From Acidobacteriota bacterium (GTDB lineage Bacteria; Acidobacteriota; Terriglobia; Bryobacterales; Bryobacteraceae): a stretch of DNA of 64,000 bases. Below the pieces are notes generated by a model. The model did not search any database, was not told where the DNA came from, and saw only the letters and a list, made by a program, of their open reading frames with translations. Positions 1-64,000 of this stretch are shown one piece after another. Within the stretch, counting starts at the first letter, position 1; each line of letters starts with the position of its first letter. Where the stretch lies: contig JACPNQ010000034.1 in assembly GCA_016185425.1 (NCBI GenBank), forward strand, positions 1 through 64,000. Reading direction: 5' to 3'. A program made the position numbers and the translations under genes.

Positions 1-1623
1 GCCGCTGCGCCGCCGCCTGCTTCTGAAGGCGGCGAATTCACGCGGATGTTCAATGCCCAGTCGCTGCCGAAGCCAGAACCGGAAGCGCCGAAGGCACCTG
101 AGCCACCGAAGGCCGCGGAACCACCGAAACCGGTTGCTGCCGCTGCTCCGCCGCCTGCTACTGAAGGCGGCGAATTCACGCGGATGTTCAATGCCCAGTC
201 GTTGCCGAAGCCAGAACCGGCACCTCCAAAGACACCGGAACCTCCCAAACCCGCGTTAACTCCGCCGCCCGCCAGTGGGGGCGGCGAATTCACTCGGATG
301 TTTAACACGCCCCAGACAGCGCCGAAAGCTGCCGAGCCGCCCAGGGTGCCCGAACCTCCGAGAGCGCCTGAACCGCCCAAGCCCGCGGCCGCCCCTCCCG
401 CCGCGCAAGGCGGGGAGTTTACGCGGATGTTCAACTCGCCCACGGCAGGGCCGCCCAAGGCACCTGAACCTCCAAAAGCTCCCGAATCCCCGAAGCCCGC
501 ACCCGCGGCTCCACCGGCCGCCGGAGCCGGCGAGTTTACGCGCATGTTCACATCGCCGGCCGCCGGTGCATCCAACCCTACACCTCTGCCGCCTTCCCGT
601 CCGCCAGCCCCCCCTCCAGCCGGCGGCGATTTCGGCAATGCTTTCCCGCCACCGCCTCCGGGCCCACGGGCCTCGGGAGCACCGGGCGAATTCACGCGAA
701 TGTTTAGTTCGGCTGGATCGACGGGCCCCGCGTTTACCCAACCCAGCAAGCCGGCTGCGACTCCGCCTGCTGGCCCTCCCGCCCTCGGCGGCGGTCAGCC
801 CGGCGAATTCACCCGCATGTTTAATTCCGCGGGAAGCGGCGGAGGCTTACCGTCGACGCCGCCGTCCAGTGCGAGCTCCACTCCATTTTCCTTCCCGCAG
901 GGTGGCCCTACGCCGTCCAAGCCGCTGGGAGCGCCGGGAGAATTCACGCAGATCTTTGGCGGTCCGGCCGCCGGGGCAGGCAGTATGTCTCCCATGACGC
1001 CGCCCCCAACCAGCAACCCGGCACCACCCACATTCGGCGGCGCTCCGCCCGCCAGTGCGACTCAGGTCTTCAGCTTCCCGCAGGCGAGCGCAGGCGGCGC
1101 CGGTGGCGGCCCTGGCGGCGGTCAGGCTGCACCCGCCGGACCCAGCGAATACACCCGGCTGTTCATGGCGCCGGGCGCTGGCGGCGCTCCCGGAGCGGCC
1201 GGAGCAGGTGGCGCGCAAGGCGCCGGCGCTGGCGCGGGAATGATGGGTGCTGCTGGCGGGATGGCCAATTTCACACCCGCCGGATTCAGCGCGCCGCAGG
1301 TCAGCGGTCCGCAGATGCAGGGCCCACAGGTCTATATGCCGCAAGTCGGAATGGGTTCCGACGGCTTGAACTTCACGCCCGGAAGCGTCAGTGCGCCTCA
1401 AATGACCGGACCCACCATGTCCGACCCATCGTTCAGCGCACCGCAGATGAACCTCAATACGCCGACGTTCCAGCCCGGAATGCCGCAAATGCCCGGCAGC
1501 ATGCCGCAAGGAATGCCCCAAGGCGGCCCTGCGCCCACCAACAACAAGATGATATTTATCGCATTGGGCGTGCTGCTGCTGATCGCGATTGTAGTCGTGG
1601 TGATCTTCGCGATCAAGAAATAG
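1..1623 (+). CDS. Proline-rich GEFTRMF-repeat protein with C-terminal membrane anchor (5' end outside window)
   Basis: The frame is open from base 1, so the true start lies to the left; about 540 codons are visible. The protein is low-complexity Pro/Ala/Gly sequence punctuated by the heptamer G-E-F-T-R-M-F. Eight good copies and one SEYTRLF variant are separated by 38-52-residue linkers; one interval holds a degenerate GDFGNAF. A Gln/Met/Pro-rich stretch (about 1260-1540) follows, then a single hydrophobic segment (about 1550-1612) ending in Ile-Lys-Lys, as in a tail-anchored protein exposing its repeats to the cytoplasm. It converges on tssK with an 18-bp gap. I know no function for this motif. 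A short linear docking motif recognised by a partner is inference. Confidence 0.8.
   Translation, partial: AAAPPPASEGGEFTRMFNAQSLPKPEPEAPKAPEPPKAAEPPKPVAAAAPPPATEGGEFTRMFNAQSLPKPEPAPPKTPEPPKPALTPPPASGGGEFTRMFNTPQTAPKAAEPPRVPEPPRAPEPPKPAAAPPAAQGGEFTRMFNSPTAGPPKAPEPPKAPESPKPAPAAPPAAGAGEFTRMFTSPAAGASNPTPLPPSRPPAPPPAGGDFGNAFPPPPPGPRASGAPGEFTRMFSSAGSTGPAFTQPSKPAATPPAGPPALGGGQPGEFTRMFNSAGSGGGLPSTPPSSASSTPFSFPQGGPTPSKPLGAPGEFTQIFGGPAAGAGSMSPMTPPPTSNPAPPTFGGAPPASATQVFSFPQASAGGAGGGPGGGQAAPAGPSEYTRLFMAPGAGGAPGAAGAGGAQGAGAGAGMMGAAGGMANFTPAGFSAPQVSGPQMQGPQVYMPQVGMGSDGLNFTPGSVSAPQMTGPTMSDPSFSAPQMNLNTPTFQPGMPQMPGSMPQGMPQGGPAPTNNKMIFIALGVLLLIAIVVVVIFAIKK
31..1164 (+). repeat. Spaced GEFTRMF peptide-coding repeats
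   Basis: Copies begin at bases 31, 169, 283, 412, 529, 685, 802, 937 and 1144 in one frame. Variants are GEFTQIF at 937 and SEYTRLF at 1144. The first two copies are nearly identical in DNA over about 50 bp with a 138-bp period, suggesting recent duplication. Later copies keep only the peptide and not the DNA, which implies selection on the heptamer. Confidence 0.85.
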
Positions 1624-1641
1624 TCGTAACGCCGGAGCGGC

Positions 1642-3000
1642 CTAGGACGCTTCCGGCAGCAAAATAATCAACTCGAGCGCGGGGTTCGGCAGATCGCCCG
1701 GCACATAGGCGGCGAGGTTACGTGAACGAGCGACCGCTTCCCAGGCCCCGCCGCTCATGGAAACGCTGAAGTACTGGCAGTTCAACTTCACCGGCACGGC
1801 GCTGGGCGGTTTCGGGACGTGTGTCAGCGAAATGCCCGGAAGCGCCTGGCGAACAAGATGCTCGATGTGATTGGCCGAGCAGACCTTCACGAGGTAGGGT
1901 GTCTTGGCGATCAGGTCGCCTTCATTCATGTCCGCCGAGATGGCCAGATACATCCGCGTATTGCGGAGGAAGCGATCTTCCGCGAGCGGTGTGCCGTAAA
2001 TCGAGGTCTGCAACAGCTTAAGGGGCAGCGAGACGAAGTTGCTGGGAACGACGGTTTCGAGCAGTGTCCGAATCTGCTCATCGAGCTCGGTGAAGCAGCC
2101 GCCGAGATTGTCGTGGTCGTACTTTGGCAGGTCGCGCGGATGGAGGTTCAGCGAAAACGTAGTTAGCGATCCCGCGAGAGAAGCCATCGTCTCGTAGAGG
2201 TATTCGGGATGGCCCCGGCGAACTTCGAGCAGGTGCTGGAACTGCGGGAAATGGGAGTTGATCGTATAGAGCAGCCAGAAATTGGCGATATCGGCGGTGC
2301 CAAATTCCGCGAGGCTCAGGTTCTTCTGCCGGCGCTGCGCGGAGAGCAACGAACTCTTGGCGCTAAGGATCTCGATCAACCGGCGCGTTAGCGCAAGGAG
2401 ATATTCGGTGCCGCTGATGTCGAGCGTAGGCGGGACGAATTTCTGATCGACGTCGAGCGTGCCTGTCGGATTGCGGCGGATGCGCGCGAAGCGGATGGTG
2501 GAATAGCCATCCAGCGATTCATTGCTCGTCAGAATGCGAAAGTTTTTCCGCGCCACCTGGACGGGCTTTTCATTCAAGCCGTTGTTCTCGTCGCGCAGCA
2601 TCGCCACCTCAGAGAAGTAGCGCGTTCCGGAGTCCTTGCGTGTGGCGAGTGAGATATTGAGCCCCGGTATGCGCTGTTCGGGAATGCAGAGAAATACGTC
2701 GAGCTCGTTTTGATCGACGTCGAACGCTTCGGCTAGCGGCTTCGGCGGCGGCGGGCCGTCCGGCGCCGGAATATCGAACGGCATTCCGTCCGGAAAGATG
2801 CCCGAAGCGGAGGCGATGGCGATGTTGCCCGCGGCGAGCTGCTCATGATCAATCCGGACGTGGCCAAAGCCCCAGGGCCGGAAACTCAGCGCCTCCGTCT
2901 GGAAGCGCAGCGTGCTTTCAATAAACCGGTCTTGGGTCTGCAGGTGCTGGGGACTTAAGAACGTCCCCTTCATCCAGATCACCGGCTGCAATTGCCTCAT
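1642..3000 (-). CDS. tssK: Type VI secretion system baseplate subunit TssK
   Basis: A 452-residue cytoplasmic protein. TssK trimers link the phage-like baseplate of the type VI secretion system to the membrane complex. The N-terminus VIWMKGTFLSPQHLQ matches the family signature (VxWxEGMFLxPQHFQ). The length is normal for TssK, and conserved stretches continue to the C-terminus. I chose the ATG at 3000 because the signature begins six residues later and GGAG lies about 8 bases upstream; the longer frame would run into the preceding gene. Unlike in canonical clusters, tssL and tssM do not follow. The next gene, the GEFTRMF protein, faces it. The rest of the system may lie to the left, or this may be a scattered gene. 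Confidence 0.9.
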   Translation of the reverse strand: MRQLQPVIWMKGTFLSPQHLQTQDRFIESTLRFQTEALSFRPWGFGHVRIDHEQLAAGNIAIASASGIFPDGMPFDIPAPDGPPPPKPLAEAFDVDQNELDVFLCIPEQRIPGLNISLATRKDSGTRYFSEVAMLRDENNGLNEKPVQVARKNFRILTSNESLDGYSTIRFARIRRNPTGTLDVDQKFVPPTLDISGTEYLLALTRRLIEILSAKSSLLSAQRRQKNLSLAEFGTADIANFWLLYTINSHFPQFQHLLEVRRGHPEYLYETMASLAGSLTTFSLNLHPRDLPKYDHDNLGGCFTELDEQIRTLLETVVPSNFVSLPLKLLQTSIYGTPLAEDRFLRNTRMYLAISADMNEGDLIAKTPYLVKVCSANHIEHLVRQALPGISLTHVPKPPSAVPVKLNCQYFSVSMSGGAWEAVARSRNLAAYVPGDLPNPALELIILLPEAS

Positions 3001-3035
3001 ACCGACTCCAAAGGTAACACGCGCAAATGCTCGCG

Positions 3036-4220
3036 CTAGAGCGGCAGAATTTCTTCGCGGTCCGGGTTGTAGTTCAGACGCCGTTTCTGCACATACGCGA
3101 TGTTGCCGAGGTGGGACGCGGCCGCCGAGCGATGTCCGATCTGCACATCGGCGTTCGGCAGCTTGCGCGAACGGCAGCAATCGAGGAAGTTCTGCACGTG
3201 GTCGATCGTCTGATCCTTCGCGTAGGGAACTCTCACCGGTTGTGCGTTGCGTTCGGCGGAGAGGAACTCGAACCCTTGCCGGGTAATGTAGAGCTTACCT
3301 TCCGTTCCGCACATCTCCACGGCGGCACCCTTAATTCCGGGGGCGAGTGTGGCTTCAAACGTCGCCACCCACTCCTTCGGATATTCGAGGAGCACGTTGA
3401 TCGTATCCGGCGCGGTACGGCCGTCCTTGTAATGAAAGACGCCGCCTGCCGCGCCGGCGGCGATGGGATTGTCCTGTCCCATAAACAGATGGACCACGTC
3501 GATCCAATGCGTGAATAGATCGGTGACCTGGCCGCCGCCGAAATCGAGATAGGCGCGGAAGTTGAAGTACTGCTGCGGATCGTAGTCGCGCCATTTCACC
3601 GGTCCAAGGAAGCGCGCCCAGTCCAGGTTTGACGGCCGGGTCTGGAGCGATGCCGGGGCCTTGCGGAGATGGTAGGTATTGCCGTGCCACCAGGTGCGGG
3701 CCATGGTGATCTTGCCGAGCTTGCCGGAGTCGATATACTCGCGCTTCGCCTGCAGGTAGTTCTCACCGGACCTCTGCTGCATCCCCACCTGGCAGATGCG
3801 ATTGTTGACCCGGGCCGCCTTTACGATGGGCGGTCCCTCTTCAATTGTCAGCGTCAGCGGTTTTTCGACGTAGACATCCTTGCCCGCATTCAGGGCATCG
3901 ATTGCGCACATGGCGTGCCAGTGGTCCGGAGTTGCAATCAATACAGCGTCGATCGTCTTCGTCTCCAGCAGCTTTCGGTGATCGTTGAAGCCCTTCGCTC
4001 CAACGGCTTTCTGCTGCACCTTGTCGATCTTCGCGCCGTAGACGTCGCAGACGGCGGTGACGTCCACCTGTTTGCTGTTCTGGAATACCGTCATGACGTA
4101 CTCGCCGCGCTCGCCGCAGCCGACGAGGCCGAGCTGGACACGGTCATTCGCGCCCAGGACACGCATATAGCTGGCGGCGGACATGGCGGCTGCGCCACGA
4201 ATCAGGGAACGGCGGTTCAT
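3036..4220 (-). CDS. Gfo/Idh/MocA family oxidoreductase, Tat-exported (paralogue 2)
   Basis: A 394-residue NAD(P)-dependent sugar dehydrogenase-type protein. The N-terminus MNRRSLIRGAAA is a twin-arginine signal, so it probably acts in the periplasm. A Rossmann fold begins at VQLGLVGCGERG (about 28-39), and the family motif EKPLT follows ADALNAGKDVYV-like sequence near residue 115. The C-terminal GFO_IDH_MocA domain contains GGGQVTDLFTHWIDVVH. It overlaps the preceding paralogue by four bases (ATGA), so translation is probably coupled. The two proteins look about three-quarters identical. The substrate is unknown; related Bryobacterales proteins belong to large paralogous sets linked to carbohydrate turnover. 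Confidence 0.9.
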   Translation of the reverse strand: MNRRSLIRGAAAMSAASYMRVLGANDRVQLGLVGCGERGEYVMTVFQNSKQVDVTAVCDVYGAKIDKVQQKAVGAKGFNDHRKLLETKTIDAVLIATPDHWHAMCAIDALNAGKDVYVEKPLTLTIEEGPPIVKAARVNNRICQVGMQQRSGENYLQAKREYIDSGKLGKITMARTWWHGNTYHLRKAPASLQTRPSNLDWARFLGPVKWRDYDPQQYFNFRAYLDFGGGQVTDLFTHWIDVVHLFMGQDNPIAAGAAGGVFHYKDGRTAPDTINVLLEYPKEWVATFEATLAPGIKGAAVEMCGTEGKLYITRQGFEFLSAERNAQPVRVPYAKDQTIDHVQNFLDCCRSRKLPNADVQIGHRSAAASHLGNIAYVQKRRLNYNPDREEILPL

Positions 4221-5416
4221 AGGGGAAGGATCTCCTCACGGTCGGGATTGTAACGAAGGCGGCGGCGTTGCAAATAGGCGATGTTGCCGAGATGGGACGC
4301 GGCGGCCGAGCGATGACCGATGTGGACATCGCCGTTCGGTAGTTTGCGGGAGCGGCAGCAGTCAAGGAAGTTTTCGACGTGGTCAATCGTCTGGTCGCGC
4401 GGCGACTTGACGACGACGGGCGGCGCGCCCTTCTCTATTGACTGGAACTCGAACTGTCCGCGCGTGATCAGCAGCTTGCCTTCCGTGCCGCACATCTCCA
4501 CCGCGGCGCCTTTGATGCCCGGAGCCAACGTCGCCTCAAATGTGGCCGTCCATTCCTGCGGATACTCGAGAAGCACGTTAATGGTGTCCGGCGCTGTACG
4601 GCCGTCCTTGTAGTGCAGGATTCCGCCGGCCGCGCTGGCCGAGATCGGATTGTCCTGCCCCATAAACATGTGGACCACGTCGATCCAGTGCGTGAACAGA
4701 TCCGTCACCTGTCCGCCGCCGAATTCCAGATAGGCGCGAAAATTCCAGAACCGCTGTGGGTCCCAATCGCGCCATTTCACCGGGCCGAGGAAGCGCGCCC
4801 AATCCAGATTCGAGGGCTGCTGCGCCAGGCTCGCCGGCGCTTTCTGCAGATGTGCGCCGTTGCCGTGCCACCAAGTGCGGGCAAGCGTTATCTTTCCGAG
4901 CTTTCCCGTATCGAAGTACTCCCGCTTTGCCTGCAAATAAATCTGTCCGGAACGTTGCTGCATGCCTACCTGGCAGACGCGGTTGTTCACACGCGCGGCC
5001 TTTACAATGCGCGGGCCTTCCTCGATCGTCAGCGTCAGCGGCTTCTCCACATAAACATCCTTGCCCGCGTGCAGAGCATCAATGGCGCATCCGGAATGCC
5101 AGTGGTCGGGCGTCGCAATAAGGACTGCGTCCACATTCTTCTGGTCAAGTAATTTGCGGTGATCGGTGAACCCCTGCGCCTTGGTAGCCTTCTGTTGCGC
5201 GCGGTCGATGCGCTCGCCATAGATATCGCACACGGCCGTCACATCCACCTGATTCGTGTTGATGAATGTGCCCATGACGCCGGTACCGCGTCCGCCACAT
5301 CCGATCAGTCCAAGCTGAATGCGTTCGTTGGCGCCCATCACTCGCGAGTAACTGGCCGCGGTCATGGCGGAGGCCCAATGTATCGCGCGGCGGCGCGAGA
5401 TGGCGGGATTCGACAT
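4217..5416 (-). CDS. Gfo/Idh/MocA family oxidoreductase, Tat-exported (paralogue 1)
   Basis: A 399-residue homologue of the next gene and first of the pair. It has a Tat-like signal (SRRRAIHWASAM), a dinucleotide-binding IQLGLIGCGGRG motif, the EKPLT active-site loop (Lys probably catalytic), and a conserved C-terminal domain ending RYNPDREEILPL exactly as in the partner. The gene starts about 30 bp from the divergent MATE promoter. The strong similarity and head-to-tail arrangement point to tandem duplication. An exported oxidoreductase of this family is expected to act on a sugar derivative, but nothing in the sequence fixes the substrate. Confidence 0.9.
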   Translation of the reverse strand: MSNPAISRRRAIHWASAMTAASYSRVMGANERIQLGLIGCGGRGTGVMGTFINTNQVDVTAVCDIYGERIDRAQQKATKAQGFTDHRKLLDQKNVDAVLIATPDHWHSGCAIDALHAGKDVYVEKPLTLTIEEGPRIVKAARVNNRVCQVGMQQRSGQIYLQAKREYFDTGKLGKITLARTWWHGNGAHLQKAPASLAQQPSNLDWARFLGPVKWRDWDPQRFWNFRAYLEFGGGQVTDLFTHWIDVVHMFMGQDNPISASAAGGILHYKDGRTAPDTINVLLEYPQEWTATFEATLAPGIKGAAVEMCGTEGKLLITRGQFEFQSIEKGAPPVVVKSPRDQTIDHVENFLDCCRSRKLPNGDVHIGHRSAAASHLGNIAYLQRRRLRYNPDREEILPL

Positions 5417-5443
5417 GGCAGCGATTATATCAGTGGGCCTGCC

Positions 5444-5449
5444 TACAAT
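5444..5449 (+). promoter_or_regulatory. -10 element for leaderless MATE gene
   Basis: TACAAT ends 5 bases before the ATG at 5455. Transcription would start at or next to the A of the start codon, and there is no Shine-Dalgarno sequence. No convincing -35 box is visible. Confidence 0.55.
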
Positions 5450-5454
5450 AGTTC

Positions 5455-6849
5455 ATGGAACAGGTTAGGGCTCGCTGGTGGAGCGCCGTGGCGGAAGCGT
5501 TGCGCGGCGGGCATGTCGATTACACCGCCGGCAACCTGGACCGCGCCCTGCTGCTGCTGGCTATACCGATGATTCTGGAGACGGCGATGGAGTCGTTGTT
5601 CGCTGTCGTCGACATTTATTTCGTATCCAAATTGGGGGCGGACGCGATGGCGACGGTGGCGCTGACCGAGTCCCTCGTTGTGCTGGTGATCGCGGTCGCG
5701 TTGGGTCTGAGCTTCTCGACTACCGCGTTCGTCGCCAGACGCATCGGAGAGAGGAATCCCGCGGAAGCTGCGCGCGGAGCGGCGCAGTCGGTGCTGATCG
5801 GCGCGGTCTCCTCGGCATTGATCGGCTTGATTGGCCTCATCTTCGCGCCGGAGCTGCTCGGGCTGATGGGCGCGACGCCGGGAATACTGAAAAACGTCAC
5901 GTTTTCACGCATTGTGCTCGGCGGGTGCGGCACACTGATGATGCTGTTTCTTTTGAACGCAATCTTTCGCGGTGCCGGCGATGCGGTAATCGCGATGCGC
6001 GTGTTGTGGCTGGCCAACATCATCAACATCCTTCTGAATCCGTGTCTGATTTTCGGGCTTGGCCCGTTCCCCGAGCTGGGAATCGCCGGGTCTGGCGTGG
6101 GTACGGTTATCGGTCGAGGGTCCGGCGTGCTTTATCAACTGTGGCTTCTTCGTAGCGGCGCCGGGCGGATTCACATTCGTGCATCGGACTGGAAGCCCAA
6201 TAAGGAGCTCCTTCGGCACATTCTGCGGCCGGCGTTGAACGGCATGTTTCAGATCTTCATCGCGACAGCGAGTTGGACGGGACTCGTGCGCATCGCGGCC
6301 ACTTTCGGAGCTACGGCGCTTGCCGGGTACACGATCGGCATTCGCGTCATCATGTTCAGCATCATGCCATCCTGGGGACTTTCCAACGCGGCGGCGACGC
6401 TCGTCGGCCAGAACCTGGGAGCGGCCAAGCCGGAGCGCGCCGAGGCCGCCGTATGGCGCGCCGGGTTCTACAATGCCATCTTCCTCGGCGCGCTGTCGCT
6501 GGTGTTCATGCTGTTGCCGGAGCTGATTCTCGGCGTGTTCACGGACCAGGCCGCTGTACTGGAGGCGGGCGCGATGTGCCTCCGCTACATCAGCTCCTGC
6601 TACGTGTTCTATGCATACGGCATGATGATGCTCCAGGCTTTCAACGGCGCCGGCGACACCGCCACGCCCACCCGCATTAACCTGATCGCCTACTGGGTGG
6701 TGCAAATCCCGCTCGCATGGACTCTGGCGCACACATTTGATTTCGGCCCGCGCGGAATGTACGGCGCGGTGGCTCTTGCCGAACTTACGGTGTCGGTGCT
6801 TGCCATTCTCTACTTCCGGCAGGGGCGCTGGAAACGGGCGGTAATCTAA
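5455..6849 (+). CDS. MATE family multidrug/organic cation efflux transporter
   Basis: A 464-residue inner-membrane protein with about 12 hydrophobic segments in two similar halves, the normal MATE size. MATE proteins export cationic compounds in exchange for Na+ or H+. Family features include TAGNLDRALLLLAIPMILE at the start of helix 1 and polar turns such as VSKLGADAMATVAL and LVGQNLGAAKPERAE, the latter being the conserved GQNxGAxxxxRA loop of the second half. It lies just ahead of a sulfatase gene (4-bp gap), so the two are probably co-transcribed. The ATG follows a -10 hexamer by 5 bases, suggesting a leaderless message. The substrate cannot be predicted. Confidence 0.9.
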   Translation: MEQVRARWWSAVAEALRGGHVDYTAGNLDRALLLLAIPMILETAMESLFAVVDIYFVSKLGADAMATVALTESLVVLVIAVALGLSFSTTAFVARRIGERNPAEAARGAAQSVLIGAVSSALIGLIGLIFAPELLGLMGATPGILKNVTFSRIVLGGCGTLMMLFLLNAIFRGAGDAVIAMRVLWLANIINILLNPCLIFGLGPFPELGIAGSGVGTVIGRGSGVLYQLWLLRSGAGRIHIRASDWKPNKELLRHILRPALNGMFQIFIATASWTGLVRIAATFGATALAGYTIGIRVIMFSIMPSWGLSNAAATLVGQNLGAAKPERAEAAVWRAGFYNAIFLGALSLVFMLLPELILGVFTDQAAVLEAGAMCLRYISSCYVFYAYGMMMLQAFNGAGDTATPTRINLIAYWVVQIPLAWTLAHTFDFGPRGMYGAVALAELTVSVLAILYFRQGRWKRAVI

Positions 6850-6853
6850 TACG

Positions 6854-8200
6854 ATGCTGCCAATGCCCTCGCTCTCGCGCCGCCAGTGGCTATCTCTTGC
6901 GGGTTCAGCCGTGGCAGGCGCGCAGGCATTGCGGCGGCCGAACATTATTTGGATCATGGCGGACGACATGGGCTGGGGAGACCCCGGCTGCTACGGGCAG
7001 AAGCTCATTCAAACGCCCAACATCGACCGGCTCGCCGCGCAAGGGATGCGATTCACTTCGGCTTACGCTGGTTCCGCGGTCTGCGCGCCCTCGCGGAGTT
7101 GTTTGATGACCGGCCAGCACTCCGGACACACGCGGGTTCGCTGGAATCACTCGGTGCGAACCGGCGAACGGGTGCCGTTGTTGCCGGAAGACACGACCGT
7201 AGCAAAGATCCTGAAAGGCGCCGGCTATTCCACGGGAATTACCGGGAAGTGGGGATTGGGCGAGCCTGGGACCACCGGCATACCCAACCGCCAAGGCTTT
7301 GACGATTGGTACGGATTCCTGAATCAGGACCACGCCGTGGACTTCTACACGGACCACCTGTGGCGCAATGAGAAAAAGGAAACCGTGGAAGCGAACCAGA
7401 ACGGCGCGCGCGGCGAATACGCGACCGACCTGTTCACCAGTGAGGCGCTCCGATTCATCCGCGTAAACCGCTGGAGCCCGTTCTTTCTGTATCTCAGCTA
7501 CACCGCGCCGCACGTGAATCTGGAAGTGCCATCGCAGGGTGCTTACAAAGACAAACCCTGGTCCGAAGGTGACAAAAACTACGCCGCCATGATCACGCGC
7601 ATGGATTACGGGATCGGACAAGTAATGGAATTGTTGAGCCGTTTGCGACTGGCGACGCAAACGCTCGTGATCTTCACCAGCGACAATGGGGCCGGGCACA
7701 AATCGGGCTTGCCGCTGTTTCATAGCACCGGTTCGTTCCGCGGCGCGAAAGGCGAGGTGTACGAAGGCGGACTCCGCGTTCCGATGATTGCCCGCTGGCC
7801 CGGCCGGATTCAGGCGGGCACGGAGAGCGATTACCCGTGGGCGTTCTGGGACTTTCTTCCAACGGCGGCGGAATTGGCGGGCGTGACGGCGCCGCCAGGG
7901 ATCGATGGAGTCTCCGTTCTGCCGGTGCTGCTTGGAAAACCTGATCAGCCGAAGAGGGAATATCTTTATTGGGAGGCCCATCAGAAAGGGTTCCATCAGG
8001 CAGTTCGCGCCGGGAATTGGAAGGGCGTCCGTCATGGGTTGAAAGGACCGCTGGAGCTCTACGACTTGGCGGCCGACTCCGTCGAAGAGTACGATCTGGC
8101 CGCGAAGCAATCCGATGTAGTCGCCCGGCTTACCGCCTTGCTCGATTCAGCCCGCACCGAAAATGCCGACTACCCGGCACAGGCGGTGAAAAAGAAATGA
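6854..8200 (+). CDS. Secreted formylglycine-dependent sulfatase
   Basis: A 448-residue type I sulfatase. It hydrolyses sulfate esters, probably on glycans, after its active-site Cys is converted to formylglycine. The maturation motif C-A-P-S-R is at residues 77-81; metal-binding Asp pair DD is at 37-38 (IMADDMGWGD), with downstream GKWGLG and SDNGAG motifs. An Arg-Arg-containing signal (LSRRQWLSLAGSAVAGAQA) suggests export. Its stop overlaps the ATG of the decayed hydrolase that follows (ATGA). The upstream neighbour is the MATE gene. The exact substrate is not evident; the size and fold also fit a choline-sulfatase or arylsulfatase-type enzyme. Confidence 0.93.
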   Translation: MLPMPSLSRRQWLSLAGSAVAGAQALRRPNIIWIMADDMGWGDPGCYGQKLIQTPNIDRLAAQGMRFTSAYAGSAVCAPSRSCLMTGQHSGHTRVRWNHSVRTGERVPLLPEDTTVAKILKGAGYSTGITGKWGLGEPGTTGIPNRQGFDDWYGFLNQDHAVDFYTDHLWRNEKKETVEANQNGARGEYATDLFTSEALRFIRVNRWSPFFLYLSYTAPHVNLEVPSQGAYKDKPWSEGDKNYAAMITRMDYGIGQVMELLSRLRLATQTLVIFTSDNGAGHKSGLPLFHSTGSFRGAKGEVYEGGLRVPMIARWPGRIQAGTESDYPWAFWDFLPTAAELAGVTAPPGIDGVSVLPVLLGKPDQPKREYLYWEAHQKGFHQAVRAGNWKGVRHGLKGPLELYDLAADSVEEYDLAAKQSDVVARLTALLDSARTENADYPAQAVKKK

Positions 8201-8810
8201 AACTCCTCGTTGGTCGGCGCTGCAGTGGCCACGGCCGGGCAACCGATTGAGCTCAATGGGCGGCGGTTCAGTTCCGATCCACTTTCGACATCGCCGATAA
8301 CACGAAGCGCATTGTGGCATCGATCGAGAAGCTCGCCGCGGGCTGCGGCAGTCTATTCGGGTTGTTCCGGACTCTTGACGATGCGGCTTTGCCCGTGCGA
8401 GCCGCGAGAAGGGCGAAATGATCGAACGCTTCGGTAAGCTACAGCTCGCTGGAGAGAAGTGGGTCACGCCGGGGAACCACATGGCGTTCTGCCGAATTCG
8501 TCCGCTTGCCCACCATCGCCGGTGCGCGCATCGTCTACTACATAAGCCACGAATCCGGGATGTAGGAGGAACAGAAACTGTCCGGTTACCGCGCCCAGAT
8601 GATGGCGCGGGCTGTTGAGAATCAGATGTTCGCAGTGGCCGTGACGGCAACGTTCTGCGGGAAGCGTCCATTTACGGCGAAGACGTTCTCATTGCAACGC
8701 TGAAAATCTCTCCGGCCAAGCCCAAGCGCCCCCTGGAACGGGTAACCGGTGAATGTTGGAAGCAAGCGCTGGATCAATTGCTGCGCGACCGCACGAAGAG
8801 TCTCGAATAG
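8197..8810 (+). pseudogene. Decayed carbon-nitrogen hydrolase (nitrilase superfamily)
   Basis: Pieces of one nitrilase-fold protein occur in order but in changing frames. AAVQFRSTFDIADNTKRI lies from 8254, FGKLQLAGEKWVTPGNHMAF from about 8430, and RLPTIAGARIVYYISHESGM from about 8503. After an in-frame TAG (8563-8565) come GYRAQMMARAVENQMFAVAV and DGNVLREASIYGEDVLIATL (from 8643), ending at TAG 8808-8810. The segment that should hold the catalytic Cys (CxDxRFPE) is missing, as is the loop before DGNVL. The former ATG at 8197 overlaps the sulfatase stop, so the gene was once translationally coupled to it. The break points are visible directly; the family assignment comes from these motifs. Confidence 0.85.
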
Positions 8811-9356
8811 CTATGCGTGCGGTTCGAATTTCCACGTTGGCGGAGTGATCTCGCTCACCCGTAGATAGGTAATGATCTGCCCGCGGTGGTGCGCCGTGTG
8901 CATGTACGCGCGAAGGAAAATGTCGACCGCCGAGTGCGCGGGCAGCCGCGGACTGAATTTGATGTCGGTACGCAACACGTCCTTCTCGGTCATCCTGGCG
9001 AGCACACTTTCCACGAAATCGAAGCCGGCAGCCACGAAAGCGCGCACCGCCACCTTGTCTGATGCATCCGGCGTTTTCATATCCGGCGGCGGGACCAGTG
9101 TGAACCCGCGAAAATAGGCTGTATTGGCCGATGCGATGTGTAGCAACTGCTCGCCGAAGGTACGCTGCGCCGGATTGGCCTTCGACGTGAATTTGTCCGC
9201 CGGCATGGCGTCGAGCACCGCCAGCGTGTACTCCCGCGTGTCTTTCCAATGGTCTACGAAACTCTTCAGAAATGCCTGTGCGAAAGGGTTCGTGAATGTG
9301 GCGCTATTGGCGGCAAATCCCGCAACCAGCGCTGCCAATGTGGTGCGTCGCTCCAT
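8811..9356 (-). CDS. DinB-like damage-inducible/metalloenzyme-fold protein
   Basis: A 181-residue four-helix-bundle protein of the DinB/YfiT-like superfamily. Conserved histidines appear in LLHIASANTAYF and in HTAHHRGQIITYLR, the usual metal-binding set. The superfamily includes thiol transferases and many uncharacterised proteins, so no reaction can be assigned. I chose ATG 9356 because AGGAG lies about 8 bases upstream on the minus strand. A weakly hydrophobic N-terminus (LAALVAGFAANSATF) could be a signal sequence. Its stop abuts the 3' end of the convergent hydrolase pseudogene. Confidence 0.85.
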   Translation of the reverse strand: MERRTTLAALVAGFAANSATFTNPFAQAFLKSFVDHWKDTREYTLAVLDAMPADKFTSKANPAQRTFGEQLLHIASANTAYFRGFTLVPPPDMKTPDASDKVAVRAFVAAGFDFVESVLARMTEKDVLRTDIKFSPRLPAHSAVDIFLRAYMHTAHHRGQIITYLRVSEITPPTWKFEPHA

Positions 9357-9420
9357 ACCGATCTCCTCTGCCCGGTCTTGCCAATCAGGCACGCCGTAGC
9401 ATACCCTAATTATGTCGGCC

Positions 9421-10972
<1,552 letters not shown>

Positions 10973-10983
<11 letters not shown>

Positions 10984-11863
10984 TCGTTCTCCAGCCGCTG
11001 GCTACGTAAGCCAGGCCTGCGATCCCGATGCTCGCGAGTCCATCGGCCACATAATGATATCGGCAGTAAATGGTCGCGACATAAACCAAAGTCGCCATTC
11101 CAAAGGCTGTACCCCAAATTAACGGGCGCGAGCGAACGGCGCGCAACAGTCCAAAGGCCGCCGAAAATGCCACCGCTACGTGCCCGCTGGGGAACACGCT
11201 CGTCGCGATGTCCATGTGATCGAGCACCCAAACGTTCCATGCCCGCGTAAGACCAGCTATGTTCGGCAAATCCAAAGCCGGATACGCGACATGGGGGCCT
11301 TGCACTGGAAACAGCGGCAGCAGCGCATAGGCGATGAATGTACCAAGCATCAAAGTGTAGAGGTACGAATGCACGCGGTCGCGTCCGCCGGCCCAATACA
11401 CCGCGCAGATGCATGCCGGCGGGAAAGCGTAGAGCAGCATGTACAACACTTCGAGCGCCGAGGGGAACACCATCCCCATACTTTCGATCGCCGCGCGGAG
11501 GCCCCAATCGTTGAGAATCAGGCGGTCCCATTGCAGCCAGCGGTCTTGCCACACCGTAAGCGGAGCCGAGGCAAACCAGCCAATGCTCCAATACCCCACC
11601 AGGATTAGACCCATTGTCAGCCAGTCGCGCGTTACGCGCGTCAACGCCGTTGAGCGGCTCGACTCATACGCCGCCAGTGCCCAGATCACCAGCGGAATTG
11701 CGAACAACAGAACCCGCGGGCCAGCGCCGATGTGACGAACCCAAGCCAGCGCCGATAGATACAAAAAAAAGACGACGGCGGCACGCTCCCCCGCGCGCAG
11801 GCTCGGAAGCAACGCCTGGACGCGCACCAGAAGCGCACTTTCCGTGGCAATCGTGGTCGACAT
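10973..11863 (-). CDS. PAP2-superfamily membrane phosphatase
   Basis: A 296-residue polytopic membrane protein. The two C-terminal PAP2 motifs are present: FPSGHVAVAFS (PSGH, catalytic His) and RYHYVADGL (R-x-H-x4-D type). The classical first motif KxxxxxxRP is not obvious, which resembles the Aur1/inositol-phosphotransferase-like branch. Such enzymes handle lipid phosphates or phospho-lipid head groups. A GGGGAG ribosome site precedes ATG 11863. The following LssY_C gene overlaps its 3' end, and the domain pairing known from Legionella LssY suggests the two act together. Confidence 0.88.
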
Positions 11864-11998
11864 TCTCCCCGTCAGTGAGCGATCAGACTATCAGAGCTTA
11901 CGACGCCAATCAATGAAAAAAAATTTCACATTTTGCGCAGGCTGAAGATTTTGCGATGGATACGGGCCCCATATCTGGGTAGAATGTCTTCTAAGACG

Positions 11999-12355
11999 AT
12001 GGCAAAAGATACCTCCGCCCGTATCCAACTACTACAGGGGACGTTGGATATGTTGATCTTGCGAACGCTTCTTTCCGGTCCGGCGCACGGCCATCAGATC
12101 GCGAAACACATTCAACGGACTACGGAGGATCTCCTTCAGGTCGAGCACGGGTCGTTATATCCGGCGCTACACCGGTTGGAGCAGAAGGGATGGCTTGTAG
12201 CCAAGTGGGAACCGGCCGCGCAAGACCTGAAACGCGAATACAAGTACTATCGGATTACGGCGGCCGGAAAGAAACAGTTCCTTTCGGAGGAATCCAAGTG
12301 GAAGCAATTAACCGGCGCGATTGCCAGGATCATGTGGCCCGTTGAGGAGTCGTAA
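11999..12355 (+). CDS. PadR family transcriptional regulator
   Basis: A winged-helix repressor of 118 residues, with the family core LLQGTLDMLILRTL, GPAHGHQIAKHIQ, and wing LQVEHGSLYPALHRLEQKGW followed by YYRITAAGKKQ. In Acidobacteriota such genes usually sit beside an ADOP permease gene. Here a tRNA and an isomerase gene intervene before the ADOP gene at 13418. ATG 11984 is an alternative in-frame start; I prefer 11999 (MAKDTSARIQLLQGT), which matches related N-termini. A small dyad (GTCTT-CT-AAGAC, 11986-11997) overlaps the start and could be an autoregulatory site, which is inference. Confidence 0.9.
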   Translation: MAKDTSARIQLLQGTLDMLILRTLLSGPAHGHQIAKHIQRTTEDLLQVEHGSLYPALHRLEQKGWLVAKWEPAAQDLKREYKYYRITAAGKKQFLSEESKWKQLTGAIARIMWPVEES

Positions 12356-12435
12356 CCGCAACTCCTTGGTTTCGGCAGGCGCAGCAGCAGGCCGCGTGAG
12401 GCCGTTCTTATGCCGATGAGCGGATTGAGCTTAGA

Positions 12436-12512
12436 TGGTCGGGGCGAGAGGATTCGAACCTCCGGCCTCCTGGTCCCGAACCAGGCGCTCTACCAGGCTG
12501 AGCCACGCCCCG
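12436..12512 (-). tRNA. tRNA-Pro (anticodon CGG)
   Basis: On the minus strand, acceptor CGGGGCG pairs with its complement at 12440-12446. The anticodon loop TTCGGGA between CCTGG and CCAGG carries CGG at 12478-12476. The T-arm GAGG-TTCGAAT-CCTC is intact, the discriminator is A, and CCA is encoded (12438-12436). It sits between padR and the isomerase gene on the opposite strand. Confidence 0.95.
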
Positions 12513-12570
12513 ACGGCGTATGGAGAACCCTACTATTCTATCCAGATCCCAACCACCCCGCAACTTGCGA

Positions 12571-12576
12571 TACGAT
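12571..12576 (+). promoter_or_regulatory. -10 element for isomerase gene
   Basis: TACGAT ends 10 bases before ATG 12587 with no Shine-Dalgarno sequence between, predicting a leader of only a few nucleotides. No clear -35 box is visible. Confidence 0.45.
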
Positions 12577-12586
12577 ATCCCGCAGT

Positions 12587-13411
12587 ATGCATCGTCGCAC
12601 CCTCCTTCAGTCTATTCCCGCCGCATTGGCCGCGGCTCCCCTCGCCTCCGCGTCGAAAATCGATACATCGGCCGGCTTCCGGCTCGGTGTCGCCACCTAT
12701 TCCCTCCGTGGTTTTCCCCGCCCTCAGACCATCGAAATGCTGAAGGCCCTCGATGTCGACACCGTCTCTCTTAAGGAGATGCACGCCAAAATCAAGGGTG
12801 ATCCCGCCGACTGGACCCAGGCGCGCAAGGACCTCGAAGCGGCCGGAATCCGCGTCGTCTCCTGCGGCAACATCACCATGACCAAGGACGACGACGACGA
12901 AATCGACCTGAACTTCAAATACGCCGAAGCCCTCGGCGCCACCGGGATCGTCATGGCCCCCACCGTCCAGACTCTCCCGCGCATCGAAAAATTCGTCAAG
13001 AAATACAACATCAAGGCGATGATCCACAACCACGGCCCCGAGGACAAGAACTTCCCCACGCCTAAGTCGGTTTATGACGCCGTGAAGAACATGGATCCCC
13101 GCATGGGCCTCTGCATCGACATCGGCCATACTGTCCGCACCGGTGCTAACGTACTTGACGCCATCCAGATGGCCGGTCCACGCCTCCTCGACTTCCACAT
13201 CAAAGATCTCAAAAGTCTCTCCGACAAAGACTCCCAATGCGAAGTCGGAGACGGCGCCATCCCGATTGCAGCAATCTTCAAGCTGCTCAGGAAGGTCAAG
13301 TACTCTGGCAACGCCAACCTGGAATACGAAATCAATCTCAAGAATCCGCTGCCCGGAATGATTAAGAGCTTCGCATTTATGCGCGGAGTACTTGCCGGTA
13401 TGCAATCCTAA
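12587..13411 (+). CDS. Sugar phosphate isomerase/epimerase-type TIM-barrel protein, exported
   Basis: A 274-residue protein of the xylose-isomerase-like AP endonuclease 2 superfamily. An Arg-Arg signal (MHRRTLLQSIPAALAAAPLASA) indicates export. The barrel begins at FRLGVATYSLRGFP. Conserved metal-site segments include KEMHAK, IHNHGPEDK, CIDIGHT, DFHIKD and LEYEINL, which supply the usual Glu/Asp/His ligands. I chose ATG 12587 because the longer open frame runs into tRNA-Pro on the other strand. It precedes an ADOP permease gene by 6 bp. The substrate is unknown; isomerisation or epimerisation of a sugar is family inference. Confidence 0.88.
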   Translation: MHRRTLLQSIPAALAAAPLASASKIDTSAGFRLGVATYSLRGFPRPQTIEMLKALDVDTVSLKEMHAKIKGDPADWTQARKDLEAAGIRVVSCGNITMTKDDDDEIDLNFKYAEALGATGIVMAPTVQTLPRIEKFVKKYNIKAMIHNHGPEDKNFPTPKSVYDAVKNMDPRMGLCIDIGHTVRTGANVLDAIQMAGPRLLDFHIKDLKSLSDKDSQCEVGDGAIPIAAIFKLLRKVKYSGNANLEYEINLKNPLPGMIKSFAFMRGVLAGMQS

Positions 13412-13417
13412 TCTCGG

Positions 13418-15838
13418 ATGGGTTCGCTCCTGGACGACCTCCGCTTCGGCCTGCGGCTGCTGTGGAGGCATCCATCATTCTCAGTATTAGCGCTCCTGAC
13501 GCTCGCTCTCGGCATCGGAGCAAATACCGCGGTCTTCTCCATCGTCCGCGGCGTGCTGCTAAAGCCACTCCCCTATCACCAGCCGGACCGGCTCATTTGG
13601 TTCGGCGGGCGAGAGGCGCGCTTTGCCTCGGAGAGCAATGGCGTCTCGATTCCCAATCTCCTCGACCTACGTCAACAAGCCCGCACACTCGCCAGCGTCG
13701 CGGCCTACTCCTTTTTTGCCGAAAAGTTGGTCGTCACCGGAATCGGCGAGCCGGAACAGGTAGATGGTATTCGCGTCACCGCGAACTTCTTCGACGTATT
13801 GGGCGTTAATCCCATTGCCGGCCGGACATTCCAATCCGGCGAAGACCTGCGCAGCGCGCCTCGCATCGCGGTGATTAGCCACGATTTCTGGGTCCGCAAC
13901 TACGCCGCCAATTCCTCCGCCGTCGGAACGAATATTACCCTCAACTCCGTCACCCATGAAATTGTCGGCGTGATGCCGCCGGGTTTCCAATTCCCCTCGG
14001 CCGTCGCCATCTGGGTTCCCATCCCGATCGGAATGCAGTCGACGACAATGCGGGAAGTTCACGCCTTTCTCGGAGTGGCCCGCCTCTCCGGCGGCGCCAC
14101 CCCGTTACTCGCCGGCCAGGAGATGGACTCCATCGCCGTCAACCTGGATCGTAACTTTCCCGCCTCGAACACCGGTTACCGTTTCGACGTGCAGACGCTT
14201 TCTGCCCGCGTTACCGGATCCATTCGCGAGACACTGTTTCTGCTCGCCGGTGTCACGTCGTTCCTCTTGTTGATCGGCTCGGCCAACGTCGCCAATCTCC
14301 TTCTCGCCCGCGCGACTACGCGCCGCCGCGAGATCGCCGTCCGCCACGCTCTCGGCGCGCCCCGCATGGCGATCGCCCGTCAGCTACTCGCCGAAAGCTT
14401 CATTCTTTCGCTGACCGGCGGCCTAGTCGGCAGTCTGCTTGCGTGGTGGTCGGTGCGCCTTATCCGTACGTGGAATCCTGCCGCGCTTCCCCGCGCTTCC
14501 GAACTGTCGGTGGATCCGGCCGCGCTGCTCTTTGCCCTTGCCATTTCCGTGCTCACCGCGTTCCTTTTCGGGCTCGCTCCGGTGCTGCAGGCGATTCGCG
14601 GCGAACAGCACGAGGCGTTGCGCGACGCTGGTACCCGTGGCGGCGGCGAAGGCGCGGGCCGTGCCCGCCTGCGCAGCATGTTAGTCGTTTGTGAAATCGC
14701 GCTCGCCATCGTACTCTTGGCGGGCGCCGGCCTGCTGCTCGAATCGCTGCGTCAACTCCTCTCCGTTGACCCCGGCTTTCGCTCGTCTGGCGTGATCACC
14801 ACGGAAATGACCCTGCCCATGCGTAAGTTCCGCACGCTCGACGCGACTGCCGCGTTTGTCGAGAGCTATCTGGAACGGCTCCGAACACTGCCCGGCGTAC
14901 AGGCCGCGGGCGCCGCGCTGGCGCTCCCTATGGGCTCCGTCTATAGCTTTAACGAATTCAGAATCGTCGGCGATCCTCCCCCACCCGTTCCGCCCTTCAC
15001 TGGATATACGTCCGTCACCGCCGGCTATTTCGAAGCGATGAGCATCCCGCTAAAGCAGGGCCGCTACTTCCGTACGACCGATGGCCGCGAGGCGCCGAAA
15101 GTCATCGTCATCAGTGAGCCGATGGCCCAACAATACTTCGCCGGCCGCAACCCTATCGGCAGGCGCCTGCAGATCTTCACCGGCAGCGCCACTCCCTTTG
15201 AAGGGGAGGTCGTTGGCGTGGTTGGTGGAGTCCGGCATGAAAACCTCGCCCAGTCGCCGCGCGTCGAGGCCTATGTCCCGCTCCTCCAGAGCCCTTATCC
15301 TATCGCTAGCATCCTCCTCCGTTCCAATGCGCCGCGCGATACGCTCGCCTCGGCGATGAAACAAACTCTGCGCGGGCTCGACCGCGATCTGCCCATCTAC
15401 CGTATCCGCGCCATGGACGAACTCGTTCTGGAATCGGCCGCCGCTCCTCGGGCACGCGGATTTCTCACGGCCTTGTTCGCCGCTGCCGCGCTGCTGCTCG
15501 CCAGTATCGGTATCTACGGCGTGATGTCTTTCGCTGTCAGCCGCCGCACGCAGGAAATCGGCATCCGCATGGCGCTTGGCGCTACTCCGGGAGATGTTCT
15601 CCGCCTTATCCTGTCGCAAAGCGGCAAGCTGGTCCTCTTCGGCCTCGCGTGCGGACTTGTGCTGACGTTGCTACTCGGCCGCCTGTTAACCACGCTGTTG
15701 TTCGGTGTGAGCGCATTTAATCCTATCGTGCTCGCGCTCGTTAGCGTGCTCCTGATGCTGGTAGCCACGGCAGCGACGAGCGTACCCGCGTGGCGCGCCG
15801 CCCGCATCGATCCCCTCACCGCGCTTCGTCAGGAGTAG
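13418..15838 (+). CDS. ADOP-type MacB/FtsX-like ABC transporter permease
   Basis: An 806-residue membrane protein with two repeats of the MacB periplasmic-core plus FtsX modules. It begins DDLRFGLRLLWRHPSFS and LALGIGANTAVFSIV, with first-half terminal helices around LLLIGSANVANLLLARATTRRREIAVR. The second half ends with RTQEIGIRMALGATPGDVLRLI and PAWRAARIDPLTALRQE. This is the duplicated orphan permease type abundant in Acidobacteriota. It lacks the N-terminal prefix domain present in the transposon copy at 25947. No ATPase gene is adjacent. The transported or sensed substrate is unknown; MacB-like proteins act as mechanotransmitters rather than channels. Confidence 0.92.
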   Translation: MGSLLDDLRFGLRLLWRHPSFSVLALLTLALGIGANTAVFSIVRGVLLKPLPYHQPDRLIWFGGREARFASESNGVSIPNLLDLRQQARTLASVAAYSFFAEKLVVTGIGEPEQVDGIRVTANFFDVLGVNPIAGRTFQSGEDLRSAPRIAVISHDFWVRNYAANSSAVGTNITLNSVTHEIVGVMPPGFQFPSAVAIWVPIPIGMQSTTMREVHAFLGVARLSGGATPLLAGQEMDSIAVNLDRNFPASNTGYRFDVQTLSARVTGSIRETLFLLAGVTSFLLLIGSANVANLLLARATTRRREIAVRHALGAPRMAIARQLLAESFILSLTGGLVGSLLAWWSVRLIRTWNPAALPRASELSVDPAALLFALAISVLTAFLFGLAPVLQAIRGEQHEALRDAGTRGGGEGAGRARLRSMLVVCEIALAIVLLAGAGLLLESLRQLLSVDPGFRSSGVITTEMTLPMRKFRTLDATAAFVESYLERLRTLPGVQAAGAALALPMGSVYSFNEFRIVGDPPPPVPPFTGYTSVTAGYFEAMSIPLKQGRYFRTTDGREAPKVIVISEPMAQQYFAGRNPIGRRLQIFTGSATPFEGEVVGVVGGVRHENLAQSPRVEAYVPLLQSPYPIASILLRSNAPRDTLASAMKQTLRGLDRDLPIYRIRAMDELVLESAAAPRARGFLTALFAAAALLLASIGIYGVMSFAVSRRTQEIGIRMALGATPGDVLRLILSQSGKLVLFGLACGLVLTLLLGRLLTTLLFGVSAFNPIVLALVSVLLMLVATAATSVPAWRAARIDPLTALRQE

Positions 15839-15844
15839 CTCCGC

Positions 15845-17452
15845 CTACAGGTTGAGCGCCTTCTCGAGCGCTTCCAATGCGCGTTCGGCATAATCCAGGT
15901 GCTGCTTCCCCTGGGCTACATTATTACCGTTCAACGCCGCCTCAGCCTGATCCATCTCAAACTGCATACGCTGCGCCGATCCCGTCAACTCAGCGCGCGG
16001 CCGCAATCCCTGCGACGCCATGCTTTCACGCAGCGACTGCAGCGCTGCCTTTGCCGTCACAATCCGTTGCGCCATCTGAATCACGCGCTTCCGTTGTTCA
16101 TCCAGACCCCCGCGATCAACCGCCGGCGCGGCCACAACATTCTGCGCGGCAGTCACGGCAGCGGGCGCTGCCGGCTCCTGGCGCTGCTGCGCCTGCGGTT
16201 GGGGCGTCGTATACGCCGATGCCTGAGACGCGGCCGGAGTACCGGCGTTCGGCGGAGCACCGTGTTGAAGCGCGCCCCCCTGTGCCCGTCCACCGCCGGC
16301 TCCGCGCGCCGGTTCTTGTGCCGCTGGCGTCTGGGCTTGTGGTTCTTGAGGAGCGGGTGTGGCATCCGCCGGCTGGCCCGCCGTTGGAACCGGCGTCGTG
16401 GCCTGTTCCACTTGCGGTGGAGGCTGCTGTGCGCTTGTTCGGAGGAATTTCGGCGCCTGCGTCACAAGTAGCGCCAACGCGGCGACGGTCGCCAGCGACC
16501 CGGCCAGCATATACAGCGTACGCGGAGACGATCCTTGTTTCATCACCGGCGCGGGAACGGGTGCGGGCGAAGAAGAAGGCTGCGGGGCGTAATTATTCTG
16601 CGGCGCCGCCGCAACCGGTGCCGCCGCGGACTGCTGCTGCATGGCCCGCCCCAGCGCGTTCTGAAAAGCCGCCGCTGTTTGGAACCGCGCGTTGGCTTCT
16701 TTCGCCATGCCGGTAAGAATCACGTCGCTCAACGCCGCGGGCAGGTTTGCGTCAAGTTGAACGGGAGGCACCGGCGCCTGCTGCATGTGTGCCGCCATGA
16801 TGGCGAACGTATTTTCGCCGTCGAAGGGCCGCCGTCCGGTTAGCATTTCATATAGCGAAATCGACAGCGAGTACAGGTCGGACCGCCCGTCCAACTGCGC
16901 GCCGTTAATCTGCTCCGGCGACATGTAGTAGAGCGAACCGGTTGTCTGGTGCGTGGACGTAAGGCTCGGATCGCTCATCACGCGCGCGATGCCGAAGTCC
17001 ATCAGTTTCACCTGGCCCTGTTTGGTGATCATGATGTTCGACGGCTTGATATCCCGGTGCACGATGCCGCGCGAATGCGCATATTCCAGCGCACCCAGCA
17101 CCTCCATGCAGACCGCCACCGCATTATCCGGCGGAATCGGTCCCTGCTCCATGTACTCGCCCACGGTGCGGCCTTCCACAAACTCCATCACCATCAGCAA
17201 CTGGTTGCCGTCGCGCATCGCCGTGCGCAGACCCGCGATGTTCGGGTGCTCCAGCGCCGCCTGCACTTTGATTTCCCGCAGGAACCGGTCGGCCAGCCCG
17301 GGATCGCCCACCAGATCCGGCAGCAGCACCTTCATCGCCTCAATACGGTCTGAGATGACGTTCCGTACCTGAAACACCTTGCCCATGCCGCCTGCGCCCA
17401 ATTCGCGCAGGATCTGGTAATCCCCCACCTGCATTCCTGGCTGGAGACTCAT
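15845..17452 (-). CDS. PknB-type Ser/Thr protein kinase with membrane anchor
   Basis: A 535-residue Hanks-type kinase: P-loop GAGGMGKV (19-26), invariant Lys 41, catalytic HRDIKPSN (132-139), DFG at 152-154 and SPEQ at 178-181. The kinase domain ends near residue 270. A Pro/Gln/Ala-rich linker leads to one transmembrane helix (about 312-331). The extracytoplasmic part is Pro/Gln-rich and ends in a roughly 90-residue helical, probably coiled-coil segment. AAGGAAGGGG is a strong ribosome site before ATG 17452. It follows a CsgG-like gene by 15 bp, so an envelope-signalling role is plausible. It converges on the ADOP gene. Confidence 0.93.
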   Translation of the reverse strand: MSLQPGMQVGDYQILRELGAGGMGKVFQVRNVISDRIEAMKVLLPDLVGDPGLADRFLREIKVQAALEHPNIAGLRTAMRDGNQLLMVMEFVEGRTVGEYMEQGPIPPDNAVAVCMEVLGALEYAHSRGIVHRDIKPSNIMITKQGQVKLMDFGIARVMSDPSLTSTHQTTGSLYYMSPEQINGAQLDGRSDLYSLSISLYEMLTGRRPFDGENTFAIMAAHMQQAPVPPVQLDANLPAALSDVILTGMAKEANARFQTAAAFQNALGRAMQQQSAAAPVAAAPQNNYAPQPSSSPAPVPAPVMKQGSSPRTLYMLAGSLATVAALALLVTQAPKFLRTSAQQPPPQVEQATTPVPTAGQPADATPAPQEPQAQTPAAQEPARGAGGGRAQGGALQHGAPPNAGTPAASQASAYTTPQPQAQQRQEPAAPAAVTAAQNVVAAPAVDRGGLDEQRKRVIQMAQRIVTAKAALQSLRESMASQGLRPRAELTGSAQRMQFEMDQAEAALNGNNVAQGKQHLDYAERALEALEKALNL

Positions 17453-17467
17453 AATCCGCCCCTTCCT

Positions 17468-18442
17468 TTACTTACCTTGCGACTTCACTTGGTCGCCCAC
17501 TTTGGGCTTTGCCGCACCGGCATAATTGCCGGTGCTGGAACCCTCATCCACTTCGGTGATCGTCACCGTGCCGATCGAAGCGCCAATGCGGCGCAAGACC
17601 TTGCCGGTCGCCGGGTCGCGAATCTCGCGCCCGCCCTGCACTACCTGCAGCGTCTGGCCGACTTTCAAGCCCGACTTCGCTCCGACGTTCAAAATCAATG
17701 TATTGCCGCTTACGTCGGCGATCAACCCCTCCACGTGAACTACGCGCTCCGGTACCTTGGCCGCGCCGGCGACAAGGTCGGCGCGCAGCTTGTCGACAGC
17801 GGCCGCCGTGGCCTCACCGATAATCGAGTTCGCAAAATTGGAGGAAGACATGTCGATCCCGCCTCCGGCAGCCGTTGCCGAACCGGACCCGGAACCGAAG
17901 AGCGTCGTGCCGCTTCGCTGGGATTCGCCCTTTCCGCTCGCCACCGAAAGAATTTCACCCGTATCCACGGAAACGGTGCGCGAGGAGATACCCACCACGG
18001 CTTTGGCGTTCTTCATGCCAACATTGCCCAGGCCATACTTGGACGCGGTCCCGCGGAAAACCCCGCCGCCTACCCCGACACTTTTGTCGTCGCGGCCGAA
18101 TTGCGTAATGCTGCCGATAATAATGGCGTCCACACCCAGTAGCTTCCCGATCTTCGCCGCCGAATTGCTGTCGGCCCGGTCGCTGTTCGAAAAATTCTGC
18201 TCCGCCAATACTTTCTGAATCGCTTTACGCTCAATCACGGTATAGGTGCCGTCCCGGACCAGCCGGTCAACCAGCAGATCCGCAATCCCCTTACCAATAT
18301 CGATATTCTGCCCAAAAATGGCTGAAATGCCGCTCTGTACCGTCCCGTACTCGAAATCCAGCACAGCCACACGTTTTTTTTGGCCCCAACCCGCCTGGGT
18401 AACGGCCAAAATGAAGAGTAGTAAGATCAATTGTCGCTTCAT
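17468..18442 (-). CDS. CsgG/curli-assembly-like secreted protein
   Basis: A 324-residue exported protein with signal peptide MKRQLILLLFILAVTQAGWG. The CsgG-like fold is indicated by KKRVAVLDFEYG, IADLLVDRLVRDGTYTVIER, QNFSNSD and LLGVDAIIIGSITQFG, followed by a region with isoform-like GKGES and GSGSGSAT sequence. A C-terminal domain resembles flagellar FlgT-like regions (NVGAKSGLKVGQTLQVVQ). There is no lipobox Cys, unlike E. coli CsgG. It is first in an operon with the Ser/Thr kinase, and AGGTGA precedes its ATG. A role in outer-membrane assembly or stress sensing is inference. Confidence 0.82.
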   Translation of the reverse strand: MKRQLILLLFILAVTQAGWGQKKRVAVLDFEYGTVQSGISAIFGQNIDIGKGIADLLVDRLVRDGTYTVIERKAIQKVLAEQNFSNSDRADSNSAAKIGKLLGVDAIIIGSITQFGRDDKSVGVGGGVFRGTASKYGLGNVGMKNAKAVVGISSRTVSVDTGEILSVASGKGESQRSGTTLFGSGSGSATAAGGGIDMSSSNFANSIIGEATAAAVDKLRADLVAGAAKVPERVVHVEGLIADVSGNTLILNVGAKSGLKVGQTLQVVQGGREIRDPATGKVLRRIGASIGTVTITEVDEGSSTGNYAGAAKPKVGDQVKSQGK

Positions 18443-18542
18443 AGGTCACCTGCGCCGGAAGCCTGCTCCAGCACCCATAACTTTAACGCGAAAAAAAGTC
18501 GACCGGGGTGTCAGAATTTGTAAGCGGCGGAAGAAGTTGGAC

Positions 18543-18571
18543 TTGCGGTTCAACTCCGTCTACACTAGAAT
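18543..18571 (+). promoter_or_regulatory. infC promoter (-35 TTGCGG, 17 bp, -10 TAGAAT)
   Basis: TTGCGG at 18543-18548 and TAGAAT at 18566-18571 have ideal 17-bp spacing. The ATG is 11 bases past the -10, giving a leader of only about 4-5 nt and no Shine-Dalgarno site. This is the best two-box promoter seen in the window. Confidence 0.65.
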
Positions 18572-18582
18572 CAGCGAGCTCG

Positions 18583-19131
18583 ATGTTTCCAAATAGAACT
18601 TTTGCCCCCCGCACACCACGCCGCGTAAGAGAGAACGTCAACGAAACAATTCGTGCCAGGGAAGTCAGAGCCGTGTTTCCCGATGGCACCGTCGAAATCA
18701 TGAAGACCGATGCTGCCATTCGCAGGGCGAAGGAGCTCGGCCTGGACCTGATTTGTATCGCCCCGACGGCGGAGCCGCCCGTGGCGAAGGCCATGGACTA
18801 TGGCCAGTGGCAGTACGAGCAGAAGAAAAAGCAGCACGACGCCCGCAAGAAGCAGCACGTGATCCTGGTGAAGGAGTTGAAGTTCCGTCCCAACACCGAT
18901 GACCACGACTACGAATTTAAAAAGAACCACGCCATCCGCTTCCTCCAGGAAGGCAACCGCGTAAAAGCAGTCGTCCAGTTCCGCGGCCGCGAAATCGCGC
19001 ACACCGACCTCGGCCAGAAACTCTTGCAGCGCTTCGCCGCCGATATCTCCGCCTACGGGCAGATGGACGGCCAGCCCCGCATGGAGGGCCGCAATGCGCA
19101 CATCATCATCAGCCCGGTGAAGAAGCACTAA
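18583..19131 (+). CDS. infC: Translation initiation factor IF-3
   Basis: A 182-residue IF-3, which binds the 30S subunit, prevents premature joining with 50S and checks the initiator tRNA. The N domain shows NVNETIRAREVRAVFPDG and GLDLICIAPTAEPPVAKAMDYG. The lysine-rich linker is EQKKKQHDARKKQ, and the C domain has VKELKFRPNTDDHDY, FLQEGNRVKAVVQFRGRE and MEGRNAHIIISP. A 20-residue basic N-terminal extension precedes the core. The start is an ordinary ATG rather than the AUU used by E. coli. rpmI and rplT do not follow, so the usual infC-rpmI-rplT cluster is broken here. Confidence 0.96.
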   Translation: MFPNRTFAPRTPRRVRENVNETIRAREVRAVFPDGTVEIMKTDAAIRRAKELGLDLICIAPTAEPPVAKAMDYGQWQYEQKKKQHDARKKQHVILVKELKFRPNTDDHDYEFKKNHAIRFLQEGNRVKAVVQFRGREIAHTDLGQKLLQRFAADISAYGQMDGQPRMEGRNAHIIISPVKKH

Positions 19132-19200
19132 GCAGCCTTTCCCCGCGCACCGGGAAACGTCGGCTTGCCTTGGCCGCCTTATCTGATCGCTCCGATATTG

Positions 19201-19206
19201 TACAAT
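19201..19206 (+). promoter_or_regulatory. -10 element for DUF3500 gene
   Basis: TACAAT ends 9 bases before ATG 19216; no Shine-Dalgarno site separates them. The overlapping TATTGT is a weaker alternative. Confidence 0.5.
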
Positions 19207-19215
19207 CGGGCTGCC

Positions 19216-20283
19216 ATGCGCCCGCTTTTTTACTCGTGCCTCGTCGCGTTACTTCTCGCCGGTGTTGCCAATCGCTCTCGCGTTTTCGGTGCGGAATCAT
19301 CCACCGATGGCGGAGCCACTTCCATCGTCTTGCGGTTCCTCGAAGCGTTTACACCGGAGAACCGCAAGAAAATCGTCTTTGACTTCGACGATGCCGAGCG
19401 CAAGGATTGGAGCAATTTGCCTACGCGCGGTTATCCGCGGAAAGGCATACCGCTCGCGGAGATGGACGACCGGGCTCGGAAACTTGCCCACGAGCTCATG
19501 CGCGCTTCACTCAGCTCCCAGGGTTATCTCAAAGCCGCTGCCGTTGTTCATCGTGACGAGGTCCTACTGCGGACGGGGGGTTCCAGCGCAAACTTCGGCG
19601 CTGGCAAATACTATTTTGGTGTCTTCGGGAACCCTGGCGCTGACAAACGATGGGGGTGGCAATTCGACGGTCATCACCTTGCTCTGAACTTCACAATCGT
19701 CGATGGCGTAATGACCGGGGCTCCAGCGCTCTGGGGTGCGCAGCCGGATCAAATTGAGGCAGGCGATGAAGCCGGCTGGCGTGTTCTAGCCGCTGAAAGG
19801 GACAAGGGCTATGCTCTCGTCAATTCATTGACCAAGGAACAGCGCGCTACAGCTATCCTCAGTGAGAAATTGCCTCCCGGACTCTTTTCCGGACCGCAAC
19901 GCGACAAGGCCCTTCAAAAGCCGGAAGGCCTGCCCGCCTCGGCCATGACTGCCGCACAGCACGCGCTTCTTTGGAGCCTGATTGACGAATACGTGAACAA
20001 CCAGACCGAAAAGGTGGCACGTGCTCATCATCTAAAGATCGAGCGGGAAGGGATCGCGAAGGTCCATTTCGCATGGATGGGTTCTACGGATCCGGCACGA
20101 TCGGCGTACTTCCGTGTGCATGGTCCATCCATCCTGATCGAGTACGACAATACGAACCCTCGTAGCGGCACGCGCGAAGAACGCGACAGCAACCACATCC
20201 ACAGTATGTTTCGAGACCCCAGCAACGATTACGGGGAAGACTTGCTCAAAAAGCACTATCAGACAGTGCCGCACGGTAAATAA
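19216..20283 (+). CDS. DUF3500 secreted protein
   Basis: A 355-residue protein with signal peptide MRPLFYSCLVALLLAGVANR. It matches the DUF3500 pattern: WSNLPTRGYPRKGIPLAEM, SQGYLKAAAVVHRDEVL, GKYYFGVFGNPG, WGWQFDGHHLALNFTI, and near the C-terminus AWMGSTDPARSAYFRVHGP with YDNTNPRSGTREERDSNHIHS. Several His and Asp/Glu residues suggest a metal site, but no reaction is known for this family. I chose ATG 19216 for the signal peptide and the -10 hexamer just upstream. It stands alone between infC and the convergent HNH gene. Confidence 0.85.
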   Translation: MRPLFYSCLVALLLAGVANRSRVFGAESSTDGGATSIVLRFLEAFTPENRKKIVFDFDDAERKDWSNLPTRGYPRKGIPLAEMDDRARKLAHELMRASLSSQGYLKAAAVVHRDEVLLRTGGSSANFGAGKYYFGVFGNPGADKRWGWQFDGHHLALNFTIVDGVMTGAPALWGAQPDQIEAGDEAGWRVLAAERDKGYALVNSLTKEQRATAILSEKLPPGLFSGPQRDKALQKPEGLPASAMTAAQHALLWSLIDEYVNNQTEKVARAHHLKIEREGIAKVHFAWMGSTDPARSAYFRVHGPSILIEYDNTNPRSGTREERDSNHIHSMFRDPSNDYGEDLLKKHYQTVPHGK

Positions 20284-20325
20284 TAGGGAACGGCGGCGAA
20301 ACGATCTGCAACAGCCCCCGGCTCT

Positions 20326-20853
20326 CTAATAAAACAAGTACTTCCGCCACCGCGCGTCTGTATTTCCCAGCATCCGCATCAGATGGCGCGATGTGTGCAA
20401 ACTGAACGGTCGCGGCGCCTTCGCCAGCTTCATCCCGGCCTCGTCCGGCGTGCGGCTTCCCTTCCGGTTATTGCAGGGGTGGCAGCAAGCCACCAGGTTC
20501 TCCCACGAAGATCCGCCGCCGCGCGAACGCGGCTGCACGTGATCCAAGGTCAATTCGATGGACGGCAGGGTCCGGTAGCAGTACTGGCACGTGTACCGGT
20601 CGCGCAGCAGAATGTTCTTCCGCGAAAGCGCGCGCGACTGCTGCGGAATACGGCGGTATTCCAACAGGCGGATCACGCTCGGTAACGATATCAGCCGGTT
20701 ATAGGAATGAACGTGGGACGGCGCGTGCTCTTCCGCTGATGCCACGCCCTTCAAAATCAGCACCAGCGCGCGGCGCGCCGCGCAAACGTTGATCGGCTCG
20801 TAACTGGCATTCAGGACCAGCACGGGCTGATGTAAGCGGTCGTAACTTCCCAT
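20326..20853 (-). CDS. HNH endonuclease
   Basis: A 175-residue HNH-type nuclease. Zinc-knuckle pairs CQYC and CCHPC flank the active-site region [14 protein letters not shown]...[16 protein letters not shown], where DH and N-x8-H-x3-N fit the HNH pattern. The N-terminal half ([24 protein letters not shown]) is characteristic of a widespread stand-alone family in Acidobacteriota and Cyanobacteria. I chose ATG 20853; comF ends 2 bp upstream and supplies the purine-rich ribosome site. Stand-alone proteins of this type may be DNA-repair or restriction nucleases; the target is unknown. Confidence 0.9.
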
Positions 20854-20855
20854 CT

Positions 20856-21602
20856 CTACCTTGCTCCTCCCGTGGCCGGCAACGCCGTCAGAGCCACCCG
20901 CCCTTCGGCGGGCCGGCGGTCTACGCGCGCCAGCGTCAGCACTGTCACACTCTTTGCTCCGCCCCGGCGGAGCAAAGCACTGCATGTCGTCACGGTCGCT
21001 CCGGTGGTCAACACGTCGTCCACCAACAGCACCCGCTTTCCTTCCACGAATTCCTTCCCCGCCAAAACGAAAGCGCCGGTCAGGTTGGACCGGCGCTGCG
21101 CTGGGGTTGAACTGGCTTGCGTCTCCGTGTGGCGGCTCTTCCGAATCGCCCGCACCACAGGGACGCGCAGTCTACTCTCCAGCGGCCTCGCCAGAAGCTC
21201 ACACTGATCGAACCCTCTCCACAGCCTTCTCCGCCAATGCAGCGGAACCGGCACAATGATGTCTACTTGCAAATCAAGCGGCAGCGCCTGCACCATCAAC
21301 GCGCCCAGCGGGCCGGCCAGAACTTCCACGCCCGCATATTTGAAGTGGTGAATCATCTTCCGCAGCGGGCCCTCGTAGTAGCCGTACGAATAAGCGTAAT
21401 CGTAACCCGTCAACCCCGACCGGCAGCGCCGGCACACGCCCTGATGATCCAACGGCGCGTCACTCAAGAACGGCGTCCGGCAACGCAAACAGAAATGCTC
21501 CGCCGACATCGCCTCCGCCTTATGCAGGCACGGCTCGCAATACGGAAGCCGCCGGGCATGGCGCAATATCTCCCCACACAGCAAACACTCTCCTGGTATC
21601 AC
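20856..21602 (-). CDS. comF: ComF-family phosphoribosyltransferase-like protein
   Basis: A 248-residue protein. An N-terminal zinc ribbon ([20 protein letters not shown]) is followed by a type I phosphoribosyltransferase fold with [33 protein letters not shown] and the PRPP loop [14 protein letters not shown]. ComF proteins act in DNA uptake in naturally competent species, but many bacteria with ComF have no shown competence. The start is GTG 21602, 7 bases after a TATTCT -10 element, so the message may be leaderless. Its 3' end abuts the HNH nuclease gene, suggesting a two-gene DNA-processing operon. Confidence 0.92.
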
Positions 21603-21609
21603 CAGGTTG

Positions 21610-21615
21610 AGAATA
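21610..21615 (-). promoter_or_regulatory. -10 element for comF
   Basis: Minus-strand TATTCT ends 7 bases before the GTG start at 21602. There is no Shine-Dalgarno sequence. Confidence 0.4.
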
Positions 21616-21740
21616 GACGCGCCAATTTTTCCGGCTGCGTCGCGGAACGTACTCGAAGGCGTTGGGGATTGCCCTACAGGGAAGATCCACCTCCAATGCT
21701 AAGAGTGTACACTACAGGGTCGCCGGTTTGGTTGTGGGGA

Positions 21741-21746
21741 TACAAT
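21741..21746 (+). promoter_or_regulatory. -10 element for second sulfatase gene
   Basis: TACAAT ends 8 bases before ATG 21755 with no Shine-Dalgarno sequence, predicting a transcript starting within about two bases of the start codon. Confidence 0.5.
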
Positions 21747-21754
21747 ACGTTGCG

Positions 21755-23104
21755 ATGCTCTCGCGCCGCACTTTCCTTGGAGCCGCTGCTGCCTCCCTCG
21801 CCGCTCAGCCGAAACCGCTGAACGTCATCCTCATGTATGCCGACGATCTCGGCTGGGGCGACCTCGGCTGCTACGGCTCTCCTCTCTCCACTCCCCATCT
21901 CGACCAGGCCGCCCGTGAAGGCACTCGCTTCACCCACTGTCTCTCCGCCAACCCGGTCTGTTCTCCCTCCCGCGCCGCGCTCCTCACTGGGCGCTACCCA
22001 ACCCGCGTCGGCGTGCCGAACGTGCTCTTCCCTACGGACAAGACCGGACTCGCCGATGGCGAACAGACTCTCGCCCAACTCCTCAAGGCCAAGGGTTACA
22101 AAACACAGTGCGTCGGCAAGTGGCACCTTGGTCACCTTGCTCCGCACCTTCCCACTTACAAAGGGTTCGACAATTACCTCGGAATCCCCTACTCCAACGA
22201 CATGTCGCCTCGTTGGCTCATGGATGGCGAAAAGGTTATCGAGGAGCAGGCGACCCTCGAAACTCTGACCCCACGCTACACCGAACGGGCCGTCAGGTTC
22301 ATCGAAGACAACAAGTCCTCGCCGTTTTTCCTCTACTTCCCCCATACTTATCCCCACATTCCTTTGGCGGCGAGCAGCGCGTTCCGCGGCAAGAGTCCTC
22401 ACGGCATCTACGGCGATGTCGTTTCCGAACTCGACTGGTCTGTGGGCCAGATCATGCAGGCGCTAAAAAAGCATGGCCTCGATCGCAATACGCTTTTCCT
22501 CTTTTCGAGCGACAACGGCCCCTGGTTCCAGGGCAGTCCTGGCCATCTCCGCGGGCGAAAAGGAATGACATGGGAAGGCGGCGTCCGCGTTCCGCTTATC
22601 GCCTGGCGCCCGGGCCATGTTGCGAAAGGCCGCGTCTGCCACTCGCTCGTCTCCACGATGGATATCGTCCCCACCGTTTGCGCCATGACTGGAACCACGA
22701 AGCCAACCCGCCCGCTCGATGGGATAGACATCACACCACTCCTCACCGGCGCAAAGGCCGAAATCGATCGCGACGTACTGCTCTATTTCGACAACATCAA
22801 CGTCCAATGCGCACGCTCCGGCAACTGGAAAGTGCATTTCAGCCGCTACAACAACGTCACCTACAGCCCGGCTCCTGCCGGGGGCCGCAAAAACATTCGC
22901 CTCAAAAACCCCGAACTCTACAACCTGGCCAAAGACCCTGACGAGTCCTTCGACGTCGCCACTGAGAACCCCGAAGTGCTCAAACGCATCATCGCCCGCG
23001 TCGACGAGCTCATCAAAGGTTTCCCGGACGAAATCCAAAAACAGTACGAAACGCAGAAAAACGGCCCCTTGAGTCCGAGCCCCGCTGGTGCCGTGTCCCG
23101 CTGA
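21755..23104 (+). CDS. Secreted formylglycine-dependent sulfatase (second)
   Basis: A 449-residue type I sulfatase of the arylsulfatase A-like group. The formylglycine motif C-S-P-S-R is at 69-73, the metal site YADDLGWGD at 28-36, and GKWHLGH and SSDNGPW follow at their usual spacing. Signal [17 protein letters not shown] is Tat-like. I chose ATG 21755 because upstream codons have no signal features and a -10 hexamer lies just before it. It is followed after 17 bp by a DUF1080 glycan-hydrolase-like gene, suggesting a small operon for breakdown of sulfated polysaccharide, with ester hydrolysis and glycan cleavage outside the cytoplasm. Confidence 0.93.
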
Positions 23105-23121
23105 TTCAGGAGAATGAAAAC

Positions 23122-23751
23122 ATGAAAATCTTCGCAGTCCTCGCCCTCTTGGGCCTCACTCTCAGTGCGGCTAAAAAGGGCTTCACAGAACTGTTCGACG
23201 GCAAGACCACCAACGGATGGCAGCTCGTTCGCGGCCACGGCCCCGGATACATCGTCAAGGACGGTGTCCTCGTTTGCCCCAAGGAGGGAGGCGGAAATCT
23301 CTTCACAACAAAGGAGTACAAAGACTTTGTCTTCCGCTTTGACTTCAAGCTGTCGCCCGGCGGCAACAACGGCGTCGGCATTCGTTCCCCTCTCGAAGGC
23401 GATGCCGCCTACGCCGGCATGGAGATTCAGATCCTCGATCACGGCCACGCGATGTACAAAGGCAGAATCAAGCCCGCGCAGCACCACGGCAGCGTCTATG
23501 ACGTCGTCGCCGCGAAGGCCGATGCGCTGAAACCCGTCGGCAAGTGGAATAGAGAAGAGATCCGCGTCAAGGGAAACAAGATCAAGGTCACGTTGAACGG
23601 CAAGGTCATCACCGAGGCCGACCTCTCCACGGTCACAGACGAAGCCATCCTGAAGAAGCACCCCGGCGTAAAAAATGAGAAGGGGCACATCGGTTTCCTC
23701 GGCCACGGCTCGCTGGTCGAATTCCGCAATATCCGGATCAAGGAACTCTAA
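23122..23751 (+). CDS. DUF1080 (3-keto-disaccharide hydrolase-like) protein
   Basis: A 209-residue secreted protein (signal [17 protein letters not shown]) with a jelly-roll concanavalin-like fold typical of DUF1080. Motifs include [58 protein letters not shown] and [21 protein letters not shown]. Members have been tied to hydrolysis of 3-keto-glycosides, a route that works with Gfo/Idh/MocA dehydrogenases; such enzymes occur at 3036-5416. A GGAGA ribosome site precedes the ATG. Its last codons overlap by four bases the end of the convergent split monooxygenase gene. Confidence 0.88.
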
Positions 23752-24091
23752 TGCGTCGTGGAAGCGGAACCCGGGCGCGTTGTGCCGGTAAGCGACACCA
23801 CGTCCGGGTCCGCGCCGGCCGGAAAAACCACTTCCATAAACCCGATATTCATCTCCTCCCAACTCTGGTCACCCCATCGCACCGTCTGCGCTGGATCGGG
23901 GTTGAACCGGTTGTTAGGCGAGTTGTCGAAATGCGCCAGGCACTCGAGAACCGTGCCCTTCGGCAGCGTCTTCGGCGCCGCCAGGAAATACGTGGTCTGC
24001 CAGTTGAAGTCGTATCGCGGCACATCGATCAGGTTCTCTACATGGCCGTCGGGGAAGCGCGCCGTGATCCGGTAGGACTTGCCGCGCAGGT
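23748..24091 (-). pseudogene. 3' half of a cytochrome c/copper monooxygenase-like gene, cut off by transposon
   Basis: The fragment encodes the last about 112 residues: [54 protein letters not shown] and [16 protein letters not shown]. These are the C-terminal copper-type monooxygenase motifs of a family whose N-terminus is a cytochrome c-like domain. That N-terminal half lies at 32847-33806 in the same orientation. The break is exactly in HMHL|RGK. Joining minus-strand 33806-32847 to 24086-23748 gives 1,299 nt, i.e. 433 codons including stop, without a frameshift. A start at 24116 inside the element would be artificial. Confidence 0.9.
24087..24091. repeat. Target-site duplication, left copy (CAGGT)
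   Basis: CAGGT directly precedes the TGT of the left end and is repeated at 32847-32851 right after the ACA of the right end. A 5-bp duplication is typical of Tn7 and Tn5053/Tn402-type transposition. Confidence 0.92.
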
Positions 24092-24116
24092 TGTAACTTG
24101 AATCATTAATTGGCAC
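24092..24116 (+). repeat. Left terminal inverted repeat
   Basis: It starts TGTAACTTGAATCAT and ends TTGGCAC at 24116. Compared with the inverted right end (32846-32822), 21 of 25 positions match, the shared core being CTTGAATCAT-AA-TGGCAC. Confidence 0.9.
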
Positions 24117-24394
24117 CGAGTGCCGCTTTATGGTTCCAAAGCACCCCGATGACCGTCGCTTCGACCCGGCGCGTCGCTGCGTATGGCCGGAGGCTTTGGG
24201 AAAGTCGCTATACTTGCAAACCGACGGTCCGCGTCACGGTTGATGTTCTGCGGTTGGCCGACTTCCAAGCTCTGTGGGGTCAGAGGCAGGCAACTAGTGC
24301 CGGTGGACGGTGTACGCGCCACCTTCCGCAATCGCCGTTCTCCGGGCCCAACCTTCGCATCGTGGACGACAAAGCTCACTGCTGCGCAACGGCT
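24117..24394. other. Transposon left-end non-coding region
   Basis: No credible gene. Next to the terminal repeat, TGCCGCTTTATGGTTCC (24121-24137) matches the right-end repeats, but in the opposite orientation relative to the end. The rest shows no recognisable feature. Confidence 0.6.
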
Positions 24395-25570
24395 TCAACT
24401 GCCAATGAGAGTTGCTGTTAGTCTTTGCAACAGATTTCCTCCGCTGTCGGAGTTCGTCATTATCACGAATCCAGCCTTCTGCGCCAATGATACGGACGAG
24501 AAGCATTGGAAGCCGGGATTACTGCCGCCATGACCCACTAGCTCGTACTGCACCGTTTTGACAATTCGCCAACCGAGTCCCCAGAAAACGGAGTATCCGT
24601 TGAAGTCTCCAACCGCAATCTGCGGACGAACCATTTCATCGCGGCTTTGCGTCGACAGCCTATGAGCGCCCGCTGGGCGTGGCTGGATCACCTCAATGAG
24701 GAACTTCGCATAATCCGTGGGTGTGGTGATGAGCCCGCCGGCCGCCGCATAGCGCGACGCCTGAATCGAGCCTGGCTTCCGGAAAGGTAGAGGTTCACCT
24801 TGCCGGCCATGGGGGCGCGCCAGGTTCCTCGCAATCTGCTCATTCCAGAGATACGTACTGGAGTTCATGCCGAATGGTCGTAGAAGATGTTGCTGCATGT
24901 AGTCCGCAATGTCCGTCGCGCAGAAACGGGCGCCCTCCTCAAACGTTTGGCAGTGGTTACCGTCTTCGTGGCCAGTCAGGCGCGTCACCACGGATTGCAG
25001 ATAGCTATAACCTTCGCCGGAATAGCTGTGCTTTTGACCGGGCCTGAAGTTGATTCGCATTGGATTCCGTTGGGAACGCCAGTTCGGAAAGCCGGTCGCA
25101 TGTGTCAGAACGTGCCGCGCCGTGATCAATTCGAGCCGGCCAGGGTCGTCTTGAACATAACGCGCCGGCGTGTATTTCGTTAGCGGCGCATCGAGGTCGA
25201 GAACGCCTCGCTCTGCCAGTTTGAGAACCACGTATGCGAAAACAGCCTTGCTCATTGACGCTGCTTCGAACACAGTACGATCATCAACTGGCTGCTGTGT
25301 TTCTGCGTCTCGAACGCCAAAACCCCGACGCCAGTAGATCTTTCCATCCCGAATCAGAACTAGCGAAAGTCCAGGAACCGACGTTTGTTTCATCAGTTCC
25401 GGAATCCGTTTTTCCAGCGCTGCTATCCAGGCATTCCAGGAGGCGCGTGGAATTGAAAAGATACTTTCCAAATTCTCCGGCTCTGCTGCCGACCTCATTT
25501 GAGCGGTAGCCATAGCAGCTGTGAGCGAACCAACTGCTGACGCAAACGAGCGCCGGCTCATTCGACTCAT
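24395..25570 (-). CDS. Beta-lactamase-fold serine hydrolase (transposon cargo)
   Basis: A 391-residue class C/esterase-type protein. The nucleophile motif S-x-x-K is SMSK, preceded by TVFEAA. The second motif appears as YSGEGYSYLQ (Y-S-Y instead of Y-x-N), and the third as HGGSNPG, where KTG is replaced, as often in EstB/DD-peptidase relatives. The Tat-like signal is SRRSFASAVGSLTAAMATA. I chose ATG 25570 for this signal; a longer frame to 25732 carries unrelated Arg-rich sequence. Expected activity is hydrolysis of an ester, amide or D-peptide in the periplasm; resistance is not implied. It lies 278 bp from the left end. Confidence 0.88.
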   Translation of the reverse strand: MSRMSRRSFASAVGSLTAAMATAQMRSAAEPENLESIFSIPRASWNAWIAALEKRIPELMKQTSVPGLSLVLIRDGKIYWRRGFGVRDAETQQPVDDRTVFEAASMSKAVFAYVVLKLAERGVLDLDAPLTKYTPARYVQDDPGRLELITARHVLTHATGFPNWRSQRNPMRINFRPGQKHSYSGEGYSYLQSVVTRLTGHEDGNHCQTFEEGARFCATDIADYMQQHLLRPFGMNSSTYLWNEQIARNLARPHGRQGEPLPFRKPGSIQASRYAAAGGLITTPTDYAKFLIEVIQPRPAGAHRLSTQSRDEMVRPQIAVGDFNGYSVFWGLGWRIVKTVQYELVGHGGSNPGFQCFSSVSLAQKAGFVIMTNSDSGGNLLQRLTATLIGS

Positions 25571-25946
25571 CTTTACCAAACGCGAGCCAAATCCATCATT
25601 CATACAGGCCAATACGCAATTGCCGTCGATTTTGTTTCCGGATCGGCCCACAACGACGGATCTAAGATCCAGCAGAAGCAAGCGTACAAGGAACAGCGCC
25701 GCGGCGCGCGAAGGCCGCAGACGATGGAACATGATTCTCCTCGAGGCCGCGGGTGAGAGCTCCCAAACAGCGAAGGATGCACACTACATCTCCGTCCGCC
25801 GGCGAGCAATCGCATTCTCGCCAGCGGCGGCGACGAGGGAATTACCCGTGATGTGGCGACAGGGCAGAATGTGTCTCCCGTGTACGCTCGCCCGTCCGAT
25901 TTCCCCGTTTGAACTAACGTCGCGTGCGATGTAACAGCCGTTGGGA
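25571..25946. other. Intergenic region in transposon cargo
   Basis: 376 bp between the hydrolase start and the ADOP stop. Open frames on either strand here show Arg/Pro-rich sequence without motifs or signals. I see no promoter box that stands out. Confidence 0.5.
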
Positions 25947-28613
25947 TCAGCATCTGATTGCGATTATCGGGTCGGTTCGGGAGGCTTGTCGCGCTGGCAA
26001 GTAGTTGGCCAGCGATGCAACGAGAAACAGCAGCAGGGCCGCGCCCCCGAAAGCAATCGGGTCATTCGGCATTACGCCGTAGAGGAAACTCTCGACCAGG
26101 CGCGTGGCCACCAGCGCTCCGCCCAAGCCCAGCACAAGGCCGATCGCCACCATGGCCGAACCTTCGACCATGACGAGCCGTTGCACTTCATGACCTTGCG
26201 CGCCCAGCGCCAGGCGGATGCCGATCTCGCGCCGGCGGCCGTTGACGGCGTGCGCCATCACGCCGTACAAGCCTACGGCGGCCAACAGCAGCGCCAGCAA
26301 CCCGAAGATTGTCAGCAGCGTCGCTGCCAGCCGCGAGGTGTAGAGCGAGCTACTCTTTTGTTCCTCCAATGTCTTGATGTTGTAGAGCGGTAAGCTCCCA
26401 TCGAGCGCCTGCATCTCGCCCCGAACCGCCGCCAGCATCGTCGCCGGCTCGCCGGTAGTGCGAACGTGCAAGGTCATGTCCCCTCGGTAACGCTGCAAGA
26501 ACGGGGTGAAGACGGCGGGGCGCATTTCTTCGGTCAGCCTGCGATATTTGCTGTCCCTGACGACGCCGACGACGACTCTGGCTTGGTCATACGGTGGGCT
26601 GCCGACAATCACACGCTGGCCAATAGCACTCTGGCCGGGCCAGAAGCGGCGCGCCGTCGTCTGGTTGATAATTGCGACCGGCGGAGCGTTGGTCGTATCC
26701 GACTGGCCGAAGTCGCGTCCCTCGAGCAGGGGGATTTTCATCGTTCGGAAGTAATCAGGCCCGATTTGGTTGAAGTCTGAACTGATATCCTCGCCAAGCT
26801 TGGGTACATGGCCTTCCGCCCTCATCACCGCGCCGAACCCGTCGCCCAACGCTATTTGCGTCGCCAGGCTCGCAGCTTCCACTCCGCGCAAACGCTGGAC
26901 CCGTTCGAGCAGTTCTGAGTAGAACCGTCGACCGCGTTCTTCGTTGTATCCACTCATACCTACGTCGACCGACATAACGAGCACCTTGGCCGGGTCGAAG
27001 CCGGTGTCAATCGTCTGCAAGTTGCGCAGACTTCTGACGCACAAGCTAGCGCCGACTAGAACAATCACCGATAACGCTACCTGGCCGACCACCAGAAAAT
27101 TCCGCAAGTTCAGACGGCGGACTCGCTTCCCTAAAACAGTCGCTTCGTCCTTCAGGGCCGGAACCAAATCCGGCCGGGAGGCGCTCAGCGCCGGCGCCAA
27201 GCCGAACAGGATTCCGGTCAGCAGCGAAATTGCGAGCGCAAAGCCGAGCACTCGCAAGTCGAGTCGGTTGTCGAGCGTCAGCGATGAGAAGGCGTTGTTA
27301 TTGGGTGGTGTAAAGCTGACCATAAGACCGCTGATTGACACGGTCAACACCAGCCCGGCGGCGGCGCCGAGCGTCGAAAGCAGCACGCTTTCGGTCAGCA
27401 GTTGCCGGATCAGACGCATGCGACGGGCGCCGGTGGCGAGCCGGATGGCGATCTCTTTCTGGCGTGTGCCGGCGCGCGCCAGTAAAAGGTTCGCGACGTT
27501 GGCGCAGGCGATTAGCAGGATCAGACCAACGGTTGCCATCAGCATCTGTAAGGGGAACCGGATGTCACGAAGCAGGTTGGTGTGCCCACGGCTGCCATCT
27601 TCAATCAGGAACTTGGGTCCAACTCTCGGACTGCGATCCGCATTGGGATGCGATCTGGCGATCTGGCTTCCCAAAACGGCCATAGCGGCTGCGGCCTGCT
27701 CCCGGCTGACATCCGGCTTCAGGCGGCCGAGTAGGTAAAGCCAGCCAAAGAGGCTACTGCGAGGACCAAACAGCAGGTCCGGGTTCGAGGAAGGTAAAAC
27801 CTGACCCAGCATGATGATGGGAACGTAAACGTCCGGCCGGCTGCCTGCAATCGTGCCGCTGAATTCTGGCGGGGCGATTCCCACTACGGCAAATCTGTAG
27901 TCGTTTAAATTGATAGCCTTGCCGACAACGCCGGGATCGGCGCCAAAACGCCGTTCCCACAATCCGTAACTCAGGACGACCACTGGATGGGTGCCGGGGA
28001 TCTTATCCTCCTCCGGTAGGAAGCCACGCCCCAGGGCTGGCCGAACATGCAGCATCGTGAAGTAGTTGCCCGAAACGATCATCCCCTGAATCCGCTCGGC
28101 ATGGCCCCCTTCGCTAAGTGTAAGAGCCCGCTGGGAGTAGCACACGAGACCCTCAAAGACCTCATTTCGGTCACGATAATCGGCAAAGTCAGGATAGTTG
28201 GAGGTTGTGCTGACACCCTGGTCACGATTGGCGCTGATCACGACGAGCCGGTCCGGTTCGTCGACCGGTAGCTTTCTGATCAGGAGCTTATCGACGAGGC
28301 TGAAGATGGCGGTGTTGGCGCCTATGCCGAGGGCCAATGACAGCACCGCTACGGTGGTGAAGCCCGGAGCTTTTAGCAGCATTCGCGAGCCACACTGCAA
28401 GTCTTGCCAAAGGGATTCGAGTCCCGGCCAGCGCCAAGCGCTTCGAGCATCCTCGAAAACCAGGGAAGTCCTGCCAAACTGCCGCCGCGCAGCGGTCGGG
28501 TCGTCCAGATCGGCGGTTTTCATTTCAAGATGCGCTTCGATCTCTTCCTGCAGTTCGGCCTCGAGGACCTCTCGCCGTCGCCATGCATTAAGCTTCCGCC
28601 AAAGCTGAGTCAT
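25947..28613 (-). CDS. ADOP-type permease with N-terminal prefix domain (transposon cargo)
   Basis: An 888-residue MacB/FtsX-like permease. The N-terminal ~75 residues (KLNAWRRREVLEAELQEEIEAH) form the soluble prefix domain seen in full-length ADOP proteins. Two MacB-core plus FtsX halves follow: LLKAPGFTTVAVLSLALGIG at the first helix, LILLIACANVANLLLARAGTRQKEIAIR mid-protein, and GRRREIGIRLALGAQGHEVQRL then YLPARQASRTDPIIAIRC at the end. It is the second gene of an operon with PadR, 8 bp upstream. Compared with the chromosomal copy at 13418 it is longer and clearly diverged. The function is unknown; PadR-ADOP pairs are typical of Acidobacteriota and suggest repressor-controlled export. Confidence 0.92.
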   Translation of the reverse strand: MTQLWRKLNAWRRREVLEAELQEEIEAHLEMKTADLDDPTAARRQFGRTSLVFEDARSAWRWPGLESLWQDLQCGSRMLLKAPGFTTVAVLSLALGIGANTAIFSLVDKLLIRKLPVDEPDRLVVISANRDQGVSTTSNYPDFADYRDRNEVFEGLVCYSQRALTLSEGGHAERIQGMIVSGNYFTMLHVRPALGRGFLPEEDKIPGTHPVVVLSYGLWERRFGADPGVVGKAINLNDYRFAVVGIAPPEFSGTIAGSRPDVYVPIIMLGQVLPSSNPDLLFGPRSSLFGWLYLLGRLKPDVSREQAAAAMAVLGSQIARSHPNADRSPRVGPKFLIEDGSRGHTNLLRDIRFPLQMLMATVGLILLIACANVANLLLARAGTRQKEIAIRLATGARRMRLIRQLLTESVLLSTLGAAAGLVLTVSISGLMVSFTPPNNNAFSSLTLDNRLDLRVLGFALAISLLTGILFGLAPALSASRPDLVPALKDEATVLGKRVRRLNLRNFLVVGQVALSVIVLVGASLCVRSLRNLQTIDTGFDPAKVLVMSVDVGMSGYNEERGRRFYSELLERVQRLRGVEAASLATQIALGDGFGAVMRAEGHVPKLGEDISSDFNQIGPDYFRTMKIPLLEGRDFGQSDTTNAPPVAIINQTTARRFWPGQSAIGQRVIVGSPPYDQARVVVGVVRDSKYRRLTEEMRPAVFTPFLQRYRGDMTLHVRTTGEPATMLAAVRGEMQALDGSLPLYNIKTLEEQKSSSLYTSRLAATLLTIFGLLALLLAAVGLYGVMAHAVNGRRREIGIRLALGAQGHEVQRLVMVEGSAMVAIGLVLGLGGALVATRLVESFLYGVMPNDPIAFGGAALLLFLVASLANYLPARQASRTDPIIAIRC

Positions 28614-28621
28614 ACGACCTC

Positions 28622-28948
28622 CTATGCCGGCTCAATTACTCGTTCAACGGCCGTAGTGGCCCGTCTGAATTCACGCACCGCGCCGGCGAGCTGCTTTCGT
28701 CCCGCTGCTGTGAGCGTGTAATAGCGCGCTCGTCGGTTGTTCTCCGTTGTGCGCCACTCCGCCTTGACCCAGCCTTTGACGAGCATGCGCTGCAGCGCGG
28801 GATAGAGCGTGCCTTCCTCAACCTGAAAGACATCCTCGGTCGTTTGCTGAATAAACTGTGCTATCCCGTAGCCGTGCATCGGACCCAGCCGCGCCAGGGT
28901 CTGCAGAACGAGTATATAGACGGCGCCGGACGGAATTTCGACTTTCAT
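28622..28948 (-). CDS. PadR family regulator paired with ADOP permease (transposon cargo)
   Basis: A 108-residue winged-helix repressor beginning MKVEIPSGAVYILVLQTLA, with GPMHGYGIAQFIQQ, wing EDVFQVEEGTLYPALQRML and YYTLTAAGRKQLAG. It heads a two-gene operon with the ADOP gene. The upstream inverted repeat at 28960-28980 is a candidate site for autorepression. PadR proteins usually release DNA on binding small aromatic or drug-like ligands; the ligand here is unknown. Confidence 0.93.
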   Translation of the reverse strand: MKVEIPSGAVYILVLQTLARLGPMHGYGIAQFIQQTTEDVFQVEEGTLYPALQRMLVKGWVKAEWRTTENNRRARYYTLTAAGRKQLAGAVREFRRATTAVERVIEPA

Positions 28949-28959
28949 ACCGAAGAGCT

Positions 28960-28980
28960 TACCATAGTAGTGCTAGGGTA
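28960..28980. promoter_or_regulatory. Candidate PadR operator
   Basis: Inverted repeat TACCATAG-N5-CTAGGGTA with 7 of 8 arm positions matching. It lies 12-32 bases upstream of the padR start, overlapping where the promoter must be (minus-strand TATGGT is a possible -10). Confidence 0.5.
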
Positions 28981-29128
28981 GCAACTCTATGGTTACTGGA
29001 TCCGTCCAAATCGCCCAAATTGCCGAAACTGCGCTGTTGGCAGCCAATCAGCCGCCAGTGGATTGCCATATAGCGAGTAAACGCGATTTAGCACTCCATG
29101 ACGCCGTTGTCGGAAAAAAGCAAGTACT

Positions 29129-29734
29129 ATGCTGATTCATTCAATGCTGCCCCGTAGCGCGGCCAATGGCCCTGGCGAGCGAGCTGTCGTATGGTTCCAA
29201 GGATGTGATTTGTACTGTCGCGGCTGCTTTAACCCAGCGAGCCATCCCTTCGATCGTGATCGCGATAAACGCGTGGAAGAAGTCGCCGAGTGGGTTCTTG
29301 CCTGCCAGGGAATCGACGGCCTGACGCTTTCCGGGGGAGAGCCGTTCCAGCAAGCGGGCGACCTCCATCATCTTTGCGAGTACATCAAACTGAGACGACC
29401 AGACTTCTCCATTGGCGTCTTCAGCGGCCACACACTGCAAGAACTTGTTCGTGGCCAATGGCATTGGAAAGCACCCGGCAAGGATGCCTGGATCAAGGGC
29501 GATCCTGCTCTGTTTATGGCCATCAAGCAGTTCCTCGACTTCGGGGTATTCGGCCGGTTTCGGCAGACGATGGCATGCAATGATAAGCCGTTGTGCGGTT
29601 CTCGCAACCAGGACGTCGTCTTCCTTACTGATCGCTACTCACCTGGCGAGGTAATGCCTCAAGGATTTGAGGTGACAATCAGTGTAGACGGAAAAGGCGC
29701 GGTCATCACCGGCTTCCCGCCCCCAAGTCTTTAG
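29129..29734 (+). CDS. Small radical-SAM / 4Fe-4S activating enzyme-like protein (transposon cargo)
   Basis: A 201-residue protein of the NrdG/PflA-like 'single 4Fe-4S cluster' type. The cluster motif C-x3-C-x2-C is CDLYCRGC, preceded by GPGERAVVWFQG. LTLSGGEPFQQ is the SAM-binding GGEP motif, and PDFSIGVFSGHTLQEL follows as in activases. Proteins this short usually generate a glycyl or substrate radical for a partner enzyme, but no glycyl-radical enzyme or NrdD gene is adjacent. It is the only gene here transcribed rightward, and its last 29 bases overlap the end of the convergent tniQ/tnsD-like pseudogene. It appears intact, so it is probably cargo. Confidence 0.82.
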   Translation: MLIHSMLPRSAANGPGERAVVWFQGCDLYCRGCFNPASHPFDRDRDKRVEEVAEWVLACQGIDGLTLSGGEPFQQAGDLHHLCEYIKLRRPDFSIGVFSGHTLQELVRGQWHWKAPGKDAWIKGDPALFMAIKQFLDFGVFGRFRQTMACNDKPLCGSRNQDVVFLTDRYSPGEVMPQGFEVTISVDGKGAVITGFPPPSL

Positions 29735-31400
29735 GGCTAGGTCGTGCCGAATCAGGCGGAGCGCTGGACAATTCAGCCTTCGCCGCCCGAATGGCGGCTG
29801 CTCGCTCACTCCAACTCCGAGACAGATCCCTTCCGAGCAAGGCGTTAATCCTTTTGACGGATGGAAGCTTTCCTTCCGCATGCAACCGCGCAACGATCTG
29901 GCAAGCTTCGCTATAGAGTTCCTGGACCTTTCTCTGAGCCGTCTCTCGGGATTCACGGTCATGATGGGCGACGATGGCTGCGCACTCTTCCGGGCATAGC
30001 CGCAGGAGCTGCTGGCGGGAGAAGCCAACCCGCCGGCAAGCGTGTTCTAAAGATATGGCGGGAACGTCCAGACTGAATTGGTGCAGCTCGCTTCTCAGCT
30101 TCTCAATCTCGCGGACCCGATGTACGCGCCGGCGTTCCACGAGCTGGTCACATAATTCTGAAGAGTGCCCTCGGAGCACAACGGGCCTGCAATATCCGAG
30201 GCGGCTGCACATTTCGGTAAGGCTCGGTGGGGGATCTTCGATGAGGGCAGCCGCGAGTGCGCGTCCCATTGCTTCGATTCGTGATGCGTTGTAATTATCG
30301 ATCTTCGCCTGGATTGCTCGGCACAGGGTCGGAAACTTGCGCCTTAAAGGCTCATCGCCTACAAATCCCAGGTCGATGGAAACGTGATACGGAGAACGCG
30401 GATTGTCCTGCTGTAGGGACTCCTCAAGGGCACGCTGCATCTGCTGTGGTGAACGGAACCGTTTATCCCAGGCCTTTATTCCAGGAGGCTGTAGTGTTTT
30501 CTGGTAATTGGAGGCGATCCGTCGGCAAAGTTTCGCATCTACTCGATACGGCCGGTCCAGTTTAACGTAGTTAAGATGTCTGGCGACATCGGAAAGCCGC
30601 GGCGGCGGCTGCTCTGATGCCGCGCGCTGGAGTTCGGCCTTGATGTTGTCGCGGCTGCGAGTGGAAGGGAGACGAGCTTTCTGGATTCGCACTTGGGCTT
30701 CGTGCCAAGAGGTGGTCGCGCGTGCGAGATCCGGCTCCAAAAAGCTCACCAATGGAACTCTCAGATTATAGGAAAACCGAAGTAGCGTAGAAACGCGGGG
30801 CTGGCAGCCCCGATTGAGAAGGTCCCTTACTGTTTCGGCTTCGATCTTGCCGCGTCCGAAAATGCACTCTTATTACCCTCGGCGACATGATCGAGGAAGG
30901 CCCGGAAGTTTACTGTGAAGGTATTCCTGAGCGAAAGTGAGCCGAGATGTGGTGCGCAGGAAAGTAATGCGCCAATTTCATTCGCGGACCAAATCTCGAA
31001 GTCGCTGCGATGAAGGTGATCGACCGCGGAATTGCAGCCACCAAGCCATGACTGGCATTGGGAGCAGTACCCCGGTCGGGAAAAGGACGTAATCGGCTTG
31101 GACCTCCGGGAGCAATTCGGACAAACTTCTTGCAGCGCCCGTCTTGTGCTGCGGACAAACGGTGGCCGCTCGCAAGGCCCAAATCAACCGCTCGTAAACA
31201 TGCTCGCCATTGGCTCGATCATTTTCAAAGCACTCGCCGCACCAAGCACGACGACGCCGGAAGACGGCGAGCGGCCAGAAGAGATCTGCAAAGGACAACA
31301 GCGTGAGGAAGCGCAGGTCCGTTTGCATTGTCCCAGCCTGAAGCGCATCGACCCATTTTCTAGCGGGCTCGCCGAGACCGTTCATGGCATAAAAGCGTCC
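29706..31400 (-). pseudogene. Decayed tniQ/tnsD-like target-selection gene
   Basis: TniQ-type pieces occur in order but in several frames. NGLGEPARKWVDAL, TDLRFLTLL and the first zinc motif WCGECFEND...VCPQH run to about 31146. Then RCKKFVRIAPGG lies in a second frame, and YCSQCQSWLG with EIWSANEIGALLSCAPHLG and EGNKSAFSDAARSK in a third (31073 to a TAA at 30827). From about 30833 an unbroken frame runs to 29706 with four helix-turn-helix-like repeats (ARHLNYVKL, DLGFVGDEPLRRKFPTLCRAI, CSRLGYCRPVVL, CRRVGFSRQQLLRLCPEECAAI) as at TnsD C-termini. Frameshifts lie near 31140, 31080 and 30835. The N-terminal start is lost in a fusion to tnsA-B. TniQ proteins choose the insertion site. Confidence 0.85.
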
Positions 31401-32184
31401 GTGAAAAATATTCGGCTCGGATGTGGGAAAGACCCCTACGCGCTTCGGTTCAGCAAGTGGCGCAGCATGCCAATCGACGTACAGAACATCGGGTGCAATC
31501 ATGGCAAAGATCTCGTCGAGAGTGACCGTATCTTTGGTGACTTGCAAAAGATCTTCCAGCGACAATTCCGGCGTTGCCGCAACGCACTCAAGCGCAACTT
31601 CGCGGCTGGCAGGGCCACTTCTCGCGAGTCGGATCGAAGATAATCCTCCAAGAACTGGATATTTCGTTGAAACACGAAGTCGATCTCCGCCGATGATCGC
31701 ACGCGGTAATAGCACCCCAGACGCTCCGCATAGGCATTACCTGGAGGACATTGCCAGCGCCCGCCATCGCCGGCGCAGTAGCGATTGGAATTCCGCGCTG
31801 CAAGCCGCTGCAGGTCTGCCTCCGTTTTCCACTCCTCCCATCCGGCTTCTTTTTCGCGAATGACGAAGAAATCTGGAGTGTGGAGGACACCCATCCGCTT
31901 TCCGGCCGGACTCTCATAATCGAGTTTGATTGTGGACGGCTGGTCGAAATATTCGAGGACGCCAGCATCGTGTTCCATCTCGTAAATGCCAGCCAGTTCG
32001 ACCCGATGACTCTCGAACTGGATGGTCCCATCTTCCTGCTCGGATAGCGGCCGGGCACGTTCGACTTTCCCCCTCCGACACGGCGCGCCGGGCCCGCGGA
32101 CCGGATATGCCTGATCGTGGAGCGCGCCTGTTCCGGAAGATTGAGCGGTTGAAACCAGGCCAGTAAGCAATCGGCCGTCAGCAT
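31401..32184 (-). pseudogene. Truncated, frameshifted tnsA-tnsB fusion-type transposase gene
   Basis: The gene starts MLTADCLLAWFQPLNLPEQA and reads to GRYPSRKMG. A frameshift at about 32026 moves it to TIQFESHRVELAGIYEMEHD, HTPDFFVI and GWEEWKTEADL, which carry the Glu, Asp and E-x-K catalytic residues of the TnsA endonuclease. RYR-type NSNRY, WQCPPGNAYAERLG and VFQRNIQFLEDYL follow. A second frameshift at about 31630 leads into a winged-helix linker (VALECVAATPELSLEDLL, DEIFAMIAPDVLYVDWHAA). After VGVFPTSE at about 31416 the sequence jumps into tniQ in frame. The DDE transposase domain and all of tnsC are therefore deleted. TnsA cuts the 5' strands in Tn7-type cut-and-paste. Confidence 0.87.
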
Positions 32185-32214
32185 CGGAGTTACTCCTCCC
32201 TGGTTGCGATCATT

Positions 32215-32550
32215 TCATTGCCGCGATTGGGCACTCCTCTGGGCCTTCTGAGCGCGCACGTACCGAAGCCCCGCCTCCTTCATCAGATCTTGAAGCGCCC
32301 GGCCGTTCTCGGCCGCCTTCTTAATGTCCGGCGCCAGTTGATCAGGCACGTAAACCGAGAATCGCCGCTTGCCGCGGTAACCGGAAAGAGCATAGCTGCT
32401 GTGCCCGACGCCAGACGCGCAGGCTGAGCAGTTTTCTCGAATGCACGGGCTTTTCCTTAGCGAAATCGATCCCCCGGCGATCGGCCACAACTTCTGGACA
32501 GCGTTCAAGAACCAGCGTCTGACCTCTTCTGGTGTTTCGCTCTTTGGCAT
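32215..32550 (-). CDS. DUF6788 family small protein in transposon
   Basis: A 111-residue protein matching the DUF6788 pattern: GGSISLRKSPCIRENCSACASGVGHSSY corresponds to the family's GSlsxRxxxCGxxxCrCaxGxxHgPY region, followed by GYRGKRRFSVYVPDQL. Its Cys-rich centre could bind a metal, and a DNA-associated role is possible, but no function is established. It is the gene nearest the right end and lies 30 bp upstream of tnsA-B on the same strand, so the two were probably co-transcribed. Its ATG is the last base of a 30-bp palindrome, which may make it or a partner self-regulated. Confidence 0.7.
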   Translation of the reverse strand: MPKSETPEEVRRWFLNAVQKLWPIAGGSISLRKSPCIRENCSACASGVGHSSYALSGYRGKRRFSVYVPDQLAPDIKKAAENGRALQDLMKEAGLRYVRAQKAQRSAQSRQ

Positions 32551-32579
32551 TGTACAGGTGTGATATTACACCTGTACAA
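32550..32579. promoter_or_regulatory. 30-bp palindromic operator at the transposase operon start
   Basis: TTGTACAGGTGT and ACACCTGTACAA are perfect 12-bp inverted arms around GATATT. The palindrome's left edge coincides with the ATG of the DUF6788 gene on the minus strand, and minus-strand TAATAT inside it could be the -10. A bound protein would block the promoter of the transposition operon. Confidence 0.7.
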
Positions 32580-32692
32580 GCCATTCTTCAATACTTTTGT
32601 TTCGGCGACGTGGAGAGATGGATCACGCAATCGATTGACGGCTACGGTGTACGTGAAGTATGCGAGGCCCGGCGCTTTCCGCTTGAACTTTC

Positions 32693-32818
32693 TGACACCT
32701 TATGGTTCCTCTTTGGACTTGGTGCCACGTTATCCTTCCGCCCGCGTGCTGGTCGTCCTGGTGCCGACCGGTGGTTTGTAGGGCTTTTGGCGACCATCGC
32801 TGCCGCTTTATGCTTCGC
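32693..32818 (-). repeat. Internal right-end repeats (putative TnsB-binding sites)
   Basis: Three copies share the plus-strand pattern TG-CAC/CGC-TTAT-G-TTC with the terminal repeat. They are TGACACCTTATGGTTCCTC (32693-32711), TGCCACGTTATCCTTCC (32723-32739) and TGCCGCTTTATGCTTCGC (32801-32818). All have the same orientation as the terminal copy, as in the multi-site right end of Tn7. Confidence 0.75.
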
Positions 32819-32821
32819 GTA

Positions 32822-32846
32822 GTGCCACTTTATGATTCAAGGCACA
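32822..32846 (-). repeat. Right terminal inverted repeat
   Basis: Read from the outside on the minus strand it begins TGTGCCTTGAATCAT and continues to GTGGCAC at 32822. It matches the left end at 21 of 25 positions. Confidence 0.9.
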
Positions 32847-32851
32847 CAGGT
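32847..32851. repeat. Target-site duplication, right copy (CAGGT)
   Basis: It directly follows the terminal ACA and is identical to 24087-24091. In the gene these bases are part of the His-Leu codons of HMHL. Confidence 0.92.
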
Positions 32852-33806
32852 GCATGTGCGGCTGCATGGAAAGCAGCGTCAGCTCCCGTTGGAGAATGGC
32901 TGCTGTGGAGGAAGGGACGTTCCCATCGCCCGGCGGAATAGCGAACGCGCTATCGGCCGGGGTGATGGTCAACACGCGTTCGCGCGGCGCATCCTTCGCG
33001 AAGTAAATACCCAGCTCCGACTCATCCACCGCGGCCTTTCCGTTCGCCGTATAGTGCATCTCGAAGACGATATCGGCGGACTTGGGCAGCAGCTTTGCGC
33101 GGCCGTCTCCCCAGCCCTGCGGTCGATAACCCGGTTCATAACCCAGAAGCAGTTCGCGGCGGTCAGCCTCCCGTTCATCGGGACGCCGGGACGCGCGCGA
33201 GGCCTTGGAAGCGACGAAGAACTGCCCCGCTGGCGCGTCGCTCACATAGCTCGAACCCTTGGGCCGAATGAACGCGTTGATGTGGTGAACGAGAGAGCGC
33301 TTGTCGATCCTCCACTCAGCGGCGGCAATCCACTTCGCTTCGGGTAGATCCGTTGGCGTTACTAGAAAGGTGTACTGAATGGTTCCCGCATTCGGGATCG
33401 CAAATCGCGGAACTTTGATAATGAGATCCGGCTGGCCCAATCCCCAGCCGGCCGGTTTGACTTCGGCTACACTCGCCGCCGCGGCCTGCCCTTCAACCGC
33501 GCCTCCGTCCACCCAATCGAGCAGCGTCTTCCGCTCCGCCGCCGTCAGCGAACGATCGTTGTGAAAAGCGACACTCTTCGCGGGATCCGCATGCCAGGGC
33601 GGCATTGTGCCTTTGGCCACAGCCTGCCGCAGCGCCTTCGCCCAAGGCCGCACTTCCGCAAACGAAGTCAGCGCCATCGGCCCTATCTCGCCGGGCCTAT
33701 GACAGCTCACGCACCGCCGTGCCAGGATCGGGCGCACATCGCGTTGATATTCCGGCGCCGCCCACAGCGCGGTCACACCAATAAAGCCCAGCAAGACTCT
33801 CCGCAT
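32847..33806 (-). pseudogene. 5' half of a cytochrome c/copper monooxygenase-like gene, cut by transposon
   Basis: It encodes about 320 residues. There is a signal peptide (MRRVLLGFIGVTALWAAPEYQ) and a cytochrome c-like domain with heme motif CVSCH (RRCVSCHRPGEIGPM) and distal Met in KGTMPPWHADP. The first half of a copper type II monooxygenase-like domain follows (SLVHHINAFIRP, IVFEMHYTANGK), ending in the copper-ligand motif QPHMHL. Beyond this the frame enters the transposon and stops after about 14 foreign codons. The remaining C-terminus is at 23748-24091. It follows the enolase-superfamily gene by 6 bp. The original protein probably oxidised a substrate in the periplasm; that is family inference. 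Confidence 0.9.
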
Positions 33807-33812
33807 CGATAC

Positions 33813-34985
33813 CTATTCTCCCAACTCCGGCGTCGAATATATCACCTTGCCGCCTACGCGAATTTCACAATCGACAAGGTACGGCCGAAGCGCCTCCGCG
33901 TCCACAGTCATCCCAAGGCCAGGCGCATCCAACACCCGCAAGAATCCTTGATTATCGGGCTCTAAATGATTGGACGTGATAGCCAGCGCCAGCGCCTTCG
34001 GTTCCACAGGATACTCGCATATCGAGTGCTTCTCCAAACCTGCATAGGGCGCTAACGAAGCGCTCAACGCCAGATGCGAGGTGAAGGTGTGATTCACAAA
34101 CGTGATCCCGCTCGCCGCCGCATAGTCCGCTGCCTCCTTCGCGACCGTGATCCCCCCAACCCTTCCCGCGTCAATCTGTAGGAATCCAATGCCGGCGTGA
34201 TCCACCAGATGCTTCGCCATGTGAATGTTGTGGCTGCCCTCGCCCGCGGCGAGTCTCACGTTTCCCGCACCCGAGCTCAACTCCTTATACGCGCGCAACG
34301 CACCACTGACAAACGGCTCCTCCAGCCAGGTCGCCCCGCATTCATTCAACGCCGGAATCGCCAGTGCCGCGCGCTCCACATCGTCGCCCCATACTGTCCC
34401 GATATCGACAAGCAGAATCCCATCCGGCCCGAGCCCTTCACGCGCCGCCCGGAAGTGCGCCGCGTCCTCATCCGCCGAGCCCTTGCCAATCGGTCCCCAT
34501 CCAAACTTTGCTGCCTGGAACCGGGCCGACTTCGCCTTAGCGTACGTCTCCTCCGCCGTGTCTCCGAACAGCATCGAAGCATACGGCCGCTTCGGATACG
34601 CAACCTCATACCCGAGCAAAGACCAAACCGGCTCGCCTGTCTTCTTTCCCAGCAGATCCCACAGCGCGATATCGACCCCGGACAGCGTGTGATCGGCCTG
34701 CAGCAAATCCAAACTCTCCGCCCGCACCAGATCGCCGATCCGCTGAATGCCGGCGGGATCATCCAACTCCTGTCCAATCACCGAAGCCGCGACCGGCTTG
34801 CAGGCGCTATGCGACATCGGACAAACAAGGCTCGCGATCGAGGGCAGTGGCGCCGCTTCGCACTCTCCCCAACCCGTCCATCCGCCTGCCCGCACACGCA
34901 CCAACAAGGCGTCCTGGCTGCCGTCGCCAATATCCAACACCTCGGGCATCGACAGGTAAAAGAGATCGACACTCTCAATTCGCAT
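33813..34985 (-). CDS. Enolase-superfamily (mandelate racemase/muconate-lactonizing-like) enzyme
   Basis: A 390-residue two-domain enzyme: capping domain, then a TIM barrel. Candidate residues are Lys in AAKFGWGP, metal ligands Asp in ILLVDIG, Glu in WLEEPF and Glu in LAAGEGSHN, Asp in FLQIDAGRVGGIT, and His in ITFVNHTFTSHLALSAS. The family abstracts a proton alpha to a carboxylate; typical products are dehydrated acid sugars. I chose ATG 34985 because the enolase N-terminus MRIESVDLFYLSMPE starts there and a TACGAT -10 lies 6 bases upstream. It was co-transcribed with the monooxygenase-like gene now split by the transposon. Confidence 0.9.
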   Translation of the reverse strand: MRIESVDLFYLSMPEVLDIGDGSQDALLVRVRAGGWTGWGECEAAPLPSIASLVCPMSHSACKPVAASVIGQELDDPAGIQRIGDLVRAESLDLLQADHTLSGVDIALWDLLGKKTGEPVWSLLGYEVAYPKRPYASMLFGDTAEETYAKAKSARFQAAKFGWGPIGKGSADEDAAHFRAAREGLGPDGILLVDIGTVWGDDVERAALAIPALNECGATWLEEPFVSGALRAYKELSSGAGNVRLAAGEGSHNIHMAKHLVDHAGIGFLQIDAGRVGGITVAKEAADYAAASGITFVNHTFTSHLALSASLAPYAGLEKHSICEYPVEPKALALAITSNHLEPDNQGFLRVLDAPGLGMTVDAEALRPYLVDCEIRVGGKVIYSTPELGE

Positions 34986-34991
34986 CCTTGA

Positions 34992-34997
34992 ATCGTA
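34992..34997 (-). promoter_or_regulatory. -10 element for enolase-superfamily gene
   Basis: Minus-strand TACGAT ends 6 bases before the ATG at 34985 and no Shine-Dalgarno sequence intervenes. The divergent gene at 35011 starts only 13 bp further right. Confidence 0.45.
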
Positions 34998-35010
34998 ATA
35001 CCATCGACTC

Positions 35011-35565
35011 TTGGACCTCACCGCCGCTCCAATCGAAGACATCCTCGACGCCGCCGCGACCTCCTCCGCGCAAATCACCGTGTGGCTCTCCGGCCATTCG
35101 CTCGCCGGCGCCCGCATCGCCGCTTGGAGCCGGCACGACCGGATTCTCGTCTGCCGCGGCGGCAATGGCTTCACCGACGACGACATTCACTACATCCGCT
35201 CAGCGGATATTCAAGCGCTAACCGTTCGCGTACCCGCGCCGCGTCCCGAATCCGACCGCCTCGGCGCCGAAGTTCGCGACGCGATTCGGCACGCCGCCGG
35301 TTACCCGGTCAGTCTCGCCATCCGCCCCGATGCATTCGCTAACGCAGCGGCGCCGCTTGCCGCGTGGCTCGAGAACATTACGCTCGCGATCACCGCGATG
35401 GAGCCGCTCCATGAAGCGTTTCAGGCGCAAATTGACCAGATTCTGTTGCGCGAAGGTGCCACTCCCGCCGTCCTCGGCGGCAGCACCCTGATCCTGGAAG
35501 CAACCCCTGACAACATCCCTTCGCCAGAAGTGCTCCGCGCCGCTATCGAGCCTTTACTGCTCTAA
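35011..35565 (+). CDS. Hypothetical protein
   Basis: A 184-residue soluble protein beginning at TTG (MDLTAAPIEDILDAA). I recognise no family. The sequence is Ala-rich with predicted alternating helices and strands; the segment RHDRILVCRGGNGFTDDDIHYI and a C-terminal helix pair are its most distinctive parts. It is divergent from the enolase-superfamily gene with only 25 bp between the starts, and its last 23 bases overlap the end of the convergent DUF2238 gene. Codon usage resembles its neighbours, so it is probably real. The TTG start is the weakest point of the call. Confidence 0.6.
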   Translation: MDLTAAPIEDILDAAATSSAQITVWLSGHSLAGARIAAWSRHDRILVCRGGNGFTDDDIHYIRSADIQALTVRVPAPRPESDRLGAEVRDAIRHAAGYPVSLAIRPDAFANAAAPLAAWLENITLAITAMEPLHEAFQAQIDQILLREGATPAVLGGSTLILEATPDNIPSPEVLRAAIEPLLL

Positions 35566-36148
35566 AACGCATCAAAAACATCATCAAAAGTGCACCTAAA
35601 CCACCCCAAAAGATGTCTTTTTGCGCATCCCACATGTCTCCCTGCATCCCCACGAATGCCTCTCCCTTCTCCGGCGTTACGATTTCCGCGACGACCGACT
35701 CAATGATTTCGTAGACCGCGCCCGCCGCCAACGCAAACTCCACCGGCACGAAATAGCTCAACCACCCACGATGCCCACTCGTCGCGACGAAGGCTTCGCG
35801 CACCGGAACGGATAGGAAAAACCCGAAGGCGAAGTGGCTAACACGGTCGTAGTGGTTACGGGTGGTGTGCAGCCAGTCCTTCATCCAAACACCGAGCGGT
35901 ACGTCGGCGTATTTGTGGTGGGCGCCCCATTCGTGCACCAGCAAGAACGCAAAAATCATGCAAAAAGCACCCGTTGAGAGCGGTATTTTGGTGTATGTAA
36001 GCGCCAGCAATAGGAGCATCAGGAACACAAGGATGTTCTCCAGCCACCAATCGAAAACCATCGCGGGGTGGTAGGCCGACAGCGCCATCACAGTCGCCGA
36101 GGCCGCGATCAGCCACTGCAGCGGCCGGTTTTGCCGGAAGGGAATCAT
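35543..36148 (-). CDS. DUF2238 (YjdF-like) integral membrane protein
   Basis: A 201-residue protein with about six transmembrane helices. The family pattern is clear: HEWGAHHKYADVPLG, TRNHYDRVSHFAFGFFLSVPVRE, EFALAAGAVYEIIES and the C-terminal MQGDMWDAQKDIFWGGLGALL. The conserved Asp/His residues lie near membrane faces. The function is unknown. I chose ATG 36148; ATG 36181 is an in-frame alternative giving 11 more residues. Divergently, an HDOD gene begins 73 bp away. Confidence 0.87.
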   Translation of the reverse strand: MIPFRQNRPLQWLIAASATVMALSAYHPAMVFDWWLENILVFLMLLLLALTYTKIPLSTGAFCMIFAFLLVHEWGAHHKYADVPLGVWMKDWLHTTRNHYDRVSHFAFGFFLSVPVREAFVATSGHRGWLSYFVPVEFALAAGAVYEIIESVVAEIVTPEKGEAFVGMQGDMWDAQKDIFWGGLGALLMMFLMRFRAVKAR

Positions 36149-36220
36149 CCGTCTATCATGCCACCGGATTATTCCGGCCATGCTCTCCGAATCAGCCCAT
36201 TGGCCGATGAGGGCATTGTC

Positions 36221-37063
36221 ATGGAATCCCGGAAAGATGCCGCCGAACAACTGCTCCGCCGACTACCGGCGATGCCGACGGTCTCGGCACGGCTGCTTGG
36301 GATGATGGGGAAATCCGAGGTGAACCTCAAAGAGATCAGCAACTTAATCGTCTCGGACGCCACACTGACCGGCGAAATTCTACGAATGTCAAATTCGGCG
36401 ATGTTTGGAGCACGGAGCGAAGTACGAAGCATCCTTCAGGCGTTGGCTGTCCTGGGGACGGAGAAAGTCAAAGGCTTGGCCTGCACGGTGGCGTTGAGGA
36501 GTTATCTGGGGAATGCGTTGCAGATCCCTGCGCTTAAGCGTTGCTGGCGACATAATTTATCTACTGCTGTAGTATCATCTGAAATCGCAGGCTGGGCGAA
36601 ACAGGACCCGGGAGAGGCCTATACGGCCGGAGTTCTCCACGACATTGGAAGGCTTGGGTTGATTGCTATCGATCCGGCGCAATACCTTCAGATTGTGGAT
36701 CGGGCGGCGATCCATGGTGCCGCTCTTTCGGAGCTGGAGCAGGAAGTCTATGGAGTGGATCACTCGGCCGCCGGGGAATGGCTGGCATCGACATGGGGCC
36801 TTCCCCCGTTTATTTGCAATGCGATACGGGTGCATCATGAGCCGCTCGAATCACAATACTTCACCGTCACGGGCCTTATCCACTACGGCTGTAAAATAGC
36901 TGATGCTCTCGGCTTTGCGCCGCTCGAAACGAACGTCCTCGACGAGCAACCCGTCAAAGAGTTTCTTGCCCTACTTCCTCAGAGCCAGCGTGAGCGGCTA
37001 AAAATCAGCATTTCCGAACTGCGAATCCTCATCGCGTCCCGCGTAAATGCCCTCGAAGCGTAG
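36221..37063 (+). CDS. HDOD-domain protein
   Basis: A 280-residue protein. The HDOD domain is defined by LLRRLPAMPTVSARLLGMM, EISNLIVSDATLTGEILRMSNSAMFG, ILQALAVLGTEKVKGLA and GVLHDIGRLGLIAIDP, with HHEP near the end. It is related to HD phosphohydrolases but often lacks catalytic activity; such proteins regulate signalling and second-messenger pathways. No receiver or GGDEF domain is attached. I chose ATG 36221 (MESRKDAAEQLL) for its GAGGG ribosome site; ATG 36158 is an alternative giving 21 more residues. tldD follows 22 bp downstream with its own -10 element. Confidence 0.85.
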   Translation: MESRKDAAEQLLRRLPAMPTVSARLLGMMGKSEVNLKEISNLIVSDATLTGEILRMSNSAMFGARSEVRSILQALAVLGTEKVKGLACTVALRSYLGNALQIPALKRCWRHNLSTAVVSSEIAGWAKQDPGEAYTAGVLHDIGRLGLIAIDPAQYLQIVDRAAIHGAALSELEQEVYGVDHSAAGEWLASTWGLPPFICNAIRVHHEPLESQYFTVTGLIHYGCKIADALGFAPLETNVLDEQPVKEFLALLPQSQRERLKISISELRILIASRVNALEA

Positions 37064-37073
37064 CCGGAACACC

Positions 37074-37079
37074 TAGAAT
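37074..37079 (+). promoter_or_regulatory. -10 element for tldD
   Basis: TAGAAT ends 6 bases before the GTG start at 37086, with no Shine-Dalgarno sequence; this suggests a leaderless GTG-initiated transcript. Confidence 0.5.
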
Positions 37080-37085
37080 GAAAGT

Positions 37086-38516
37086 GTGAGTCAACTCTCC
37101 AACCTCTTCGGGCAGAAGTTCGGCCTGACGGAGCGCGACCTGGAACGCTATCTTAGCGAGGCGCTCTCCAAAGGCGGCGATTACGCCGATCTCTACTTCG
37201 AATACCTTGCGACCAGCAGTATCAGCCTCGATGAATCGCTGGTGAAATCGGCGACGCAGGGTGTGACGCTGGGCGTCGGTGTGCGTGTGTTGTCGGGAGA
37301 GCGTACAGGGTACGCGTATTCGGACGACCTATCGCCCGATAGGATTCTGAAGGCCGCGCGGACGGCGGCCTGCATCGCATCGGGGCCCGCGACCGAGATC
37401 AAAGCCGGTCTTACGACGGGGGAGAAGCACGACTTTTATCCGGTTCCGATCCTGGCCGGAGAGACGCCGCTTGCAGAGCGTGTGAAGTTAGTGAAGCGCG
37501 CCGACGCGGCGGCGCGCGCGCACGATTCCCGCGTCTTTCAAGTGCAGGCGATTTATGCCGATTCCGTCCGGCACGTGCTGGTAGCCACTTCCGATGGCCG
37601 GCTCTCGACCGACGTGCAGCCGATGGCGCGCCTGAACGTGGCGGCGCTGGCCCGGGAGGAGAATGGCGTGCCGCAGCGCGGCTACGCCGGCGGCGGCGGA
37701 AGGGTTGGACTGGATTTCTTCGGCGGCGCACATTCGCCGGAAGCCTTCGCGGAAGATGCGGCGCGTCAAGCCGTGGTTCAGCTTCATGCGGTCGACGCTC
37801 CGGCCGGTGAGATGACCGTTGTTCTTGGTCCCGGCTGGCCCGGGATTTTGCTTCACGAAGCAGTCGGGCACGGGTTGGAAGCAGACTTCAACCGGAAGGG
37901 CGTCAGCGCGTTTTCGGGCCGGGTCGGGCAGCAGGTGGCGAGCCCGCTCTGTACGGTGGTCGACGACGGTACGATCGCCCATCGCCGCGGTTCGCTCAAC
38001 GTCGATGATGAAGGGGAACCGACGCAGCAGAACGTCCTCATCGAAAATGGCGTGCTGCGCGGCTATCTCACCGATAAGCTGTCGGCGCGGCTCACAGGCG
38101 GCACATCTACCGGCAGTGGACGCCGGGAAAACTATCAGCATTACCCCATGCCCCGGATGACGAACACGTTCATGCTCGCCGGCGAAAGTGCACCGGAAGA
38201 GATCATCAAATCGGTGAAAAATGGCCTGTATTGCTCGAATTTCGGCGGCGGACAGGTCGACATCACCAGCGGCAACTTCGTGTTCTCCGCTTCGGAATCA
38301 TTCCTTATTGAAGACGGCAAGCTGACCGCGCCGGTGCGCGGCGCAACGCTGATCGGCAATGGCCCCGAGGCATTGAAATACGTCTCGATGGTTGGCAGCG
38401 ATCTGAAACTCGATTTGGGAATCGGCGTGTGCGGCAAGGAAGGGCAATCGGTCCCGGTAGGTGTCGGGATGCCGACGATTAAAATTGATCAGATGACGGT
38501 GGGAGGCACACGATGA
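37086..38516 (+). CDS. tldD: Metalloprotease TldD
   Basis: A 476-residue catalytic subunit of the TldD/TldE heterodimeric zinc protease. The zinc motif H-E-x3-H is HEAVGHGLE, preceded by WPGILL. Further conserved stretches are GSLNVDDEGEPTQQNVLIENG, YPMPRMTNTFM and YCSNFGGGQVDITSGNFVF. The complex trims peptides such as microcin/quorum precursors and modified-peptide natural products in the cytoplasm. The start is GTG 37086. tldE overlaps its stop by four bases (ATGA), so the two are translated together. No RiPP precursor was found nearby. Confidence 0.95.
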   Translation: MSQLSNLFGQKFGLTERDLERYLSEALSKGGDYADLYFEYLATSSISLDESLVKSATQGVTLGVGVRVLSGERTGYAYSDDLSPDRILKAARTAACIASGPATEIKAGLTTGEKHDFYPVPILAGETPLAERVKLVKRADAAARAHDSRVFQVQAIYADSVRHVLVATSDGRLSTDVQPMARLNVAALAREENGVPQRGYAGGGGRVGLDFFGGAHSPEAFAEDAARQAVVQLHAVDAPAGEMTVVLGPGWPGILLHEAVGHGLEADFNRKGVSAFSGRVGQQVASPLCTVVDDGTIAHRRGSLNVDDEGEPTQQNVLIENGVLRGYLTDKLSARLTGGTSTGSGRRENYQHYPMPRMTNTFMLAGESAPEEIIKSVKNGLYCSNFGGGQVDITSGNFVFSASESFLIEDGKLTAPVRGATLIGNGPEALKYVSMVGSDLKLDLGIGVCGKEGQSVPVGVGMPTIKIDQMTVGGTR

Positions 38517-39865
38517 GCGAGGGTGTCCTCCGCGACGTCGCTTCCCTGGTGGTGCGGCTTGCGATCGAGCGCGGCGCTACAGATGCGGAATGCACGATTG
38601 CCGAGGGCGATGAGTTTTCCGCCACTGTCCGGCTCGGGGAAGTGGAAACACTGAAAGAAGCCGGGTCTCGCGCGGCAGGGCTGCGAGTGCTGCTGGGGAA
38701 GCGGCAAGGTTCTTCGTACACATCCGATCTCACTGAAGACGGCGTCTCGCAGATGGTGGACGCGGCGCTGGCCATCGCGCGGATTACAGAAGAAGATCCG
38801 TTCGCCGGACTGCCTGCACCGGAAGAGCTTGGCCAGATTACAGTGGACCTCCAACTCGCCGCGCCGGATGTCGCACAGGTGGAAGCCGCCGCGCGGATTG
38901 ACTCCGCCAAACGAGCCGAAGCCACCGCGCTAGCCGCGGATACGCGAATCACCAATTCCGAAGGCGCTAGTTGCGAGACCTATTCGGGATGCCGTGTGTT
39001 CGCCAACAGCCGCGGATTTCTGGGCAGCTACGCGAGCACAACCGCGTCATTGAGCGTCACGCCGGTTGCGCGGCAAGGCGAGGAGATGGAGCGGGACTAT
39101 TGGCACTCTGTCTCCCGTTCCTGGGCGGGGCTGGAAGCCCCCGAGTATGTAGGCCAGAAAGCAGCCGAGCGTGCGCTGCGGCGACTGGGTGCTCGCAAGA
39201 TTGAGACGTGCAAGGCGACGATCGTGTTTGAGCCTCGCGTGGCGAAATCGTTGTTGGGGCATATTTTCGAGGCGGTCAGCGGCGAATCGATCTATCGCAA
39301 ATCGTCCTTTCTGTTGGATAAGTTGGAGCAGCAAATCGCGGCGGCGGCGGTGACGATCGTCGACGACGCCACGATTCCGGGCTATTTCGGCACGTCGCCA
39401 TTTGACGATGAAGGTGTTCCGTCGCGGCGAACCGTTGTGATAGAAAACGGCGTGCTGAAGAACTACTTGTTCAACACGTATTCGGCGCGCAAGCTCAACG
39501 CGCACACCACCGGTAACGCGGCGCGGGGATTGACCGGCGCGGCTGGCATCGGTCATGGCACGCTGTACCTGGAGGCCGGTTCGCAGACGCCCGAAGAGAT
39601 CTTCGCCGCTGTTGGCACGGGGTTGTATGTCACCGAACTGATCGGATTTGGCGTGAACACCGTAACCGGAGACTATTCGCGCGGGGCCGCCGGTCTGTGG
39701 ATTGAGGACGGCAAGCCCGGATATCCTGTTGCGGAGATCACCGTGGCCGGAAACCTGGCCACCATGCTTCAAAACATCGTGCATATTGGCAGCGACCTGG
39801 AATTTCGCGGCTCGACGTGCGCACCGACTATCGCGATCCGCGATATGACCATCAGCGGCAAATGA
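38513..39865 (+). CDS. tldE: TldE/PmbA subunit of the TldD/E protease
   Basis: A 450-residue partner of TldD without the H-E-x3-H motif, as normal for TldE/PmbA. Family features include KRQGSSYTSDLTEDGV, FEPRVAKSLLGHIFEAVSGE, GTSPFDDEGVPSRRTVVIENG, GLTGAAGIGHGTLYLEAG and VTGDYSRGAAGLWIEDG. The start overlaps the tldD stop. Its own stop overlaps the next gene's ATG (ATGA), so a chain of coupled genes continues to at least 40335. Confidence 0.95.
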   Translation: MSEGVLRDVASLVVRLAIERGATDAECTIAEGDEFSATVRLGEVETLKEAGSRAAGLRVLLGKRQGSSYTSDLTEDGVSQMVDAALAIARITEEDPFAGLPAPEELGQITVDLQLAAPDVAQVEAAARIDSAKRAEATALAADTRITNSEGASCETYSGCRVFANSRGFLGSYASTTASLSVTPVARQGEEMERDYWHSVSRSWAGLEAPEYVGQKAAERALRRLGARKIETCKATIVFEPRVAKSLLGHIFEAVSGESIYRKSSFLLDKLEQQIAAAAVTIVDDATIPGYFGTSPFDDEGVPSRRTVVIENGVLKNYLFNTYSARKLNAHTTGNAARGLTGAAGIGHGTLYLEAGSQTPEEIFAAVGTGLYVTELIGFGVNTVTGDYSRGAAGLWIEDGKPGYPVAEITVAGNLATMLQNIVHIGSDLEFRGSTCAPTIAIRDMTISGK

Positions 39866-40335
39866 CCAACGGCGCTCCCCAGAAAAACAGAGAGTTCCCC
39901 ACCGGCGTTGTGGTGGCGCTGGTAGTGGTTCTTGTGGCCGGGGGAGCGGGCGCCTGGTATTTCGCGCAGCCGAGGGATACCGCCAACCAGGCGCCTGTCC
40001 TGACACAGGAAGCGAAGTCCTACGTGAGGAACCTGAAGCTGAGCGGTGTGGAGTTGAAGGCCACCGACAGCGCGATGGCAAAGTCGCTGATTGAAATTGT
40101 CGGCAACATCACGAATAATGGCGACCGGAAGCTGAAACTGGTGGAGCTGAACTGCATCTTCTACGATCCCTACAATCAGGTGGTCCTGCGGGAGCGCGTG
40201 GCGATTGTCCGTCCGAAAACAGGCAGCCTGTTGCCCACGGAGACGAAGGCTTTTCGCATGCCTTTCGACAATATGCCTGGGAGTTGGAATCAGGCGATGC
40301 CCCAACTTGTCATCGCGCAGATTCAGTTTGAATAA
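39862..40335 (+). CDS. Hypothetical membrane-anchored protein (FxLYD-like)
   Basis: A 157-residue protein with one N-terminal transmembrane helix (GVVVALVVVLVAGGAGAWYF) and an extracytoplasmic beta-rich domain. The pattern LIEIVGNITNNGDRKLKLVELNCIFYDPYNQVV resembles FxLYD/DUF2393-type domains, which are usually surface-exposed and of unknown function. The ATG overlaps the tldE stop, and its stop overlaps the next ATG by one base. It is therefore clearly part of the tld operon, hinting at an envelope role linked to peptide processing. That link is inference. Confidence 0.7.
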   Translation: MTNGAPQKNREFPTGVVVALVVVLVAGGAGAWYFAQPRDTANQAPVLTQEAKSYVRNLKLSGVELKATDSAMAKSLIEIVGNITNNGDRKLKLVELNCIFYDPYNQVVLRERVAIVRPKTGSLLPTETKAFRMPFDNMPGSWNQAMPQLVIAQIQFE

Positions 40336-41807
40336 TGGCTACCGTGCTTCTAGTGGAAGACGATCCCGATCAACTCGACCTGCGCCGTCTGATTCTTGAA
40401 ACCGCGGGGTACACGGTGCTCGCCGCCAAATCGTCCGCGGAGGCCCTGGCGCACCCCGCCGCCGACGTTGGCGTGCTTGATCTGCGTATACCGACGCTGG
40501 CGGATGGCCTTTCGCTCATTGAAAAACTGCAGGAGCGAGCCCCGTCGATGAAGCTCATAGTCATTAGCGGTTGGACCCAGGATTTGCCGGATCTGCCGGC
40601 GAAGGTGGACAAAGTGCTTGAAAAACCGGTGAAGACCAAATCGCTGTTGCAGCACATTGCGCGGCTGGCCGTACTCCTCCTCTGCGCGACTGGCGTTCCC
40701 GCCACCGAAATGGTGGCGCACCTGGAGCTTTCGGCGCCCGGGACGGATTGGGAGATCAAGGGCAAGGAGGCGGTGCTCGCGGACATTGAAGTAGACGGAA
40801 AGGTGCAACAGCAGTTGATGCTTTATGCGGGTGCGCGGCGGCACCGTTACAGCGTCTTTCTGGGCGATCTGCCCGACAGTCCGCACAAGGTGACAGTGAA
40901 GGGCGCGAACATCGTCGAGCACAGTATTATTACCGAGCCCGCGCCGGCGTGGACGTCTTTCGCGCCGGTGTTGTTTGAACGAAAAAACGCCATTGGCAAG
41001 TTCACCGATATACCGATCCTGACGTACACCGAACAGCTTCGTGAAAATGGGCAGCAAGTGCTCCAGTACACAGTGATCTTTTCGAACGAAGACGGGGGCA
41101 CATCGACGCGCTCCCTGATGGCCCGTTGGGGCCGGACAACGGATATCGAATATGTGTATCGCGCTTATTTGAAGGCCGACGGCACGCTGGACAAGGCCAT
41201 CATTCAGAGCCGCGGCCATCAGGACATCGAATTCAAGGGTCCGTTTTTCGGCACGCATCCGATGCTGATGCCGGTGACGGATAACAACATGGTGGCAGGG
41301 GAGGGTCCAAGCGCCGTGCGGTATCAGCCGGCGCCGGTGTTGGCGGATTTGTCGGCCACATCGCGAGAAGCGGTAATGGATGCAAACCCGATTACGTGGC
41401 TGGTGATGACCTCAGAGCTGGTGCGGGAAAACAAGCTGCGGGCATACGGTGAGGAACGCGGGGAGACAATTTCCGACCCGCGGAATTACCTCTATGTTGA
41501 GGCCAAAGTCCAACCTGGAAAAGCGGCCATCGCGTTTGTCGTCCTCCATGCGAACGGGAAGTACTACTTCTCTCACAAGGGCCGCGCGAGGGATGCGATT
41601 GAGCGTGCGGGCTGGGTGCGTTCCACGATCGAGTTTCCGCCGGGGACGAAGCGGGAGGATTTACGGTCCATCACGGCGCTCTGTGTTTATCTGCCCAAGA
41701 CACCTTCCGATGCGAGCTGCGGACCCACGGAGATCAAGTCGCTCTTTTTTCTGACGCCCGAGAAACTGCCTGGTCCCACGTTCCAATTACCAATCGGAAA
41801 TAATTAG
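40335..41807 (+). CDS. Receiver domain fused to a secretory signal and uncharacterised exported domain
   Basis: A 490-residue frame. Residues 1-115 are a response-regulator receiver: acidic pocket E8-D9-D10, phospho-acceptor Asp 49 (VLDLRIP), Ser 78 and Lys 97 (EKPVK). The last receiver helix, from residue 99 (GTG), reads KTKSLLQHIARLAVLLLCATG-VPA, which is also a perfect signal peptide. About 365 residues of unrecognised beta-rich sequence follow (ADLEVDG-type repeats, YTVIFSNEDGG, FFGTHPML). Either one fusion protein is made, or an internal GTG at 40629 starts a separate exported protein. No ribosome site is evident at 40629. It is the fourth gene of the tld operon. Confidence 0.7.
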   Translation: MATVLLVEDDPDQLDLRRLILETAGYTVLAAKSSAEALAHPAADVGVLDLRIPTLADGLSLIEKLQERAPSMKLIVISGWTQDLPDLPAKVDKVLEKPVKTKSLLQHIARLAVLLLCATGVPATEMVAHLELSAPGTDWEIKGKEAVLADIEVDGKVQQQLMLYAGARRHRYSVFLGDLPDSPHKVTVKGANIVEHSIITEPAPAWTSFAPVLFERKNAIGKFTDIPILTYTEQLRENGQQVLQYTVIFSNEDGGTSTRSLMARWGRTTDIEYVYRAYLKADGTLDKAIIQSRGHQDIEFKGPFFGTHPMLMPVTDNNMVAGEGPSAVRYQPAPVLADLSATSREAVMDANPITWLVMTSELVRENKLRAYGEERGETISDPRNYLYVEAKVQPGKAAIAFVVLHANGKYYFSHKGRARDAIERAGWVRSTIEFPPGTKREDLRSITALCVYLPKTPSDASCGPTEIKSLFFLTPEKLPGPTFQLPIGNN

Positions 41808-41810
41808 GGC

Positions 41811-42152
41811 ATGCCACGGCGCTTCGTCCTCGGCGTGATTCTTCTCGCCCTACAGGCCGGGGCCATTATTCGCGCGCGGTTTGCCGATGACAGGTACTTT
41901 TGCTGGGCACCGTTTGATCAGCAGACCGCGTATCGGATCGAGACTACAATCGGAGACGCGCCACTGACGCCCGAGCAGATTCAGAGGCGCTACCGGCGGC
42001 CGGCACGGGGCGTGGACAATCGCTCTGCACATCATCTATTCGATATCATCGCTCGTGCGGAGCAGAGCTTCGGCGAGCCCGGACGCGGCCGCGTTGTCGT
42101 CCGCTACCGTGTGAATGGCCACGAGGAGCGGGAATGGCGTTATCCGCAGTGA
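41811..42152 (+). CDS. Small hypothetical membrane protein
   Basis: A 113-residue protein with a single N-terminal hydrophobic helix (FVLGVILLALQAGAII) and a short basic extracytoplasmic part ending in VRYRVNGHEEREWRYPQ. I recognise no family. Its 3' end overlaps the next gene by 19 bases, and it follows the receiver-fusion gene by 3 bp. The shape resembles small accessory partners of HTTM-like membrane proteins such as the one that follows; this is inference. Confidence 0.65.
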   Translation: MPRRFVLGVILLALQAGAIIRARFADDRYFCWAPFDQQTAYRIETTIGDAPLTPEQIQRRYRRPARGVDNRSAHHLFDIIARAEQSFGEPGRGRVVVRYRVNGHEEREWRYPQ

Positions 42153-43306
42153 TCGCCAATCCGCTCAAGCTCTCCGGTCTCGGACTGCCTCCGCAAATAG
42201 TTTTGCTGTGCCGCCTGCTGGCGCTTGCGCTGCTGCTGACTAATCATCAGGCGCAGATTCAGACGCCTTTTCTCCCCTTTCTGGATATCTTCGACTTCGT
42301 CCCGGCCGAAGCCTTTCAGTACACCTTGCAGTTTTCCCTCGTGGCGGGATCAATGGGGATCCTGTTCACCAGGCGGCCTCGCACGTTTGCGGCCTTGACG
42401 GGCGCCATCCTTCTTCTTGCGGTGCTAAGTTCGCGGGCCTACTACGGCAACAACAAGACTTTTGCGGGCCTGCTATTCGTGCTGTCGGCACTCTCCAACG
42501 AAACGGGACCGCCGCGGCTGCTGCAGTGGCAGGTCGCCCTGGTTTATTTCGGCGCGGGCCTGAACAAAGCGCTCGATCCGGATTGGCAGTCCGGCCAGTT
42601 TTTTCAGCATTGGGCGGCGGACCGGCTGCAAAATCCTGCTTATCTGTGGCTGAGCGCGCAACTTCCATCGCTCGTGGCGGGTAAGGTTTTCTGTTGGTAC
42701 ACGGTTGCGGCCGAACTATCCATTGCGGTACTGAGCCTGATCCCTCGCCTGCATCCGTGGGCGATATGGGGTAGCGGCCTTTTTCAAGCCAGTCTGCTCC
42801 TATTTACAGGCGATCCATTCAACCTCTTTTTCTACGGAATGCAGTCCTCGTTGTTCGCATTTGCCCGGTGGCCGGAGGGGCGAATTACAGTGATCTGGGA
42901 CGGAAGCTGCGGATTCTGCCGGCGGACAAAGGAACTGTTGGAACGAATCGATTTCGACCTGGTGTTCGATTGGCGGCCGCTCCAATCGAACATCGGCGAT
43001 CGATACGGACTAACGAAAGACCAACTAAAGCACGCGCTGCACGCGGCAGGGCCGGGTTGGTTACTCGGCGGTTACTCCGCCGTGCGGCGGATGTTGCTCT
43101 ACCTTCCGCTGTTTTCCATGACGGTGCTTACCGCCATTGCACTGTCGCCTAGCCCGGTGGCGCGCCGCGCTGTCGCGGGAACTGTTATTGTGTTTCTGCT
43201 CCCCATTTCCAATCCAATTGGCAATTTGATTTACGGTTGGATCGCCCGGCACCGGCATGAATTGCTCGCAGGAGAAACCTGTGAACTACCAGAGCAGTCA
43301 AAGTAA
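42134..43306 (+). CDS. HTTM-like membrane protein fused to a DCC1-type thiol-disulfide domain
   Basis: A 390-residue protein. Residues 1 to about 245 form 6-7 membrane helices resembling HTTM/vitamin-K-carboxylase-like proteins (LVYFGAGLNKALDPDWQSG, FNLFFYGMQSSLFAF). A DCC1-like domain then has the redox motif IWDGSCGFCRRTKELLERID (C-x2-C), and two more hydrophobic stretches close the protein. DCC1-like proteins are thioredoxin-fold oxidoreductases found alone or next to such membrane proteins. The fused form suggests membrane-tethered disulfide chemistry, but the substrate is unknown. It overlaps the small gene upstream. Confidence 0.8.
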   Translation: MALSAVIANPLKLSGLGLPPQIVLLCRLLALALLLTNHQAQIQTPFLPFLDIFDFVPAEAFQYTLQFSLVAGSMGILFTRRPRTFAALTGAILLLAVLSSRAYYGNNKTFAGLLFVLSALSNETGPPRLLQWQVALVYFGAGLNKALDPDWQSGQFFQHWAADRLQNPAYLWLSAQLPSLVAGKVFCWYTVAAELSIAVLSLIPRLHPWAIWGSGLFQASLLLFTGDPFNLFFYGMQSSLFAFARWPEGRITVIWDGSCGFCRRTKELLERIDFDLVFDWRPLQSNIGDRYGLTKDQLKHALHAAGPGWLLGGYSAVRRMLLYLPLFSMTVLTAIALSPSPVARRAVAGTVIVFLLPISNPIGNLIYGWIARHRHELLAGETCELPEQSK

Positions 43307-43327
43307 AAAAGGGAAACCCTACACACC

Positions 43328-46264
43328 ATGCGAATCCTGCCCCTCGTCGCTGCTCTTCTAGCTACCCTGCCCGCGGCCGCGCAAGTCGGTAACTTGCAGA
43401 TCAGCGCCAACAGCGTCAATTTCTCTTCGACCGCCGGGAATTCGACGCCCCAGACCCAGGTGGTTGGGGTTTCCTCAACGGGCGCTGCGCTTCCGATCAA
43501 TCTGAGCATACGGTATTTCACGACGACGGAAGGCTGGCTGACGGCGACCCAGGACTCAGCCGTTACGCCGTCGAACGTGACGATTACCGCCAACGCCGCC
43601 ACGCTGGCCGCCGGTAATTATACCGGGCAGGTGGTGATTGTGGCGAGCGCCACACAATCTGCCTTGGTTACGGTGAACTTCGCGGTCAGTTCCACCGGGT
43701 CCGGAAGTGGTGTTCTTACGGCCAGCCCGTCGTCGGTAACTCTCACTTCGAACACGGGCTTGATCGCGCAGGCGGCGGTCAACATCAGCAGCTCCGGTTC
43801 GGTGCCGTTCCAGATCTTCACAAATACGACATCCGGCGGCAACTGGCTTAGCGTGAACACCATTACGGGTACTTCGCCAACTTCGTTCACCATCACCGCG
43901 AACCCGACCGGCCTGCTGTCCGGCACTTATTCGGGGACGGTGAGCGTCGCGCCGACCAATGGCTCACCCGGTGTCGCGATCCCCGTAACATTTAACGTAA
44001 ACACGGGAACCTCTTCCGGGGGTTTCAGCGTTTCTCCGCCGTCAGTCAATTTCCTATACCAGCTCGGGACCGCGACGCCATCCGCGCAGTCGGTTTTCGT
44101 GAATAACGCAAACGGGATCGTCACCTACACAGCTACTGCGTCCGCACCCTGGGTGAAGTTGTCGTCCAACATCAACACGACGCCGTCGTCCACAATTACC
44201 GGTTCCAGCAACGCTAACATGACGATCTATGTCGATCCGGCGCTCCTGACGGCGGGTACTTACAATGCCCAGGCAACCCTGACGGCAACGAGCGGAGCGA
44301 CGCAGACGGTGGCGATTTCGCTGACGGTTGGCACATCGACACTTCTCACGGCGAGTCCCGCTTCGCTTACCTTCGCGTATTCAGCAAGCACGGGCATCCC
44401 GGTGTCCCAACAGTTGACGATTCAATCCACAAGCGGCGACGTGTCTTTCAACGCGAGCGCGAGTTCCACGGGATGGCTGCTGGTGGGGCCACAATTTGGC
44501 TCGACGGGCTCATCGAACGTACTCACGGTTTCCGTGGCGCCAACCGGATTGCCTGGGGGTACTTATTCCGGCGCCATCAACGTCGTGACCTCAACCGCAT
44601 CGATTTCCATTCCGGTCACGCTGACCGTCAACATTTCGGGTACGTCCGCTATCACGGCGACACCGGCCTCGCTTTCCTTCTCCGCGCCGCTGAATGGCTC
44701 GAGCGCCAGCCAAACGTTGCAGCTCACAGCTTTGACCACGAAGAACTTCCTCGCGTCGGCGAGCGCATCGGGCGGCAACTGGCTGCAGGTGACACCGAGT
44801 AGCGGAAGCACCCCCGCGTCGTTAACCGTCAGCATCAGTCCGCAATTCGTGACGACAGCGGGCATCTACAGCGGGCTGGTACAGATCAGCAACCTTACCG
44901 ACGGTACGCAGCTCACGGTTCCGGTGACGATGACAATCAGCGGTACGACGCTTTCGGCATCGCCTTCGGCGCTGACTTATAGTTTGACGGCCGGCTCGCC
45001 GACTCCGGTCTCACAGGTGGTTCAGCTCACCGGGTCGACCAGCACGGTTTATTCCGCGTCGAGCGATAGCGTGTGGCTAAGCGTGTCCCCGAACTCCGGC
45101 ACAACACCCGCGAACCTGACGATTTTTGCCAATGCCGCGGCGCTGACGGCGGGAAATTACACAGGGATTGTGACGATTTCCGCCGGTGGAGCGACGACTT
45201 CCGTTACAGTTTCCGCGACGGTGAGCGGTACGGCGTCGCCGATATTGAGTCCAGCCAACCTGTCGTTCCTATACGCTAGCGGGGCGGCCTTGCCGGCGGC
45301 GCAGACGATCAGTGTGACGAGTACGCTTGGGGCGCTGAACTTTACGACCGGCGTCCGCACGACCTCCGGCAATTCCAGTTGGCTGGTGGCCGTCCCGAGC
45401 GGAATTACAACGCCGGCGACGATTTCGATCTCCGTACAGCCGGCGGGTCTGACACCGGGAACGTATAGCGGTATCGTCACCGTTATCTCCTCTATCACGG
45501 GTGAGAGCCGGAGCGCTGAAGTGACACTAACCGTGACGGGTCCGGTGGCGCCTTCCGTTCGAACGACGGTTCACGGAGCAACACGCGAATTGAGCGCGCT
45601 AACGCCGGGAATGATCGTGAGCGTGATGGGTAATAGCATGGGGCCATCTCCCGGGGTGCGGGGAACGATAGCGGGCTCGGGCGCGTTTGAGACTTTCTAT
45701 GGCGGATACCGCGTGCTGTTCGACGGAATCCCCGCGCCGATTCTCTATATCAGCAGCACACAGATTGACACGATCGTGCCGTATGCCTTGGCGGGGCGCG
45801 CAAACGTGCGTGTGGAGGTGGAGAATTCGGGCGTGAGGTCGAGCCCGCTGAATCTGCTCTTCTCGCCGGACGCGGCGCCCGGTCTGTTCACGTTGGATAG
45901 TACCGGACGTGGACAGGCGGCGGCGTTGAATCAAAACGGCTCGATTAACGGGCCCGGCAACCCAGCTTCGTTAGGGTCAGTCCTGGTTCTTTATGCAACG
46001 GGCGAAGGACCGACGCAGCCGATGGGGCAAGAGGGCCGGATCATCCTGAACGATCTTCGCAAGCCGATACTGCCCGTGTCGGTGAATATTGGCGGCGTGC
46101 CGGTGGAGGTGTTGTATGCGGGCTCGGCTCCAGGGCAGGTGGCGGGGCTGATGCAGGTGAATGTGCGGCTGGGAGACAACGTGCCGCGCGGGAACGCCGT
46201 ACAAGTGGAGTTACGTGCCGGCCCGGCGCCGAGTCCAGTTGGGGTGACGGTGGCGATTCAGTAG
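43328..46264 (+). CDS. Large secreted protein: seven BACON-like repeats plus TIGR03437 C-terminal domain
   Basis: A 978-residue exported protein (signal MRILPLVAALLATLPAAAQ). Seven repeats of about 95 residues each begin with a pattern like LTASPSSVTLT or ITATPASLSFS, contain a central WLSV/WLQVTP segment and end in a VTLTV-type strand; they resemble BACON/Ig-like modules. From about residue 745 a TIGR03437-type domain begins (LTPGMIVSVMGNSMGP, GGYRVLFDGIPAPILYIS, QIDTIVPYALAG, VLYATGEGPT, VEVLYAGSAPGQVAGLMQVN). This C-terminal type is largely confined to Solibacter-like Acidobacteriota. Such proteins are probably cell-surface adhesins or carbohydrate binders. Ser/Thr/Gly-rich composition fits secretion. 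Confidence 0.92.
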   Translation: MRILPLVAALLATLPAAAQVGNLQISANSVNFSSTAGNSTPQTQVVGVSSTGAALPINLSIRYFTTTEGWLTATQDSAVTPSNVTITANAATLAAGNYTGQVVIVASATQSALVTVNFAVSSTGSGSGVLTASPSSVTLTSNTGLIAQAAVNISSSGSVPFQIFTNTTSGGNWLSVNTITGTSPTSFTITANPTGLLSGTYSGTVSVAPTNGSPGVAIPVTFNVNTGTSSGGFSVSPPSVNFLYQLGTATPSAQSVFVNNANGIVTYTATASAPWVKLSSNINTTPSSTITGSSNANMTIYVDPALLTAGTYNAQATLTATSGATQTVAISLTVGTSTLLTASPASLTFAYSASTGIPVSQQLTIQSTSGDVSFNASASSTGWLLVGPQFGSTGSSNVLTVSVAPTGLPGGTYSGAINVVTSTASISIPVTLTVNISGTSAITATPASLSFSAPLNGSSASQTLQLTALTTKNFLASASASGGNWLQVTPSSGSTPASLTVSISPQFVTTAGIYSGLVQISNLTDGTQLTVPVTMTISGTTLSASPSALTYSLTAGSPTPVSQVVQLTGSTSTVYSASSDSVWLSVSPNSGTTPANLTIFANAAALTAGNYTGIVTISAGGATTSVTVSATVSGTASPILSPANLSFLYASGAALPAAQTISVTSTLGALNFTTGVRTTSGNSSWLVAVPSGITTPATISISVQPAGLTPGTYSGIVTVISSITGESRSAEVTLTVTGPVAPSVRTTVHGATRELSALTPGMIVSVMGNSMGPSPGVRGTIAGSGAFETFYGGYRVLFDGIPAPILYISSTQIDTIVPYALAGRANVRVEVENSGVRSSPLNLLFSPDAAPGLFTLDSTGRGQAAALNQNGSINGPGNPASLGSVLVLYATGEGPTQPMGQEGRIILNDLRKPILPVSVNIGGVPVEVLYAGSAPGQVAGLMQVNVRLGDNVPRGNAVQVELRAGPAPSPVGVTVAIQ

Positions 46265-46274
46265 ACGCAGTGGA

Positions 46275-46450
46275 TCAAAGCATTTCCGCCAGGTCCGCTT
46301 CCCGGACGTAGTGCAACTGATCGGGCGAGGCCGTACGGGCGCTCCTTCGAAATACACCGCGGTGGCCTCAAGAACGTTTGCGCGCAGGTCTTCCCACGTA
46401 TCGGCCCGGGTGAAAATCGACTGCCCCGAGGGCGCGCGCAGAATAAGGAC
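46275..46450 (-). pseudogene. Remnant of a HicB-like (UPF0150) antitoxin gene
   Basis: Minus-strand pieces in order are YSARALG, then in a second frame QSIFTRADTWEDLRANVLEA and TAVYFEG, then in a third LHYVREADLAEML ending at TGA 46275. This matches small HicB-like proteins of about 65-70 residues (GGYxARALGxSIFTxADTWEELRxNVxEA...IRLHYVRDEVL). Two frameshifts, near 46425 and 46310, break it. The N-terminal start is missing and no HicA toxin gene is near. It lies directly downstream of the pentapeptide-repeat gene. Confidence 0.62.
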
Positions 46451-46461
46451 AGACCAGTCCG

Positions 46462-47124
46462 CTACATCACCACCAACCCCAGCAGCCGCGCCAGCTCCAT
46501 CGCCTGCGCGGGGCTGACGATGGCTCCGCGCACGTCTTCCGCGTTCACGATGAGGCCGTCGATATCGGCACCGCGCAGGCAGGTGTTCCACAACCGGGAG
46601 CCGGTGAAATCCGCATGGATCAGGCTCACCTGATCGAACGAGGATTCCTCTAAATTGCAGCCCCGAAAATCCGCCTCAGCGAAGGCGCCGCCGTTGCATT
46701 CGCTGACCCGAAGGCGTGCATCGGTGAACTGCGCATACCGTGCTTCGCAGTTTTCGAGCAGCACGTTCTGCCATTCGGCCTCAATGGCCTTCAGGCCCGT
46801 GAGGCGGCAGTCGATGAACTCGACGCGGTGGGCCTGGCTGCCGCGGAGGGACGCGTTCGAAAAGTCGCAATTGACGAAGCGCACGTCACGGAAGCGCGCC
46901 GATGCAATCTCGCTGCCGGCGAACGACACTCCTTCCAATACGGCGAACACTGCCTGCAGCGAATGGATTTTCCGGCCGCTCGCATCGAAGTTGGCGATTC
47001 GGATTTCTTCGAGGAGTTCTCCTGCGAGGAGCTGGTCTCCGCGCACCTCGCGCAGGTGTTCGATTTCCGGCAGATCCGGTTTTTCCCGGACGCGCATGGG
47101 CTTCTTTCGCTGCCTGTCAACCAA
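46462..47124 (-). CDS. Pentapeptide-repeat protein
   Basis: A 220-residue protein with about 25 pentapeptide units forming a right-handed quadrilateral beta-helix. Typical runs are ASARFRDVRFVNCDFSNASL, ADFRGCNLEESSFDQVSLIH and ADFTGSRLWNTCLRGADIDG. The N-terminus is charged and non-repetitive. The start is probably TTG 47124, since GGGAGGAG sits about 6 bases upstream; ATG 47097 is an in-frame alternative without such a site. Some members mimic DNA and protect gyrase from quinolones; others have no known role, and this one cannot be assigned. Confidence 0.85.
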   Translation of the reverse strand: MVDRQRKKPMRVREKPDLPEIEHLREVRGDQLLAGELLEEIRIANFDASGRKIHSLQAVFAVLEGVSFAGSEIASARFRDVRFVNCDFSNASLRGSQAHRVEFIDCRLTGLKAIEAEWQNVLLENCEARYAQFTDARLRVSECNGGAFAEADFRGCNLEESSFDQVSLIHADFTGSRLWNTCLRGADIDGLIVNAEDVRGAIVSPAQAMELARLLGLVVM

Positions 47125-47150
47125 CGAGACTCCTCCCTAAACATCGAAAA

Positions 47151-47178
47151 GCCCGGTGGCCCTTTCGGGCAACCGGGC
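47151..47178 (-). terminator. Rho-independent terminator after DUF465 gene
   Basis: GCCCGGT and ACCGGGC arms with an inner GCCC-TTTC-GGGC stem form a strong hairpin. On the minus strand it is followed by TTTTCG. It lies between the DUF465 stop and the pentapeptide gene start, so it may also attenuate read-through into that gene. Confidence 0.8.
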
Positions 47179-47211
47179 TCTTACAGTCATTGACTGTAGC
47201 GCACCTGCGCG

Positions 47212-47448
47212 CTAGGAAACCAGGGCACTGGCGTGCCGATGCAAGAGATCAGACATCTGATCTTTCAGGTGCAGTTTGAGTTTTTTCAACCGTACCTCTT
47301 CCATCTGCTCGTCATCGCTCAGGTGGGCCATCGCCTCGAGTTGTTCCAGCCGGCGGTCATAGTCGCTATGCCGCTGCGCCAGTTCACGGTACTCGTCGCT
47401 AGACGCCATCAGGTGCGCCTTCAATTCTTCTTGCGTGTTTAGCTCCAT
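47212..47448 (-). CDS. DUF465/YdcH family small protein
   Basis: A 78-residue highly charged, all-helical protein. The family pattern is EYRELAQRHSDYDRRLEQLEAM...LKKLKLHLKDQMSDLL, i.e. a helical hairpin with coiled-coil character. Function is unknown despite wide distribution. An AAAGGAGA ribosome site precedes ATG 47448. A strong terminator follows, so the gene is probably monocistronic. Confidence 0.9.
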   Translation of the reverse strand: MELNTQEELKAHLMASSDEYRELAQRHSDYDRRLEQLEAMAHLSDDEQMEEVRLKKLKLHLKDQMSDLLHRHASALVS

Positions 47449-47543
47449 CGGGTTGTATCTCCTTTGGCAGGCTGCCGACGCCTAGGCCTTAAAAGGCTTG
47501 GTGGGGTAGTCTGGGTCATCTGTCCGTAGTGGACATCCCGAAA

Positions 47544-47945
47544 CTACCACTTTTGCAGCTCCATGACAATCCCATCTTCGGGCGGGGAATGGTAGTACCC
47601 GCGGCGGCGTCCGATGACTGTAAATCCGGCATTCTCATACAGGTTGCGGGCGGCGACGTTCGACTCGCGAACCTCAATAAATATGAGGCCCTGGGGCAAC
47701 ACGGCCAGCAATTCGCGAGCGATTCCGCGCCGCCGGAAGCGGCTATCGATTGCCAGATTCAGTAGCTCCCATTCGCCGCCGCCCAGACCGCGCCAGACGG
47801 CGAATCCAACGACGCTTCCGCCATCCTCCGCAACCCACAGAGTATGGTCTATGTACTCAGTCACGGGCCACTGGGCGGCTTCCGGGCACGCGGCCTGGAT
47901 GGCTTCAACGACTGGCAAGTCGGCAGCCGTGCCAGGACGAATCAT
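47544..47945 (-). CDS. rimI: Ribosomal protein N-acetyltransferase RimI-like (GNAT)
   Basis: A 133-residue GNAT acetyltransferase. Acetyl-CoA loop RFRRRGIARELL (R-x-x-G-x-G/A) is preceded by GGEWELLNLAID, and the RimI C-terminal motif ARNLYENAGFTVIGRRRGYY is followed by SPPEDGIVMEL. RimI acetylates the N-terminus of ribosomal protein S18, though relatives act on other N-termini. I chose ATG 47945 because TGGAGG lies about 6 bases upstream and ATG overlaps the stop of the preceding glycosyltransferase (ATGA); GTG 47957 is the longer alternative. It ends a four-gene operon starting at 52212. Confidence 0.87.
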   Translation of the reverse strand: MIRPGTAADLPVVEAIQAACPEAAQWPVTEYIDHTLWVAEDGGSVVGFAVWRGLGGGEWELLNLAIDSRFRRRGIARELLAVLPQGLIFIEVRESNVAARNLYENAGFTVIGRRRGYYHSPPEDGIVMELQKW

Positions 47946-49552
47946 AGCGACCTCCACATCTCCGCTTGTACCCGGCCGATCGCGGTCCAGTCAAACTCCG
48001 TTTCGGCCAGTTTGCGAGCTTCGACGGCTAGTTTGCGGCGAAGCTCCGGGTCTCTCAGCAGGGCGATAACTCCTTCGGCGAATGCGGTAGCGCCGTCGGC
48101 GATCCAGGCCGACTCGCCGTGGCGCAGTCCGAGGCCGGCACAACCGCTGGTCGTCGAGACGACCGCGCGTTCCATAGCCATTGCTTCCAGAACCTTTAAG
48201 TTCGTGCCGGCGCTAACGAGAGTTGGGGAAAGCACAATGTTCGACGAGCGATAGAGCGGCACCACGTCGGCGACGAAGCCATGGACAGTCAACGCATCGC
48301 CGGTGGACGGCGCATCCGGCCAATAGCGCTCATGATCCGGTCCGGCAACCACCTCGAAAGCCGCCTCCGGCACGGCGCGCCGAATGATTGGCCAGACCTC
48401 CTCGTAAAAGAATCGAAACGCGGTGACGTTGGGGAAGTGGCGAAACGAACCGATGAAGAGCAGCCGGAATTCGGGTAGCTCGGGCGCGGGAAGAAAGCGC
48501 TGGAGATCGACGCCGTTCGGGAGAACGGTCGCATTGCCCGCACCCAGTAACGTACGATCCTTCTCCGCCATGACGACCACTCGCCGCATCCGGCGGACCG
48601 CCGCCATCTCAAATCGCCGCCAGCGCCACCAGTCCCACCAAGCCGAGAGCCCGCCGTGCGCGGCGCGCACCTGGCCGTAGAGATCGAAGGTGACATCGTG
48701 TTCCACCAGCACGTCGCCCGTGTACGGTGCGAGCTGCGTGTATTCGGCCTGAACCAGTGCGAAGCTGAACTGCTCGCGGCCTGAGCGGATGGCCGCGGTG
48801 AGCGCTGTCGAACGGAATTCGCACACTTCGGGTGGTTGGAGCGAAGACCAGCGCGGTTCGCGATAGCGGGGCATTTCGAAAAGAACGGCCTGGTGGACGA
48901 ATTCTAGCACCGGGCCGGGAGCCGTTTCGACGCCGGCTTCGGCGAAGCAGTAAAGGAAGACGTCGAAATCGCGCGCCGCTTCGCGCAGCATGGAATAGAT
49001 ACGCACCGCGCCGCCGTGACCGAGCGGCCAGGGATAGTAGGGTGAGACGACGGCAACGCGCGGTTTGCCCGTGAGTGCGAGGCCTTGGAGGGTGATCGAC
49101 GCACGGCTTTCGCGAGAACGTTCGCGCGCCCAAGGCCACCAGGCGGGCCGCAGCCAGATGCGGTCCAGAGGCACGCCACGCCAGAAGAGCCAGGATGCGA
49201 TGGCGGTCGCGAGCCGCAGGTGGTGACGCTCGCCGCGCGTGTTAAACGCCAGCAGGCGGCGGGGTGCGGTGAGTAGCGCCATTGCAATCAGCGGATGCCG
49301 GCCCAGAAGGAACGGCGCCAAACCCACGCGTTTTCGCCCGAGTTGGCGGCGCAGATCGGCGCGGCTGGTAATCGTGATGCAGGGGAGTCCGCCGATAGGC
49401 TGCCGCCAGCACACGACGAGGTGTTCGCGCGACGGCTCCAGTTGGCAAATCTCTTCGTACATCGCACGGACGCGGCTCTCCGGTCCGGACGCGAAATGGA
49501 GAACGATCGCCTGTGCATCCTTTCCCAACAAGCGCCAGAGCCATTCCCGCAT
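47942..49552 (-). CDS. Glycosyltransferase family 4 protein with N-terminal extension
   Basis: A 536-residue protein. The GT-B fold begins at about 163 (PRVAVVSPYYPWPLGHGGAVRI). The C-terminal donor domain includes ATVLPNGVDLQRF, LLFIGSFRHFPNV, VHGFVADVVPLYRSSNIVLSPTLVSAG-type and KVLEAMAMERAVVSTTSGCAGL, with the E-x7-E-like region of GT4 enzymes. It would transfer a sugar from a nucleotide-sugar to a lipid or polysaccharide on the cytoplasmic face. The first ~160 residues (REWLWRLLGKDAQAIVLHFA, QLGRKRVGLAPFLLG) are not typical of GT4 and have no assigned role. It abuts the MFS gene with no gap. Confidence 0.88.
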   Translation of the reverse strand: MREWLWRLLGKDAQAIVLHFASGPESRVRAMYEEICQLEPSREHLVVCWRQPIGGLPCITITSRADLRRQLGRKRVGLAPFLLGRHPLIAMALLTAPRRLLAFNTRGERHHLRLATAIASWLFWRGVPLDRIWLRPAWWPWARERSRESRASITLQGLALTGKPRVAVVSPYYPWPLGHGGAVRIYSMLREAARDFDVFLYCFAEAGVETAPGPVLEFVHQAVLFEMPRYREPRWSSLQPPEVCEFRSTALTAAIRSGREQFSFALVQAEYTQLAPYTGDVLVEHDVTFDLYGQVRAAHGGLSAWWDWWRWRRFEMAAVRRMRRVVVMAEKDRTLLGAGNATVLPNGVDLQRFLPAPELPEFRLLFIGSFRHFPNVTAFRFFYEEVWPIIRRAVPEAAFEVVAGPDHERYWPDAPSTGDALTVHGFVADVVPLYRSSNIVLSPTLVSAGTNLKVLEAMAMERAVVSTTSGCAGLGLRHGESAWIADGATAFAEGVIALLRDPELRRKLAVEARKLAETEFDWTAIGRVQAEMWRSL

Positions 49553-50731
49553 CTATTGCTCCCGGGTGAGGTACAACAGCAGCGTTCCGGCAAGCGGAAG
49601 CAGCGCCATGCCGAGGCACACGGGGGCGAAGCCGTGGTGGTCGACGATGAAGCCGATGGCTGGAGAGATCAGCGTCTGCATTAACCCATAGGCGCCCGTG
49701 AGCGATGCGGAGGCAAACGCCGCGCGCTCCAATCCAAACAGATCGAGCGGCAGAGAATAGAGATTCACGCTCATCATCGCTGTGCAGGAGTAGCTGATGC
49801 CGATGCAGAGCGCCGCGAGGATTGGATTACCGGAGAACGGCACGAGCGCCGTCGCCGCGGCGACGGCGAGGCCGCCATAGAGGATTGCGCGCCGCCGGAC
49901 ATCGGCAACCTCACCGCGCAGCTTCATCGATATTGTCCCGCCGAAAATGCCGCCAAGCGCGCCAATCAGCGGTGGAATCCAAGCGAGTGTGCGGTTGACA
50001 ATGCTCGCTTCCATACCCCACGCCTTCACCAGGTACGGTGTTGTCCAGTTCGACCAAAGACTGTAGACAGACATAATGAGCATGGCGGCGACGATCAATC
50101 CCCAATACGTCAGCGAGCGGAAAAGTTCGCCGAGCGCGAATCGCCGGCGTGCGGGATCGAGCGCTTGCCGCGGCGCGGATTTGGCCACCAGCAGCCATAA
50201 AGGAACCCACAGCAAACCGAGCGAGCCTGCAAAAAGGAATGCGGCGCGCCAGCCGAGCCTGGGTTCGATGAAACCGGCCAATAGCGGCGCCGCGATCATT
50301 CCCAAAGAGAGGCCAGCCTGGCTGAGCCCCTGGCCGAGTGCTCGTTCCTTCGGTTCCAGATAGGTCGACATGGCTTTGCCGGCCGCGGGGACGCCGCCGC
50401 CCTGCGCCGCGCCCAGCAGGAATCGCGAAGCGATGAGACCCCACAGCTCGCGCGCCCAGCCGGTCCATACCGTCGCGGCGGACCAGACGCCCACCGCCAG
50501 CGTCACGCCCGCGTTCAGGCCGATGCGATCAATCACCAACCCCATCAGGGGCGCGGCGATCGCGTATACCAGCGAGAAGTAGGAGACGACACGGCCGTAG
50601 TCCTCGTTGCTCCACGCGAACTCGCCGCGGATCACCGGCGCAAGCGCGGCCAGCAACTGCCGGTCCAGGTAATTCAGCGACGAGGATAAAACGAAGATTC
50701 CGACAGCAATCCACCGTCCGGGAATCTTCAT
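49553..50731 (-). CDS. MFS transporter
   Basis: A 392-residue protein with about 12 membrane helices. The ACS/phthalate-type motifs are SSLNYLDRQLLAALAP in helix 1, GLVIDRIGLN between helices 2 and 3, and RFLLGAAQGGGVPAAGKAMSTYL-type sequence in helix 4. Members import organic acids such as sugar acids. No substrate can be fixed here. It overlaps the upstream secreted protein by four bases and abuts the glycosyltransferase gene, so it belongs to the 52212-47544 operon. Confidence 0.9.
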   Translation of the reverse strand: MKIPGRWIAVGIFVLSSSLNYLDRQLLAALAPVIRGEFAWSNEDYGRVVSYFSLVYAIAAPLMGLVIDRIGLNAGVTLAVGVWSAATVWTGWARELWGLIASRFLLGAAQGGGVPAAGKAMSTYLEPKERALGQGLSQAGLSLGMIAAPLLAGFIEPRLGWRAAFLFAGSLGLLWVPLWLLVAKSAPRQALDPARRRFALGELFRSLTYWGLIVAAMLIMSVYSLWSNWTTPYLVKAWGMEASIVNRTLAWIPPLIGALGGIFGGTISMKLRGEVADVRRRAILYGGLAVAAATALVPFSGNPILAALCIGISYSCTAMMSVNLYSLPLDLFGLERAAFASASLTGAYGLMQTLISPAIGFIVDHHGFAPVCLGMALLPLAGTLLLYLTREQ

Positions 50732-52212
50732 TGCTCGCCCGCGAACGTCACTGTGGAGACTTCCTTTGTTGCCTTTTGATACTCAACGGCAACCGTGCGC
50801 GGCGCTTTCTGTAAGCCACAGCCGAGATCGGCTGTGCCATTGCCGGTGACGATGATCTTACCAACGTCCTGCACTTGGAGCGTTGTGGCCGTTTTCAGAT
50901 CGGCGCCGATGGCGAGGCGCATTTTGTTGCCGGGCAGGCAATCGACACGCAGCAGTTTCCCACGGACGCTGGCGTCCGGTTTCGGGCCGTCCCACCATTC
51001 GACAGGCTTGCCGGAGGAGCCCTTCGCCGCGCCTGCGTTTGCCTTCGCTTCCGCTTCCCGGATGCGCGTGATCGCTTCGTTCTTCAGGCGCTGTAGCTCG
51101 AGCGCCTCGGCCTCCTGCGCTCTGCGGCGCTCGTCGGCTTCGGCGTCTACACGCCTGCGGTCCGCCGCGAGCCGTTCCTCGCGTAGTTTGGTCCGTTCGG
51201 CGGGAGTGGCCGCGGCGCGCTCGGCGCCGAACCACATTTTGGCGGCTTCGGTAAGCAGTTCGGCGCGCTCAAACGCCTGCGCGGCGAGCAGCCACAGGCG
51301 GACTTCGCGAGGGGAAAGTTCGGCGGCCTTCCGGTATCGCTGGGCTTTGTCGGAAGCTTTCTCCTCGTGGTTTGCCAGCATTTCATGCGGCAAGCTCCAA
51401 CGTGGATTCATACGCCACGCCTTTTCGAGCGATTCCACGGTGTCCAGCGCGGCCAGGGCACGGGCGCCGGTGGGCTGGGATGTGCCTGCAAGGTCGGCCT
51501 GCAGAAGCTTCACTTCTTCCGAATCAAGATCTTCGCCGCGGATGCGGCGCGGGTCGACAGGTTTGCCGCTGAGCGCGATGGTGTTGTACGCGCCCTTGGC
51601 CAGATAGGCGGCGGCTTCTTTGTCGAAGTCCTTTTGCAGCATTCCGACGGTGTTGCGCCAGGCAGCGTCGCCTTCCACGCCCTTGGCGAAGTTGGAGAGG
51701 AGGACTTTGGCGGTACCGCTGAAGCGCGGGTCGGTGAGCAATAGTTGCATGCGCGACCACTCGAGGTCCCTCTCTTTCGGCGGCGCGCCGAGCGTCACGC
51801 GTGGGCCGTGGACCTCAAGCGTCGAGAAAGCCTTTGCCACGCCGCGTTCAATGGCGGGGTCCATCGTGGGGGTGTTTTCCTTCAGGAGGAGCAGCGTTAA
51901 CTGTTCCATCACCGGCTCTGGTATCGGGCCGGCGGGAAGTGTAAGTAAGTAGAACTCACGCGCGAGGCGGACGGAGCCGATTTCCGCGTTGTTCTTCCGC
52001 TGCACTATGTTAAGCGGCCAGACGAGTGTCAGCTCTTTGCCGAACTTTTCCGACAGAGTGTGGCGCAACTGCACGAGCGACACCAGCGCTTCCTGCGCTT
52101 CCTTCTCGCCGGCGTTTGTGTAGATGGTGAATGGCGCGCTCCTGAAGGCGGTCCATTTCTCGGCCGCCAGGATTGCCGGGAGCAGGGCCAAGAGCGTTGG
52201 AAATCGCTTCAC
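50728..52212 (-). CDS. Hypothetical secreted protein with helical-repeat region
   Basis: A 494-residue exported protein (signal MKRFPTLLALLPAILAA). The N-terminal part (SAPFTIYTNAGEKEAQEAL, LRHTLSEKFGKEL) resembles the start of DUF1570-like peptidase-fold proteins. The middle is helical with TPR-like segments (LAALDTVESLEKAWRMNPRW, SDKAQRYRKAAELSPREVRLW). A long Arg/Glu/Ala-rich helix (about 345-400) and a small beta domain follow. No catalytic motif is evident. It heads the operon with MFS, GT4 and rimI genes. Homologues seem limited to Acidobacteriota, as far as I can judge from the sequence. Confidence 0.75.
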   Translation of the reverse strand: MKRFPTLLALLPAILAAEKWTAFRSAPFTIYTNAGEKEAQEALVSLVQLRHTLSEKFGKELTLVWPLNIVQRKNNAEIGSVRLAREFYLLTLPAGPIPEPVMEQLTLLLLKENTPTMDPAIERGVAKAFSTLEVHGPRVTLGAPPKERDLEWSRMQLLLTDPRFSGTAKVLLSNFAKGVEGDAAWRNTVGMLQKDFDKEAAAYLAKGAYNTIALSGKPVDPRRIRGEDLDSEEVKLLQADLAGTSQPTGARALAALDTVESLEKAWRMNPRWSLPHEMLANHEEKASDKAQRYRKAAELSPREVRLWLLAAQAFERAELLTEAAKMWFGAERAAATPAERTKLREERLAADRRRVDAEADERRRAQEAEALELQRLKNEAITRIREAEAKANAGAAKGSSGKPVEWWDGPKPDASVRGKLLRVDCLPGNKMRLAIGADLKTATTLQVQDVGKIIVTGNGTADLGCGLQKAPRTVAVEYQKATKEVSTVTFAGEQ

Positions 52213-52231
52213 AGCAAATAGGATATCCCGC

Positions 52232-52237
52232 TACAAT
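52232..52237 (+). promoter_or_regulatory. -10 element for DUF1569 gene
   Basis: TACAAT ends 9 bases before ATG 52247. The only C-rich sequence between them has no Shine-Dalgarno match, so the transcript is probably near-leaderless. Confidence 0.5.
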
Positions 52238-52246
52238 ACCTCCCAA

Positions 52247-52693
52247 ATGGCGAAGTCCATCTGGAATGCTTCCGACCGCCAATCGCTATTGGCCCGCTTT
52301 GACTCTCTTAGCCCGGAGATGGCGCCGCGCTGGGGAAGGATTACGGTATCGCAAATGGTGAAACACTGCACCGTGCCGATTCTCTCCACGACGGGTGAAT
52401 TCCCTGCGACACAGAAGAGGACCTTTTTCCGAATCTGGCCGATGCAGAAATTAGTTATCTATGTACTTCCGTGGCCGAAGGGGGCGCCGGCGGCGCCGGA
52501 GTCTATCATTACCGACAACGGGGACCTATCCGAGCGGGTGGCCGCACTGCGCGTGGCGGTGGGCAAGTTTGTGGCGCGCGGTGAGTCGCAGGAATTCGCG
52601 CCGCATGCCGCGTTCGGGCCGTTGGGTGCGAAAGATTGGGGTGCGCTGGTGCATCGGCACCTGGACCATCACTTGCAGCAATTCGGCGTTTAG
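52247..52693 (+). CDS. DUF1569 (DinB-like) protein
   Basis: A 148-residue protein with DinB-like four-helix architecture. SPEMAPRWGRITVSQMVKHC carries the first metal-type His, and WGALVHRHLDHHLQQFG the C-terminal His pair, matching DUF1569. No reaction is known. The start at ATG 52247 is set by the conserved N-terminus (MAKSIWNASDRQSLLARFDSL) and the -10 hexamer just upstream. Divergently, the 52212 operon begins 34 bp to the left. Its last four bases overlap the end of the convergent gene at 52690. Confidence 0.82.
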   Translation: MAKSIWNASDRQSLLARFDSLSPEMAPRWGRITVSQMVKHCTVPILSTTGEFPATQKRTFFRIWPMQKLVIYVLPWPKGAPAAPESIITDNGDLSERVAALRVAVGKFVARGESQEFAPHAAFGPLGAKDWGALVHRHLDHHLQQFGV

Positions 52694-53130
52694 AGGATCG
52701 CTTCCCCGGGGAAGCGCGCGCCGGCCGCTACGCGGATCTTGCCGGCAGTGACCGTCCAGACCCAAAGCCTGACGCCCGGTGGTGGGCCGAGCATGAATTC
52801 GACGCCGTCGGAAAAGAGCTTCTTCTTTTTTTGCGCTGTGACCGACTGCCAGGGAATCAATAGCGGCGGATGCCAGAAGCGGAAAGGGAGCATCATCGAC
52901 ATATAGAGTCCGCGTTCATCGGCGCCGAATATGAGGCAGTTGCGGATGCCCAGCCAGCGCATTGCCGCGGATTGAAAACGCCATTTTGGGCCGGTAAACG
53001 GCTTGCGGTACGCATAGCCCGCAGCGAGTTTACGCCATCCGGAGATGTAGCTCAGGACGGTCAGCATTATGAGCCAGGCGGCGGCCGCGATCAGCGGAAG
53101 GGCGCCGGGAATCAACCAGTCAGGCATCAT
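52690..53130 (-). CDS. Hypothetical membrane protein
   Basis: A 146-residue protein with one strong N-terminal helix (LPLIAAAAWLIMLTVLSYISG) and a cytoplasmic-type beta-rich domain. RYxKPFTGPKWRFQSAAMR and GADERGLYMSMMLPFRFWHPPLLIPWQ are its most distinctive parts; the second resembles PH-like bacterial membrane-associated domains. No function is assigned. Two ATG codons in tandem (53130, 53127) could start it. It is divergent from the phoH operon, whose promoter region it shares. Confidence 0.65.
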   Translation of the reverse strand: MMPDWLIPGALPLIAAAAWLIMLTVLSYISGWRKLAAGYAYRKPFTGPKWRFQSAAMRWLGIRNCLIFGADERGLYMSMMLPFRFWHPPLLIPWQSVTAQKKKKLFSDGVEFMLGPPPGVRLWVWTVTAGKIRVAAGARFPGEAIL

Positions 53131-53155
53131 TCCGATCCGTATATCGGCGCCCTGC

Positions 53156-53161
53156 TATAAT
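53156..53161 (+). promoter_or_regulatory. -10 element (TATAAT) of phoH-era operon
   Basis: A perfect TATAAT that ends 8 bases before the ATG of a short frame at 53170 and 46 bases before the phoH ATG. Confidence 0.55.
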
Positions 53162-53169
53162 TAAGTAGG

Positions 53170-53217
53170 ATGTCCGGGCTCTCGTCATTGCAGACACGCA
53201 CCAACGCATGCGATTAA
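53170..53217 (+). CDS. Possible 15-codon leader ORF overlapping phoH start
   Basis: ATG at 53170 lies 8 bases after TATAAT and reads [15 protein letters not shown] to a TAA at 53215-53217, overlapping the phoH ATG (53208) in another frame. If the transcript is leaderless at 53170, ribosomes finishing here could restart on phoH, which has no Shine-Dalgarno site. Expression is unproven. Confidence 0.35.
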
Positions 53218-54239
53218 GTGTGCCCATTCCTCAGGGTATTGAGGCCCTATATGGAATCCGCGACGAGAATATTCGCCTGCTGGAGACGGCGCTTGCGGTG
53301 CGCACCCGTATGACCAATGGTGCCTTGGAAATTGAGGGCGACGAAGGCCGTGTGGAGCGCGCTGGGCGCATCGTCAGCGACTATGCCGAGATGGTTCGCG
53401 AGGGGCAGGCGTTCAGCAGCGGTGACATGAGTAACTACCTGCGCATCATCACCGGGGATGACAACGTCACGCTCCGTGCGCTTGTTGCGAGCGGCCGGCA
53501 GCGTAGCTTCGGCAAGAAGGTATTGACGCCCAAAACGATTAATCAGTGCCGGTATCTGGAAGCGATCGAACGGAACGACCTGGTAATCGGGGTGGGGCCG
53601 GCGGGCACCGGAAAGACCTATTTAGCCGTCGCCATGGCCGTGTCCGCGTTGCTGTCCAAGCGAGTGTCGCGCATTATTCTCACGCGGCCAGCCGTGGAAG
53701 CCGGAGAAAAACTTGGCTTTTTGCCCGGCACGCTGCAAGAGAAAATCGACCCGTACCTGCGCCCCCTCTACGACGCGCTTTTCGATATGCTCGAAGCCGA
53801 CAAGGTGGAAAAGTTCATCGAGAAGAACATCATCGAAGTGGCACCGCTTGCGTTCATGCGCGGCCGCACGTTGAACGACAGCTTCATCATTCTGGATGAA
53901 GCGCAGAATTCGACGCCGGAACAAATGAAGATGGTACTGACGCGCCAGGGCTTCAACTCGAAGACGGTTGTCACGGGAGATGCCACGCAGATCGACCTTC
54001 CCAGCGGGCGCCGTTCGGGCCTGATTGAGGCAGTCGAGATTCTGAAGGGTATCGAAGGCATCAGCTTCGTTCATTTCGACGAGCAGGACGTGGTCCGGCA
54101 TAGCCTGGTCCAACGCATTATCCGTGCTTACGAAAAGCACGGCGAAAATGCCGCCAATGCGCGCCAACTCAGTCTCCGTTTGAACGAAGCCATGGCCGAA
54201 GCGGACTCCACCAACACCGCAACCACACCCAACGCCTGA
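53208..54239 (+). CDS. ybeZ: PhoH-like ATPase (YbeZ)
   Basis: A 343-residue PhoH-type P-loop ATPase. A KH-like N-terminal region is followed by Walker A GPAGTGKT (about 128-135), Walker [10 protein letters not shown], and [12 protein letters not shown] with a C-terminal Arg finger region [14 protein letters not shown]. YbeZ works with YbeY in rRNA processing and ribosome quality control, and is an RNA-dependent ATPase or helicase. The gene order ybeZ-ybeY-corC-era is conserved in many bacteria and supports the call. The start lacks a ribosome site and follows a short overlapping frame. Confidence 0.95.
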
Positions 54240-54256
54240 TCTCCCTACCCCTACCT

Positions 54257-54703
54257 ATGTCGCCGGATGGCAGTATATTTCTGTTTCGCAGCGCTCCACG
54301 CGGCCTGGACCGCAAACGCCTGCGATCCTTCCAACACACGTTGATTTCGCTTGTTACAGCAGGGCGGTCCTTTACGTGTTTGTTGACCTCAGACGCCGAG
54401 TTGCGGCGCCTGAACGCAACGTTTCTCCGGAGGGATTATCCAACCGATGTGCTCTCGTTTCCCTCTGTGGAGGGCGAGGAATCGCTGGGAGAACTCGCGG
54501 TTTCCGCCCCGCGCGCCAAGATGCAGGCCACCGAGCTCGGCCATCCGGTTGAGACGGAAGTCGAAATCCTAATGCTGCACGGCGTGCTCCATCTGCTGGG
54601 GCATGACCATGAAGCCGACCGTGGGGGCATGCGCCGGCTGGAGTCGCGCTGGCGGCAGAAGCTGGGGTTGCCTGCCGGATTGATTGAGCGTACGCGCCGA
54701 TGA
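54257..54703 (+). CDS. ybeY: Endoribonuclease YbeY
   Basis: A 148-residue single-strand-specific metal-dependent endoribonuclease that matures 16S rRNA and helps degrade defective ribosomes. The zinc motif H-G-x-L-H-L-x-G-H-D-H is present as HGVLHLLGHDHE. TDVLSFPSVEGEESLGELAVS is the conserved substrate region. It lies 17 bp after ybeZ and overlaps the corC-like gene by four bases. Confidence 0.95.
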   Translation: MSPDGSIFLFRSAPRGLDRKRLRSFQHTLISLVTAGRSFTCLLTSDAELRRLNATFLRRDYPTDVLSFPSVEGEESLGELAVSAPRAKMQATELGHPVETEVEILMLHGVLHLLGHDHEADRGGMRRLESRWRQKLGLPAGLIERTRR

Positions 54704-55992
54704 ATATCGCGTTTTTCCTGACACTGGCCGTTTTCTCCGCGCTCCTGACGCTGAGCGCGGTGGCCCAACTTTTGTATGTTGAGGCATTGCGTCTGCGCTC
54801 CAGGGAATATCCGGCGCTCGAGTATTTCAAGCGGAACCTGGAAGAGCGGCTGGGCCTGAAGATTGAGCGGGGCGCTTTGACGTTTTCGCTGATTAAGCAT
54901 TCCCTCATCGCGATGATGGGTATCTTTTCGCTGTCGCTGCTGGGTGCGGGGCGGGAGCATTTCTGGACGGCGATCGCCGAGGCGGCGGTGCTGGCTTGGG
55001 TGCTCTGTACGTTTTTCGCGCAGATTTTGCCGCAACTTCTGTATCGCCAGACCAACGGTAAGTGGCTGTTCGCCTTTCTACCCGTTCTTCACGCCATGAT
55101 TCTGGTGATGGCGCCGATTGTGGCGATCTTGAAGTTCTTCCAATCGCTGACGGAGCTGCGGGAACCGGCGGATGAGGAGGCGGGAAATGGCAACGCGGAG
55201 TCGGTGGAAGCGTTGATTACCGCGGGCAAGGAAGAGGGGCTGATTGAGGAGGAGGACCGGCAGCTTATTCAGTCGGTCGTGGAGTTCGGCGATAAGACCG
55301 TGCACGAAGTGATGACGCCGCGACCCCGCATTGTAGCGATTGAGAAGGGAAAGTCGCTGGAGGAGCTGCGGCAGCTAGTCATCAACGAGCAGTATTCGCG
55401 TATTCCGGTTTTTGATGAGTCGATCGACAACATCGTTGGCTTTATCCATGTGCGAGACATGTTTGAGCGCAATCCGGATGAGCGCGGACGCAAGGCATGG
55501 GAGTTGATGCGACCGATCCGTGTGGTTCCGGAGCAGAAGAAGGTGACGGCGCTACTGCGTGAGATGCAGCGCGATGGCGCGCACATGGCGGTGGTTGTCG
55601 ATGAGTATGGCAACACGGCCGGGCTGGCGACGATGGAAGACCTAGTGGAGGAGATCTTCGGCGAGATTCGCGATGAACACGAACCAATGGCCGATGTGAC
55701 ACCGGATGGGGAAGGCGCCTGGCTGGTTTCCGGCAGTTTCGACATGGATCATTTGCAGGAGCTGGTGGCGTTCCGGACGGCCGCTCATTTTGACTCGACG
55801 ACTGTGGGCGGATTGGCGGCGGAGTGGCTGGGGCGCGTTCCTCGAGTTGGAGAGGCGGTCGAGCGGGAAGGGATTCGCATTGAGGTTGTCGCCGCGAACG
55901 ACCGGCGTGTGGATCGGGTGCGCATACTTCGCGCGCCGGAACCGGAACCGGTGAAAGAGCATCCGGCCGAGGAAGAGAAGAAGGATGCCTAG
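54700..55992 (+). CDS. CNNM/CorC family membrane transporter-associated protein
   Basis: A 430-residue protein with four N-terminal membrane helices (DUF21/CNNM), a CBS pair and a CorC_HlyC C-terminal domain. The junction GLIEEEDRQLIQSVVEFGDKTVHEVMTPRPRI and CBS residues ARIPVFDESIDNIVGFIHVRD are characteristic. The C-terminal domain contains VVDEYGNTAGLATMEDLVEEIFGEI, followed by SFDMDHLQELV. Members relate to magnesium/cobalt export or intracellular divalent-ion balance. It overlaps ybeY and era by four and eight bases, so translation is coupled. Confidence 0.9.
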   Translation: MNIAFFLTLAVFSALLTLSAVAQLLYVEALRLRSREYPALEYFKRNLEERLGLKIERGALTFSLIKHSLIAMMGIFSLSLLGAGREHFWTAIAEAAVLAWVLCTFFAQILPQLLYRQTNGKWLFAFLPVLHAMILVMAPIVAILKFFQSLTELREPADEEAGNGNAESVEALITAGKEEGLIEEEDRQLIQSVVEFGDKTVHEVMTPRPRIVAIEKGKSLEELRQLVINEQYSRIPVFDESIDNIVGFIHVRDMFERNPDERGRKAWELMRPIRVVPEQKKVTALLREMQRDGAHMAVVVDEYGNTAGLATMEDLVEEIFGEIRDEHEPMADVTPDGEGAWLVSGSFDMDHLQELVAFRTAAHFDSTTVGGLAAEWLGRVPRVGEAVEREGIRIEVVAANDRRVDRVRILRAPEPEPVKEHPAEEEKKDA

Positions 55993-56911
55993 AACAAGGA
56001 AACCGAAATTTCGGGCTGGAACGGCGACGATTATCGGGTTGCCGAATGCGGGGAAGTCGACGCTGCTGAATGCAATCGTCGGGGAGAAGCTGGCGATAGT
56101 GACGGCGAAGGCGCAGACGACGAGAACGGCGTTGAACGGCGTCTGGACGGGTGCAAATGCGCAGATTGTTTTCGTGGACACACCGGGTGTTCACAAGTCC
56201 GATACCGTGATCAATCGCCGCATGATGCAGGCCGTGCGCGCGTCGCTGGACGCTGTGGACGTGGTTGTGTTCGTCGTGGACGGAACAAAGCGGCCGGGCG
56301 AAGAAGATGCGCAGGCGGTGGACCTGGTGAAAAAACCGGGGATGCCGGTGATCCTGGTGTTGAACAAGGTGGACGCGATCGCCGAAAAACCGAAGCTTTT
56401 TGGCCTGATTGAGCGCTATCAGACGCTCCACGAATTTGCGGCGTACGTGCCGGTGTCGGCGAAGACGGGCGATGGCATCGACAATTTGCGGGATGCGATT
56501 GTAGCCCGGTTGCCGGAAGGCGCCGCGATCTACCCGGAAGATCATCTGACCGACGTTCCCTCGCGCTTCCTGGCGGCGGAGATGATCCGCGAGAAGATTC
56601 TGATTCTCTCCCGCCAGGAGGTGCCGCATTCGGTGGCCGTGCTGGTGGATGAATGGGAAGATAAGCCATCGGTGATTCGCATCGCCGCGACTGTCTATGT
56701 GGAGCGCGCCGGGCAGAAGAATATCATCGTTGGCGCAGGCGGCGCGATGATCAAGAAAATCGGGACGGCGGCGCGGGCGGAGATCGAGAAGTTTTTCGAC
56801 CGCAAGATCTTCCTGGAATTATTCGTGAAGGTAAAACCCGACTGGCGGAATCAGCCGGAGTTCCTCAATGAGTTAGACTGGCGTAGGATGGTCAACGACC
56901 GCGATGCTTAA
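55985..56911 (+). CDS. era: GTPase Era
   Basis: A 308-residue Ras-like GTPase that binds 16S rRNA and checks 30S assembly. Nucleotide motifs are GLPNAGKST (G1), TTRTALNG (G2), DTPGVH (G3), NKVD (G4) and SAKTGDG (G5). The C-terminal KH domain is VYVERAGQKNIIVGAGGAMIKKIGTAARAEIEKF. The ATG lies inside the end of the corC-like gene (ATGCCTAG). It is the last core gene of the ybeZ-ybeY-corC-era series. Confidence 0.96.
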   Translation: MPRTRKPKFRAGTATIIGLPNAGKSTLLNAIVGEKLAIVTAKAQTTRTALNGVWTGANAQIVFVDTPGVHKSDTVINRRMMQAVRASLDAVDVVVFVVDGTKRPGEEDAQAVDLVKKPGMPVILVLNKVDAIAEKPKLFGLIERYQTLHEFAAYVPVSAKTGDGIDNLRDAIVARLPEGAAIYPEDHLTDVPSRFLAAEMIREKILILSRQEVPHSVAVLVDEWEDKPSVIRIAATVYVERAGQKNIIVGAGGAMIKKIGTAARAEIEKFFDRKIFLELFVKVKPDWRNQPEFLNELDWRRMVNDRDA

Positions 56912-57182
56912 GAAAACTGCCCTATTTCTACTGCTTTTGGTCCCGGTGTTCGCGGACCAGAAGAAGGACGACGAGATCTACGACAAAGTGAAGCTGCGCC
57001 TGGCGGGCGACCCGGAAGTGAAGGGCGGGGGGCTGACAGTGGACGTGAAGGACGGCGTGGTGACGATCAAGGGAATCGTCCGTACCGATAAGGCAAAGTC
57101 AAAGGCGGAAAGGCTTGCGGGCCGCGTGAAGGGCGTCTCCAAAGTCGTCAATGAGCTGAAGGTTTCGCCGACCGGGAATTAG
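56904..57182 (+). CDS. Secreted BON-domain protein
   Basis: A 92-residue protein with signal MLKKTALFLLLLVPVFA and one BON domain (DEIYDKVKLRLAGDPEVKGGGLTVDVKDGVVTIKG...VKGVSKVVNELKV). BON domains bind phospholipid or sugar at membranes, as in OsmY. The ATG overlaps the era stop by 8 bases. It ends the phoH-era operon. Confidence 0.9.
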   Translation: MLKKTALFLLLLVPVFADQKKDDEIYDKVKLRLAGDPEVKGGGLTVDVKDGVVTIKGIVRTDKAKSKAERLAGRVKGVSKVVNELKVSPTGN

Positions 57183-57190
57183 CGGCGTCT

Positions 57191-57196
57191 TATCAT
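57191..57196 (+). promoter_or_regulatory. -10 element for FAD-dependent oxidoreductase gene
   Basis: TATCAT ends 7 bases before ATG 57204; there is no Shine-Dalgarno site. The overlapping TAAGAT (57196-57201) is an alternative. Confidence 0.4.
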
Positions 57197-57203
57197 AAGA
57201 TGT

Positions 57204-58514
57204 ATGCGTTCTAATCTTGACGCCGTCGTTATCGGCGGCGGCCCCGCAGGCTCAACTGTGTCCGCTCTCATGGCCCAGCAGGGGCTTTCCGTGCGGCTAT
57301 TCGAGAGGGAGCGGTTTCCCCGTTTTCATATCGGCGAATCGCTGATTCCGGAGACGTATTGGGTGCTGGAGCGGCTGGGGATGCTGGAGCAGATGAAGAA
57401 CAGCCCCTTCGTGAAGAAGTACAGCGTGCAGTTCATCAGTTCGAACGGCCGTCTGTCCGCGCCGTTCTACTTCTGGGACAACAAGCCGCATGAGTGCTCG
57501 CAGACATGGCAGGTGGTGCGGAGCCAGTTCGACCAGATGATGCTGGAGAATGCCAGGCGGCTCGGCGTGCAGGCGGAAGAGGGCGTGCAGGTGACGGACG
57601 TGCTGTTCGATGGCGAGCGCGCGAAGGGTATCCGTATCCGGCGTCCGGACGGACAGACGAGCGAGATTTTGGCCAACGTTGTGGTCGACGCCAGCGGACA
57701 GAGTGGGCTGCTACAGCACAAGCGTAAACTTCGCGTGTGGGACCCGGAGCTGAATAAGGGTGCGATCTGGACGTACTGGGAAGGCGCCCTCCGCGACACG
57801 GGGAAGAACGAAGGCGCGACGATGGTGATCCAGACACCGGACAAGAAGGGCTGGTTCTGGTACATTCCGCTGCACGATAACCGGGTCAGTCTCGGTATCG
57901 TCGGTCCATTTGACTACCTGTTCAAAGGCCGGGACGGCCACGAGAAGACGTACCAGGAAGAGGTGGAGCGCTGCCCGGCGGTAGGCGAGCGAATTAGCAA
58001 CGCGAAACGCATTACGGGATACTTTGCGACGCGCGATTATTCCTATCGTTCGACGCAAGTGGCTGGCGACGGCTGGGTGCTGGTGGGCGACGCATTCGCA
58101 TTTCTCGATCCGTTGTATTCGTCGGGGGTGTTGTTGGCGTTGAAGTCCGGCGAACTGGCCGCGGAGGCGATTGTCGAAGGATTAAAAAAGGGCGACACCT
58201 CAGCCGCGCAACTGGGCAAGTGGGGGCCGGCTTTCAACGAGGGCGTGGATCGCATGCGGCGCCTGGTGTGTGAGTTCTATGACGGATTCAGCTTTGGCCA
58301 ATTGATGCGGACGAATCCGGAATTGCGCGGGCCGGTGACAGATCTGCTGATTGGCGACCTGTTCACCGACAAAGTTGACTGTGTGTGGAAACCTCTGGAA
58401 GCCCTGTATCCCGAGGGGAAAAAGCCGCCGGTGGGCTGGTTCGCGGGCACTCCTGCAGAAGTGGCCACGAACAAAGCCAACGAACTGATCTTGCCGGAAG
58501 GCGCGCGGCCTTAG
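57204..58514 (+). CDS. FAD-dependent oxidoreductase (halogenase/geranylgeranyl reductase-like)
   Basis: A 436-residue flavoprotein with Rossmann GGGPAGS near the N-terminus (DAVVIGGGPAGSTVSALM), ERERFPRFHIGESLIP (common to tryptophan-halogenase-like and PrnA-type enzymes), DASGQSGLL and GWVLVGDAFAFLDPLYSSGV, the second FAD motif. The halogenase WxWxIP signature is partial (WFWYIPL) and the catalytic Lys is not obvious, so a monooxygenase or reductase role is equally possible. It is monocistronic in appearance, and its stop overlaps the stop of the convergent small gene by 4 bases. Confidence 0.85.
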   Translation: MRSNLDAVVIGGGPAGSTVSALMAQQGLSVRLFERERFPRFHIGESLIPETYWVLERLGMLEQMKNSPFVKKYSVQFISSNGRLSAPFYFWDNKPHECSQTWQVVRSQFDQMMLENARRLGVQAEEGVQVTDVLFDGERAKGIRIRRPDGQTSEILANVVVDASGQSGLLQHKRKLRVWDPELNKGAIWTYWEGALRDTGKNEGATMVIQTPDKKGWFWYIPLHDNRVSLGIVGPFDYLFKGRDGHEKTYQEEVERCPAVGERISNAKRITGYFATRDYSYRSTQVAGDGWVLVGDAFAFLDPLYSSGVLLALKSGELAAEAIVEGLKKGDTSAAQLGKWGPAFNEGVDRMRRLVCEFYDGFSFGQLMRTNPELRGPVTDLLIGDLFTDKVDCVWKPLEALYPEGKKPPVGWFAGTPAEVATNKANELILPEGARP

Positions 58515-58825
58515 CTTCGTTCGGGGAAAGCGCCCAGAGTGTTCCCCGCCACCAGCAACGCGTAGGCGCTAAAGATGCGCGCCTGCGCGGGTATGGATGT
58601 GTCCTTCTTCTCCGACGTCAATCGCAACAGAGCCAGACTATAGTCGCCACGGCGCAGCAGATCCACAGCCTGCTCCACGGCCACCGAGCGTTGCGGTTGG
58701 AAGCCCGCAATGCGCTCCGCCGCCACCTCCACGGCGCAGCCCGCCGAAACCCGCTGGCCGACGGTTCCTATGAACAACGCGCACAGGGCGGAGGCAGCAA
58801 ATACGCGCCAGTTTTTATTTTTCAT
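58511..58825 (-). CDS. Small hypothetical secreted protein
   Basis: A 104-residue protein with a signal peptide (VFAASALCALFIGTVGQRVSAG) and a helical domain containing AVDLLRRGDYSLALLRLTSEKKD, a TPR-like motif. It follows the large redox protein gene by 9 bp, so it is probably co-transcribed. No known family. Confidence 0.6.
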   Translation of the reverse strand: MKNKNWRVFAASALCALFIGTVGQRVSAGCAVEVAAERIAGFQPQRSVAVEQAVDLLRRGDYSLALLRLTSEKKDTSIPAQARIFSAYALLVAGNTLGAFPERS

Positions 58826-58834
58826 CTCGTTGCC

Positions 58835-60991
58835 TCACACTATCTGTACGAGCGAGGAGGCATTTTGTTTCCTTTTTCCTTCACCAAAATGCAGCACGTC
58901 CATCGGGCAGACGGTAATACAGATTCCGCAACCGATGCATGAGCTATTTACATTGTCTATTTCGCGTTGCAGCATGGCGTACTTCATCACGTCGATTCCC
59001 ACCTGGCAGTTGCGCGTGCACTCGCCGCAGGCGATACATTTCTCGTTGGCCTGAATGGAGAACCGGCTCCAACGAATACGCGTATACCAGGCAGAGAAAA
59101 GTTCCATCATTTTCGCAAGCGGGCACCAATAGCGGCACCACATTTTGCCGCCGAGGAATGGGTAGAGCCCGACCGGCAGGATGCCGGCCAGCCACACGTC
59201 CGCAATGAGGTGGTAGATCTCCAGGCCCTGCGCCGCAGGCTTCGTCAGCACGGTGTAGGTGTCCTTGCCGAGTACCAGCAGCGTGACGATGACCGCCGCG
59301 CCGAGGATGACGCTGTTCATGCGCTCCCACCGGACCGCGGCGTCGCCTTTGGGCGCGAGATGGCGCCAACGGTCGCCGAAGGTCTCCGCCAGTCCACCGC
59401 AGCCGCAGACCCAACTGCAGTAGCGTTTGCCGTGGAAGATCACCAGGAGCGGGATGATGCCGAAGCTCAGCAACAAACCCCAGTAGATCCAGACCTTATG
59501 CGGATTGCCAAAAAATGTGTAGAAGAATAGCGGCCACGCATACACGAGGCCGTAGCTTCGCCATAGGTTGTTGGTGAAGTTGGAGTCCCTGGCCAACGCC
59601 TCGCCCAACCACTGATTCTGCACGGCGATGCGGAACAAGAACTCGGGAATCAGGAAGAAGAAGATCCACTGGAAGCCGATCAGACTCGCATAGCGCCACA
59701 TTTGGAACCGGTCGCCGCGATCCCATCCCCACCGCTTCGCCGCCTGAATACCGAACACTGTCATCAACGCGGTGAAGAGCACGGTATACCAGAACGACCA
59801 TGGCCGGCCGCCGAAACTCAGCATGGCATGGCCCCAGCCTTTGAATGGCCAGAACTCGTTGTTGTCGCCGCCCTTCACTGCGTAGACCGTGTAGCTGATG
59901 CTTAGCGACAGCGCCAGCCACGACCACCGGTTCCCCCGCCATCCGGTCACAAGTAGTCCGGCTGCCGCCGCGAGCGTCAACCAGTACATCGCGAGCGCTA
60001 TGCCGATTACGCCCATGGCCGCCAACCCGGCTGGCAGCCATGGATTCGCGGACCAGTCGTTCTCCATTCGCAGGCCCAACTGTTGCAGAAAGGCCGCGGG
60101 CGATTCGCTCCCAATCAGCACGAACACGCGGTCAAACGGCAGCCGCTCTCCGCCGCGAAGCACTACGTCCGGCCCGATGGACTCCACGACCGCGTTCGTC
60201 ATGGTCTTGATGGCATCCAACTTCTCGCGATTGGCCTTAAATAGACGGTGGAAGTCCTGGCCACGGTGTACCAGCGTCACGTCGTTTCGCGCGGCAAGCA
60301 CCAACGCTGCCTCTACCGCCGAATTGCCGCCCCCGACGACGACAATTCGCTCTTCTGCGAACTGGCTAGGATTATATAGCCGGTGGTGAACGTTGCCCGC
60401 GTCTTCGCCCGGCACTCCCAATTTGCGCGGTGTGCCGCTTTGGCCGGTCGCAATCACCACCCGGCGTGTTTTGTATACAGCGCCGGAACCGGAACGAACC
60501 AACCATCCTTCGTTGGTTCGTTCCAGGGCAATGATTGGTTCTTTCTCATGGATTTCGATGTGTTTCGCGGCCGCGTGCCAGTTGGCCAGGAGTTCTTCAC
60601 GCCTAGACTCGCCGAGCCATAAGGGGCCCATGGCCGTTTGCCCCACCGGCTCATCGTAGACCATCTTTGCTTCGGGAAACTCATATATCGTGTTCGCGAT
60701 CCGGGCCTTTTCCAGTACCAGCACCCGGAGCTCACGCTCCTGTAATGCCAGCGCACAGTTCAACCCAGCCGCACCCGCACCGGCTATCACCACGTCGTAG
60801 CCCGGCCCTGTTTTTCGGATGCTAGCAAGATATTCAGCCAGTGAGCGTCCCTGTTCCATCGCCAGCTTCAGCAACGGCGCCCCGGCCAGATCGCCGATCA
60901 CGTGTACTCCGGGCAGACTCGATTCGAAGCGGGCGCCCAATTCCGGCCGCCGCGCTGGCATATTGGCCGATTCGAGCAATCGACGGAGCAT
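58835..60991 (-). CDS. Flavoprotein-polyferredoxin membrane fusion protein
   Basis: A 718-residue protein. Residues 1-55 resemble the C-terminal end of thioredoxin-reductase-like flavoproteins (GVHVIGDLAGAPLLKLAMEQG). A complete FAD/NADP module follows (AGAGAAGLN near 70, ATGQSGTPRKL, VVVGGGNSAVEAAL). About 335-640 is a polytopic membrane domain of NapH/CcoG type with CSWVCGCGGLAE and WCRYWCPLAK, and the end carries two 4Fe-4S motifs (CIACGECTRNC, CIGCGICITVC). It should pass electrons from NAD(P)H through FAD to iron-sulfur clusters at the membrane. Electron acceptor unknown. GATAAT lies 8 bases before the ATG. Confidence 0.88.
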   Translation of the reverse strand: MLRRLLESANMPARRPELGARFESSLPGVHVIGDLAGAPLLKLAMEQGRSLAEYLASIRKTGPGYDVVIAGAGAAGLNCALALQERELRVLVLEKARIANTIYEFPEAKMVYDEPVGQTAMGPLWLGESRREELLANWHAAAKHIEIHEKEPIIALERTNEGWLVRSGSGAVYKTRRVVIATGQSGTPRKLGVPGEDAGNVHHRLYNPSQFAEERIVVVGGGNSAVEAALVLAARNDVTLVHRGQDFHRLFKANREKLDAIKTMTNAVVESIGPDVVLRGGERLPFDRVFVLIGSESPAAFLQQLGLRMENDWSANPWLPAGLAAMGVIGIALAMYWLTLAAAAGLLVTGWRGNRWSWLALSLSISYTVYAVKGGDNNEFWPFKGWGHAMLSFGGRPWSFWYTVLFTALMTVFGIQAAKRWGWDRGDRFQMWRYASLIGFQWIFFFLIPEFLFRIAVQNQWLGEALARDSNFTNNLWRSYGLVYAWPLFFYTFFGNPHKVWIYWGLLLSFGIIPLLVIFHGKRYCSWVCGCGGLAETFGDRWRHLAPKGDAAVRWERMNSVILGAAVIVTLLVLGKDTYTVLTKPAAQGLEIYHLIADVWLAGILPVGLYPFLGGKMWCRYWCPLAKMMELFSAWYTRIRWSRFSIQANEKCIACGECTRNCQVGIDVMKYAMLQREIDNVNSSCIGCGICITVCPMDVLHFGEGKRKQNASSLVQIV

Positions 60992-60999
60992 TCCGCCGT

Positions 61000-61005
61000 A
61001 TTATC
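61000..61005 (-). promoter_or_regulatory. -10 element for redox fusion gene
   Basis: Minus-strand GATAAT ends 8 bases before ATG 60991 with no strong Shine-Dalgarno site between. Confidence 0.45.
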
Positions 61006-61052
61006 CCAAAACGGGTGAGAATTATTTCTCCCCGTGTCCACTACCTCTATGC

Positions 61053-61496
61053 ATGAAGATAATAGCTCTGTTGGCGGCCGGCGCCCTTTGGGCTGGCAGC
61101 GCGGGGGGCCGCGTGGAGTATATCGGCGGCACTTCCTCCCTATTTCACGACAAAGCGGGCGGCCGTCTAGTCACCGCCGATGCTACCGCGCTTCGCTTCG
61201 AAACCAAGGCAAAGTCCGTCGAGGTTCCGTATCAGCGCATCCACACGCTCGAATATGGCCAAAAAGTGGACCGCCGATATATCAGCGCGGTGCTCGTTTC
61301 GCCGCTGTTTCTGCTGGCGAAATCGCGCAAGCACTTCTTGACGATCGGCTATAGCGACGGCGAAGGCCGGTCGCAGGCGTTGATCTTCCGCGTGGAGAAA
61401 GGCGATGTTCGAGCGGTATTAGTGAGTCTTGAGGCGCGCACGGGCCGGAAAGTGGTTTTCCAGGACGATGAGGCGCGCAAGGCAGGGAAGGGATGA
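61053..61496 (+). CDS. Hypothetical secreted protein
   Basis: A 147-residue exported protein with signal MKIIALLAAGALWAGSAGG. The mature part is beta-rich (RVEYIGGTSSLFHDKAGGRL, ALRFETKAKSVEVPYQRIHTLEYGQKVDRR), with a weakly hydrophobic YISAVLVSPLFLLAK. No family recognised. I set the start at 61053 for the signal peptide; the longer frame reads antisense into the opposite gene. It overlaps the next gene by four bases. Confidence 0.7.
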   Translation: MKIIALLAAGALWAGSAGGRVEYIGGTSSLFHDKAGGRLVTADATALRFETKAKSVEVPYQRIHTLEYGQKVDRRYISAVLVSPLFLLAKSRKHFLTIGYSDGEGRSQALIFRVEKGDVRAVLVSLEARTGRKVVFQDDEARKAGKG

Positions 61497-62116
61497 GAAT
61501 CATTCTCTGGCTTTCGCTGGCCGTTTCGCTCTTTGCGCAGAAGGAGACCGTCAATCTCTCGCCCGGTGTGGTGACGGACGATCATCCCCAGCTTCTCGAG
61601 CTGTTGAAGATCCGCCGCCTATACGTGGAGAAGCTGGCCGGCGGCGACACTGCCGTCCAGATCCGCGACATGCTCATCGGCGCTCTGCAGGGCTCCCGCC
61701 TGTTCTCGGTCACCGAGAATCCTGAGAAGGCCGACACCATTCTCCGCGGCTCGGCAGAGGACCTTGTCTTCACCGATGTTTTTCAATCCAGCGAGGGCCT
61801 TCATGCCCGCTCGCAGATCGGCAGCACCCGTACAACCACGGCATCTCGCGGCGTCGGACTGAGCGTCGGCGAAAATGAGTCCGTGCGGATCGCCGAGCGA
61901 AAGCACGAGGCTACAGTTTCTGTCCGGCTTGTCAGTAAAGATGGCGATGTGATCTGGTCTACTACACAGGAATCGCTTGGTGCGAAGTTCCGCGGCGCCA
62001 GCGCGGATGTGGCAGCCAAGGTCACGCGCCAACTCACCGAGGATTACGCCCGCGCCCGGCGGCTTAGCGGCGCTCCGTTACCCGCACCCTCTTCCGCTGC
62101 GATGTCGCGCCCGTAA
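61493..62116 (+). CDS. Hypothetical secreted protein, CsgG-like context
   Basis: A 207-residue protein with signal MRIILWLSLAVSLFAQ. LIGALQGSRLFSVTENPEKADTILRG and RKHEATVSVRLVSKDGDVIWSTTQE resemble the core of CsgG/LPP20-like outer-membrane-associated proteins, but the match is partial. The ATG overlaps the stop of the preceding secreted gene, so both may be exported together. Its 3' end overlaps the convergent DUF167 gene by 53 bases. Confidence 0.65.
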   Translation: MRIILWLSLAVSLFAQKETVNLSPGVVTDDHPQLLELLKIRRLYVEKLAGGDTAVQIRDMLIGALQGSRLFSVTENPEKADTILRGSAEDLVFTDVFQSSEGLHARSQIGSTRTTTASRGVGLSVGENESVRIAERKHEATVSVRLVSKDGDVIWSTTQESLGAKFRGASADVAAKVTRQLTEDYARARRLSGAPLPAPSSAAMSRP

Positions 62117-62321
62117 CTATCGCGACGTCTTGCCTGCTCACGCCGAAATGCCGCGCCAGGAATTGGCACAGCTCCTCGTTTGCCTTTCCATCCTCCGGTG
62201 CCGCCTTCACCCGGATCTTCAGTGTCCCGTCCGCCATTTCCCCAGCCATCCCGGTGCGCGCCGCCCGCGGGATCACCTTGACCTTTAGCTCCAATGGAAA
62301 GTGGCCCCTATGTCCTGCCAA
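62064..62321 (-). CDS. DUF167/YggU family protein
   Basis: An 85-residue protein matching DUF167: PLELKVKVIPRAARTG, GTLKIRVKAAPEDGKANEELCQFLARHFGVS and VTGATSQRKRVRV. Function is unknown. It overlaps the metallo-beta-lactamase-fold gene start-to-end by 37 bases on the same strand and the opposite-strand gene at its 3' end. Confidence 0.87.
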   Translation of the reverse strand: MAGHRGHFPLELKVKVIPRAARTGMAGEMADGTLKIRVKAAPEDGKANEELCQFLARHFGVSRQDVAIVTGATSQRKRVRVTERR

Positions 62322-63232
62322 CCGATCCGTTTGTCCGCGGTACCGGCGGCGGCGTAGAACCGCTCAATCGGCTCCAGAACGGGTTCCCTGCTGAGCGAGA
62401 AGGTCTGGTGATGCACAGGCAGCACGACCTCCGCGCGCGCTTCGTTGACCATACGCCACGCCTGCTCCGGATTGCAGTGGTAGCGAATCCATGGGTTATA
62501 CGCCCCAATGGGGAAGATCGCCAGGTCTGGTTTGGCATTGCCAGGAAGGCGAGCGAAGGCGTCTGTATTTGCCGTGTCGCCGGCAAACAATACTTGCCGC
62601 TTCCCAACTTCCACCAGGTACCCGTTATAGCCGCGTTGGGTATCGGTGCGCATTCGGGCGCCCCAGTGGTTCACTTCCAAACCGGTCACTCGCGCCGCGC
62701 CCGCCTGTGTGGATTCATTCCACCCGAGCTCCTTTAGACTCCGATATCGGGATGCCCGGAACAGATCACTCGTCTCTCGCGCAGTCACGACGTGCGTGCC
62801 TTTGTCCTCCAGCTTTCGCAATGACGGCACATCGAGATGATCCATGTGAGCGTGCGAGACAAGAATCAAGTCGATATGCGGCAACGCGCGCATATCCAGC
62901 GCAGGGTTGACCAGCCGCTTCACGCCAATGGTAAACAAAAACAGGTCGATGCCGGCACGGGCGCTGAACACGGGGTCAGTAAGGACGGTCATTCCGTCGA
63001 TCTTTATCAGCACCGTGCTATGGCCGAGCCACGCCGCATGGATTCCTGTATCCGGCCAGGACTTCGGATTCGGCATGCGGGCTGGGGTTTGAATTTCGCG
63101 ATCCATTTCTCTCCAATACTGCTGGACGAAGCCGAACGGAATTCTGTTCCAGTTCCATGCCAATGCCCCGCCGAACGCAGCCGCACCGCCCAGCAAGGCC
63201 CTCCGCGCGAATTTACTGCCGCTACCAGCCAT
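62285..63232 (-). CDS. Metallo-beta-lactamase-fold hydrolase (NAPE-PLD/UlaG-like), exported
   Basis: A 315-residue enzyme with Tat-like signal SKFARRALLGGAAAFGGALA. Metal motif H-x-H-x-D-H is HAHMDH (SHAHMDHLDVP). Upstream AAWLGHSTVLIKIDG and TDPVFS, and downstream FAGDTANTDAF and LPVHHQTFS, complete a two-metal site of the family that includes N-acylphosphatidylethanolamine phospholipase D. An extracytoplasmic lipid or phosphodiester substrate is possible. It overlaps the molybdopterin enzyme gene by 11 bases and is co-transcribed with it. Confidence 0.9.
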   Translation of the reverse strand: MAGSGSKFARRALLGGAAAFGGALAWNWNRIPFGFVQQYWREMDREIQTPARMPNPKSWPDTGIHAAWLGHSTVLIKIDGMTVLTDPVFSARAGIDLFLFTIGVKRLVNPALDMRALPHIDLILVSHAHMDHLDVPSLRKLEDKGTHVVTARETSDLFRASRYRSLKELGWNESTQAGAARVTGLEVNHWGARMRTDTQRGYNGYLVEVGKRQVLFAGDTANTDAFARLPGNAKPDLAIFPIGAYNPWIRYHCNPEQAWRMVNEARAEVVLPVHHQTFSLSREPVLEPIERFYAAAGTADKRIGWQDIGATFHWS

Positions 63233-63887
63233 GTCCGAATCGCTCTTCTGTCCAAGGGTCGCCGTGCATGTGATAGCCGTTCCGTTCCCAGAACCCGGCC
63301 TTATCCTCCGGCAGCAGTTCCAACCCGCCTAGCCATTTCGCGGACTTCCACGCATACAAGGACGGCACGATCAATCGCGCCGGCGCGCCGTGCTCTGCGG
63401 ACAACGGCTCGCCGTCGTGATGGGTGGCGACGAGCGCGTCGGCCGCCATAAACTCGTCGAACGGAAGATTCGTCGTCCACCCGCCGTCATAACCGTAGGC
63501 GAGCACGTACTTCGCCTCCGGTTTCGCCCCGCCTGCCCGCTCCATTAGCTCCCGCACGGAGACGCCTTCCCAAATGTTCCCGAGCCGGGACCAGCGCGTT
63601 ACACAGTGAAAATCGGAGAAGACCTTCACCCGGGGGAGTGTGTTGAACTCCTCCCAGGTAAAGTCGATGGGTTTGTTGACAAGGCCGAACAGCGAGAGCT
63701 TCCACTCAGCCGGACTAATTCTCGGCGGACCGAAGGCGTCGAGCACGGGCCACTTCAGCGTGCGCGACTGGCCCGGCGGAATGCGGTTGGCGCGCCGGGT
63801 ATCGGGCGAAATAATTACACCCTCCGGCACTTCGCCAGGCGTCGCGATCAGTTTGGTCTGTGTCTTCGAGTCTTCGGAGCCGAACAT
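63222..63887 (-). CDS. Molybdopterin-dependent oxidoreductase, sulfite oxidase-like
   Basis: A 221-residue protein with the sulfite-oxidase/YedY molybdopterin fold. Mo-ligand Cys is in FSDFHCVTRWS, with LFGLVNKPIDFTWEEF upstream and AYGYDGGWTTNLPFDEF, GAPARLIVPSLYAWKSAKWLGG downstream. It lacks an obvious Tat signal, unlike MsrP. The length is short for the family, at about 220 residues, but motifs are complete. It is first of an operon with the metallohydrolase and DUF167 gene. The preceding peptidase gene ends 5 bp upstream. Confidence 0.9.
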   Translation of the reverse strand: MFGSEDSKTQTKLIATPGEVPEGVIISPDTRRANRIPPGQSRTLKWPVLDAFGPPRISPAEWKLSLFGLVNKPIDFTWEEFNTLPRVKVFSDFHCVTRWSRLGNIWEGVSVRELMERAGGAKPEAKYVLAYGYDGGWTTNLPFDEFMAADALVATHHDGEPLSAEHGAPARLIVPSLYAWKSAKWLGGLELLPEDKAGFWERNGYHMHGDPWTEERFGHGW

Positions 63888-63892
63888 GAGAA

Positions 63893-64000
63893 CTAGTTGG
63901 CGGGGTTGCCGTCGGCGTCCAGCAGTTGGACATCGCCGAGGTTTAGCTCACGGATGCCTTTCTCCATTTGCGCACGGTCCCCCACGACTACATAGATCAT
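63893..64000 (-). CDS. C-terminus of an M16-like (insulinase family) peptidase, partial
   Basis: The last 35 codons (YVVVGDRAQMEKGIRELN and LGDVQLLDADGNPAN) before TAG at 63893-63895 are visible; the gene continues beyond 64000. The pattern VVVGDRAQIEKGIREL-LG is common at the end of periplasmic zinc peptidases of the M16 family. The ATG at 64000 is probably internal. It ends 5 bp before the molybdopterin enzyme gene. Confidence 0.75.
   Translation of the reverse strand: MIYVVVGDRAQMEKGIRELNLGDVQLLDADGNPAN

Follow-up and report, generated by a model that had tools for sequence, protein, structure and literature searches.

The best solved relatives of the element described here belong to the system of PDB entries 8v32 and 9bw1 (presumably PmcCAST), with its fused TnsAB and long TnsD. 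Compared with that system, the element, which lies within a contiguous 64,000-nt stretch of DNA analysed as a whole (the window), shows no Cas gene, has lost the TnsB half and TnsC by deletion and sits inside a coding gene. Tn7-like elements with a tnsAB fusion are already known, and the CAST I-B2 and I-D elements, in the part of the source available (PMC10293859), resemble the intact relatives found in this study in encoding TnsAB, TnsC and a long TniQ/TnsD. They differ in that 10 of the 17 relatives read closely here (16 fetched loci and a cassette on contig C33 of the same genome) have a DUF6788-like gene ahead of tnsAB, and in that the window copy is without transposase. Bacterial MITEs and other miniature elements are likewise described as ends and a target duplication without a transposase gene (PMC10969869, as far as available), and TIMEs are introduced as another kind of miniature bacterial element (PMC4133298, likewise in part). 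Unlike MITEs and TIMEs, the window element derives from a Tn7-like element and carries cargo.

Among the titles and opening lines of abstracts searched, no paper on non-autonomous or miniature Tn7-like derivatives was found, which is not proof of absence. Acidobacteria have been named as rare hosts (four species) of Tn7-like transposons in a large survey which, in the portion of its text available, demanded a TnsB hit (PMC8649781), and elements such as the one in the window would therefore go uncounted. The window element carries cargo and probably arose by deletion from a CRISPR-free Tn7-like transposon within the tnsAB-fusion lineage, which left it non-autonomous; on this reading it landed without transposase and was moved in trans. 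If such elements are moved in trans, the reach of Tn7-like cargo is larger than tnsB counts suggest, and the end sites, which are linked here with a named cassette and exact duplications, provide a search key for them.

Borders and gene content of the element

The element proper occupies 24092..32846 of the window (8,755 bp), starting with TGTAAC and finishing with GGCACA, and is flanked by a perfect 5-bp duplication, CAGGT (24087..24091 and 32847..32851, forward strand). A preliminary description of this DNA had given exact borders with the same duplication; these were confirmed, save that the element start was moved from 24087 to 24092, since 24087–24091 represents one copy of the duplication. 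The inverted TGT...ACA ends it had reported were also recovered, and their outermost 25 bp, TGTAACTTGAATCATTAATTGGCAC and TGTGCCTTGAATCATAAAGTGGCAC (other strand), are identical at 21 of 25 positions. Using the pattern TTGAAYCATAAAGYGGCA with up to three mismatches, four end-type sites were detected in the window, where shuffled sequence would give 0.09, and all four lie at the borders. At the end far from tnsA, an outer site (24098..24115, +; a probable TnsB site) is faced by an inner one (24121..24138, −), while the tnsA-side end carries a terminal site (32823..32840, −) and a second site 22 bp in (32801..32818, −). A third site of this repeat family lies 78 bp further in (32722..32738, −; more than four mismatches from the pattern), along with a weak fourth one (32693..32710, −; four mismatches). 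The element has the ends of a Tn7-like transposon, with TGT...ACA termini and several repeated sites per end. Across the whole assembly (6.64 Mb, 47 contigs, 93.7% complete) the pattern matched nine times, at the four border sites (0, 1, 2 and 3 mismatches) and at five isolated positions (three mismatches each), with three matches for the reversed control pattern. As only the border sites are non-isolated, the element is single-copy in the assembly.

ORF 31499-32170 matched TnsA (Pfam, E 6.3e-8) and the TnsAB chain of 9bw1 (E 1.5e-49), and ORF 30978-31715 matched TniQ (E 2.8e-8). Within the latter, the first part matched 9bw1 TnsAB (E 0.0017) and the adjoining part 8v32 TnsD (E 5.9e-21), which marks the scar of an internal deletion; by alignment to the relative L098 the scar lies at 31406..31416. 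It is bordered by a tnsAB remnant consisting of the TnsA part only (31416..32193, −) and a tniQ/tnsD remnant with its start missing (29769..31406, −), each with two frameshifts. A single deletion accounts for the absence of the TnsB half, of TnsC and of the TniQ/TnsD start, and it brought the remaining TnsA and TniQ/TnsD parts together in one reading frame; coordinate arithmetic on L098 puts the missing stretch at about 3.3 kb. In frameshift-aware alignments against L098, the tnsAB remnant aligned over residues 13-273, with 168 identities in 258 aligned codons, and the tniQ/tnsD remnant over residues 88-638, with 216 in 539. No stop codon was present in the 797 aligned codons, which suggests that the tns decay is itself young. 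The same alignment found no frameshift in TnsA of nine out of ten relatives (L096 has one) or in TniQ of six out of eight (two each in L104 and L105, with a stop besides in L105); both sets include the reference L098.

In intact relatives TnsA is continuous with TnsB, and the window remnant extends past TnsA to residue 273 of the L098 TnsAB. Past residue 258 of the C33 TnsAB, nothing in the element matched TnsB, and TnsC gave no match at E 1e-3, its sole match being of 29 residues (E 0.03) in the cargo region. The Tn7-like origin and the decayed tnsA and tniQ genes proposed in the preliminary description are supported by the TnsA and TniQ matches, the ends and the 5-bp duplication, with the correction that the decayed tnsA belongs to a tnsAB fusion, of which it is the front part, and that one deletion joined it to tniQ/tnsD. 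An inherited TnsA-TniQ architecture was considered and rejected, as the TnsA-only locus L106 was read by eye as a truncated TnsAB; the window chimera is accordingly taken as a private scar. It is highly improbable that the in-frame TnsA-TniQ/TnsD chimera or the DUF6788 protein still acts, for instance in regulating helper elements. The junction keeps the frame and DUF6788 and its palindrome (see below) are intact, but each side of the junction carries frameshifts. Among eight element ORFs scanned no Cas family was detected, the element contains no close direct repeats of at least 20 nt, and Rfam gave no match.

It should also be noted that L106:9558-10940 (genome G019) holds a second TnsAB remnant which ends after the TnsA part with no adjoining TnsB match. 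Relatives' TniQ/TnsD proteins are 534-670 residues long. By eye, the C-terminal TniQ/TnsD part in the window (29706-30752) seemingly contains repeats of about 55 residues resembling AraC-type helix-turn-helix units; a predicted structure of this ORF folded alone was set aside (mean pLDDT 44).

Four cargo genes are open: a serine hydrolase of the beta-lactamase (PF00144) family (24395..25732, −; 445 aa), which falls far under the cut-off of each NCBIfam model among the matches listed (25 of 44), an ADOP-family permease (25947..28613, −; 888 aa), a PadR regulator (padR_acidobact; 28622..28948, −) and an NrdG-like radical SAM protein (29129..29734, +; 201 aa).

The DUF6788-like gene and tnsAB-fusion relatives

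At the head of the tns operon is a DUF6788-like gene with an operator-like palindrome. In the window the gene is open (32215..32550, −; 111 aa; Pfam E 0.0013, under the cut-off) and its product is 54-78% identical to those of nine relatives. A 30-bp palindrome with 14 of 15 pairs (32550..32579), a probable operator, touches its start codon, and the palindrome score at this position was reached by none of 239 control start codons. Seven of 11 elements, the window included, have a palindrome in the same place within the top 5% of controls, the exceptions being L104, L095, C33 and L093. DUF6788 is read here as a regulator of transposase operons, for which CvkR of the type V-K elements provides a precedent in role, not in sequence (PMC9938897, in the part available); such a link would assign a function to the DUF6788 family, on which no paper was found in the literature searched. 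DUF6788 was found in 64 of 200 genomes of the class. When ORFs adjoining it were picked by eye from 30 loci, four of ten matched a Pfam transposase family by name, a share biased upward because of that manner of picking. As a separate observation, DUF6788 also occurs beside several other transposase types in the class.

TnsAB matches were obtained in 37 of 399 genomes of the class and in none of the nine same-genus genomes listed. Of the 17 loci mentioned above, four (L083, L092, L101 and L106) showed no DUF6788-like gene ahead of TnsAB, and in three (L097, L099 and L105) the contig stops within TnsAB. The same genome as the window carries a complete element of 9,186 bp (C33:179775-188960; loci L013-L015) with the duplication CGCAT, in which the DUF6788-like gene, an 836-aa TnsAB fusion (E 1.3e-286 against 9bw1), TnsC and a 534-aa TniQ are all open, with PadR and an ADOP permease as cargo. 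It resembles the window element in its end geometry and in its PadR plus permease cargo, and differs from it in its end-site sequence and in its intact Tns genes, the TnsA pieces being 43-57% identical. As the end sites differ, C33 was rejected as a likely helper for the window element.

No common target was visible among the loci. When the flanks of C33 are joined, the start of a short frame that was already truncated is restored; open frames reach the border in L097, L098 and L104, and L100 lies just ahead of one (labels assigned by eye). CAST I-D is described as homing to a tRNA gene (PMC10293859, in the part available), a mode rejected here since none of the 19 loci scanned contained a tRNA, nor was one present near the window insertion.

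The interrupted host gene

The N-terminal part of the interrupted gene lies at 32847..33806 (−) and the C-terminal part with the stop at 23748..24086 (−). With 24087-32846 removed, a single CAGGT remains and the frame is open over 1,299 nt, as the preliminary description had held for its split gene, corresponding to 432 codons plus the stop. The "copper monooxygenase-like" label given to that gene is weakly backed, by a Cu2_monoox_C match in an intact orthologue at E 0.005, under the cut-off. That the locus is an assembly chimera or the product of an unrelated rearrangement has next to no probability: the only point for it is a genome assembled in 47 contigs, and against it stand the perfect duplication, the TGT/ACA termini, the site arrays at the borders and the exact restoration of the frame.

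A search with the joined host protein gave some match in 88 of 121 genomes, as the family has many paralogues. The nearest uninterrupted copies (81-83% identity) belong to four genomes of the same genus, G004, G002, G010 and G003, and the codons at the insertion point also run uninterrupted in the more distant G014. A DUF1080 gene adjoins the uninterrupted gene in all four, with a sulfatase beyond, partial where the contig stops. On the opposite flank, G003 alone keeps the enolase-family gene together with the three window genes that follow it, and no match to the enolase-family gene was found in the searched DNA of the other three. Both checks proposed in the preliminary description, for an intact gene in relatives and for the same ends elsewhere, thus gave positive results: the gene stands uninterrupted in these genomes and such ends border other elements (see below), and neither of the contrary outcomes it had named was observed.

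To estimate the age of the landing, the joined host gene was compared with the four intact orthologues. Its dN/dS against these was 0.09-0.12, with 0.07-0.15 among the orthologues themselves. Private changes of the host gene came to 45.5 synonymous and 7.5 nonsynonymous, against 62.2 and 11.8 in the four orthologues taken together. With 5% of the host-gene branch evolving neutrally, 15 nonsynonymous changes would be expected and eight or fewer would arise with P 0.04; a neutral phase of at least 5% of the branch is thus disfavoured. There is no frameshift in the 1.3 kb of the host gene and the interrupted gene shows no decay. Since its private changes are no worse than those of the intact orthologues, the landing is judged to be recent.

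These data bear on another explanation, namely that the Tn7-like element was still complete at its recent landing and that TnsB, TnsC and part of TniQ/TnsD were lost in place afterwards, leaving a young fossil that never moved in its deleted form. This reading is a real contender, although it is not thought likely. The remnants have frameshifts yet no stop codons, a sign of young decay, and the bound on the time since landing allows a few indels; against it, the tns remnants hold five lesions (the deletion and four frameshifts) where the host gene and the four open cargo genes hold none, and transposase-less elements with such ends occur elsewhere. The chance of four frameshifts in the 2.4 kb of remnant and none in the 1.3 kb of host gene is about 0.18, and dating by lesion counts alone was rejected as not significant.

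Elements with similar ends and proposed movement in trans

A scan of genome contigs for two close sites gave 11 paired-site loci. By tblastn, Tns genes were present only in L083, from a Hyellaceae cyanobacterium MAG, where an element of 4,166 bp encodes TnsAB and TnsC, lacks TniQ and is flanked by duplicated GCTTG; among the 11 it alone is a complete TnsAB-TnsC element that combines such sites with a perfect duplication. L082, from an Acidobacteriaceae MAG, holds a gene-free element of 373 bp with miniature-element ends. The remaining nine are not counted as such elements, L086 looking like a plain tandem repeat. A related pattern, run against 399 genomes of the class, matched five places in four genomes, where the control matched none. 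These were the window, L142 (G413), L143 (G165) and two places within one element of L144 (G437), the last being the same record as L082. TnsAB was absent from the place in all four loci. L142 is a 434-bp element with the duplication ATTCA/ATTCA, the same site type as the window and no transposase.

The tnsA-side spacing of the window (22 between sites 1 and 2, 78 between sites 2 and 3) recurs as 22/78 in L083, 23/77 in L082, 23/78 in L096, 22/77 in C33 and 23/76 in L142. At the far-side end, a facing arrangement of the two sites is shared by the window, C33, L082, L100 and L104, and a same-direction arrangement by L083, L098 and L142. Both borders were placed for seven elements, six of which have perfect 5-bp duplications, with four of five positions in L144 Y; shifted-flank controls matched in 23 of 20,412 trials. 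The borders of the window element, L083, L142 and L144 Y were taken from end sequences, whereas the duplication helped to locate one border each of L100 (right) and C33 (left), and X' in L144 was placed by eye.

The ends of the window element are intact and its own transposase is missing, the two features by which a non-autonomous element is recognised. With its ends and cargo intact, and with transposase-less elements bearing perfect duplications elsewhere, "non-autonomous" fits better than "dead", the term used in the preliminary description, which may be the wrong word for the element as DNA. Given the undecayed host gene and the other transposase-less elements with such ends, movement in trans is regarded as the best reading of the sequence and a rather likely one, within which the order of deletion and landing is unproven. 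It is suspected that the deletion, and with it the loss of the transposase, preceded the landing. TnsAB and TnsC from another element would then have recognised the site arrays at both ends, cut the element out and pasted it into the host gene. No helper with matching end sites was found as a complete element in the same genome, in the nine same-genus genomes, in plasmids or in viral contigs; megablast of the element DNA against plasmids gave no match and no TnsAB relatives were confirmed in viral contigs. More tentatively, and with somewhat more doubt than belief, these loci could be members of an acidobacterial guild of transposase-less Tn7-like elements, ranging from miniatures of about 370 bp to multi-kilobase cargo carriers, which would be moved in trans by CRISPR-free, DUF6788-controlled tnsAB-fusion elements and remain unseen by surveys requiring tnsB.

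In L143, whose contig is cut, an end is adjoined by a TnsC piece of 26 residues and then a MerR-type regulator; the locus looks like another cargo-carrying deletion derivative. In L144:11200-13600, three end-bearing elements lie in a row (one end of X, then Y, then X'), with CCCAA and CCCATG-like spacers, which may represent repeated insertion at one spot. X' is 1,926 bp long with the duplication CCATG/CCATG and end sites like the C33 type, and no Tns gene was detected in it by tblastn. It should also be noted that L083:2586-6751 encodes TnsAB and TnsC only, without the TniQ target selector, on a contig labelled cyanobacterial, and that in L143:695-2913 a thioredoxin-like neighbour lies beside the MerR-type regulator.
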